A stretch of DNA of 37,477 nt from Cytophagales bacterium (GTDB taxonomy: Bacteria; Bacteroidota; Bacteroidia; Cytophagales; Cyclobacteriaceae): contig JAAFHY010000024.1 in the NCBI GenBank assembly GCA_013298505.1, forward strand, positions 1 to 37,477, in the 5' to 3' direction. Both the position numbers and the translations under genes were made by a program. Positions 1 through 37,477 of this stretch are shown in pieces (position 1 is the stretch's first letter; the number at the start of each line of letters is the position of its first letter). The notes below the pieces were generated by a model. It was not told where the DNA came from. It did no database searches and saw nothing but the letters and a program-made list of their open reading frames with translations.

Positions 1-549
1 CCACATAGGCAAATTGCGGAAGGGGCCTTTTTCGAATGAGGAAAATCCACGATGGATGGCGGCCATCTTTTTAATGCCCGCTTTGTTCAATCGCTCCAGC
101 GCTCCAATCCACAACTCCAAATCAGGGTTCACCGGATTCTTCACCATCACAGGAATGTCGACACCCTTCAGCGAATCGGCAATCTCTTGCACCGAAAAAG
201 GATTAACAGTAGTACGCGCGCCCACCCACAAAATATCTACACCGGCCTTCAGACATGCTTCTACATGCGCAGCATTCGCTACTTCAGTTGTTACCGGCAA
301 ACCAGTTTCTTTTTTAGCTGCCATCAGCCATTGTAAACCGATGTCGCCCGCACCTTCATATTGGCCTGGGCGTGTGCGCGGTTTCCAAATTCCTGCACGC
401 AGTGCATGTACTTTTCCTGTAGCTGCAATTTGCTTGCACGTAGCCACTGTTTGTTCTTCCGTTTCAGCGCTGCATGGCCCGCTGATGATGATCGGTTTTT
501 TCACGCCCAACCATTCTGCAATCGATTCAAGTTCCAATCCTTTTTTCAT
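1..549 (-). CDS. aroF: DAHP synthase, 3' part cut by window edge (probably DAHP synthase/chorismate mutase)
   Basis: This enzyme condenses phosphoenolpyruvate and erythrose 4-phosphate into 3-deoxy-7-phosphoheptulonate, the entry step of aromatic amino acid synthesis. The first 183 codons are visible, starting at the ATG at 549. They contain the family motifs SGPCSAE (about residues 23-29), ALRAGIWKPRTRPGQYEG, WVGARTTVNPFS and MVKNPVNPDLELW. The reading frame is still open at base 1, so the gene continues outside the window. In Bacteroidota this protein usually carries a C-terminal type II chorismate mutase domain, which cannot be seen here. It lies 227 bases downstream of tyrA in the same direction, and a dispersed repeat fills that gap. 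It is probably the last gene of the attenuated pheA operon, although the gap could hold its own promoter. The DAHP synthase call is firm; the mutase domain is an inference. Confidence 0.9.
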   Translation of the reverse strand, partial: MKKGLELESIAEWLGVKKPIIISGPCSAETEEQTVATCKQIAATGKVHALRAGIWKPRTRPGQYEGAGDIGLQWLMAAKKETGLPVTTEVANAAHVEACLKAGVDILWVGARTTVNPFSVQEIADSLKGVDIPVMVKNPVNPDLELWIGALERLNKAGIKKMAAIHRGFSSFEKGPFRNLPMW

Positions 550-600
550 ACGATCCAATTATTATGTTAATATTTAAAATTCATTTCATTAATCCTATTT

Positions 601-695
601 CTTTTGGGCGGCTGCCGGGCTATTCGCTACAAGTCCGTCAACACACAGTCCAACACACTTCGGGCTTTCCGCTTCTATCCCTGCCGCACGGCATC
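601..695 (+). repeat. Dispersed intergenic repeat, copy A
   Basis: This G/C-richer block lies between tyrA and the DAHP synthase gene. It shares a clear similarity with the reverse complement of 13331-13443. Both contain GGCGGC and TGCC, then GGCTAT, then AAGTCCGTC (630-638 here), then the exact 16-mer CACTTCGGGCTTTCCG (656-671 here), then CTATCC. The small open frames across it look like accidental translations of the repeat. It is probably one member of a genome-wide intergenic repeat family. Confidence 0.75.
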
Positions 696-776
696 TACTT
701 CATTCGTGCTTTAAAAACCATCTTTCATTCTTCTACCAACCTTAATTTTTGACTTTAAACTTTCAACGTTGAACTC

Positions 777-1625
777 TTACTTCTTGTCCAACACTCGCCT
801 AATCCCATTCGCATTCGTCAGTGTCTTCATCAACTCCTTCGAATCTTTCTTCATCAAGTGATAATGAAATTTCTGCAAGTGCATAATGTACTCCAGCAAA
901 GCCTGGCTCAAATACTCTGAGTTCTGCTCAAAGATGGGTGCCCACATCGCTGGCGAACTTTTTGCGAGGCGCACCGTAGAGGCAAAACCACTACCCGCCA
1001 AATCAAAAATATTCTTCTCATCTTTTTCAATATCCAATACGGTTTGCCCCAGCAAAAACGAACTCACGTGCGATAAGTGAGAAACATACGCCACATGTTT
1101 ATCATGTTCTTCGGCTTCCATGAAAATAGTTTTCAAACCCACCGCATCAAAAATACTTTGTGCAATCTTCAATGAGTGCTCTGACGATTTTTCACTCTCA
1201 CAAATAATATTTGTCTTGCCCACAAACAAACCCTCCAGAGCAGCGGTAGGCCCTGAGTTTTCTGTTCCTGAAATTGGATGGGCCGCCACAAACTGATTCC
1301 TTCGCGCATGGCCTGAAACCGATTTACAAATCAATCCTTTCGTACTGCCCGTGTCGATCACTACGGTGTTCTTTCCAATCTGATCAAGAATAGTTGGTAA
1401 AAGAGCACCAATAGCATTCACCGGAATCGTCAACAACACCACATCCGATTCAGCAAGCGCTTTGTCTTCCGGCAAGATGCGATCCACCAAACCAAGCTCT
1501 ACTGCTTGCTGTGCATGTGCCTGATTAAAGTCAACACCAATCAAATCGGTAGCCAACTTGTGCTTCCGCAAATCCATCGAGAGCGAACCTCCAATCAATC
1601 CCAAACCAATCACCGTTACTTTCAT
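777..1625 (-). CDS. tyrA: Prephenate dehydrogenase
   Basis: This enzyme oxidatively decarboxylates prephenate to 4-hydroxyphenylpyruvate on the tyrosine branch. The 282-residue protein starts with the Rossmann motif VIGLGLIGGSL (residues 4-14, GxGxxG). It then has the family motif AHPISGTENSGP near residue 115 and a conserved His-rich helix around HDKHVAYVSHLSHV. The length fits a monofunctional TyrA without a fused chorismate mutase or ACT domain. Its ATG overlaps the TGA of the upstream aminotransferase gene by four bases (ATGA at 1622-1625), so the two are very likely translationally coupled. With no ACT domain visible, control probably comes from the upstream attenuator and from the DAHP synthase step. 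The call is secure. Confidence 0.95.
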   Translation of the reverse strand: MKVTVIGLGLIGGSLSMDLRKHKLATDLIGVDFNQAHAQQAVELGLVDRILPEDKALAESDVVLLTIPVNAIGALLPTILDQIGKNTVVIDTGSTKGLICKSVSGHARRNQFVAAHPISGTENSGPTAALEGLFVGKTNIICESEKSSEHSLKIAQSIFDAVGLKTIFMEAEEHDKHVAYVSHLSHVSSFLLGQTVLDIEKDEKNIFDLAGSGFASTVRLAKSSPAMWAPIFEQNSEYLSQALLEYIMHLQKFHYHLMKKDSKELMKTLTNANGIRRVLDKK

Positions 1626-2818
1626 AAGGAGACTTTAGTAATGTGACTTGAATCTTGAGATATTAAAAACTTTTGAATTCGCTCGCGCGCTTCATTAAGT
1701 TTTTCTTCGGTCGCACAAAGCGAAATACGAATATGCTTTCTTCCAGCTTCACCGAAAATAAATCCCGGAGTAATGAAAACGTGCGTGCCGTATAAAATCT
1801 CATCAATCCATTTTTCTACATCCTGAATGTGTACCGGTGCTTTGGCCCAGACAAACAATCCCGATTGTTCCTTCGAATAAGTACAACCCAACTCATCCAA
1901 AATACGGCAGGCGGCATCTTTGCGCTTTTGATAAATCGCATTAAGTCGTGTAAACCACTCGGTTCCACTTTGCAAGGCCTCCACGGCTGCATGTTGTAAT
2001 CCTAAAAACATGCCCGAATCCATATTGCTCTTCACGCGTAGCACCGCGTCAATATATTGTGCGTTGCCTGCTACCCAACCAATGCGCCAGCCTGCCATAT
2101 TATGCGACTTGCTCAGCGAATTTAATTCTAGTGCAACATCGGCTGCACCTTCAATACTTAAAATAGAAAGTGGATGATTATTCAAAATCAGTGAATACGG
2201 ATTATCATTCACAATCAAAAATTGATACTTGCGAGCTAAGTCAACCAATTCTTTGAGTTCTGCTCGCGAAGCAATACGACCTGTTGGCATGTGCGGAAAA
2301 TTAACCCACATCACTTTCACTTTAGTCAAATCGCGCTTGCGTAATTCATCGATGTCAATGCCCCATCCCAGTTCTTCTTTCATGGCATAAGTGCTCGTCT
2401 TAGCGCCAACTAATTTCGCCACCGAAGCATAGGTAGGGTAACCGGGATCCGGAATCAACACTTCATCTCCTTCATTGACAAATGCCATCATGATGTGCAT
2501 GATACCTTCCTTCGATCCCATCAGCGGAAGTATCTCCGTTTCGGTGTTGAGAGTTACTCCATAGGTGGTCTGATAAAAATCCGCAATGCCTTTTCTCAGT
2601 TGTGGAATACCTTTGTAATTCTGATAGCCGTGATTAGCAGGGTTCTTAGCCGAAGCAATCAACGCATCGATGGCGTTCGCTGCCGGCATCTGATCCGGAC
2701 TGCCAATACCCAAATTGATTACGCGCCATTCAGGTGTGTCAAGGCTTCGCACTTCCACCAGCTTTTTGCTGAAGTAGTACTCTTCTACATTCTTAATCCG
2801 ATTCGCTGCTTCTATCAT
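1622..2818 (-). CDS. PLP-dependent class I/II aminotransferase, probably aromatic or prephenate aminotransferase
   Basis: The 398-residue fold type I aminotransferase has its Schiff-base lysine in NSLSKSHNMAGWRIGW (K237), the Tyr of DPGYPTY near residue 127, NDNPYS near 205 and the phosphate/carboxylate arginine in HIRISLC near the C-terminus. The usual NNPTG motif reads PHMPTG here. Sequence alone does not fix the substrate. Its place between prephenate dehydratase and prephenate dehydrogenase, in one transcription unit, suggests transamination of phenylpyruvate and 4-hydroxyphenylpyruvate, or of prephenate. It resembles the aspartate/LL-diaminopimelate aminotransferase groups, so those activities remain possible. 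It ends in a four-base overlap with tyrA. The start ATG at 2818 is the only in-frame ATG ahead of the conserved N-terminal region. Confidence 0.88.
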   Translation of the reverse strand: MIEAANRIKNVEEYYFSKKLVEVRSLDTPEWRVINLGIGSPDQMPAANAIDALIASAKNPANHGYQNYKGIPQLRKGIADFYQTTYGVTLNTETEILPLMGSKEGIMHIMMAFVNEGDEVLIPDPGYPTYASVAKLVGAKTSTYAMKEELGWGIDIDELRKRDLTKVKVMWVNFPHMPTGRIASRAELKELVDLARKYQFLIVNDNPYSLILNNHPLSILSIEGAADVALELNSLSKSHNMAGWRIGWVAGNAQYIDAVLRVKSNMDSGMFLGLQHAAVEALQSGTEWFTRLNAIYQKRKDAACRILDELGCTYSKEQSGLFVWAKAPVHIQDVEKWIDEILYGTHVFITPGFIFGEAGRKHIRISLCATEEKLNEARERIQKFLISQDSSHITKVSL

Positions 2819-2827
2819 TTGATTTAT

Positions 2828-2866
2828 ACTTCAAACTTTCTACTTTCAACTTCAAACTTTCAACTT
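2828..2866 (+). repeat. Short CTTTCAAC-type intergenic repeat
   Basis: The spacer between pheA and the aminotransferase gene is made of tandem, imperfect copies of ACTTTCAACTTCAA. A related fragment (CTTTAAACTTTCAACG) lies at about 754-769, downstream of tyrA. It has no coding potential. It appears to be a low-complexity intergenic repeat found at more than one place in this operon. Confidence 0.5.
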
Positions 2867-2872
2867 AAAAAA

Positions 2873-3715
2873 CTACTTGTATTCAATCTTGGCTTTCTTG
2901 TATTCCCCCAACACATTCAGGTTTCTGACTTGCCGCAGGACTTCCTGAATAGCGGTATCATAACTTTTCCTGCGCTTCCACTCTACATCAATGTGAATCG
3001 AATACTCGCTGGGTTTTCCTATAATCGGTATGGATTGGATCTTCGTGAGGTTGATTTGATTCTTCTTCAATGTCATCAACGCTTCCGCCAAACTTCCCAC
3101 CTCATTCGCTACTTCAAAACACAACGAAGCCTTGTTGCTGTCCTTGGCCGTTTCTCTTCCTTTAATAAGCACCAGAAAGCGGGTGAAGTTTTTCTTATTG
3201 GTCTCAATGCGTTTTTCCAAAATCTGCAATCCAAATTTTTTAGCTGCATACTCATTGGCAATGGCTGCCGTATCGGTCAATTTTTTCTCCTTCACCTTCC
3301 GTGCCGAAACAGCTGTATCATCGCTTTCGCGGATTTCGATGTTTCTCAAACGAAACAAAAAATCGTTGCATTGTCGTATGGCCATCGGGTGCGACTCCAC
3401 GCACTTGATATCGCTCAATTTCACGCCCGGTAAAGCCAACAAGTGCATGTGGATCGGCAAGTACACTTCACCAATAATGGAGAAGTGATACTCCTGCAAT
3501 AAAAAGTAATTGGGCAAAATGCTTCCCGCAATGGAGTTTTCAATCGCCATGATGGCAAAGTCAGATTCTTCTTTCTTGAGCGATTCACACAATGCATGAA
3601 ACGACAAGCATTCCACTGTTTCAATCGGCTCTTGGAAGTAGGTCAATGCCGCCACCTCATGAAAGCTGGTGGCTATGCCCTGTATGGCTACTTTTGTTTT
3701 TCTCTTCTTGCTCAT
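2873..3715 (-). CDS. pheA: Prephenate dehydratase
   Basis: This enzyme converts prephenate to phenylpyruvate for phenylalanine synthesis. The 280-residue protein has the prephenate dehydratase opening AIQGIATSFHEVAA (about residues 9-22), an ENSIAGS motif near residue 58 and the catalytic TRF motif in FTRFLVL (about residue 178). A C-terminal ACT domain follows, with NEVGSLAEAL and then SIPIIGKPSEYSIHIDVE in place of the usual ESRP region. The length matches a monofunctional dehydratase with an ACT domain, so Phe may also inhibit it allosterically. The start at 3715 lies 17 bases downstream of the attenuator hairpin. It is the first structural gene of the operon and the one the Phe/Tyr leader would control most directly. 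Confidence 0.95.
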   Translation of the reverse strand: MSKKRKTKVAIQGIATSFHEVAALTYFQEPIETVECLSFHALCESLKKEESDFAIMAIENSIAGSILPNYFLLQEYHFSIIGEVYLPIHMHLLALPGVKLSDIKCVESHPMAIRQCNDFLFRLRNIEIRESDDTAVSARKVKEKKLTDTAAIANEYAAKKFGLQILEKRIETNKKNFTRFLVLIKGRETAKDSNKASLCFEVANEVGSLAEALMTLKKNQINLTKIQSIPIIGKPSEYSIHIDVEWKRRKSYDTAIQEVLRQVRNLNVLGEYKKAKIEYK

Positions 3716-3732
3716 TCAATCGTTATAAAATG

Positions 3733-3760
3733 AAAAGTCCCAGTTTTCACCGGGACTTTT
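3733..3760 (-). terminator. Attenuator terminator hairpin ahead of pheA
   Basis: On the minus strand, AAAAGTCCCGGT (3760-3749) pairs with ACTGGGACTTTT (3744-3733) over 12 bp with one G-U pair. The loop is the tetraloop GAAA. The 3' arm ends in TTTT, followed by CATTTTA. It sits between the leader peptide stop codon (3785) and the pheA start (3715), where an attenuator terminator belongs. The U-run is short, so efficiency is uncertain. Confidence 0.85.
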
Positions 3761-3815
3761 CTGAGTTTCTTTTGTTTTTATGTATTAACAAAGCGATTCT
3801 CTATCTAGTCCCAGT
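3749..3815 (-). promoter_or_regulatory. Predicted antiterminator pairing of the Phe/Tyr attenuator
   Basis: The segment ACTGGGACT inside the leader ORF (3815-3807) can pair over 9 bp, with one wobble, with AGTCCCGGT (3757-3749). That second segment is the 5' arm of the terminator. The same 9-mer is repeated in the terminator 3' arm (3744-3736), so the leader segment competes directly with it. A small hairpin, CCAG (3823-3820) with CTGG (3814-3811), could hide the leader segment once the ribosome has passed. A ribosome stalled on the Phe/Tyr codons (3847-3824) would block that hairpin and favour antitermination. A stall on the very last Tyr codon might also cover part of the segment. Confidence 0.75.
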
Positions 3816-3862
3816 TGAGCTGGATAAAAGTAAAAGCTAAAATAAAATCGCTTGTTGTTCAT
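3785..3862 (-). CDS. Phe/Tyr-rich attenuation leader peptide
   Basis: This is a 25-codon ORF, ATG at 3862 to TAA at 3785. Residues 6-13 read FYFSFYFY, so seven of eight are aromatic: four Phe (TTT) and three Tyr (TAT or TAC). Residues 14-25 contain no Phe or Tyr. Such clustering is very unlikely by chance in the leader of an operon that makes exactly these two amino acids. The peptide itself need have no function; its translation would sense charged tRNA-Phe and tRNA-Tyr. No clear Shine-Dalgarno site precedes it, which is normal for this phylum. It is too short for routine gene callers. Confidence 0.85.
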   Translation of the reverse strand: MNNKRFYFSFYFYPAQLGLDRESLC

Positions 3863-3942
3863 ATATCGCTTATCAAGCATCTAAGGAAAACAAAAAAAAC
3901 CAATCATCAAAAGAAGCTCTACAATTTTACTGTAAAAAATCC

Positions 3943-3971
3943 AAAAGCTAACCTTTGTTAGTTAGCGTCAA
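3943..3971 (-). promoter_or_regulatory. Possible promoter of the leader-pheA operon
   Basis: On the minus strand a TTG (3971-3969) is followed after 18 bases by TAGCTTTT (3950-3943), a near match to TAnnTTTG with spacing one base short of the usual 19-21. Alternatives such as TAAAATTG lie about 20 bases further downstream. The inverted repeat GCTAAC (3947-3952) and GTTAGC (3961-3966) lies between the two elements and could be an operator. Confidence 0.35.
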
Positions 3972-3973
3972 AA

Positions 3974-4004
3974 TTGAGTAGTAAATACAAATCTATTATC
4001 TTTG
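3974..4004 (+). promoter_or_regulatory. Bacteroidota-type promoter of the lipoprotein gene
   Basis: TTG (3974-3976), then 20 bases, then TATCTTTG (3997-4004) is an exact fit to the primary sigma factor consensus of Bacteroidota (TTG, 19-21 bases, TAnnTTTG). The predicted start of transcription lies near 4010-4012, about 20 bases before the ATG at 4030. Its -33 element lies back to back with the possible pheA operon promoter. Confidence 0.75.
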
Positions 4005-4029
4005 GGCGAATGAAATTGATCTAACCGTT

Positions 4030-4476
4030 ATGAAAATAACCTGCATCGTATCCATTTTAACCATTGCTTTGACTTCTTGTAATCAATCTGGGAAACACGA
4101 ACATCACACAAGTGATGCCGCTAACGGTGAAAATCCAAATAGTTTATTGTACGACCAGGTAATGGATATCCATGACGAGATCATGCCTCGGGCAGAAGAT
4201 ATTTATCAACTTAAAAAGACCTTACAAGAGAAGTTAGCAAGTGCTCCAGATCTTGTGGCTGATAAGAAGAAAGAACTTGAATTAACGATCGCACAATTGG
4301 ACTCTGCTGATCAGTCGATGATGGAATGGATGCATCGATTTCGCCCGCTGCCAGATTCAGCAGACCAAGAAAAAGCAAGGGCTTATCTAGAATCTGAAAT
4401 GGAGCGAATAAAGAAAGTGAAAGAGTTAATGAATGAGTCTATCGAAAAAGCGAAAGACCTAGTTATAAAAAAGTAA
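4030..4476 (+). CDS. Small lipoprotein with a helical domain, function unknown
   Basis: The 148-residue protein opens with a lipoprotein signal peptide ending in the lipobox LTSC (Cys17). A His-containing stretch (KHEHHTSD) follows, then an almost entirely helical, charged region with heptad-like spacing from about residue 38 to the end (for example KKELELTIAQLDSADQSMMEWMHRF). I associate it with short Bacteroidota lipoproteins that databases sometimes label 'viral A-type inclusion protein', but that name carries no functional meaning. It is monocistronic, with a near-ideal promoter 26 bases upstream, and converges with clpC. It is probably anchored to a membrane facing the periplasm. I cannot assign a role. 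Confidence 0.8.
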   Translation: MKITCIVSILTIALTSCNQSGKHEHHTSDAANGENPNSLLYDQVMDIHDEIMPRAEDIYQLKKTLQEKLASAPDLVADKKKELELTIAQLDSADQSMMEWMHRFRPLPDSADQEKARAYLESEMERIKKVKELMNESIEKAKDLVIKK

Positions 4477-4528
4477 TGTTGTCATAACCTTATCACAAAA
4501 ATTTTTTAAAAATTTCGAGTAAAAAACT

Positions 4529-4543
4529 AAGTCGAATCGACTT
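4529..4543 (+). repeat. Perfect palindrome downstream of the lipoprotein gene
   Basis: AAGTCGA, one base, TCGACTT forms a perfect 7-bp inverted repeat 52 bases after the stop codon. It lacks a following T-run, so it is a weak terminator candidate and could equally be a protein-binding site. Confidence 0.35.
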
Positions 4544-4606
4544 CATTCCTATTTATCTACCAAGCATTTTCAAAAACATCAATTACTGAAATAGAAAATG
4601 GTCACC

Positions 4607-4656
4607 TCTAAAATCTATTCCGACTTCGTTGTCAAAGCGGATGGTCAGATTTTAGA
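4607..4656. repeat. Long-stem inverted repeat between convergent genes
   Basis: TCTAAAATCT (4607-4616) is perfectly complementary to AGATTTTAGA (4647-4656). The 30-base loop contains a second stem, CCG(A)CTT pairing with AAGCGG, so the whole forms a two-part hairpin. It lies 37 bases downstream of the clpC stop codon. It could end clpC transcription or protect its 3' end, although no strong T-run follows on either strand. Confidence 0.5.
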
Positions 4657-4693
4657 AATGCCCACATCAGTAAGGCTCAATTTCTCTACATAC

Positions 4694-7246
4694 TTACTCC
4701 TTTTTTTCTTTAGAAGAAGACTTCACCTTTTTTATTTTGATGGTCAGCACATCACCAGTACCCTCGTAGTCGGCTTGTATAGTTCCACCTTCTGTAATTT
4801 CGCCACGCAATATTTCTTCGGCTACCGGATCTTCTAAATACTTTTGAATGGCGCGGTTTAGTGGGCGCGCACCAAATTGCTGATCGTACCCCTTTTCGGC
4901 TAGAAAATCTTTTGCCTTTTCAGTAAGCTCAACCGAATAACCAAGAGTAAGGATTCGTTCAAAGAGTTTGCCAAGCGTTATGTCAATAATTTGATGAATG
5001 TGCTCTCGCATTAGCGAATTAAATACGATAACATCATCAAGCCTATTCAAAAACTCTGGCGAGAAAGCACGCTTTAACGCATTTTGAATGGTTGATTTCA
5101 TAACCTCTTCGTCATTTTCGCGGTTTGCTTTTGTTGCGAATCCAATGCCTGAACCAAAGTCTTTTAAATCGCGAACTCCAATATTCGAGGTCATGATGAT
5201 GATCGTATTTCTAAAATCAACTCTTCTACCTAGTCCATCGGTTAAAATGCCGTCATCTAAAACCTGAAGTAAAATATTGAACACATCGGGATGTGCCTTC
5301 TCTATTTCGTCTAGAAGGACAACGCTATAGGGTTTTCTGCGAACTTTTTCCGTGAGCTGCCCGCCTTCCTCGTAACCCACATATCCAGGAGGTGCCCCTA
5401 CTAATCTTGACACAGAAAATTTCTCCATGTATTCGCTCATATCAATGCGCACCAGAGCATCTTCTTTATCGAAAAGATAAGTGGCCAGTACTTTTACAAG
5501 TTCTGTTTTACCAACGCCTGTCGGGCCGAGAAAAATAAATGAACCGATTGGTTTCTTCGGGTCTTTCAAGCCGACTCGTGTTCGTTGAATCGCCTTGGTA
5601 AGTTTTTTGATTGCCTCCGTTTGGCCAATTACCTTTTTGCTTAGGTTTTCGGCCATTCCCAACAACTTGTTGCTTTCTTTCTGCGCAATTCGGTTGGCTG
5701 GAATACCCGTCATCATTCCGATAACATCGGCTACGTTATCTTCGCTAACCGTATATTTTTCCGTCTTCGTTTTTTCTTCCCAGCGGGTTTTAGCAAGATC
5801 AAGCTGCTCAATTAATTTTTTCTCCTTATCTCTTAACTGTGCGGCTTCTTCGTATTTCTGACTTTTTACAACTCTGTTCTTTTCTTTTTTAATGTCTTCA
5901 ATGGCCGCCTCAAACTTCACAATATCTTCGGGCACGTGGATATTGTTGATATGTACTCTGGCTCCTGCTTCGTCCATTACATCGATTGCTTTATCTGGCA
6001 AAAAGCGATCGCTTATGTAACGATCCGACAATCGTACGCAAGCTTCTAATGCTTCTTTGGTATAATTTACATGATGATGGTCTTCATACTTTTCTTTAAT
6101 GTTCTCCAAAATTTGGATGGTTTCGTCTACCGAAGTAGAATCGACCATTACCATTTGGAACCTTCTGGCCAACGCACCGTCTTTTTCAATATACTGACGA
6201 TACTCATCGAGCGTGGTCGCTCCAATGCACTGTATCTCTCCTCTTGCAAGGGCGGGCTTAAACATATTAGAAGCATCTAACGATCCAGATGCCCCGCCAG
6301 CACCTACAATAGTATGGAGTTCGTCAATGAACAATATCACGTCTGGCGATTTTTCTAATTCATTCATTACCGCCTTCATTCGCTCTTCAAATTGACCTCG
6401 GTATTTTGTGCCGGCCACTAGCGATGCCAGATCAAGTGTAACTACGCGCTTTCCAAAAAGAACCCTCGAAACCTTTTTCTGAACAATGCGCAAAGCAAGT
6501 CCCTCAGCAATGGCAGTTTTACCAACACCAGGTTCGCCAATTAAAATTGGATTGTTCTTTTTTCTACGACTTAGAATTTGCGCTACGCGCTCAATTTCTT
6601 TTTCGCGGCCTACAATCGGATCAAGCTTATTGTCTTCGGCAAGTTTGGTTAGGTCACGCCCAAAATTATCAAGCACAGGTGTACGTGATTTGTCTGTGCC
6701 TTTTTTTTCTTTTGAGCCGCTGCCAGCAGATGCACCGCTACCAAACATTTTAGAAGCATCATCATCCGGATCGTCTGTATCAGACGAAGCCATGGGTTGT
6801 TCATGTTGATATTCTAGCATTTCTTTTACTACATCGTAAGCCACATCAAATTTATTTAAGATTTGTGTTGCTAAATTATCTGGATCGCGCAAGATAGAAA
6901 GCAACAGATGTTCAGTTCCAATAAGTTGAGCTTTAAAAACTTTTGCTTCTAAATAGGTGATCTTCAATGTTTTTTCAGAAGCTCTGGTTAGGGGTATGTT
7001 GGCAAGGTTTTTTATCTCATGAGTTGCCGTTCCTTTAGATATTTTTTCAATTTCAGCTCGGAGCTGAGTAAGTTGCACACCTAATTTCTTAAGCACGCTT
7101 ACTGCAACCCCTTCTCCTTCTCTTATCATACCTAAGATGAGATGTTCGGTGCCAATGTAATCGTGCCCTAACCGTAATGCTTCTTCCCGGCTTAGGGAAA
7201 TTACTTCTTTAACCCGGTTAGAAAATTTGGCTTCCATATTTGACAT
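4694..7246 (-). CDS. clpC: ATP-dependent Clp protease ATP-binding subunit ClpC
   Basis: This is a cytoplasmic AAA+ unfoldase that feeds substrates to ClpP. The 850-residue protein has two Clp N-domain repeats (about residues 4-145) and a low-complexity Asp/Gly/Ser linker (about 153-187). The first AAA+ domain has Walker A GEPGVGKT (237-244) and the Walker B region FIDELH. A UVR-type coiled middle segment follows ([20 protein letters not shown], about 430-450). The second AAA+ domain has GPTGVGKTE and [13 protein letters not shown] ClpB-type long middle domain is absent, and the UVR segment favours ClpC over ClpA or ClpB. No McsA/McsB/CtsR genes are nearby. It has its own promoter and is probably transcribed alone. 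Translation could begin at residue 1 or at Met4. Confidence 0.96.
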
Positions 7247-7262
7247 AGAATGTTGAGTTATG

Positions 7263-7293
7263 TAAATGTAAAGTTTTACGCACGATAATTCAA
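7263..7293 (-). promoter_or_regulatory. Bacteroidota-type promoter of clpC
   Basis: On the minus strand, TTG (7293-7291), 20 bases, then TACATTTA (7270-7263) matches the phylum consensus in all but the last base. The start of transcription would fall about 10 bases before the clpC ATG at 7246. No CtsR- or CIRCE-like operator was recognised. Confidence 0.6.
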
Positions 7294-7359
7294 AACGAAC
7301 TAACTAGTTGGTTTATGCTCGGTTACACTAATTAGTAAGCAAAACAGTAGGTTCGTTTT
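7292..7359. repeat. Inverted repeat spanning the wbqC-clpC spacer
   Basis: AAAACGAAC (7292-7300) and GTTCGTTTT (7351-7359) are perfect complements. One arm covers part of the wbqC stop codon and the other covers the clpC -33 element. Two further near-palindromes lie inside: AACTAACTAGTTGGTT and the perfect ACTAATTAGT (7327-7336). It may be a wide-loop terminator for wbqC or a regulatory site for clpC. Confidence 0.4.
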
Positions 7360-7993
7360 ATTTGTTCAAATCCTTCTTAGAAGATTGAATGATAGATGGT
7401 GCGCTTGGCCCTTCGCAGAACAATAAATCTAAGAAACAAAGGTTAGGTACAAAAGTATTGCCAAACACTTGTTGATAGGGAATTGGCTGATAGAATGACC
7501 GATTGAGGAAAGTTTCTTTAGGATTGATGTAGTTCCTTAAATCCAAAACAGATGAATCTGACTCTTTTTGATAGCTATTTGATCGAGCCAATTTTTTGTT
7601 TGCTTGCATTGATCGCAGACAGAATGACAGGAGTTCTATATTGAGATCAAAAAGTAGTTTATGATTTTTATAGAAAATGGTTTTTAATTGATCTGAGTAA
7701 AATTCAAAAAATGGTGCTTTGCGATAAGCCGTTTCGATAGATCGCCAATGGTTATTCTGCCATTTTTGTTTATGGTCAATCTTAATCTCTTGAACAGAAA
7801 CTTTTCCGTGCTTTTCGGTCACAGGTACAATGAGCATTTGCTGGCCTTGAGAGGTGTTGATGTAACACCGATTTCTAAAACTTTGTTTGCTAAAATTTTC
7901 GTGACACTCTAATTCAATTTGGTCTATTGAATTCAAGGCACAAAAATACTCTATGGAAGGAAGGTAGTGTAATTCAATACGGGCAACCTTCAT
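7358..7993 (-). CDS. WbqC-like family protein
   Basis: The 211-residue protein matches the WbqC-like family pattern: an N-terminal LHYLPSIEYFCAL segment, a basic RNRCYI-NTSQGQQMLIVPV block, and the conserved W-x-x-x-H-W-R-S-IETAYRKAPFFEFY segment near residues 77-97. It ends with PNLCFLDLLFCEGPSA. Family members occur in O-antigen clusters and are suspected aminotransferase-like or sugar-modifying enzymes, but no activity is firmly established. In Bacteroidota a copy often sits near signal peptidase or housekeeping genes rather than sugar clusters, and no polysaccharide genes are nearby here. It starts 32 bases after accD in the same direction, so it is probably co-transcribed with accD. Confidence 0.8.
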   Translation of the reverse strand: MKVARIELHYLPSIEYFCALNSIDQIELECHENFSKQSFRNRCYINTSQGQQMLIVPVTEKHGKVSVQEIKIDHKQKWQNNHWRSIETAYRKAPFFEFYSDQLKTIFYKNHKLLFDLNIELLSFCLRSMQANKKLARSNSYQKESDSSVLDLRNYINPKETFLNRSFYQPIPYQQVFGNTFVPNLCFLDLLFCEGPSAPSIIQSSKKDLNK

Positions 7994-8025
7994 GTAGAAA
8001 AAGGGAGTTTGCGATTGAGAATTTA

Positions 8026-8865
8026 TTACTGAAGCATCTTTAGCAACGTGCTTATACGCTGCTTCAAACTTCTTCGGTCAATAATAAAATCTAAGAAGCC
8101 ATGCTCTAAAACAAATTCGGCACTTTGAAACCCTTTGGGTAAATCTTTGCCAATGGTTTCGCGAATTACGCGAGGGCCAGCAAATCCTATCAAGGCTCCA
8201 GGCTCGGCAATGTTGAAATCACCCAACATAGCATAAGAAGCCGTAACTCCACCTGTTGTAGGGTCAGTTAGTAAAGATAGGTAAGGTATTTTAGCTTCAT
8301 CGAGTAACGCTAGCCGTGCCGATGTTTTGGCCATTTGCATAAGTGAAAGACCCGCCTCCATCATTCTAGCCCCGCCCGAACGAGAGATCATTAAAAAAGG
8401 CGTTTTGGTTTTTAGCGAATGATTGATGGCGCGTGCTATTTTTTCACCAACTACCGATCCCATAGATCCACCAATGAATGTGAAGTCCATGCAGGCAACA
8501 CATAAATCAAGGCCATTTATTTTTCCATAAGCAGTTCTTACGGCATCCTTCAAATGTGTTTTGGCTTGCGATTCTTTTATTCTCTTCGGATAAGGTTTTG
8601 TGTCTACAAACTTTAATGGGTCGCCCGACTCCATATTGGCATCCAATTCTGTAAACTCATTATTGTCGAACAGGATTTCAAAATATTCTTCAGATCCAAT
8701 TTTTACATGCAGGTCTTCTTCGGGTACTACGTACGCATTATTTTTTAATTCTCGTGTATGAACGATTTTCCCTCCAGGCGATTTGAACCAAAGCCCATCG
8801 GGCACTTCGCGTTTCGATTCGGTAGGGGTGAGAATTCCTTTATCGGTACGTTTGAACCAAGGCAT
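8026..8865 (-). CDS. accD: Acetyl-CoA carboxylase carboxyltransferase subunit beta
   Basis: This subunit transfers the carboxyl group from biotin to acetyl-CoA, giving malonyl-CoA for fatty acid synthesis, together with AccA (not in this window). The 279-residue protein has the crotonase-fold motifs [14 protein letters not shown] (about residues 130-143), [16 protein letters not shown] and [16 protein letters not shown], and then the oxyanion-region [12 protein letters not shown]. The N-terminal region that normally carries a four-Cys zinc ribbon (two CxxC pairs) reads [20 protein letters not shown] and keeps none of the four cysteines. Apart from that the length is normal. Downstream wbqC follows after 32 bases and upstream lies the aldolase gene, all in one direction. 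Confidence 0.95.
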
Positions 8866-8883
8866 AAAATTCAGTTTGGAAAT

Positions 8884-8963
8884 TTTTCAATTTTTCAATT
8901 TGAAAATGTCACAATCTGAAAACCTTGAAGCAATTTTCAAATTATCGAATCTTCAAATTTTCA
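8884..8963. repeat. TTTGAAAATGT-type intergenic repeat
   Basis: The spacer between the aldolase and accD genes is built from overlapping direct and inverted forms of TTTTCAATTTGAAAATGT and CTTCAAATTTTCAG. It shares the 11-mer TTTGAAAATGT with a similar tract at 13268-13302. A looser fragment (TTGAATTTGAAATTTG) precedes lpdA near 17846. It is non-coding and appears to be a dispersed low-complexity repeat. Confidence 0.5.
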
Positions 8964-8972
8964 GATCTTTAA

Positions 8973-10046
8973 CTAAGCTATGTCAATCGTCTTGTCCAAA
9001 TACACATCTTGAATGGCTTGCAGGATTTCAATCCCTTCTTTCAATGGACGCTGAAATGCTTTCCTTCCTGAAATCAAGCCCATTCCACCTGCACGCTTAT
9101 TGATAATCGCAGTACGGACTGCATCTGCCATATCGCTGGCGCCTTTAGAATCTCCGCCCGAATTAATCAATCCCGCACGGCCGTTATAGCAATTGAGAAC
9201 TTGGTAGCGGCACAAATCAATCGGGTGATCTGATGTTAACTCAGAATAAATACGTTCATCTAATTTTCCGTAGCTACTCGTGCCTGTGTTCAAGGCTTTG
9301 TAACCGCCATTATTGGTGGCTAATTTTTGCTTGATGATATCCGCCTGAATAGTTACACCCAAGTGATTTGCTTGACCCGTTAAGTCAGCCGCTGTATGAT
9401 AATCAACACCGTCTTTTTTAAACGCATCGTTGCGCGTATAACACCATAAGATAGTAGCCATGCCTAGCTCATGTGCCCGCTCAAAAGCAGCCGATACTTC
9501 TTGAATTTGACGAGTAGCATTATCCGATCCAAAATAAATGGTAGCCCCCACTGCTACCGCTCCTAAATTCCACGCATCCTCAACCGAACCATACATGATT
9601 TGATCGGCACGATTGGGGTACGTAAGCAGTTCATTGTGATTTATTTTTACAATGAATGGTATTTTGTGGGCGTATTTTCTAGACATCAGCGCTAAGCCAC
9701 CGAAAGTGGTAGCTACTGCGTTACAGCCGCCTTCTATGGCAAGTTTAACGATGTTCTCCGGATCGAAGTAGATGGGGTTTTTGGCGAAAGACGCCCCTGC
9801 ACTATGTTCGATCCCTTGGTCGATCGGTAGGATCGAAAGAAATCCAGTATTGCCTAATCTCCCTTTATCAAACATGGCTTGCAGACTTCGCAAGGTTTGT
9901 GGGTTGCGATTTGAAATGGTAAAAATACGATCCACAAAGTCGTGGCTTGGCAAGTGAAGATGCTCTTTTGGTATTGTCTTGCTTTTGTGTGTTAAAAGCG
10001 ACTCGGCATCTTTACCAAGTAATTCGGTGATGGTGGGTCTAGCCAT
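8973..10046 (-). CDS. Class I fructose-bisphosphate aldolase (DhnA/FbaB type)
   Basis: This enzyme cleaves fructose 1,6-bisphosphate to glyceraldehyde 3-phosphate and dihydroxyacetone phosphate through a lysine Schiff base; the reverse reaction serves gluconeogenesis. The 357-residue protein resembles the archaeal/bacterial DhnA-type aldolases (E. coli FbaB is about 350 residues). It has [18 protein letters not shown] (about 72-89), [15 protein letters not shown], the Schiff-base region [14 protein letters not shown] (about 233-246), and the C-terminal phosphate-binding segment [21 protein letters not shown] and [12 protein letters not shown]. An exact phylum-type promoter lies 20-50 bases upstream. 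The adjacent accD gene may share the transcript, although the 107-base spacer is filled by a repeat. Confidence 0.92.
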
Positions 10047-10066
10047 AGATTTTTTTAAGTGAGCGA

Positions 10067-10097
10067 CAAATATAGGTTGCTATCCTAATTCATCCAA
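10067..10097 (-). promoter_or_regulatory. Bacteroidota-type promoter of the aldolase gene
   Basis: On the minus strand, TTG (10097-10095), exactly 20 bases, then TATATTTG (10074-10067) matches the consensus without mismatch. The predicted start of transcription is 13-15 bases before the ATG at 10046. Confidence 0.8.
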
Positions 10098-10115
10098 AGT
10101 TATATAATAAAGCAA

Positions 10116-10147
10116 AAAACCCATTTCTGAGATTAGAAATGGGTTTT
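10116..10147 (-). terminator. Intrinsic terminator of rplS
   Basis: A perfect 13-bp stem, AAAACCCATTTCT (10116-10128) with AGAAATGGGTTTT (10135-10147), has a 6-base loop. On the minus strand it runs into TTTTTT. It starts 20 bases after the rplS stop codon and also insulates the aldolase promoter. The 3' flank on the plus strand is T-rich too, so it may act in both directions. Confidence 0.88.
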
Positions 10148-10166
10148 GTTGAAGAAGTTGAACTTA

Positions 10167-10538
10167 TTAAGCTGCAACCGTTGAAGCTAATTTTTCTTTT
10201 ATTCTTGCTGATTTACCTTGGCGGCCCTTCAAATAATACAATTTTGCTCTGCGAACTTTCCCTGCTTTTACAAAATCAATTTTATCAATACTTGGGCTTA
10301 GAAGAGGGAAAATGCGTTCTACACCTACGCCATTTGATACTTTTCTAACCGAAAAGCTCTCACCATTCGTATTGGTTCCTCTGCGGTATAGAACCACACC
10401 CTGAAATTGCTGTATACGCTCTTTGTTTCCTTCACTTATTTTTACATGAACGCTGATGGTATCGCCTGGTTTAAAATTTGGAAGATTAGCTCTTTTTGAT
10501 GCTAATTCTTGCTCTACAATTTTCATTAAATCGGCCAT
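10167..10538 (-). CDS. rplS: 50S ribosomal protein L19
   Basis: L19 sits at the 30S-50S interface. The 123-residue protein has the family signature: [29 protein letters not shown] (quoted in part; residues about 22-50), [28 protein letters not shown] and [17 protein letters not shown]. The length is typical. In many bacteria rplS follows trmD in one operon (rpsP-rimM-trmD-rplS). Here the same four genes keep their order and strand, but a toxin-antitoxin module in the opposite direction separates trmD from rplS. Consistent with that, rplS has an apparent promoter of its own and its own strong terminator. Confidence 0.97.
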
Positions 10539-10563
10539 GGTACTCGTTTTTTAAAATGGACTG

Positions 10564-10571
10564 CAAATATA
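10564..10571 (-). promoter_or_regulatory. -7 element of an rplS promoter
   Basis: TATATTTG on the minus strand is an exact match to TAnnTTTG, 25 bases before the rplS ATG. No TTG sits at the proper distance upstream, so the -33 element is weak or absent. This promoter would explain expression of rplS now that it is separated from trmD. Confidence 0.55.
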
Positions 10572-10654
10572 GCTGAAGAAGCTGAAAAACAGAGAGGGCA
10601 CGTCAATAATTTTGAAGTTTGCCTTTATGTGTATAAAATTCGTTATTTGCACAC

Positions 10655-10831
10655 ATGGAAAAAATGAGAATAATAAATATAGACTTAGATGATGATTTGA
10701 TGGGGCGTGCCATGCGCACAAGTGGTGCGAAGACTAAAAAAGAACTTGTGAACAACGCTCTTAGATATTATCGAGATATTCTTCGTAAAGAACGGCAAGA
10801 AAAGGAACAAACAGATGAGAACAAACATTGA
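10655..10831 (+). CDS. VapB-type antitoxin, first of a tandem pair
   Basis: The 58-residue ORF begins MEKMRIINIDLDDDL and contains GAKTKKELVNNALRYY. This is the ribbon-helix-helix pattern of VapB-family antitoxins (short basic strand, then two helices), followed by a highly charged tail. Its last 17 bases overlap the start of the next antitoxin gene in another frame. Start at 10655 or at the second ATG (10664); either keeps the DNA-binding part. It has no toxin gene of its own directly behind it. It may pair with the downstream VapC, regulate the operon, or be the remains of a second module. The family call is good; its partner is not known. Confidence 0.75.
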   Translation: MEKMRIINIDLDDDLMGRAMRTSGAKTKKELVNNALRYYRDILRKERQEKEQTDENKH

Positions 10832-11015
10832 GATCAACCAAGAGATACTAAATGAGGTGATTCGCTTAAGTAAGGCGAAAAGTCAAAAGAAGGTGATTGA
10901 GGAGGCCATTTTAAGATACAATAGAAAAATGGCTCAGATGAAGCTTCTGGACTTGTTTGGCAAAGTAAAGTGGGAGGGTGATCTAGAAGAAATGCGCGCC
11001 TCAAAATATTTATGA
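10815..11015 (+). CDS. vapB: VapB-type antitoxin, second of the tandem pair
   Basis: The 66-residue protein starts MRTNIEINQEILNEVIRLSKAK (quoted in part) and continues SQKKVIEEAILRYNRK: a short strand and two helices typical of VapB antitoxins. The C-terminal segment LLDLFGKVKWEGDLEEMR is the toxin-binding arm; its FGKVKWEGDLE pattern is common in antitoxins partnered with PIN toxins. The stop overlaps the vapC start as ATGA (11012-11015), so this is the direct, translationally coupled partner of VapC. The 5' end overlaps the first antitoxin by 17 bases. It probably binds the module's own promoter region near 10600-10655. Confidence 0.88.
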   Translation: MRTNIEINQEILNEVIRLSKAKSQKKVIEEAILRYNRKMAQMKLLDLFGKVKWEGDLEEMRASKYL

Positions 11016-11413
11016 GCAAGATTTTAGCGGATACTTCTGTTTGGATAGATTCACTCCACAACAAAGATTTACCACACGTTTGGGCTTTAAAAGAGAGCCT
11101 TAAAGATGCCAATGTATGTTGTTGCCCCACCATTGTTCAAGAGGTGTTGCAAGGCATTAGGGATGATTTGAGTTACCAATTATTAAAAGAGCAGTTTTTA
11201 CAGTTGGAAATCTTCATTTCTGAGCAACTTTATATGGCAATCGAAACTGCCCAACTCTATCGATACCTAAGAAAAAAGGGAGTTACCATTAGAAAACCTA
11301 ATGATTGCATTATTGCTTGGTATGCAATCAATAACAAAGTGAAACTATTGCACAGCGATTCTGATTTCGATTTGATTGCACAGCATACTGAACTTAAAAT
11401 AGTGAAATTATAA
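11012..11413 (+). CDS. vapC: VapC toxin, PIN-domain ribonuclease
   Basis: The 133-residue PIN-domain protein keeps the acidic metal-binding set: D7 in [10 protein letters not shown]44 in VQEVLQG, D98 in [10 protein letters not shown], and D116/D118 in HSDSDFD. The fold length is complete, so the toxin is probably active. Family members cleave tRNA or rRNA and are neutralised by VapB; the target here is not predictable. The stop codon overlaps the trmD stop codon from the other strand. Both lie in TTATAA (11408-11413), so there is no spacer and no terminator between the two convergent genes. Confidence 0.9.
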
Positions 11414-12079
11414 CAGGTCCGGCCTTCGTTCTTGGGTTCTTTTTAGGGATTGCTCTTGTTTCCATTCTTCTATTTTGGCTTGATGGCCAGACAACAATAC
11501 CTCGGGCACATTCCATCCTTTGTACTCTGCGGGCCGAGTGTAAACAGGCGGGGCAATCAAGCCATCTTGAAAAGAGTCGCTTAGAGCCGATGTTTCGTCA
11601 TTCAGCACGCCAGGAAGCAACCGAATAACCGAATCAGCCAACACCGCAGCAGCGAGTTCACCACCCGAAAGCACGTAATCGCCAATGCTGATTTCGCGTG
11701 TGACGAGGTGTTGACGTACGCGCTCATCCACTCCCTTATAATGACCGCAAAGCAAAATCAGATTTTGTTTTAGGCTTAGTTGGTTGGCAATGGATTGAGA
11801 CAGTAATTCCCCATCGGGGCTCATGTAAATGATTTCGTCATAGTTGCGTTCGGCCTTGAGGGCTGAGATGCATCGGTCGATAGGCTCTATCATCATTACC
11901 ATGCCAGCACCTCCGCCAAAGGCGTAGTCATCGGTAGTTCGGTGTTTGTTGGTTGAATATTCTCGCAGGTCGTGGACTTTTACCGTCACCAAATTTTTTT
12001 CTTGGGCACGTTTCAGTATCGAATCACCAAAGGGGCTTTCAAGCAATCGTGGCAGACAAGTGATGATGTCGATGCGCAT
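11408..12079 (-). CDS. trmD: tRNA (guanine37-N1)-methyltransferase
   Basis: TrmD methylates G37 next to the anticodon with S-adenosylmethionine and prevents +1 frameshifting. The protein, 223 residues from the ATG at 12079 ([12 protein letters not shown]), contains the trefoil-knot SAM site: [12 protein letters not shown] (about residues 110-121) and [25 protein letters not shown] lies near the N-terminal third. A longer frame starting at 12115 overlaps rimM and adds residues not found in the family, so the shorter start is chosen. It lies 4 bases after rimM and is surely co-transcribed. Its 3' end abuts vapC head to head. Confidence 0.95.
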
Positions 12080-12083
12080 ATGG

Positions 12084-12593
12084 CTATATATCCAAAAATC
12101 CCTCTGGCAAATCAACCTTCATCAGTTTTTTGGTTTTGTTGGTGCTAGTGATAAACGGCCCGTTAACCGGAATAAGAACTTCTTTGCCGTTGTAAGTCAA
12201 TGTCAACAATCTGTTGGGGCCAGGGGCAGAAACTTCTGTGATGGTACCCAGCAACCCTTGTGTTTTGTCTTCTACGCTAAAGCCGAGTACTTCATCATCA
12301 TAAAAATCGCCACGTTTTAATTTTGGCCTTTCTGTTTTTGGCAGGAAGAGGCTGCAGCCTTTTAGCGCATTGGCTTTTTCGGTAGAGTCAATATCATCGA
12401 ACTTAAAAAATGTTTTATCACCTCTATCCGAAAAAGATTCGATGAAATGAGGGACTAAATCGTTTCCGATTTCAACGAACAGCGACTTTACGTCCTCCAA
12501 GTCGATGGCCTCGCTCAACACAGCTGTTACTTCACCTTTCAGCCCGTGCGTTTTAGCGATGTATCCGATTTTGTAGCAGAGTATTTTGTCCAT
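12084..12593 (-). CDS. rimM: Ribosome maturation factor RimM
   Basis: RimM assists maturation of the 30S head through binding to S19 and 16S rRNA. The 169-residue protein starts at the ATG at 12593 with [20 protein letters not shown], matching the family N-terminal motif (xxGxIxKxHGLKGEV). It has the PRC-barrel half with [13 protein letters not shown] (about 92-104) and ends with [10 protein letters not shown] and LPEGFLDI. Upstream in-frame codons up to 12638 run through the hairpin terminator and are not part of the protein. It is followed 4 bases later by trmD and preceded by a strong terminator, so its expression depends on read-through or on an internal promoter. Confidence 0.93.
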
Positions 12594-12610
12594 ATGGTGT
12601 TGTGAAAATA

Positions 12611-12641
12611 AAAATGCCCTCACCAAAGGCGAAGGCATTTT
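12611..12641 (-). terminator. Strong internal terminator between rpsP and rimM
   Basis: On the minus strand, AAAATGCCTTCGCC (12641-12628) pairs with GGTGAGGGCATTTT (12624-12611) over 14 bp, including two G-U pairs, with a 3-base loop. TTTTTATTTT follows. It begins 18 bases after the rpsP stop codon and lies 17 bases before the rimM ATG. It would make S16 mRNA more abundant than rimM-trmD mRNA. Confidence 0.82.
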
Positions 12642-12659
12642 ACATGATTTGAAATATTG

Positions 12660-13181
12660 TTATGCTTGTGCCTCGGCAGACGGTGTTTCAGAGGCTGCTT
12701 CTTCTGCCGCTGGTACAGCAGCCGCTACTTCGGCCTTCTTGCGGATGGCCTCAGCGCGAGCTTCTTTCACTTTCGTTTCTGCATCCTTTCGAGCTTTGGC
12801 GGCATCCAACTTGGCCTTACCTACGTTGGCGGTCTTAGCTTCAATTTTATCGGTCTTCACTTTCAACCAGTCAGCTAATTTAACATCAGCAGCTTCTTGT
12901 GTAAGAGCACCTTTGTTTACTCCGATTTGAAGGTGACGCTTAAACATGATGCCTTTGTAAGACAACATTGCGCGAACGGTATCTGAGGGTTGAGCACCCA
13001 CCATCAACCAATGAAATGCTCTATCATCAGCTAATTCGATGGTGGCAGGTGTGGTGCCAGGGTTGTAAGTACCAATTTTCTCGATGAATTTGCCATCGCG
13101 TGGGGCGCGGGCATCCGCTACTACTACATCAAACAATGACAACTTTTTGCGGCCTCTGCGTGCTAATCTGATTTTTACCAT
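12660..13181 (-). CDS. rpsP: 30S ribosomal protein S16 with long Ala/Lys-rich tail
   Basis: S16 binds 16S rRNA early in 30S assembly. The N-terminal 80 or so residues are standard ([40 protein letters not shown], quoted only in essence; residues 2-41). The protein then continues to 173 residues with a tail rich in Ala, Lys and Glu (about residues 100-173), roughly doubling the size of the E. coli protein. Such tails are usual in Bacteroidota S16 and probably lie outside the ribosome core. It has an exact phylum-type promoter and is the first gene of the cluster. Confidence 0.96.
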
Positions 13182-13230
13182 TTTCTATTACTTTTTTAAT
13201 GTTGGAACACGTCCGTTTTTAAAAGGATGG

Positions 13231-13260
13231 CAAAGGTATGATTAATTTGTAATTGGGCAA
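13231..13260 (-). promoter_or_regulatory. Bacteroidota-type promoter of rpsP
   Basis: On the minus strand, TTG (13260-13258), 19 bases, then TACCTTTG (13238-13231) matches the consensus exactly. The 5' untranslated region would be about 45 bases long. Confidence 0.78.
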
Positions 13261-13267
13261 ATAACTG

Positions 13268-13302
13268 GATTTGAAAATGTGATAATTTGATGATTTGAAA
13301 GT
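13268..13302. repeat. TTTGAAAATGT-type intergenic repeat, second tract
   Basis: GATTTGAAAATGTGATAATTTGATGATTTGAAAG (in part) shares TTTGAAAATGT with 8884-8963 and has the same periodic TTTGA units. It sits directly upstream of the rpsP promoter. Confidence 0.5.
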
Positions 13303-13330
13303 GTGGGGTTCTGGTGAGTTGAATAGGTAT

Positions 13331-13443
13331 CATTCGGCCAAGGATAGCAACGGAAAGCCCGAAGTGGGAGGGCATTGTGCGTGGACGGACTTGGAGTGGA
13401 TAGCCAGGTGCCACTGCGCTTCGCGTGGCAGGCCGCCAAAGTA
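13331..13443 (-). repeat. Dispersed intergenic repeat, copy B (inverted relative to copy A)
   Basis: Read on the minus strand, this block matches 601-695 along most of its length, including AAGTCCGTC and the 16-mer CACTTCGGGCTTTCCG (13366-13351). Compared with copy A it carries extra bases forming a hairpin: TGCCAC(t)GCG, loop CTT, CGCGTGGCA (13409-13430 on the plus strand). The rest of the 378-base rpsP-sucA spacer holds the rpsP promoter, a TTTGAAAATGT tract and an AT-rich stretch before sucA in which I see no clear promoter. Confidence 0.75.
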
Positions 13444-13559
13444 CCTATAATTACAACCATCTGACTATCAATAGTAAAAACAATAATATTTGAATAAGCG
13501 ATTATTAGGTTTTTTTAATTTGGAGTCACTTTATACATTTACTTCCCTTTAATTCAAGT

Positions 13560-16274
13560 ATGGACAAGTACAGTTACATCTCCAATGCCGATACTGGTTA
13601 CATCGACCAGCTTTATCAGTCGTACAAACAAAGCCCGGGTTCGGTTGACGATTCGTGGCAGAAATTTTTTGAGGGATATGATTTATCGGCTCAAAAATAT
13701 GGTGAAAATGGTCATGCGCCAGCGGATGGTGCGAACATAAAAGAGACGTATGTCCGTACGTTGATTTTTGCTTACCGCTCTTTTGGGCATTTGAAATCGA
13801 ATACCAACCCGGTGCGCGAGCGCAGGGACCATGGGGTGCAGTTGGACCACACCAAATTTGGGTTGACTGATGCCGACTTGGATACGGAATTTGATGTGGC
13901 TTCTGAAATTGGGATGCCGAAGTCATCGCTCAGAAAAATCATTGAGCGCTTAAAGTTTTTGTATCTGGGCACGATTGGATTTGAGTACAACTTCATTCGT
14001 AATGACGAAGTGAGGAGTTGGTTCTTCAATAAAATCGAGCAAGAGTTTTTTAGTTACAACCCACATCAAGATGAGAAGAAGCGGATTTTGGGCAAGCTAA
14101 ATGAAGCGGTGGTATTTGAAAACTTCTTACATACCAAGTTTTTAGGCCAGAAAAGATTTTCGTTGGAAGGTGGAGAGAACACCATTCCAGCATTGCAGAC
14201 TATTATTAATAAAGCGGCAGAGTTGGGCGTGAAAGAGGCGGTGATAGGCATGGCGCATCGCGGAAGGCTCAATGTACTGACGAATATCCTGGGGAAAATT
14301 TACGAACAGATTTTTACGGAGTTTGAAGGGAACATCAACCCAGACTTAACGATGGGCGATGGGGATGTAAAATACCATTTGGGATATTCAAGTCATATCG
14401 ATACGCCCTCGGGCAATAAAATTTATTTGAAGTTGACTCCGAACCCATCACACTTAGAAGCAGTGAATCCGTTGGTAGTAGGTTACACACGCGGACAAAT
14501 TGATGATGAGTATGGTGGCGATTTGAACAAGGCCATGTCTATTTTGATACATGGTGATGCCGCGATTGCCGGTCAGGGAATTGGGTATGAAGTGATTCAG
14601 ATGTCAGGCTTGCCGGGTTATACTACGGGTGGAACGATTCACTTTGTCATTAACAATCAAGTTGGATTTACGACAGACTATGATGATGCACGCACGAGCA
14701 TTTATTGTACGGATGTTTCTAAAATTGTAGACTCACCGATTTTGCATGTGAATGGTGACGATGCTGAAGCGGTAACGTTCTGCGCAAACTTGGCTGTGGA
14801 GTACCGACAAAAATTCAGTAAAGATATTTTCATTGACATGTTGTGTTACCGCAGACATGGGCACAACGAAAGTGACGAACCGAAATTTACACAGCCCAAA
14901 CTTTATAATTTGATTGCGAAGCATCCAAATCCACGTGAAGTGTATGTGAAAAAATTGATTGAGCGTGGAGATGTAGATGCATCGCTGGCCGATGAAATGG
15001 ACAAGAGTTTCCGCAATCAGCTGCAAGATCGCTTGAATGAGGTAAAGCAAAAACCATTGCCCTATAAGCCACAAAAAATTGAAAATGAATGGGAGAAACT
15101 TCGCAAATCAACGCCAGCCGATTTTGATGAGTCGCCTGATACAAGCATTAAGCAAGCGGTGATTGACAAAGTGGCGAAGGCATTGACGACTATACCCGAG
15201 GGCTTCAAGCCTTTGAAGCAAATTGAAAAATTATTGAAAGACAGAAGTACTGCTTATTTTGAAAGCAAAATGTTGGGCTGGGCTGAGGCAGAGTTGTTGG
15301 CATATGGTTCGTTGCTTTCGCAAGGCACACCTGTGCGCATGAGCGGGCAAGATGTAAAGCGCGGTACGTTCAGCCATCGGCATGCGTACTTCTTTGATGC
15401 GAACACCAACGAGCCATATTGCGGATTGGACAATATTGAAAAAGGTCAGCAGAAATTTAATATTTATAATTCGCTGCTCTCTGAGTTTGGTGTGCTGGGT
15501 TTTGAATATGGCTATGCCATGGCCACACCACATGCGTTGGTAATTTGGGAGGCACAGTTTGGCGATTTTGCCAATGGCGCGCAGGTAATGATTGACCAAT
15601 TTATTTCGAGTGCGGAATCAAAATGGCAACGCATGAACGGATTAGTGATGTTGTTGCCGCATGGCTATGAAGGCCAAGGCCCCGAGCACTCCAATGCTCG
15701 ACCTGAACGATTTTTACAATTGTCGGCTGAGTATAACATGATTGTTTGTAACCCGACTACGCCTGCCAACATCTTCCACTTATTGCGCAGGCAAGTGACG
15801 TGGGATTTCAGAAAGCCTTGTATTGTATTTTCTCCGAAATCACTCTTGCGCCATCCGCTGGTGATTTCACCTGTAAAAGATTTTACGAAAGGTTCTTTCC
15901 AAGAGGTGATTGACGATGGGAACGTAAATGCAAAAGATGTGAAGAAAGTGGTGCTTTGCACGGGCAAAGTTTACTATGATTTGTTGGAGGGGCAAGCAAA
16001 AAAGAAAATGAAAGATGTTGCATTGGTACGCGTAGAGCAACTACACCCGTTCCCTGAAAAGCAATTGAATGCAGTATTAAAGAAGTATAAAGGAGCGAAG
16101 TTGGTGTGGACACAAGAAGAACCATCTAACATGGGTTACTGGTCGTTCATCTTGCGCTACATGAGTGGACTGGAATTGATTTCGCGCAAAGCGAGTGCAT
16201 CACCCGCTACGGGTTATAGCAAAGTGCACAAAGCAGAGCAAGAGAAAATTGTAGCGCAGGCATTGGAAGTTTAG
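13560..16274 (+). CDS. sucA: 2-oxoglutarate dehydrogenase E1 component
   Basis: This thiamine-diphosphate-dependent decarboxylase carries out the first step of the 2-oxoglutarate dehydrogenase complex of the TCA cycle. The 904-residue protein opens with the E2-binding N-terminal segment YISNADTGYIDQLYQSYKQS (about 4-23). It contains EAVIGMAHRGRLNVL (about 225-239), the ThDP/Mg region GDAAIAGQGIGYEV, then NNQVGFTT, CYRRHGHNESDEP, and in the C-terminal half GYGYAMA-type residues, LLPHGYEGQGPEHSNARPER and ARVEQLHPFP-like VRVEQLHPFPEKQ. The length is standard. It is followed 14 bases later by sucB and then lpdA, so all three enzymes of the complex are encoded together. Confidence 0.97.
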   Translation: MDKYSYISNADTGYIDQLYQSYKQSPGSVDDSWQKFFEGYDLSAQKYGENGHAPADGANIKETYVRTLIFAYRSFGHLKSNTNPVRERRDHGVQLDHTKFGLTDADLDTEFDVASEIGMPKSSLRKIIERLKFLYLGTIGFEYNFIRNDEVRSWFFNKIEQEFFSYNPHQDEKKRILGKLNEAVVFENFLHTKFLGQKRFSLEGGENTIPALQTIINKAAELGVKEAVIGMAHRGRLNVLTNILGKIYEQIFTEFEGNINPDLTMGDGDVKYHLGYSSHIDTPSGNKIYLKLTPNPSHLEAVNPLVVGYTRGQIDDEYGGDLNKAMSILIHGDAAIAGQGIGYEVIQMSGLPGYTTGGTIHFVINNQVGFTTDYDDARTSIYCTDVSKIVDSPILHVNGDDAEAVTFCANLAVEYRQKFSKDIFIDMLCYRRHGHNESDEPKFTQPKLYNLIAKHPNPREVYVKKLIERGDVDASLADEMDKSFRNQLQDRLNEVKQKPLPYKPQKIENEWEKLRKSTPADFDESPDTSIKQAVIDKVAKALTTIPEGFKPLKQIEKLLKDRSTAYFESKMLGWAEAELLAYGSLLSQGTPVRMSGQDVKRGTFSHRHAYFFDANTNEPYCGLDNIEKGQQKFNIYNSLLSEFGVLGFEYGYAMATPHALVIWEAQFGDFANGAQVMIDQFISSAESKWQRMNGLVMLLPHGYEGQGPEHSNARPERFLQLSAEYNMIVCNPTTPANIFHLLRRQVTWDFRKPCIVFSPKSLLRHPLVISPVKDFTKGSFQEVIDDGNVNAKDVKKVVLCTGKVYYDLLEGQAKKKMKDVALVRVEQLHPFPEKQLNAVLKKYKGAKLVWTQEEPSNMGYWSFILRYMSGLELISRKASASPATGYSKVHKAEQEKIVAQALEV

Positions 16275-16288
16275 GAATTAATTAATCA

Positions 16289-17833
16289 ATGAACGCTATT
16301 ATGCCCCAACAAGTAAAAGTACCCACAGTCGGTGAGTCGATTACCGAAGTAACCATTGCCAACTGGTTGAAAAAAGATGGTGATGTGGTGAAAATGGACG
16401 AAGTGATTGCCGAACTGGAATCCGGTAAGGCCACCTTTGAACTCACCGCACCTCAACCCGGTGTACTTAAAATTGCCAAACAAAAAGGCGAGGTCGTTCC
16501 CATTGGCACTGTCATCTGCGAGATTGCCGATGGCCAAGCAACAAACACTGCTACCGAAACGAAATCAATGACTTCAAACCAGCCAACAACTGTAACACCA
16601 TCTTCTTCTCAATCTATGAAATCTACCGGAGCCATTAAAGAAATGAAAGTGCCCGCAGTGGGCGAATCCATCACGGAAGTGACCATCTCAACTTGGTTGA
16701 AAAAAGATGGCGACTTTGTGAAACTAGACGAAGTAATTGCTGAAGTGGAGTCTGACAAGGCAACGTTTGAACTTCCCGCGGAAGCGAACGGCATTTTGCG
16801 GATCGTAGCGAAAGAAAAAACAACATTGCCTATTGGCGGACTGATTTGCAAAATTGAAGTGACCGAAGGCGGAGCAGTGGAAACGAAACCCACAGCGCAA
16901 ACCACAACTACTGCAACGCCTGTAACCAACACAACTTCGTATGCTGCTGGAACACCATCACCAGCCGCTGCCAAAATTTTAGATGAGAAAGGCATTGCCA
17001 CCAATCAAGTGGCCGGAAGTGGAGTAGGCGGAAGAATCACCAAAGAAGATGCTGTGAAAGCGCAGGTATCAAAACCAGCCGAAACTAAAATAGCACCTGC
17101 ACTTACCCCGCCCGTTATTACCTCAGGTGGCAGTCGTAATGAACGCAGAGAAAAAATGACTTCGCTCCGCAAAACGATTGCTAAGCGATTGGTAGCCGTG
17201 AAAAACGAAACGGCCATGCTCACTACGTTCAATGAAGTGGACATGAAGCCTGTGATGGATTTGCGTTCGCGCTACAAAGAACAATTCAAAGAAAAATATG
17301 GCGTAGGTCTTGGGTTCATGTCATTCTTCACCAAAGCCGTTTGTGCAGCGCTCAAAGAGTTCCCGGCTGTTAACGCTTCGATTGATAAAGATGAAATTGT
17401 GTATCACGATTATTGTGATGTGTCGGTGGCCGTTTCAACCCCACGCGGGTTGGTGGTGCCGGTGATTCGCAACGCGGAATCGCTAAGCATGAACCAGATT
17501 GAAAGTGAAATCGTGCGTTTGGCTGGCAAAGCGCGCGATGGAAAACTTTCCATTGAAGAAATGACAGGAGGAACTTTTACGATTACCAATGGTGGTGTAT
17601 TTGGTTCGATGCTGTCAACACCCATCATCAATGCACCGCAGTCAGCCATTTTGGGTATGCACAATATTGTTGAGCGACCGATTGCCATAAAAGGAGAAGT
17701 AGTTGTGCGGCCTATCATGTATGTGGCGCTATCGTACGACCACCGAATTATTGACGGTCGTGAGTCGGTTAGCTTTTTAGTGCGCGTAAAAGAAATGTTG
17801 GAAGACCCGGGACGTTTGATTCTTGGTGTATAA
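16289..17833 (+). CDS. sucB: Dihydrolipoamide succinyltransferase (E2) with two lipoyl domains
   Basis: This subunit forms the core of the 2-oxoglutarate dehydrogenase complex and transfers the succinyl group to CoA. The 514-residue protein has two similar lipoyl domains, with lipoylated lysines K47 ([11 protein letters not shown]) and K157 ([11 protein letters not shown]), separated by a Thr/Ser/Gln-rich linker. A peripheral subunit-binding domain follows near 225-262 ([24 protein letters not shown]). The catalytic acyltransferase domain ends with [15 protein letters not shown], giving catalytic H485 and D489. Most succinyltransferases of this type have only one lipoyl domain. Two are known in some Bacteroidota, so this looks like a lineage trait. 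Met5 is an alternative start. Confidence 0.95.
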
Positions 17834-17867
17834 GAATTTGGAATCTTGAATTTGAAATTTGTTTAGT

Positions 17868-19268
17868 ATGCAATACAACGTCATTGTTATCGGTTCGGGT
17901 CCTGGGGGTTATGTCGCGGCCATTCGTTGCGCACAACTTGGAATGAAAACTGCCATCATCGAAAAATACAATACACTGGGTGGCACTTGTTTGAATGTCG
18001 GTTGCATTCCTTCTAAAGCACTGCTCGATTCATCCGAGCATTTTCATAATGCTGCCCACACCTTCAAAGAACACGGCATTGATATTTCCGAACCGATAGC
18101 CAACATCAAGCAGATGATTACACGCAAGGCTGGCGTGGTGAAAGCCAACGTGGATGGCATTGCGTTCCTGATGAAGAAAAATAAAATTGACGTTCATACC
18201 GGAGTTGGTTCATTTGTCGATAAGAATACAATTGAAGTTACGGCTGCGGACGGAAAGAAGACTTCGCTCACAACCGATAATGTTATCATCGCTACCGGCT
18301 CGAAGCCTACACCACTTCCATTTGCACCATTCGATAAAAAGAGAATTATCTCCAGCACCGAGGCACTAGAGCTTCAAGAAATTCCCAAGCATTTAATCAT
18401 AGTCGGGGGCGGTGTGATTGGAATGGAATTGGGTTCGGTGTATGCTCGCATCGGGTCGAAAGTTTCGGTGGTAGAATATTTAGATAGTTTGGTACCTACC
18501 ATGGATGGTACAATGGGCAAAGAATTGTTGAAGGCAACTAAGAAGCTTGGAATGGATTTTTACCTCGGCCACAAAGTAACGGCTGTAGAAAACAAAGGCA
18601 AAGAAGTGGTGTTGAAAGCGGAACCCAAAACAGGCGGTGCCGCCATTGAGTTGAAGGGCGACTATTGCTTGGTGAGCGTGGGCAGAAGACCCTACACTGA
18701 AGGTTTGGGTCTAGAGAAGGTGGGCATTGAGTTGGACAAAGGCAAAGTAGTAGTGGACGACCATTTGAAAACAAAAGTCGATAACATTTTTGCGATTGGC
18801 GATGTCATTCGTGGAGCGATGCTTGCGCACAAAGCCGAAGAAGAAGGTGTGTATGTGGCCGAGCGATTGGCGGGACAGAAACCACACATCAATTATTTGT
18901 TGATTCCCGGAGTGGTGTACACATGGCCCGAGGTGGCCAGCGTGGGTTACACCGAAGAGCAATTGAAAGAGCAAGGCCGTGCGTACAAAGTTGGCAACTT
19001 CCCTTACAAAGCGTTGGGCCGCGCACGTGCTAGCATGGATTTAGATGGTCTCGTAAAAATTCTCGCTGATAAAAATACCGATGAAATTTTAGGCGCACAT
19101 ATTATTGGTGCACGCGCTGCCGATATGATTGCCGCAGGTGTGGTGGCTATGGAGTATCGCGCTTCAGCCGAAGACATCTCGCGCATGAGCCACGCCCACC
19201 CCACTTACATGGAAGCATTCAAAGAAGCGTGCTTGGCAGCCTCTGCGAATAGGCCGATACATTTGTAA
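17868..19268 (+). CDS. lpdA: Dihydrolipoyl dehydrogenase (E3)
   Basis: This flavoenzyme reoxidises dihydrolipoamide with NAD. The protein, 466 residues from the ATG at 17868, has the FAD motif VIGSGPGGYVAAI (about 7-19), the redox-active disulfide in GGTCLNVGCIPSK (about 41-53) and a second Rossmann motif IIVGGGVIGMELGSVYARIG. It also has the FAD segment IFAIGDVIRG and the C-terminal catalytic His region SHAHPTYMEAF. It follows sucB after 34 bases and serves the same complex. It probably also serves other lipoamide enzymes such as the glycine cleavage system, whose P-protein is encoded downstream. A TTG three codons upstream is in frame, but the ATG is preferred. Confidence 0.97.
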   Translation: MQYNVIVIGSGPGGYVAAIRCAQLGMKTAIIEKYNTLGGTCLNVGCIPSKALLDSSEHFHNAAHTFKEHGIDISEPIANIKQMITRKAGVVKANVDGIAFLMKKNKIDVHTGVGSFVDKNTIEVTAADGKKTSLTTDNVIIATGSKPTPLPFAPFDKKRIISSTEALELQEIPKHLIIVGGGVIGMELGSVYARIGSKVSVVEYLDSLVPTMDGTMGKELLKATKKLGMDFYLGHKVTAVENKGKEVVLKAEPKTGGAAIELKGDYCLVSVGRRPYTEGLGLEKVGIELDKGKVVVDDHLKTKVDNIFAIGDVIRGAMLAHKAEEEGVYVAERLAGQKPHINYLLIPGVVYTWPEVASVGYTEEQLKEQGRAYKVGNFPYKALGRARASMDLDGLVKILADKNTDEILGAHIIGARAADMIAAGVVAMEYRASAEDISRMSHAHPTYMEAFKEACLAASANRPIHL

Positions 19269-19278
19269 AAAGTATAGA

Positions 19279-19315
19279 CCAAGTAAGAGCTTTTTCTAAA
19301 GCTTGTTGACCTTGG
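19279..19315. terminator. Possible terminator after lpdA
   Basis: CCAAG (19279-19283) pairs with CTTGG (19311-19315), and AGCTTT (19288-19293) with AAAGCT (19298-19303) inside it. T-rich stretches follow on both strands but are short. It lies between the convergent lpdA and rdgB genes. Confidence 0.4.
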
Positions 19316-19356
19316 GAGCCTGTTTTACTTATCAGTTTTAATTAATTCTGCCCTTA

Positions 19357-19953
19357 CTATTTTCCAGATTCGGCAGTAAGATTATTTGTTAAAAACTCTA
19401 CTAACTTTCTAACCGCTATCGCTCGATGGCTAATGGTATTTTTCTGCGCCATCGTCATTTGAGCAATTGTTAGTGAATGGCCTACCGGTAAGAAAATAGG
19501 ATCGTAGCCAAAACCTGAACCACCAAGCTTTTCGTTTATAATTTCTCCTCGCAAAATACCTTCAAACTGTGCTCTATTAGTTCGTGTGATCAAAGTAATA
19601 ACCGTTTTAAATTGAGCACTACGTTTCCTTGCTCCCTTCAGGTTCGCTAGCAGTAAGTTCATGTTGTCATCAAAACTTCGTTGAGGCCCGGCATAATGAG
19701 CCGAATCAACTCCTGGCATACCACCTAGTGCGTCTACTTCCAATCCCGAATCATCTGCAAAGCAACTGACCTTATAATTCTCGAATACGTAGGCAGCTTT
19801 TTGAAAAGAGTTTCCGCTAATGGTATTTTGCTCCTCGGGCAGCTCTTCGTTGCAACCCAAGTCTTTCAAACTTACAAGTGAAATTTCCTTGGGAAGTAAA
19901 AGGCGTACTTCTGCTAACTTGTGTTGATTATTCGTTGCAAAGCAAAGAGTCAT
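19357..19953 (-). CDS. rdgB: Non-canonical purine NTP pyrophosphatase (RdgB/HAM1)
   Basis: This enzyme hydrolyses ITP, dITP and XTP to monophosphates and so keeps deaminated purines out of nucleic acids. The 198-residue protein has the family motifs CFATNNQHKLAEV (N-terminus, substrate-binding TxNxxK), FADDSGLEVDALGG (about 60-73, catalytic Asp), PGVDSAHYAGP, GGSGFGYDPIFLP and SHRAIAVRKL. The length is typical. Its start codon shares one base with the stop region of the upstream FKBP gene, and it is the last gene of the nrnA-FKBP-rdgB string on this strand. Confidence 0.95.
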   Translation of the reverse strand: MTLCFATNNQHKLAEVRLLLPKEISLVSLKDLGCNEELPEEQNTISGNSFQKAAYVFENYKVSCFADDSGLEVDALGGMPGVDSAHYAGPQRSFDDNMNLLLANLKGARKRSAQFKTVITLITRTNRAQFEGILRGEIINEKLGGSGFGYDPIFLPVGHSLTIAQMTMAQKNTISHRAIAVRKLVEFLTNNLTAESGK

Positions 19954-20816
19954 TACTTGCTTATTACCTTGGCCAATTCAACATCAAAAATCACATTAGT
20001 ATTAGGTGGCACACCAAACTTTTCGTACGACCCATACGAAAGCCCCGATGGAACATACAGTGTGGCCTTTGTACCTTGTTTAAAACTTATTAATGCGCGT
20101 TGCCACACTTTGAGCGTACCTGTTTTGTTTAACCGATAACCTTCTGGAGCACTTGACTGATAAAACACAGAACCCGTTGAAAGGACTCTACCCGTATAAT
20201 TAATAACAACCGAATCTAAACCCAGAGGTGCGTTGGCAGAAGAAGGTGCCATGGTTGTAACAACGTATCGCAAATTTGATATATCCTTTTTGGCAATGAT
20301 TGAATTGGCCGCTAGATAATTATCAATTGCAACAACATCCTTTAGCAACTGCTTTTGGAATTCGGGTATTACTTTTTTTAATTGTATATCGATAATAAGA
20401 TTGGCGTTTGCTGGAATTGACCCTGCTGGAAATGCACCGTAGGCCAAACCCGAGGGAACATACAAGGTTACTTTAGCCCCTTCGCCCATACGAGGAAGTT
20501 GAACTCGAATTGCCCTAATCAATTTACTCAACAAAAAGGTGCGGTTTACATTACTATTAACCTCGATACCATTCAAAACTTTTGTTGAGTAAACAATGGT
20601 TACCGAATCTTCGATGGCTGGTAAAAATGATGAGCCTACTTCTTGTACCGCAAATCGAAAGCCAAGTGGATCCTTTTCGGCTGTAATAGAATTAGTGCTT
20701 AGATAACTATCAATGATTGATATATCCTTAGCCAATTGCTCAGAATAAATAGGAAGGCTTTCTTCGCTACAGGTGGCTAGAATTACAACCATGCCAAAAG
20801 CAAAGAAAGCCTTCAT
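19953..20816 (-). CDS. FKBP-like lipoprotein with two degenerate domains (third of the array)
   Basis: The 287-residue protein has a lipoprotein signal peptide ending in LATC (Cys16) and two FKBP-like modules. Each module is introduced by the same lead-in, KDxxxIDxYLxxxSI, at about residues 30 and 163. The modules keep the FKBP beta-strand frame (SVTIVYSTK; SVVINYTGRVL) and the late hairpin VTLYVPSGLAYG and ATLYVPSGLSYG, with the active-site Tyr. The FKBP Phe-Asp pair reads VFYQSS in the second module and is not recognisable in the first; the Trp at the floor of the pocket is also lost. Isomerase activity is therefore doubtful and a binding or chaperone role more likely. It is probably periplasmic and membrane-anchored. 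It overlaps rdgB by one base. Confidence 0.85.
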   Translation of the reverse strand: MKAFFAFGMVVILATCSEESLPIYSEQLAKDISIIDSYLSTNSITAEKDPLGFRFAVQEVGSSFLPAIEDSVTIVYSTKVLNGIEVNSNVNRTFLLSKLIRAIRVQLPRMGEGAKVTLYVPSGLAYGAFPAGSIPANANLIIDIQLKKVIPEFQKQLLKDVVAIDNYLAANSIIAKKDISNLRYVVTTMAPSSANAPLGLDSVVINYTGRVLSTGSVFYQSSAPEGYRLNKTGTLKVWQRALISFKQGTKATLYVPSGLSYGSYEKFGVPPNTNVIFDVELAKVISK

Positions 20817-20828
20817 AGTAAAACGATT

Positions 20829-21701
20829 CTATAAGATACCAACTAGTTTAACCTCAAAAATCAAAATTGCTTTGGGAGGTATTGTCCCGCCTTGACTTCC
20901 ATAAATACTATACCCAAGGGGTGATGGTATATAAAATGTAGCTTCACTTCCAACCGGTAGCAGTTGAATACCTATACTTAAACCTTTAATAATATTTGAT
21001 AACTCTAGCCTTACTGGAGATGTTACTCTTTCAAATGCTGTCTCTGAATTTAATAGTCTGCCTTCATAACTAATAGATACCGCACTTTGAGCTGTTGGTT
21101 TAGAGCCTGAGCCAAGCTTGGTAACTACATAACGAATGCCGCTTGGATCTTTTAATGCTAAGATAGGAGTTGGCCGAGAAGCTAAATACGCATCAATTGC
21201 AATAGTATCCTTCTTAAGTTGTGATGTAACCTTCAGAAGATCTATTTCATAAATTAAATTTGAATTTGCCGGTACGTTTTGCTGGCCGAAACTTCCATAG
21301 CCCCATCCAGATGGAACAAAAAAAGTAGCACTAGATCCTTCTTTAATTAGCGGAATTCCTATCTGCCATCCAGGAATTTCGGCCCCCAATAATCGAGTCA
21401 CTGTCTTTGGACCTTCAACGAGGGTTTCTGAGGGTAATAGCTTAAGAGTGTAAGTAAGTTTAACCGAATCATCCACTATCGGGTAAATCCCCGTGCCAGC
21501 CAAATTAACTTTATACTTAACTCCATAGCCACCGGGATCAGCTACTGTTCCTGTAATTGATTTAGAAGTAATGTAAGAATCGATGGCTATTTTATCCTTT
21601 TCTAGCTGCTGACCAAATGAAAGGCCAGTCGGAGGGTCATTTAGACAACTAGAAAGTAGAAACAATCCAACGAAGCATACTGTGATACTCGCTATTCTCA
21701 T
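20829..21701 (-). CDS. FKBP-like lipoprotein with two degenerate domains (second of the array)
   Basis: This protein is about 290 residues from the ATG near 21701; a GTG six codons earlier is also in frame. The signal peptide ends in the lipobox LSSC. Two FKBP-like modules follow, each after a KDxxAIDxYxxxxxI lead-in. The first has SVKLTYTLKLL, EIPGWQIGIPL with the pocket Trp kept, and FFVPSGWGYG. The second has SVSISYEGRLL, AFERVTS in place of the FD motif, and FYIPSPLGYSIYG. It resembles the neighbouring protein closely in layout, which suggests tandem duplication. Catalysis is again doubtful. It lies 12 bases before the next FKBP gene and 4 bases after the previous one. Confidence 0.85.
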   Translation of the reverse strand: MRIASITVCFVGLFLLSSCLNDPPTGLSFGQQLEKDKIAIDSYITSKSITGTVADPGGYGVKYKVNLAGTGIYPIVDDSVKLTYTLKLLPSETLVEGPKTVTRLLGAEIPGWQIGIPLIKEGSSATFFVPSGWGYGSFGQQNVPANSNLIYEIDLLKVTSQLKKDTIAIDAYLASRPTPILALKDPSGIRYVVTKLGSGSKPTAQSAVSISYEGRLLNSETAFERVTSPVRLELSNIIKGLSIGIQLLPVGSEATFYIPSPLGYSIYGSQGGTIPPKAILIFEVKLVGIL

Positions 21702-21723
21702 AATTGTTTTAGTTAACACTTGA

Positions 21724-22653
21724 TTACTTTTTTATTAAAATATCTACCATCTCCATGTCAAAAACCAAGACTGAATTTTCAACGATAACATCGCTCTTCC
21801 TTTGGTTACCGTAAGCGAGAGTAGAGGGTATGTAAACGGTTACTTTAGAACCCTTGTTCATAAGTTGCAAGATTTCGTCCCAGCCTGTAATTACGGGGGG
21901 GTAGCCACCAATCGTAAGTTCATACGGTGCGTAACCTCCTCCTTCTCTGTAAATTCCTTTTTCTTTTGCAACCGATTCAATGCTAGTATCGAAATAACTT
22001 CCGTTCATTAAATATCCTGCGTAATTAACTTTAACCGCTTCGCCAGATTTTGCATTATCGCCTTTACCTGTTTGGGTTATAACGTAACGAAGTCCTGATT
22101 TAGTTTTTAATGAAGAAACATTTTTTGCTTTTAGAAAGTCATCAATTGCGACCGTATCCTTTGCAAGCTGCAATGCTTGCTCTTTCTGCATTTTCTCATT
22201 TTGCTTTGCTACCAACTCTTCTTGCAATTTTCTAATTTGATCTTGATCCATCACATCCTTTAAGCCAATATTGAATGTAAAAGACTGCATGCTATCAACC
22301 GAAAATGGAATAGGTTGACGGAATGTTTTCTCAAATAGCTTTTTTGCGGGCACTTTAAAAACAACGCTATCTCCTTTCGTCATCATTTTTACAACTTCAA
22401 GTACGGCATCTCCAGCTGGCACCGTTCCTTGCAATTGAATGACAGCAGGAAATCCATTTTTTTGTGAGTCGTTCCAAACAGAGTCTTTTCCATCTTTAAA
22501 AGTAAGGTTCATGATTAAATACTTGCCCGAATCTACTTTCACTCCATCGCCTTTGCGCAATACAGTAAATTCATAACCTGAGGGGGTTTTTTTTGAGTTT
22601 GAACACGATGCCAAAATAGCTGCGAAAACAAGTAACAGAAGTGAATTTTTCAT
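21724..22653 (-). CDS. FKBP-type peptidyl-prolyl isomerase lipoprotein, GldI-like (first of the array)
   Basis: The 309-residue lipoprotein (lipobox LASC, Cys16) has a divergent N-terminal FKBP-like domain (about 25-135), a charged coiled-coil linker (RKLQEELVAKQNEKMQKEQA, about 142-161) and the KDTVAIDDFL lead-in. Its C-terminal FKBP domain is complete. That domain keeps VNYAGYLMNGSYFDTS (active-site Tyr, Phe and Asp), PVITGWDE (Val-Ile and Trp), STLAYG (Tyr) and the final VLVFDMEMV, so it should be an active isomerase. In gliding Bacteroidota the gliding lipoprotein GldI is an FKBP-type isomerase often encoded beside a DHH phosphoesterase. The same neighbourhood is seen here, so GldI orthology is likely but not proven. 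Confidence 0.88.
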   Translation of the reverse strand: MKNSLLLLVFAAILASCSNSKKTPSGYEFTVLRKGDGVKVDSGKYLIMNLTFKDGKDSVWNDSQKNGFPAVIQLQGTVPAGDAVLEVVKMMTKGDSVVFKVPAKKLFEKTFRQPIPFSVDSMQSFTFNIGLKDVMDQDQIRKLQEELVAKQNEKMQKEQALQLAKDTVAIDDFLKAKNVSSLKTKSGLRYVITQTGKGDNAKSGEAVKVNYAGYLMNGSYFDTSIESVAKEKGIYREGGGYAPYELTIGGYPPVITGWDEILQLMNKGSKVTVYIPSTLAYGNQRKSDVIVENSVLVFDMEMVDILIKK

Positions 22654-22686
22654 TTTTAGATTTTGAGGTGAAAAGTTTAAGAGTAA

Positions 22687-23706
22687 TTAGTTAGTTAATT
22701 CATTTTTATACAACGACAAAATTGCTAAAAATTTCTGCACGGTTTGCTCTAATGATAATTTTGATTGCCCACCAGACGCATTTTTATGGCCTCCGCCTTC
22801 AAAATGAATTCTAGCTATCTTGTTTACATCAAAATCAGCGAGCGAGCGAAACGACAATTTGACTTCTTCTTTTCTGTCGTACATCAGCACAGCCATTTTT
22901 ATTCCTTTGATAGACAAGCCATAGTTTACCAAGCCTTCGGTATCTCCAGTTTGAGCGCCATACTGGTTAAGCTCTTCCCAGCTAAGAGTGATATAAGCAG
23001 TATTAAATTCTGGTAAGACAACCAGTTTTTGACTCAACACGAACCCAGTTAAGCGCAACCGCTCAAGCGAATTAGTATCATATATTTTTTTTGCAATCTC
23101 GCTCGGACTAGCACCTCTTTTAACTAATTCCGATGCTATCCTAAACTCTCTTTCCGTTGTATTATTATGCCTAAATCCTCCCGTATCTGTCATTAGCCCT
23201 GCATAGAGGCAACTTGCTATGTTCTCATCTATCTGATCGATAGAATCTAGTTCAGAAATAAATTCAACAACTAATCCCGCGGTAGACGCAGACGTTACGT
23301 CCCATTTTTCGTAGGTAGCAAAGGGCTCAGGCTCTAAGTGGTGGTCAATCATTATTTTTACTGCACCCGACTTTTGCACCATGTCACCCACTTCATTAAT
23401 TCTTTTCAGGCTAGAAAAATCCAAGCAAAAGATCAGATCGGCTTGGGCAATCACTGATGCAGCCTTTTGTTCGGGGAGCTTCGTTTCTTTAGAAAGAGAA
23501 GTTACAATCTCCTTTAGGGGCATCCAACTCAAGAAATCGGGGTAGTCGCTGGGCGAAATCACATCCACAGAATGCCCTTTTTTGATTAAATATCCAGCCA
23601 AGCCTAATGAAGACCCAAGCGCATCGGCATCGGGTTTGAAATGCGTTGTGATAACCACTTTTTTAGGAGTAGCCAATATTGATTTAATAACCTTGATATC
23701 TTTCAT
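22687..23706 (-). CDS. nrnA: DHH-family phosphoesterase, NrnA-type nanoRNase/pAp phosphatase
   Basis: The protein, 339 residues from the ATG at 23706, begins MKDIKVIKSILATPKKVVIT and has the DHH domain motifs TTHFKPDADALGSSLGLA (Asp ligands), LIFCLDFSS and IDHHLEP (the DHH motif). It then has TAGLVVEFI, LMTDTGGFRHNNT and the C-terminal DHHA1 substrate motif FEGGGHKNASGG. Family members degrade oligoribonucleotides of 2-5 bases and dephosphorylate pAp. The longer open frame up to 23814 is rejected because its extra residues are unlike the family and cross the ndk promoter. It is divergent from ndk and heads the FKBP-rdgB string. Confidence 0.92.
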   Translation of the reverse strand: MKDIKVIKSILATPKKVVITTHFKPDADALGSSLGLAGYLIKKGHSVDVISPSDYPDFLSWMPLKEIVTSLSKETKLPEQKAASVIAQADLIFCLDFSSLKRINEVGDMVQKSGAVKIMIDHHLEPEPFATYEKWDVTSASTAGLVVEFISELDSIDQIDENIASCLYAGLMTDTGGFRHNNTTEREFRIASELVKRGASPSEIAKKIYDTNSLERLRLTGFVLSQKLVVLPEFNTAYITLSWEELNQYGAQTGDTEGLVNYGLSIKGIKMAVLMYDRKEEVKLSFRSLADFDVNKIARIHFEGGGHKNASGGQSKLSLEQTVQKFLAILSLYKNELTN

Positions 23707-23716
23707 TAGCAAATGG

Positions 23717-23724
23717 CAAAAATA
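23717..23724 (-). promoter_or_regulatory. -7 element possibly serving nrnA
   Basis: TATTTTTG on the minus strand fits TAnnTTTG exactly but lies only 10 bases before the nrnA ATG and lacks a TTG at the right distance. If used, the mRNA would have almost no leader. Confidence 0.35.
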
Positions 23725-23769
23725 ATCAATGATTTGGGATTGAGGCTTTAATGGTATGGGTTCTTTTGA

Positions 23770-23777
23770 TACTTTTG
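23770..23777 (+). promoter_or_regulatory. -7 element of the ndk promoter
   Basis: TACTTTTG matches TAnnTTTG exactly. A TTA (23748-23750), one base off TTG, lies 19 bases upstream. The predicted leader before the ndk ATG at 23820 is about 37 bases. Confidence 0.6.
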
Positions 23778-23819
23778 CGCCCAAATTAATTAAGCTAAAA
23801 ACTACTAAAAACACACAAA

Positions 23820-24239
23820 ATGGCAGGAAATAGAACGTTTACCATGTTAAAGCCCGATGCCACTACAGCTGGCAACATTGGCGCAATTACCAAAATGATT
23901 GAGGAAGCTGGCTTCCGTATAGTTGCCATGAAGAAAACACGCTTGAGCAGCGAACTGGCTGGTAAGTTTTACGAAGTGCATAAAGCGCGTCCTTTTTATG
24001 GTGAACTAGTTAACTATATGTCATCGGGAGCTATTGTGCCTATGATTTTAGAAAAAGATAATGCAGTGGAAGATTTCCGAACTCTGATCGGTGCCACTGA
24101 TCCCAAGAAAGCTGAACCCGGTACTATCCGCGCATTGTTTGCTAAGTCAATTGATGCAAATGCGATACACGGTTCTGATTCAGATGAGAATGCAGCGATT
24201 GAAGGAAACTTTTTCTTTTCGCAGTTTGAACGATTCTAG
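23820..24239 (+). CDS. ndk: Nucleoside diphosphate kinase
   Basis: This kinase transfers the terminal phosphate between nucleoside triphosphates and diphosphates through a phospho-histidine. The 139-residue protein shows [17 protein letters not shown] (about 7-23), [17 protein letters not shown], the [13 protein letters not shown] loop and the active-site [12 protein letters not shown] with His117. The length is typical of the bacterial hexameric or tetrameric enzymes. Transcribed on its own, divergently from nrnA. A hairpin 24 bases after the stop may end the message. Confidence 0.97.
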
Positions 24240-24240
24240 A

Positions 24241-24295
24241 TGCTAGATACTAGGTTCTGGATGCTGGATACTATCAACCAGAATCCAGTATCCAG
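24241..24295 (+). repeat. CTGGATACT inverted repeat after ndk, possible terminator
   Basis: The ndk-gcvP spacer holds degenerate tandem units (TAGATGCTAGATACT, then CTGGATGCTGGATACT). Within them CTGGATACT (24264-24272) forms a perfect 9-bp stem with AGTATCCAG (24287-24295), followed by TTTTC. It may be a dispersed repeat recruited as the ndk terminator. Confidence 0.5.
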
Positions 24296-24345
24296 TTTTC
24301 AGAACTTTTACTTTCTTTTTGGGTTATTCATTCGATAAAAAATTT

Positions 24346-27222
24346 ATGAATTATATAAATCCCGCCTACTTCGAAAAATTTGAAAATCGCCATAACGCGC
24401 CAAGCGAAAACCACATCAGTGAAATGCTGAAAGTGGTGAAAGCCAAATCAGTGGACGAACTGATTGACCAAACGGTGCCGAGTAACATCCGGCTTAAAAA
24501 ACCTTTGAATTTGCCGAATCCACAATCGGAGTTTGAGTTTTTGAATAGCTTCAAAAAGACGATGTCGAAGAACAAAATCTACAAGTCGTACATCGGCACG
24601 GGTTATTATAATTGCATCACTCCTCCTGTCATCTTGAGAAACATCTTAGAAAACCCTGGGTGGTATACAGCCTACACACCATACCAAGCAGAAATTGCTC
24701 AAGGCCGTATGGAGGCGTTGATCAATTACCAAACAATGATCATCGACCTGACGGGAATGGAAATTGCGAATGCTTCTTTGCTAGACGAGGCTACCGCTGC
24801 CGCAGAGGCGTTGCATTTATTGTATGCTTCCAAAAAAGCCTCCAAGAAAAATGCACATCAATTTTTTGTTGATGACAATACTTTCCCTCAAGTAATCGAT
24901 TTGCTGAAAACGCGTTCTGCCCCTATTGGAGTTGAATTGGTAATAGGAGATGTCTCTAAGCTTGATATCACCAACGCCAATTTATTTGCGGTGTACATTC
25001 AAAACCCAAACAACAATGGCGAGATAAAAGATTATAGTGCATTTATCGAATCGGCTCACGAGAAAGAAATATTTGTAGTAATGGGTGCCGATTTAATGAG
25101 TCTATTATTAATGAAATCACCTGGAGAAATGGGTGCCGATGTAGTGGTGGGTTCTTCTCAGCGATTTGGTGTGCCAATGGGTTTTGGTGGACCGCATGCT
25201 GCTTTCTTCGCTACAAAAGATGAATTCAAACGCCAGATGCCGGGTCGTATCATTGGCATTTCACAAGATGCGCAGGGCAACCCTGGCTATCGCATGGCAT
25301 TGCAAACACGCGAGCAACATATCCGCAGAGAAAAAGCGACCTCCAATATTTGTACAGCACAAGTGTTGTTGTCGGTGATGGCGGGAATGTATGCGGTGTA
25401 CCACGGACCAGAAGGTTTGAAAAAAATTGCGGGAAGGATACACGGTTTGACAAAAACACTTGCTTCGGGTATCGAAGCATTAGGACTTAAGCAAGTCAAT
25501 CAACATTATTTTGACGCGCTGAAAATCGCTGTGGCGGATAAAAAAGCCATCGAGCAAAAAGCAATTCAACACGAAATCAATTTCAAATACTTCTCAGATA
25601 ATCATGTAGGTATTTCAATTGATGAAACCACTTCGATTGAAGACGTGAAAAAGATTCTTTCAGTTTTTGGAGGAAACTCTCCCCTCTCTATTGGAGAGGG
25701 GCAAGGGGGTGAGGTTTCTTGGCCTACATCGTTGGTTCGAAAATCGGCATTCTTAACTCACCCCGTTTTCAGTTCGCACCACAGCGAGCACGAAATGCTT
25801 CGCTACATCAAAAAGATAGAGAACAAAGATTTGTCGATGGTGCACTCAATGATCTCATTAGGCTCTTGCACCATGAAGTTGAATGCTACCACCGAAATGA
25901 TCCCAGTTACATGGCCTGAACTCGGACAAATTCACCCCTTCGCGCCAAGCAACCAAACAGAGGGCTATGCAGAGATGATTACCAACTTGGAAACTTGGCT
26001 AAAAGAAGTTACGGGCTTCACAGGCGTATCGTTGCAACCCAACAGTGGTGCACAAGGCGAGTACGCTGGCCTCATGGTTATTCGTGCTTATCATCAAAGC
26101 CGTGGCGATCATCACCGAAATATCGCCTTGATTCCTTCATCGGCTCACGGCACCAACCCTGCCAGTGCCGTGATGGCGGGCATGGAAGTAATCGTGACCA
26201 AATCAGATGAAGAAGGAAAAGTAGATGTAGCTGATTTGAAAGCGAAAGCAGAGCAATACAAAAACAATTTGGCTTGCTTGATGGTGACTTACCCCTCCAC
26301 ACATGGAGTATTTGAAGAAGCGATCATCGACATCTGCGAAACCATTCATAAAAATGGCGGGCTTGTGTACATGGATGGTGCGAACATGAATGCACAAGTA
26401 GGCTTGACATCTCCTGCCAACATTGGCGCAGATGTATGCCACTTAAATCTTCATAAAACATTTTGTATTCCGCACGGTGGTGGTGGCCCCGGCATGGGCC
26501 CGATTTGTGTAAACGATAAATTGAAAGCGTTCTTACCTGGTCACGTAGTGATAAAAACAGGTGGGACTCAAGCAATCTCGGCAATCTCGGCAGCGCCTTG
26601 GGGTAGCGCCAGTATTTTAGCAATCTCATACGCATACATTGCCATGATGGGTGGCGAAGGATTGACCAACGCTACTAAATTAGCAATCTTAAATACCAAC
26701 TATATCAAAGAGCGATTGAATGGCCACTACAAAATTTTGTACACTGGTACGAACGGTCGCGCTGCACACGAGATGATTGTGGATTGTCGCGATTTCAAAA
26801 AAGCAGGTGTAGAAGTAGAAGACATCGCCAAACGTTTGATGGATTATGGTTTCCATGCACCTACCGTGTCATTCCCGGTGGCAGGTACAATTATGATTGA
26901 GCCAACCGAAAGTGAACCAAAGCCTGAAATCGATCGGTTTGTAGATGCACTCATCGAAATCAGAAATGAAATCCGTGAAATAGAAGAGGGTAAGTTTGAC
27001 AAAGAAAACAATGTGTTGAAGCATGCTCCACACACAGCAGCTATTATCACAGCAGACGAATGGACTCGCCCTTACTCTCGCCAAAAAGCTGCTTACCCAC
27101 TTCCATTTGTGAAAGAAGCTAAATTCTGGCCAAGTGTAAGCAGAGTGGATAATGCCTATGGCGACAGGAATTTGGTTTGTTCTTGTTTGCCGATAGAAGA
27201 GTACGCAAAGGCTGAAGTTTAA
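24346..27222 (+). CDS. gcvP: Glycine dehydrogenase (decarboxylating), P-protein of the glycine cleavage system
   Basis: The P-protein decarboxylates glycine and passes the aminomethyl group to the lipoylated H-protein. The protein, 958 residues from the ATG at 24346, is the single-chain form. The N-terminal half has [19 protein letters not shown] and [14 protein letters not shown]-like [16 protein letters not shown]. The C-terminal half has [14 protein letters not shown], the PLP lysine K704 in [19 protein letters not shown], and [12 protein letters not shown]. Residues 445-457 ([13 protein letters not shown]) are encoded by an inserted palindromic repeat in the variable linker between the two halves. 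No gcvT or gcvH gene is nearby. An in-frame TTG at 24319 is rejected in favour of the ATG. Confidence 0.96.
25677..25714 (+). repeat. Palindromic repeat inserted in frame inside gcvP
   Basis: CCCCTCTC (25681-25688) and GAGAGGGG (25694-25701) form a perfect 8-bp hairpin with a 5-base loop, followed by CAAGGGGGTGAGG. Its composition is very unlike the surrounding gene. It encodes [13 protein letters not shown] without breaking the frame. I recall similar CTCCCCTCTC...GGAGAGGGG sequences as dispersed repeats in Bacteroidota genomes, sometimes inside proteins. Confidence 0.75.
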
Positions 27223-27248
27223 CACGAGTCACTAAAAACGATAAAATT

Positions 27249-27278
27249 AAAAGGTCTGGTTAATAGCCAGGCCTTTTT
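27249..27278 (+). terminator. Intrinsic terminator of gcvP
   Basis: AAAAGGTCTGG (27249-27259) pairs with CCAGGCCTTTT (27267-27277) over 11 bp with one wobble and a 7-base loop, ending in TTTTT. It starts 27 bases after the gcvP stop codon. Confidence 0.87.
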
Positions 27279-27390
27279 GTTTAAATATAAAATTACTTAG
27301 TTCGAAATAACTTAAACACATTTGATTAGTTTTCGATCTTGGCTAACGGCCTTATGCATTTGCTAAGCAAAATTTGTAATTTCCAAAAAG

Positions 27391-29034
27391 ATGCCGCTGA
27401 CATTTAGCCATAAAGAAGAAAATAAAAACTTACCCTGGTGGACTTGGATAGTTCCATTTTTTGTCTTTCAAATTGGAAGTTTAATTTCGCTTCTTTTCAA
27501 GTTCGACACTGGCATTGGCTCTCTTTATTTACCTACTGCGTTTGCTGTAATACTTATAAATTGGTGGGGGCTTAAACGCACGCTTCCAGCGTTGTACATA
27601 AGTTCCCTTATACTTACTCCGCTTTGGGGAATAGATTTATGGTGGCAATGGTTTATTTACCCAATCTGCGAAACAAGTTATGCTTTTTTTTCGTGGTTTC
27701 TATTTACCAAATTAGCGAAGGGCCAATACTGGTTGCCGAATACGCGCCAATTTGTTCTCTTCCTTTTTATTGGGTTATTAATTCCTCTAATTTTTGACCT
27801 CCTCTCGCTTCAGGCGCTACTTACTCTATTTCACGAACAGCCTAGCGAATTATTTTGGATTCAATTCCTTAAAAATTGGTTGGGCGAGTTTACTTCCAAT
27901 TTTGGAATATGTGCCCCCATATTGTATTCGTTTACGCGTGTAATGCAGCGAAAGAAATGGTTGATTGCGCCACCTCCCTATCAACTTCAAGCACCAAAAT
28001 ATGAATATAATCGGCTGGTGCCCATTGCCATTTATATTCTGATGTTTGGTGTCTCATTTATTGTGCCCTTTGAAAAATATTGGTTCTTGTATGGCCTTGG
28101 TGGTTTATACATCGCCATTCAATTTGGTTTTGGAGAAGCTCTATTTTGTAATTTTTTCATTTTCTTGATTACGTATGCCATACCCAATTTTAGCAGATCA
28201 GCAGGATATGAAGATTTTTCTAATGTTGATCCTATCATGAATCTCTTTTTGGGTAACCTTCTACTTTACATTTTTGTAGCCTTTACGGGAAGGGTAATTA
28301 GCGATTTACGTCTAGCCGAAGAAAAACTGAACGTAAAGTATGATGAGTTAAAGCAAACCAATAGCGAATTGGATAAATTCGTGTACAGTGTCTCGCACGA
28401 TCTGAGTGCTCCGCTTAAATCTATTCAAGGGCTTATTAACATTAGTAAAATTGACGCCTCGAACAGCAATAAAGAACTGTATTTAGCTAAAATAGAACAA
28501 AGTGTAAGTAAGCTCGACTTATTTATAAAAGAAATTCTCGACTACTCTCGCAACAATCGAATTGAGTCTATCCGCGAGCTAATAAATTTAAATGAATTGA
28601 CAGCAGAAATCATCGAAAGCCTGAAATTTATTGAAAACTATCAAGAAGTAAAATTCGATTTTTCTGAAACTGAAAACGCTAGCTTAGTTTCTGATAAAAT
28701 TCGGCTTCGCATTATTTTAAACAATCTCTTATCCAACGCAATAAAGTTTCAGCGAAGAATAGAACTAGGAGGCTCTACTATACACATTGGTTTTAAAAGC
28801 GATGAACAGTATTATTCAATTCGTATTAGTGATAATGGTGAAGGAATTAAATCTGAACTCATACCCAAAATATTCAATATGTTTTTTCGTGGCACCGAAA
28901 ATCACTACGGCTCGGGGCTTGGTCTTTATATAGCCAAAGAAGCCGCAGAAAGGCTAGGTGGAAAAATTGAAGTAGATTCGGAATACGGAAAAGGTTCAAC
29001 TTTTATAGTAACATTGCCGACAGATTTACAATGA
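27391..29034 (+). CDS. MASE1-type membrane sensor histidine kinase
   Basis: The 547-residue protein has about eight hydrophobic segments in residues 15-305 with the MASE1 pattern (SLYLPTAFAVILINWWG, then NWLGEFTSNFGICAPIL). A short coiled coil (LRLAEEKLNVKYDELKQTNSELD, in part) leads into a HisKA domain with phospho-acceptor H336 in YSVSHDLSAPLKS. The HATPase domain has NNLLSNAIKFQ (about 444-454), ISDNGEGI and FRGTENHYGSGLGLYIAKE. It ends without a receiver domain and no response regulator gene lies nearby, so its partner is elsewhere. The signal is unknown; MASE1 domains are integral-membrane sensors. The stop codon overlaps the next start as ATGA, so both proteins are probably made together. 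A 13-base palindrome, TTTGCTAAGCAAA (27359-27371), sits 20 bases upstream of the start. Confidence 0.9.
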   Translation: MPLTFSHKEENKNLPWWTWIVPFFVFQIGSLISLLFKFDTGIGSLYLPTAFAVILINWWGLKRTLPALYISSLILTPLWGIDLWWQWFIYPICETSYAFFSWFLFTKLAKGQYWLPNTRQFVLFLFIGLLIPLIFDLLSLQALLTLFHEQPSELFWIQFLKNWLGEFTSNFGICAPILYSFTRVMQRKKWLIAPPPYQLQAPKYEYNRLVPIAIYILMFGVSFIVPFEKYWFLYGLGGLYIAIQFGFGEALFCNFFIFLITYAIPNFSRSAGYEDFSNVDPIMNLFLGNLLLYIFVAFTGRVISDLRLAEEKLNVKYDELKQTNSELDKFVYSVSHDLSAPLKSIQGLINISKIDASNSNKELYLAKIEQSVSKLDLFIKEILDYSRNNRIESIRELINLNELTAEIIESLKFIENYQEVKFDFSETENASLVSDKIRLRIILNNLLSNAIKFQRRIELGGSTIHIGFKSDEQYYSIRISDNGEGIKSELIPKIFNMFFRGTENHYGSGLGLYIAKEAAERLGGKIEVDSEYGKGSTFIVTLPTDLQ

Positions 29035-29474
29035 AGAAACTATTCTTTCTACTTGCACTAGTTCCCCTATTTGGAATTGCACAAAAAAGTGTTTACAAGG
29101 GCTTTCCATCTACCATTTGGCCAAAACTTTATTCCATACAGTTTCAAAAAGAAAAGGATAACGACAAACCAATCTTTTCAAAAGAAACATTAGCTCTCTC
29201 AAATAAGGTTGTGTCTCTTCCGGGCTACATGGTTCCTTTTGAAAACGGGTTGAAAGGTTCGCACTTCATGCTCACCTCACTTCCGCTCAATGCTTGTTTT
29301 TTCTGCGGAGTTGGTGGCCCCGAAACAATTGTTGAAGTGTACCTAACCAAAGCAATCAATTATACCGACAAACCCATCGAAGTAAAAGGCAAACTAATCC
29401 TCAACGACAAAAACCCAGACAGAATGATTTACATTCTAGAAAATGCTGAACTAACAGGAGAAATTGATTTTTGA
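29031..29474 (+). CDS. Secreted DUF3299-like protein
   Basis: The 147-residue protein has a cleavable signal peptide (MKKLFFLLALVPLFGIAQ). A single domain follows, with VVSLPGYMVPFENG near residues 63-76, HFMLTSLPLNACFFCGVGGPE near 84-104 (quoted in full length of 21 only in essence; key residues are the CFFC pair), then IVEVYL and VKGKLILND. This pattern (GYM-P, then a Cys/His-containing PLxACxxC segment, then VEV) resembles DUF3299 proteins, periplasmic proteins of unknown function. The CxxC pair could bind metal or form a disulfide. Its start overlaps the kinase stop, so it may act in the same sensory path, for instance as a periplasmic partner. That link is inference. Confidence 0.75.
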   Translation: MKKLFFLLALVPLFGIAQKSVYKGFPSTIWPKLYSIQFQKEKDNDKPIFSKETLALSNKVVSLPGYMVPFENGLKGSHFMLTSLPLNACFFCGVGGPETIVEVYLTKAINYTDKPIEVKGKLILNDKNPDRMIYILENAELTGEIDF

Positions 29475-29476
29475 GC

Positions 29477-30847
29477 TTACTTTAATCCATACCTGTCAAT
29501 TAAATAGACCAATGCTGCCATTGAAGCCGAACCCAATTCCAACTCCCGCTTATCTACTTTATCAAAAGTGTCTTCGGGCGTGTGGTGAATGCTAAAGTAT
29601 CGCTGCGAATCGGGCAAATACCCAATTTGAAAAACGCCTTGCGAAATGAGCGGGCCAATATCGGCACCGCCTCCTTCTTGATTAAAATCCCACAAATCGT
29701 AAGGTTCAAATAGCGGCTTCCAACTCTTGATAATGGATTTACTATTTTCACTTCCAGACATGGTAAATCCCCTTGGTGTGTAGCCGCCTCGATCCGATTC
29801 TATTGCAGCGATGTGCTTCTCTTTGTTTTGAAGTGCCAGCTCCGCATATTTAGTTCCTCCTCGCAATCCGTTCTCTTCGTTCATAAACATCACTGCCCTA
29901 ATTGTTCTTTTGGGTTTGTAGCCCATCGATTTAAGTAGCCTAAGCACTTCAATAGATTGAACGCACCCAGCACCATCATCGTGTGCGCCTTGTGCCAAAT
30001 CCCACGAATCTAAATGACCACCAACAACAATGATTTCGTCTTTGTACTCGCCTCCTCTTATTTCGCCTACTACATTGAAAGACGGTGCGTCTTCTAAAAT
30101 TTGACAATGCGTTTCCAAATAGAATTGTAAATCTTTTTCATCTTTCAACAACTTACTTAGCAGTTCGGCATCTTTAGTACTGATGGCCACACCCGGAATG
30201 AGTTTCACCCCAGTTACATATCGCATTCCACCTGTATGCGGATAGGGTTCGATGCCTGTCCCCATGGATCTTACTAGCACAGCTACTGCTCCTAATTTTG
30301 CGGCCTCAACAGCCCCATTGCCCCGTTGATCAACGGCACCACCATAGGCTGCAAACGTATTAATTTTAGTAGGATCCATCGGTCTATTAAAAAAAACGAT
30401 CTTGCCTTGCACCTTAGCTCCCAACTGCTTCAACTCATCAAAATTCTTTACTTCAATTATTGAAGCTGAAATTCCTGCCGGCCCCGTTCCGATCGAGCCG
30501 CCCAACGAAGTAATGGAGACTTCTTTATTCCCAATTTTTTTTGAGTTCACTATTCTGCCTATTTCTTGCTGACCACGTACCCAATGCGGCACCATTACAG
30601 GTTGCAACCATACTGAATCAAAGCCATACTCATTCATCTTGTGTCTGCTCCACTCTACGGCTGCTGCTGCGCCCGGTGAGCCTGATAAGCGAGGCCCAAT
30701 GTCTACACAAAGTTCCCTTAGCATATTATGCGATTCTCCTCTCGATAATGCCTGATTAAAAATCTCTCTAATGGTGGTTTGATCGTTATTTTGAGCAAAC
30801 GATGTGGAACAAGCAAAAAAAGAAAAGAGTAAGAGCGAACGATACAT
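29477..30847 (-). CDS. Secreted M28-family metallopeptidase (carboxypeptidase Q-like)
   Basis: The 456-residue protein has a signal peptide (MYRSLLLFSFFACSTSFAQ) and an M28 two-zinc peptidase domain. A PA-type insert is suggested by the region around KLGAVAVLVRSMGTG (about 187-201). Zinc-site residues are H278 (GGHLDSWD), D290 (AHDDGAG), E324/E325 (MNEENGL; the first is the likely catalytic base), the Asp of ESDRGG and the His of IHHTPEDT. The layout fits plasma glutamate carboxypeptidase-like enzymes, which release single amino acids from peptides, so a role in nutrient scavenging outside the cytoplasm is likely. Its stop lies two bases from the stop of the convergent secreted gene. The promoter region is shared with the divergent sdaA gene. 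Confidence 0.92.
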   Translation of the reverse strand: MYRSLLLFSFFACSTSFAQNNDQTTIREIFNQALSRGESHNMLRELCVDIGPRLSGSPGAAAAVEWSRHKMNEYGFDSVWLQPVMVPHWVRGQQEIGRIVNSKKIGNKEVSITSLGGSIGTGPAGISASIIEVKNFDELKQLGAKVQGKIVFFNRPMDPTKINTFAAYGGAVDQRGNGAVEAAKLGAVAVLVRSMGTGIEPYPHTGGMRYVTGVKLIPGVAISTKDAELLSKLLKDEKDLQFYLETHCQILEDAPSFNVVGEIRGGEYKDEIIVVGGHLDSWDLAQGAHDDGAGCVQSIEVLRLLKSMGYKPKRTIRAVMFMNEENGLRGGTKYAELALQNKEKHIAAIESDRGGYTPRGFTMSGSENSKSIIKSWKPLFEPYDLWDFNQEGGGADIGPLISQGVFQIGYLPDSQRYFSIHHTPEDTFDKVDKRELELGSASMAALVYLIDRYGLK

Positions 30848-30919
30848 AGTGTGTCAATTTTAGAAGCACTTAAAATAAGAGCTAAGGCAAAGATTATAAA
30901 ATACAGTCATCAAACTCAA

Positions 30920-30927
30920 TAATTTTG
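30920..30927 (+). promoter_or_regulatory. -7 element of the L-serine ammonia-lyase gene
   Basis: TAATTTTG fits TAnnTTTG exactly, about 60 bases before the ATG at 30989, without a convincing TTG upstream. On the other strand AATCTTTG (30895-30888), with TTG 21 bases upstream, may serve the M28 gene. Confidence 0.45.
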
Positions 30928-30988
30928 ATTAAAGGTTTAAAAACCAATTTTAACTACCGTAACTTCGTTGGATATAAATCTACCGATT

Positions 30989-31894
30989 ATGGCTTATTTA
31001 TTTGACTCGTTCGAGGGATGGAGCACCTATTGTTCGCAAAACAAGGTGTCGCTAGTAAATGCCGTCATAGAATATGAATTTGAACAAAAAGGTCGCACCG
31101 AAAATCAAATTTGGGAAGGCTTGGCCATCGCGTGGAAGGTGATGAAAGAAGCAGTGGAAACAGGGCTAACAGAAGAGATGACCTCGCGATCGGGCATGAT
31201 AAATAATGGTGCGAAAAAAGTATTCCGTTACCCAACACCTGTTCTCTCTAAGGAATTTCAAAATCTGATTTCGCGAGCACTTGCAGCCAAAGAAGTAAAT
31301 TCGTGCATGGGCAGAGTGGTGGCCGCACCTACTGCGGGGGCATCGGGAATTATGCCGGGCGTACTCGTAACGCTACAAGAGATACACCGAGTAGAAGAAA
31401 AGAAAATACTGGAAGCGATGTTGTTAGCAGCGGGCATTGCGCTAATTATGGAACAAAAAGCATCTATTGCCGGGGCAGTTGGTGGCTGCCAGGCAGAAAC
31501 CGGCACAGCCGCTGCAATGGGCGCAGGGGCAATTGTATATTGCTTAGGTGGCGATACCAATCAAATTTTTAATGCCGTAGCCATTACCGTGCAATGTATG
31601 CTTGGGTTAGTATGCGACCCTGTGGCGGGGCTTGTTGAAGTGCCTTGCGTGGTGCGCAATGCAAGCGCTGCGGCTATTGCAAATAGCTCTGCTCAAATTG
31701 CACTGGCCAACGTAAGCAGTGTGATACCCGTAGATGAAGTGATTGAAGCCATGGGCGAAATTGGGGCAAGTATGGAAACACGTTATAAAGAAACAGCACT
31801 TGGCGGATTGGCCGCAACTAAAACGGGCAAAGCTATTTCAAAAAGAGTTTTAATTCGGGATATTGAGATGTTGCCAGATGAATCGAATGTATAA
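30989..31894 (+). CDS. sdaA: L-serine ammonia-lyase, iron-sulfur dependent, alpha subunit
   Basis: This enzyme converts L-serine to pyruvate and ammonia with a [4Fe-4S] cluster. The protein, 301 residues from the ATG at 30989, carries the alpha-domain motifs NSCMGRVVAAPTAGASGIMPG (residues 104-124; key residues only), SIAGAVGGCQAETG and CMLGLVCDPVAGLVEVPC. C167, C209 and C220 are spaced 42 and 11 residues apart, the same spacing I recall for the cluster ligands of characterised L-serine dehydratases. Many bacteria encode a beta subunit next to it or fused at the N-terminus; neither is present in this window. An in-frame TTG at 30968 would add seven residues and is less likely. Confidence 0.92.
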   Translation: MAYLFDSFEGWSTYCSQNKVSLVNAVIEYEFEQKGRTENQIWEGLAIAWKVMKEAVETGLTEEMTSRSGMINNGAKKVFRYPTPVLSKEFQNLISRALAAKEVNSCMGRVVAAPTAGASGIMPGVLVTLQEIHRVEEKKILEAMLLAAGIALIMEQKASIAGAVGGCQAETGTAAAMGAGAIVYCLGGDTNQIFNAVAITVQCMLGLVCDPVAGLVEVPCVVRNASAAAIANSSAQIALANVSSVIPVDEVIEAMGEIGASMETRYKETALGGLAATKTGKAISKRVLIRDIEMLPDESNV

Positions 31895-31933
31895 ACATAA
31901 ATTAACGCATACCCTCAACTTAATCTTAACTTA

Positions 31934-32398
31934 ATGAGAGCACTTCTTTTTTTTATTTTCTTTTCAATTTATTCATTTGATTCTTTCGCCCAAAAAAAAC
32001 TAGCCATTTACAAGACCTTTGGCGGAGTAGTTTATGAAATGGACTCTCTCACAATTAGCACCAAGCAAGTAGCCATGGTACTTAGGTCAAATCCAGAAGC
32101 CTATGGTGAATTTGAAATGGCAAGAACCAACGCAACTACAAGCAGTGTGTTGGGTTTTTCGGGGGCAACTCTTGTGGCTGTACCGCTTATAACTTTAGTA
32201 GCAACTGGAGAAGCCAATTGGTTTTTAGCAGGCGGAGGCGCAGCGCTTTTGCTCGCGTCTATTCCATTTAATCTTTCGTTTAAAAATCATGCCGCTAACG
32301 CTATTGAATTATACAATGCCAAACTTACTTCGCAGGCGAGATTAAAGTCTACATTATATGTTTCCGGAAGTGGTGCTAGCGTGATTATTAGATTTTAG
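31934..32398 (+). CDS. Secreted or membrane protein of unknown function
   Basis: I do not recognise this 154-residue protein. It has a signal peptide (MRALLFFIFFSIYSFDSFAQ) and then a polar part (about 20-62). Two adjacent hydrophobic segments follow, at about 68-90 (SVLGFSGATLVAVPLITLVA) and 95-112 (FLAGGGAALLLASIPFNLSF). The C-terminal tail contains KNHAANAIELYNAKL, resembling the ends of small Bacteroidota proteins that are predicted to sit in the envelope. It starts 39 bases after sdaA and may be co-transcribed with it. The terminator between it and the WD40-caspase gene faces the other way, but its stem could work for both. Confidence 0.7.
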   Translation: MRALLFFIFFSIYSFDSFAQKKLAIYKTFGGVVYEMDSLTISTKQVAMVLRSNPEAYGEFEMARTNATTSSVLGFSGATLVAVPLITLVATGEANWFLAGGGAALLLASIPFNLSFKNHAANAIELYNAKLTSQARLKSTLYVSGSGASVIIRF

Positions 32399-32421
32399 GG
32401 ATCGCTCAATTTGATACTGCT

Positions 32422-32454
32422 AAAAAAAAAGCCTTGACTAGTCAAAGCCAAGGC
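32422..32454 (-). terminator. Intrinsic terminator of the WD40-caspase gene
   Basis: On the minus strand, GCCTTG (32454-32449) pairs with CAAGGC (32436-32431), followed by nine T's (32430-32422). A TTGACTAGTCAA palindrome (32434-32445) overlaps the stem and may offer an alternative fold. Confidence 0.78.
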
Positions 32455-32480
32455 CTATTGTTTTGTATAATGACTCTAGT

Positions 32481-35400
32481 CTAATCTTTCTTAATTACCA
32501 AAATAGGGAAATCACTACCTGTTACCCATCCGTTTGGATATTGCGACTCGCCACCATACTGCTTGGTCAACTCAGGCACTCGCTCGTCCATATAGTTTTT
32601 CAGTTCGTTCACGGTAATTTTTTCATCTCCGTTGCCTGCTTGGCCTTCAAGGCCCTCTAATAACGCATAGGTAAACACACCGTGTTTCAATATATCAAAT
32701 TCAGTTGCAAATTGCTTAGATCCCGAAGATGCAATCATCACTACACCTGAGCTTCTTGCCAACTGAACCATGGCCTTTTCTTCTCCGCCTACGGCACGTG
32801 TTTTCAATCCTTTTAAAGCGGCACCCGAATGGCACGCATCCATCAATACAATTTGCTTGGTCGATCGTATTTTTGTCAAATGATCTTTCAACTCAAGATC
32901 AGATAATCCTTTGGCTGTTAATTGCTTTACATCGCCATACAATTTAGTTACATCGGTTAGTACAAAGTAGAAGGAAGGCGCGTTTTCCTTGTCTTTGGTT
33001 TCTTCATCTAAACTTCCGTGCCCAGCATAAAAGAATACAAATACATCTTGCGGTTGTGCTTTAGCAGCAATGGCCTTGAATGCTTCTACAATTTTAGGCT
33101 TTGTTGCATTCTCGTCATACAATTCTACTTTGTTAATGGATTTATAAATGCCTTGGCCTTTGGTAATCAATTTTTCGGTAAATGATTTTGCATCGGGCTG
33201 TGCATAGTTAAGATTGTAAGCTGCATTTTGATATTTATTGATACCTACCACTAGCATATGCAACGTTGAGGTGGCTATCACCTTTCCAACATAATCAATT
33301 TTCAAAATTTCTGGTCGCGATTCTATCTTTTGATAATTGACTACCACTACTTTAAACTCGTTTGTTTCGTTAAGCAAGTCGATGTTGTATGTTTTAACTA
33401 GTTTGTCGCCTTCGCCTTTGGTTTTTAAATCACCATCTGTTAAGATCAATTTATCGTTTTGAAAAATGTTTACTTCCTTCACGCCACTACCCCCATCAAA
33501 TATTTCCACTTCGATTGGAAGCGATTGTTGGGTAGTAATTAGTTTACCATTTTGATAGTCTATCAAGCCTTTATCATGTAGTGCATCAGAGGTAAAAAAC
33601 CCAGCCGAAGGGCGGTGTAGTTTAGAAAGGTCAAATATCCGCTCACCTTCTTCTCGCAAAATATCTTCCACCCTTCTACCCTGCGAAATACTTTTTTTCA
33701 TTTGCTCGGGCTTATAAAGTATCTCAAAATATTGCTCCGCTGTATAAAAATCTGCTAGTTTATCAATACCTCTGTTTATATGCCATCCAAAATATTGTCC
33801 ACCCTGTGATGTGCAATGGAAGTAACCTTTATGCGCCCAGCAAACCCATTCGTTATCTTCGGCCAAAAATAGTGTGGCAAAAGGCAGTACTGTTTCGCCC
33901 AAGTTTTTATACACTTCTTCGATCGCCTTATAAATAGTTTTATCGCCAGTGGCCTTTAAATGGTCGATAACTGTTCTCCATGCTTTTTTTGATGGCTCGT
34001 TGGTAATCGAATCCATCGGCAGAGAAGAAAAGAAGTTTGCGTAATCCTCATCGGGAAAAGCTTGGCGGAGCGTGGGCGCAGCTCCCGATTCTGAAAGCTT
34101 CCATAATATGATGGTTTGATCTTCGCCACCCGATGCTAAATATCTTCCATCAGCACTCGTTGCAAGTGCGCGAACGCCACCCGTGTGACCCACAAATTCT
34201 TTTTGAAAGAATCCGCTCTTATCATAAAGCTTTAAAGACAAATCGCTTGCTATAGCAATGGTTCCATCTGGCAAACCGATGTATTCTAAAATTCGGCCGT
34301 CTTCAAACGGATCGTTTTCAATTTTCTTTCCTTTCGGCAGATCGAGCGTAGTTTCAGAGGATTGCGAAATCCCTTTGGTAAAATTTTGAACGGGAGAGCT
34401 AAATTTTGGCGAGGTAGCATCTAGTTTCATTAAGTTGAAATCGAAACTCTTCTCGAACTCTCCCTCTTTTGTGTTTGTATTTTGCTGAACAAATAATTCT
34501 AGTCCATTCCCAAAAGCTAAATCGCGAACGGCACCTCCTTTACCTTTTAACTTTCTTAGTGTTTTTCCGCTAATGGCATTCCAAAAATAAATTTCGTTGT
34601 TAGTCCCACCAGCAGATGCTACTATATAACTACCATCCTCAACAGGAGAAAATGCGGCAGAAAAAACAGCCTTGTCGTGCCCGTTAAAGTCGGTAAATTT
34701 TGTCCCCCCTGGCACCGCATAGCTTACTCCGTGGCCTGCTAAATCTAGCCCAATCAATATTTTTGAATCGTGTGAAAATGCGATGGCATTGATCGAGGCT
34801 TCGCTTGACCATTCTTTTACAATACTTCCATCCGCCTTCCACAACTTAAACTCATTGGATTGACTGCTCGATGCCAAATACATTCCATCGGCTGAATAAG
34901 CAAGCTTGTTAATAACATCTTTATGTCTACTTAAAAACCGTGGGTTAAATTTAGCAACCCCCTTTTCGAGCATTCCTAAACTGTAGACTAATATTTCACT
35001 TTTTTCTTCGCAAGCCACTGCAAGATCCATCGTAACTTGGTTTAATGAAAGAAACTTAACGGGAGACCCTGTAGAAATGGATAAAGCTACTTTATAATGG
35101 GTTGCTGCTGGGTCTATCGTCCACACTTTAATGCTATTATCATCGCTACCGCTTACTAAATATTTTCCGTTCCCTGTAAAGGCAAGGCCATTAATAACAT
35201 TGGTATGACCTAGAGCTGTTGCCACCTGCTCGCCTTTTTTCAAATCGATAATGGCTATGTAGCCTTGGTTGTCTTTAGCAAAAGTATACCCAGCAATGGC
35301 CAAAAGGCTTCCATCAGGAGAAAGGGCTGAGGCATACAACATTCCGTTAGATCCATCACCAATTTCTGATTCAAATTTGCGAAGCATCTCCCCAGTTTGC

Positions 35401-35588
35401 GTGTTCCACACACGCACAGTTTTATCTTCAGAAACTGAAATCATGCGTTGACCATCCGGTGTAAAGCTGAGGTTTTGAATGCGAGCAGAATGCCCCATTG
35501 AATTGATTACGATTCGAGGAGCGCCTTGCGAAAATACGGTGATTTGAAGAAGATTAAAGACGACAAAAAGGATAGGTAATTTTTTCAT
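32481..35588 (-). CDS. Secreted WD40-repeat / caspase-like (C14) protein
   Basis: The protein is 1035 residues from the ATG at 35588; the longer frame to 35675 would hide the signal peptide MKKLPILFVVFNLLQITVFS. About seven WD40-like repeats fill residues 30-515, for example GHSARIQNLSFTPDGQRMIS and GHTGGVRALATSADGRYLAS, most ending in a VW, LW or FW pair. A linker of about 270 residues has an Ig-like strand region near 690-750. A caspase-like domain follows (LVVGINKYQNAAYNLNYAQP) with the catalytic dyad H857 (FYAGHGS) and C919 (LMDACHSG). The C-terminal end, HGVFTYALLEGL, also fits the family. A signal peptide points to action outside the cytoplasm. The substrate and trigger are unknown. It is transcribed alone, divergent from a subtilisin-like gene. 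Confidence 0.9.
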   Translation of the reverse strand: MKKLPILFVVFNLLQITVFSQGAPRIVINSMGHSARIQNLSFTPDGQRMISVSEDKTVRVWNTQTGEMLRKFESEIGDGSNGMLYASALSPDGSLLAIAGYTFAKDNQGYIAIIDLKKGEQVATALGHTNVINGLAFTGNGKYLVSGSDDNSIKVWTIDPAATHYKVALSISTGSPVKFLSLNQVTMDLAVACEEKSEILVYSLGMLEKGVAKFNPRFLSRHKDVINKLAYSADGMYLASSSQSNEFKLWKADGSIVKEWSSEASINAIAFSHDSKILIGLDLAGHGVSYAVPGGTKFTDFNGHDKAVFSAAFSPVEDGSYIVASAGGTNNEIYFWNAISGKTLRKLKGKGGAVRDLAFGNGLELFVQQNTNTKEGEFEKSFDFNLMKLDATSPKFSSPVQNFTKGISQSSETTLDLPKGKKIENDPFEDGRILEYIGLPDGTIAIASDLSLKLYDKSGFFQKEFVGHTGGVRALATSADGRYLASGGEDQTIILWKLSESGAAPTLRQAFPDEDYANFFSSLPMDSITNEPSKKAWRTVIDHLKATGDKTIYKAIEEVYKNLGETVLPFATLFLAEDNEWVCWAHKGYFHCTSQGGQYFGWHINRGIDKLADFYTAEQYFEILYKPEQMKKSISQGRRVEDILREEGERIFDLSKLHRPSAGFFTSDALHDKGLIDYQNGKLITTQQSLPIEVEIFDGGSGVKEVNIFQNDKLILTDGDLKTKGEGDKLVKTYNIDLLNETNEFKVVVVNYQKIESRPEILKIDYVGKVIATSTLHMLVVGINKYQNAAYNLNYAQPDAKSFTEKLITKGQGIYKSINKVELYDENATKPKIVEAFKAIAAKAQPQDVFVFFYAGHGSLDEETKDKENAPSFYFVLTDVTKLYGDVKQLTAKGLSDLELKDHLTKIRSTKQIVLMDACHSGAALKGLKTRAVGGEEKAMVQLARSSGVVMIASSGSKQFATEFDILKHGVFTYALLEGLEGQAGNGDEKITVNELKNYMDERVPELTKQYGGESQYPNGWVTGSDFPILVIKKD

Positions 35589-35620
35589 CGGAGGACTTCT
35601 TGGTTCAAGTTCAAAGTTAC

Positions 35621-35650
35621 CAAATTTATCGGTAACTGCTTGAAAGGTAA
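35621..35650 (-). promoter_or_regulatory. Promoter of the WD40-caspase gene
   Basis: TAAATTTG (35628-35621, minus strand) fits TAnnTTTG exactly. TTA (35650-35648), one base off TTG, lies 19 bases upstream. The ATG at 35588 follows 32 bases later. GTTACC occurs twice around it (minus strand, about 35651-35633), possibly a direct-repeat operator. Confidence 0.6.
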
Positions 35651-35711
35651 CCCGATAATGCAAACGTTGAACCAAAAACCTCCAAACAAGCCCGAAACGG
35701 CTAAAGTAACG

Positions 35712-35816
35712 TTATGCAGGCATTATTTGCTCGCCTTCATTAGTATGAAATCGGTAAGCGAGGCTTAGAAAAACCCCAAAGAATAGCACAAAAGACATTA
35801 GATAAATTTCTACCAT
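35712..35816 (-). CDS. Possible 34-residue single-span membrane protein
   Basis: This is a 35-codon ORF, ATG at 35816 to TAA at 35712. Its product begins MVEIYLMSFVLFFGVFLSLA and ends with a polar tail (YRFHTNEGEQIMPA). One clean hydrophobic span (residues 4-21) between short polar ends is typical of small membrane subunits. No family is recognised. It lies in the same direction as the WD40-caspase gene, 124 bases upstream of its ATG. I see no good promoter or Shine-Dalgarno site, so it could be chance. Confidence 0.35.
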   Translation of the reverse strand: MVEIYLMSFVLFFGVFLSLAYRFHTNEGEQIMPA

Positions 35817-36069
35817 AACCCAGTGGTTTAAAATAGTTGACTTCACTTTGATAGTAATCGCCAACTATTGACAGATCAAAAGTGCATGAATTTACGGAAT
35901 GAGTCATTACCAAATAGGGTATTGCAATACTGAAGTAATATCCACTAGTATTTTTAATAAAATCAAATTTGAGTTTTTAAGTTTAAAATTTGAATGGCGG
36001 CTTGCCAACAAAAAATAAGTTCTAAAAGCATTTAAACTATCTTAGTGCTGATTTTTATTAACACTAACG
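35817..36069. other. Non-coding AT-rich spacer upstream of the S8 peptidase gene
   Basis: Together with 35589-35816 this makes a divergent spacer of 481 bases. The part here is AT-rich, with an inverted pair TAGTTG / CAACTA near 35835-35870 and TTTGA-type repeats near 35960-35990 (AAATTTGAG, AAATTTGAA), followed by GGCGGCTTGCC, which faintly recalls the end of the copy A/B repeat family. I see no convincing promoter for the peptidase gene; TATCTTAG near 36040 is one weak candidate. Confidence 0.4.
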
Positions 36070-37477
36070 ATGAAAAAACTACTTACACTTGCATTCTATA
36101 TACTAGCACATGCGATTACTGCACCAGCGCAACAAGCTAAAAAAGATATTCCTACCGACTGGTTTTTGAAAGACCCCGAGCTAGATAGCCTACAAGGGAT
36201 AAGCGCAGAACGAACCTATTTGACTTTGTTAAAAGATCAACCTTCTAAAACTGTATTGGTAGCCGTGATCGATTCAGGTATTGACATTGACCACGAAGAT
36301 TTAAAAAGTATAATTTGGGTAAATTCAAAAGAAATACCTGGCAATGGGATTGACGATGATAAAAACGGGTACATAGACGATGTAAACGGATGGAATTTTA
36401 TTGGCGGCAAAACAGGGAACGTAGATGCCGATACGTATGAACTTACGCGCGAGTACATACGGCTGAACAAAAAATTCGATCGGGACGATTCGGTAAAAGC
36501 CAGAAAAAAACAGAAGGCCGAGTATGCCTCTTACCAAAAAATAAAAACTAAGTACATAGCACTAAAAGTTAAAAATGAGCAACAATACAAATTGTATTCA
36601 ACGCTTTATAACTATAGCAAAGCGAGTGTCGATTCGTTGAAAAAATATTTTAAAACCGACAACCTAAATGCGGAAGCAGTGAGAGGCATTGTTTCTATAG
36701 AACCATCTATGCTGTTTCGTAAAAGCGTAGTTTCAGGGATTTATAAATCGCAAGGAGACAACACCGATGTAGACGAATACTTAAAACAAATTAAAGAAGG
36801 CGTAGATTACTTTGGTGTAATTGTAAACTATGGTTACAACGCAGATTTTGATTCGAGAAAAATTGTAGGAGATAACTACGCCAATCTTTTTGAGCGTGGC
36901 TACGGAAACAATGATGTAAAGGGGCCAGACCCAACCCATGGCACACACGTGGCAGGCATTATTGCGGCCGATCGAAAAAACAATTTGGGCATAAACGGAA
37001 TTGCCGATAACGTAAAAATTATGGTTGTACGTGCAGTACCCAATGGCGATGAGCGCGACAAAGATGTAGCAAACGCGATTATTTACGCTGTCGATAACGG
37101 AGCAAAAATCATCAACATGAGTTTTGGTAAATCATTTTCTCCTGAAAAAGAAGTGGTCGACAAGGCCGTAAAATATGCCGAACAAAAAGGTGTGTTATTG
37201 ATTCATGCTGCTGGAAATGATGGCGATGATATCGACAAAGAAAAAAACTTCCCTACCAAAAAATACTTGAATGGAAAAGAGGCCAAAAATTGGATTGAAG
37301 TTGGTGCTTCTGCATGGGGAAGCAACGAAGATTTTGTGGGCAATTTTTCAAATTATGGAAAAAAGTCAGTTTCGCTATTTGCACCGGGTGTTCAAATCTA
37401 CTCGACCACGCCCAGCAACACTTACAAAAACGAAGACGGAACCAGCATGGCGAGTCCAACCACGGCAGGGGTTGCTG
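36070..37477 (+). CDS. Secreted S8 (subtilisin-like) serine peptidase, 3' end cut by window edge
   Basis: The first 469 codons are visible and the frame runs off the window. A signal peptide (MKKLLTLAFYILAHAITAPAQ) is followed by the catalytic triad of subtilases: D68 in VIDSGID, H290 in THGTHVAG, and S459 in GTSMASP. The oxyanion asparagine is N383 in AAGND. The D-H interval of 222 residues is far longer than in subtilisin. It contains a Lys/Asp/Tyr-rich, mainly helical insert (about 110-260) after an Asp-rich loop (GIDDDKNGYIDDVNG) that may bind calcium. No propeptide-sized domain precedes D68. A C-terminal secretion or sorting domain may follow outside the window. It is divergent from the WD40-caspase gene. 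Confidence 0.92.
   Translation, partial: MKKLLTLAFYILAHAITAPAQQAKKDIPTDWFLKDPELDSLQGISAERTYLTLLKDQPSKTVLVAVIDSGIDIDHEDLKSIIWVNSKEIPGNGIDDDKNGYIDDVNGWNFIGGKTGNVDADTYELTREYIRLNKKFDRDDSVKARKKQKAEYASYQKIKTKYIALKVKNEQQYKLYSTLYNYSKASVDSLKKYFKTDNLNAEAVRGIVSIEPSMLFRKSVVSGIYKSQGDNTDVDEYLKQIKEGVDYFGVIVNYGYNADFDSRKIVGDNYANLFERGYGNNDVKGPDPTHGTHVAGIIAADRKNNLGINGIADNVKIMVVRAVPNGDERDKDVANAIIYAVDNGAKIINMSFGKSFSPEKEVVDKAVKYAEQKGVLLIHAAGNDGDDIDKEKNFPTKKYLNGKEAKNWIEVGASAWGSNEDFVGNFSNYGKKSVSLFAPGVQIYSTTPSNTYKNEDGTSMASPTTAGVA

Follow-up and report, generated by a model that had tools for sequence, protein, structure and literature searches.

A ribosome-mediated transcription attenuator that reads the charging of both tRNA-Phe and tRNA-Tyr very probably stands ahead of pheA, an aminotransferase gene, tyrA and a DAHP synthase gene in the window, the whole 37,477-nucleotide stretch of Cytophagales DNA analysed here. 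We put the probability of this reading, which draws on the sequence and its comparison with relatives, at close to 0.9. The basic mechanism is textbook; what is new is that dual sensing is the rule, that there is an extra helix, that the element is spread so broadly and that it has no Rfam family at threshold. The features on which the argument draws are these:

3785..3862, minus strand: leader ORF of 25 codons, MNNKRFYFSFYFYPAQLGLDRESLC followed by a stop, from the ORF reading
3824..3847, minus strand: control codons 6-13, F Y F S F Y F Y, with comparable runs in relatives
3844..3853, minus strand: segment 1, AAGCGATTTT, close to where the leader ORF begins, partner of segment 1' (covariation on alignment A1, swap test, minimum-free-energy fold)
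3791..3800, minus strand: segment 1', AGAATCGCTT, coding in the window and 3' of the stop codon in some relatives
3820..3824, minus strand: inner element TCCAG, a possible local protector hairpin with CTGGG of segment 2 (fold, pairing scores)
3807..3815, minus strand: segment 2, ACTGGGACT, left arm of the antiterminator, within the leader ORF
3749..3757, minus strand: segment 3, AGTCCCGGT, right arm of the antiterminator and 5' arm of the terminator
3736..3744, minus strand: segment 4, ACTGGGACT, core of the terminator 3' arm
3733..3760, minus strand: intrinsic terminator hairpin of 12 bp with a GAAA loop, in a T-rich context
3988..3995, minus strand: weak candidate -7 box, an exact TAnnTTTG (TAGATTTG), 126 nt upstream of the leader ATG
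2873..3715, minus strand: pheA, prephenate dehydratase (PF00800, E 2.5e-55)
1622..2818, minus strand: class I/II aminotransferase (PF00155)
777..1625, minus strand: tyrA, prephenate dehydrogenase (PF02153, PF20463)
1..558, minus strand: DAHP synthase, cut by the window end (PF00793)

The leader and its parts

Codons 6-13 of the leader read TTT TAT TTT AGC TTT TAC TTT TAT, four for Phe and three for Tyr, so that seven of the eight specify the end products of the operon. The last base of the terminator hairpin lies 17 nt before the pheA ATG at 3715. ACTGGGACT occurs twice, at 3815-3807 and at 3744-3736, and because the leader in this way repeats the terminator 3' arm, the terminator 5' arm (AGTCCCGGT, 3757-3749) can pair with either copy, with one G-U pair. 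The preliminary description of this DNA had picked out the 25-codon Phe/Tyr leader ORF, the 12-bp GAAA terminator and the repeated 9-mer, and all three were confirmed. The folding it had suggested for the 130-nt region 3733-3862 gave z = -4.79, and none of 200 shuffled sequences folded as stably. Even with up to three mismatches allowed, the terminator sequence occurs only once in the window, and none of 436 segments elsewhere in it reached seven aromatic residues in nine (three reached six).

Conservation of the aromatic codon run

Searches with PheA yielded 110 pheA loci, whose upstream regions comprised 88 distinct sequences; 86 of these were scored, L082 and L086 being too short. In 75 of the 86, the 300 nt preceding pheA encoded a stretch with at least seven aromatic residues (F/Y/W) in nine, against 1 of 1182 equal-length control segments from the same loci and none of 1720 shuffles. 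With at least six in nine the counts were 77/86, 15/1182 and 6/1720. Conservation of the run upstream of relatives' pheA, which had been proposed as a check, is borne out by these counts, and a chance origin of the association of leader and pheA is very unlikely. In L018/L067 (isolate SSA6) a one-base difference within a T run shifts the leader frame, and stops interrupt pheA, perhaps through sequencing errors; L018 was scored as a miss because that one base breaks the leader frame in this metagenome-assembled genome (MAG).

Phe and Tyr codons occur together in all 77 leaders of the first set, so a shared sensor for the two, which the preliminary description had thought would be unusual, is not unusual here. 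A Trp codon is also present in 21 of the 77 (L006, L019, L051, L079 and others, with runs such as RFYFWFYFY and AYWFFGYFYFF), hinting at three-way aromatic sensing in some lineages. Leaders were found in Cytophagales, Sphingobacteriales (Solitalea), Marinilabiliales (Carboxylicivirga) and records named Bacteroidales or Saprospiraceae. The closest named PheA records belong to MAGs of Flammeovirgaceae and Cyclobacteriaceae, and the named isolates that were hit include Ohtaekwangia, Chryseolinea and Chryseosolibacter; judged by these relatives, the window comes from a Cytophagales-like metagenome assembly.

Across the class, a PheA match was present in 79 of 295 sampled Bacteroidia genomes, and a PF00800 family search of 198 Bacteroidia genomes gave 52 with a match, none beyond those of the PheA search. 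At a threshold of at least five in nine, 53 of 77 class-wide pheA loci had a leader, a threshold at which the control rate was 60/1182 and doubtful ORFs (e.g. L158, L196) are admitted; at least six in nine gave 47 of 77. These 77 loci leave out the window's own genome and the partial hit G080, with L206 assigned to the set from the same order; the loci read also do not include the split genes of G018 and G026. A further 12 loci from the same order, whose PheA proteins show 28-47% identity, yielded one leader (L210). In the second set as a whole no leader was found at 35 of 89 loci, and in three genomes of the window's family (G151, G183 and G322, PheA 43-45% identical) there was no aromatic leader within 500 nt of pheA. 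The leader at L179 lies in G129, the only sampled genome with an over-cut-off match to the Rfam family BTnc231, and this genome is therefore probably Bacteroides or close kin.

Terminator and antiterminator

A hairpin with a T-rich tail, scoring at least 20, stands behind 75 of the 77 first-set leaders, against none of 669 control segments and none of 385 shuffles. The two that fail the scan, L013 and L108, have a hairpin visible by eye. In the second set 50 of 55 leaders have a terminator hairpin, and the pairing tests leave out the leaders without one (2 of 77 and 5 of 55).

To follow the antiterminator across species we used a swap test, which compares the best duplex between the RNA behind the aromatic run and the terminator 5' arm with the best duplex when the arms are exchanged between species. 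In 55 leaders less than 75% alike, segments 2 and 3 had a mean score of 17.89 in their native combinations and 13.28 (sd 0.37) when swapped, with 0/5000 permutations reaching the native value, while an unrelated segment pair used as a control gave 9.11 against 9.23. The outcome was again 0/5000 in 26 Cytophagales leaders at 85% dereplication and in 47 leaders from outside Cytophagales; it was weaker (7/5000) with only the nine Cytophagales leaders left at 75% dereplication. At one column segments 2, 3 and 4 shift together, reading A-T-A in 46, G-C-G in four and G-T-A in five of the 55 leaders. Other matched sets are GGGGGATT/AATCCCCC (L029), CAGGGTT/AACCCTG (L088), CAGTGAGC/GCTCACTG (L110) and AGGTGGG/CCCGCCT (L100).

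Pairs 2:3 and 3:4 were counted by per-sequence pairings and not on A1, in which MAFFT slides the terminator arm in many rows. Such paired counts are favourable by construction, the partners being the best duplex, and the 3:4 swap result is partly so too, as the hairpins were picked for strength. The antiterminator and the terminator exclude one another, and covariation backs this. Both stems, which the preliminary description had proposed to look for in related Cytophagales, are conserved in relatives, and the antiterminator covaries with the terminator.

A helix that encloses the control codons

The same description had held that all the parts needed for sensing were present. The leader, terminator and antiterminator stood; what it missed is a third, conserved helix, in which 3853-3844, near the leader start, pairs with 3800-3791, behind segment 2. 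On A1, which holds 42 of the 54 Cytophagales reference leaders, 85.7% of the cells of helix 1:1' are paired, the covariation score is 0.348 against at most 0.136 for slid versions, and 40 cells are altered on both sides, where shuffles gave 17.2 and slid versions no more than 17. Two further measures on this helix showed no excess over shuffles: pairs with two-sided change (5 against 4.3, 196/500) and further pair types (16 against 15.4, 227/500).

Relatedness can raise the paired fraction, the two-sided changes and the covariation score, and for this reason the swap test matters for helix 1:1'. It gave 0/5000 in the 55 dereplicated leaders and 0/5000 both in the 26 Cytophagales and in the 47 other leaders, and a weaker 55/5000 in the nine Cytophagales leaders. 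As segment 1' is part of the ORF in the clade of the window and follows the stop codon in others, selection acts on the RNA. This alternation makes segment 1' a clean example of RNA structure dictating the sequence of a leader peptide.

When closed, helix 1:1' encloses the control codons and segment 2 without sharing segment 2. An inner pairing of TCCAG with segment 2, a short CCC:GGG hairpin that would share segment 2 as the protector helix of an attenuator does, scored at least 9 in 48 of 55 Cytophagales leaders (37% with shuffled spacers); its core is invariant, so that no covariation is measurable. Outside Cytophagales it reached this score in 20 of 56 leaders (21% in shuffles), with a mean no higher than in shuffles.

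Ribosome position and a model of regulation

The distance from the last aromatic codon to segment 2 has a median of 11 nt (IQR 9.75-12.25, n=112), and 107 of 112 leaders fall within 8-16; these spacing counts and the folding counts below cover 112 leaders, 13 of 125 with a duplex score under 15 having been left out. Given the ribosome footprint, the leading edge of a ribosome stalled on the run falls close to the start of segment 2. The distance from stop codon to segment 2 varies widely (IQR 2-21). A ribosome at the stop codon would cover at least half of segment 2 in 69 of the 112 leaders and none of it in 36, including that of the window. The preliminary description's attenuator anatomy is supported in its main line. 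The classical masking by a ribosome at the stop does not apply to the window, where segment 2 stays uncovered under the mask used. That description did not see that, throughout this clade, about 20 nt separate the antiterminator segment from the stop codon downstream of it, so masking of segment 2 does not follow of itself there; since the stop lies beyond the segment that it classically masks, we infer the decision step in this clade. We regard masking by a ribosome at the stop as one way to set the default state and not as a defining feature of the class.

We modelled the ribosome as a hard mask in equilibrium partition-function folding, which ignores kinetics and steric effects. Folded to the terminator loop, the 112 leaders had a mean P(2:3) of 0.93 with a stalled ribosome, 0.73 with no ribosome and 0.32 with a ribosome at the stop. 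With 60% of the terminator 3' arm out, and one more leader of outlying position left out, mean P(3:4) in the 69 leaders whose stop is near segment 2 was 0.47 stalled, 0.92 at the stop and 0.81 with no ribosome; in the 42 with a distant stop the values were 0.53, 0.79 and 0.94. The equilibrium model is only a partial fit, because the terminator keeps about half of the probability when the ribosome is stalled. For the window's leader P(3:4) was 0.26 stalled, 0.21 at the stop and 0.96 with no ribosome, so here the mask fails to separate the stalled ribosome from that at the stop.

Sequence and comparison give the parts, their covariation, their spacing and the operon; from these we infer stalling, termination, read-through and release, which would work as follows. 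A ribosome would translate the leader while RNA polymerase transcribes. Were either tRNA poorly charged, it would stall on the Phe or Tyr codons and cover all or part of segment 1, hindering helix 1:1'. Segment 2, about 11 nt past the last aromatic codon and just beyond the leading edge of the stalled ribosome, would be free for segment 3. The 2:3 pairing would block the 3:4 terminator, and pheA, the aminotransferase gene, tyrA and the DAHP synthase gene would be transcribed. With both tRNAs plentiful the ribosome would run through, and in many relatives it would come to cover segment 2 on reaching the stop. For the clade of the window it would also have to leave, so that helix 1:1' could close around segment 2. 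Segment 3 would then pair with segment 4, ending transcription before pheA. On the folding model, release of the ribosome and closure of helix 1:1' would best account for the terminating state in the window.

This picture may extend widely in Bacteroidia, with one translated Phe-or-Tyr sensor setting the whole aromatic branch, DAHP synthase included, and the decision made partly by helix 1:1' as a clamp that is opened by an initiating or stalled ribosome and closes on its release; we offer this generalisation tentatively, at a little under even odds. If the release-dependent variant is true, a ribosome at the stop codon need not mask the antiterminator. Wide conservation would then imply tight coupling of transcription and translation in a group that mostly initiates without Shine-Dalgarno pairing. 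On our main reading, the element provides a simple genetic test of such coupling in Bacteroidota, as attenuation works only if the ribosome keeps close to RNA polymerase. It is the likely control of how aromatic amino acids are made in many Bacteroidia, Bacteroides (L179) probably among them.

Alternative explanations

The leader might instead encode a small functional peptide, with a membrane or signalling role for example, the hairpin being an unrelated terminator or an mRNA-stability element. We consider this very unlikely. The ORF is kept in many lineages and a C-terminal RESLC or RESVC is conserved in one clade, as such a peptide would be, but the rest of the peptide, beyond the aromatic run, varies strongly from clade to clade. 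The codons for RESLC make up segment 1', and the same bases lie 3' of the stop codon in L006, L025 and L051. The C-terminal L or V tracks a G-C to C-G change in helix 1:1', and segment 2 covaries with the terminator. Direct sensing of Phe, Tyr or uncharged tRNA by a metabolite riboswitch or T-box-like element, with the ORF incidental, would fit the strong structure and the intrinsic terminator. Yet neither the window nor any of 20 relatives had an Rfam match at gathering score, and an incidental ORF leaves unexplained the in-frame aromatic run in 75 of 86 upstream regions against 1 of 1182 controls; we find this reading scarcely credible.

The hairpin could also act on translation, by sequestering the start region of pheA until stalling in the leader opens it. 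To our knowledge, Bacteroidota at large have no Shine-Dalgarno sequences. Folding at the start site could matter in such a setting, flavobacteria being described as without Shine-Dalgarno sequences in part of the text of PMC9723704, and in the window and several relatives the hairpin does end no more than about 20 nt from pheA. Against this, in 12 of 75 loci (e.g. L003, L032-L035, L055) at least 75 nt separate the end of the hairpin from the inferred start of pheA, with the same kind of stem and T-rich tail. Occlusion of the start site is therefore no shared feature, and translational control is highly improbable as the explanation of the element. Transcription attenuation through a translated leader is the reading that we prefer.

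Transcription start

The -7 box consensus of Bacteroidota, TAnnTTTG, as quoted in part of PMC9723704, has an exact match in the 60 nt preceding the leader ATG at 28 of 77 loci, against a mean of 3.1 and a maximum of 8 in 500 runs of shuffles. In these relatives the match lies mostly at -25 to -30 of the leader ATG, and the leader ORF would therefore be the first on the transcript in those loci. The window has no exact TAnnTTTG at -25 to -30, the nearest upstream match on the minus strand being the candidate at 3995-3988; with 39 occurrences in the window, the motif is just as common as in shuffled sequence. Downstream of that candidate, at 3947-3966 on the minus strand and about 85 nt upstream of the leader ATG, is a second terminator-like hairpin, GCTAACTAACAAAGGTTAGC, followed by T-rich sequence. 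It may end clpC-derived transcripts and insulate the attenuator.

The operon and PheA

We compared 12 hand-chosen leader-bearing relatives over 6.4-6.8 kb each. Downstream of pheA, all 12 had DAHP synthase, 11 had the aminotransferase and eight had a clear prephenate dehydrogenase, with a weak match to the last in one more (L260). The order pheA-aminotransferase-tyrA-DAHP synthase was seen in eight of the 12.

The ACT domain of PheA (window 3715-2873, minus strand) falls under the Pfam cut-off. At the position of ESRP, which we take to be the allosteric motif expected in PheA, the window's protein reads QSIP. Every PheA row compared has QS[ILVMNT]P there, with or without a leader, so loss of feedback control as a companion of the leader was set aside as uninformative.

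Relation to known systems

The enterobacterial pheL has a leader peptide with aromatic control codons, rich in Phe, followed by an antiterminator and a terminator directly ahead of pheA. The Rfam model of this element (RF01859, Phe_leader) matches that of the window weakly over its whole length, at 32.2 bits against a gathering score of 55. Unlike the Phe-rich pheL, the Bacteroidia leaders of the first set hold Phe and Tyr codons without exception; they differ further in having the antiterminator segment inside the ORF, the enclosing helix 1:1' and an operon with tyrA and DAHP synthase.

Bacteroid-trp stands ahead of trp genes and holds Trp codons. It shares with the pheA element its nature as a Bacteroidetes cis-regulatory RNA (RF01692 in Table 1 of PMC2864571) and differs in operon and sequence. 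The control, Bacteroides ihuae, matched RF01692; the window's own genome gave no match, and the window itself none that reached the gathering score. The same table lists as cis-regulatory an element named for two amino acids, the Leu/phe leader of Lactococcus lactis (RF01743), a member of the Firmicutes; it too has no gathering-level match in the window. BTnc231 (RF04180) was rejected as the identity of the element: it matches 3731-3851 weakly (30.9 bits against a gathering score of 80.4), and the locus of its sole over-cut-off match among 295 Bacteroidia genomes (L112, 3.1 kb) has no PheA match. Other Rfam matches in the window were also below threshold, for example BjrC68 with 23.6 bits against 39, and no NCBIfam model matched the six leader peptides tried. 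The pheA leaders are a conserved RNA family without a curated model at threshold.

A 2021 study of the Flavobacterium psychrophilum transcriptome (PMC9723704) describes, in part of its text, structured 5' elements upstream of pheA and hisG with no Rfam match, the former present in other genera of Flavobacteriaceae, and reports 'strong clues' for leader-peptide attenuation upstream of amino-acid operons. The likeness to our element is a structured pheA 5' region in Bacteroidota, compared here by description only. The preliminary description knew of no tested Phe/Tyr case in Bacteroidota; the idea of attenuation was already there, in the sections concerned of this study and in the Bacteroid-trp entry of PMC2864571. 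Besides PMC9723704, no study of a pheA leader element was found among the full-text matches listed, a literature that leaves most subscription papers outside. Passages of PMC7366714 report Bacteroides thetaiotaomicron sORFs in long 5' UTRs, reminiscent of leader peptides, and do not mention pheA. A 2010 comparative study by Lopatovskaya and colleagues, cited in a passage of PMC4833913, may cover Bacteroidetes.

Other observations in the same genome

In the same genome hisG (G000:C156, L219) is preceded by a His-rich short ORF, MKNNQHVHRHHAKALLGDFMF followed by a stop, and by a strong hairpin of 17 pairs, A-U rich at its base (-22 kcal/mol, z -5.5), which the simple terminator scan does not list. 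This is likely, from its sequence, a histidine leader-peptide attenuator, and leader-peptide attenuation is therefore probably not limited to pheA here. Upstream of ilvD there is no short ORF rich in Leu, Ile or Val; the region looks coding and is therefore silent on any leader further up. The trpE gene lies at a contig edge.

A divergent ORF of 148 aa at 4030-4476 on the plus strand of the window looks lipoprotein-like by eye and has no Pfam match. Similar purine-rich intergenic stretches, resembling GTTGAAAGTTT, can be seen by eye on the minus strand at about 2820-2875, between pheA and the aminotransferase gene, and at 745-775, after tyrA.
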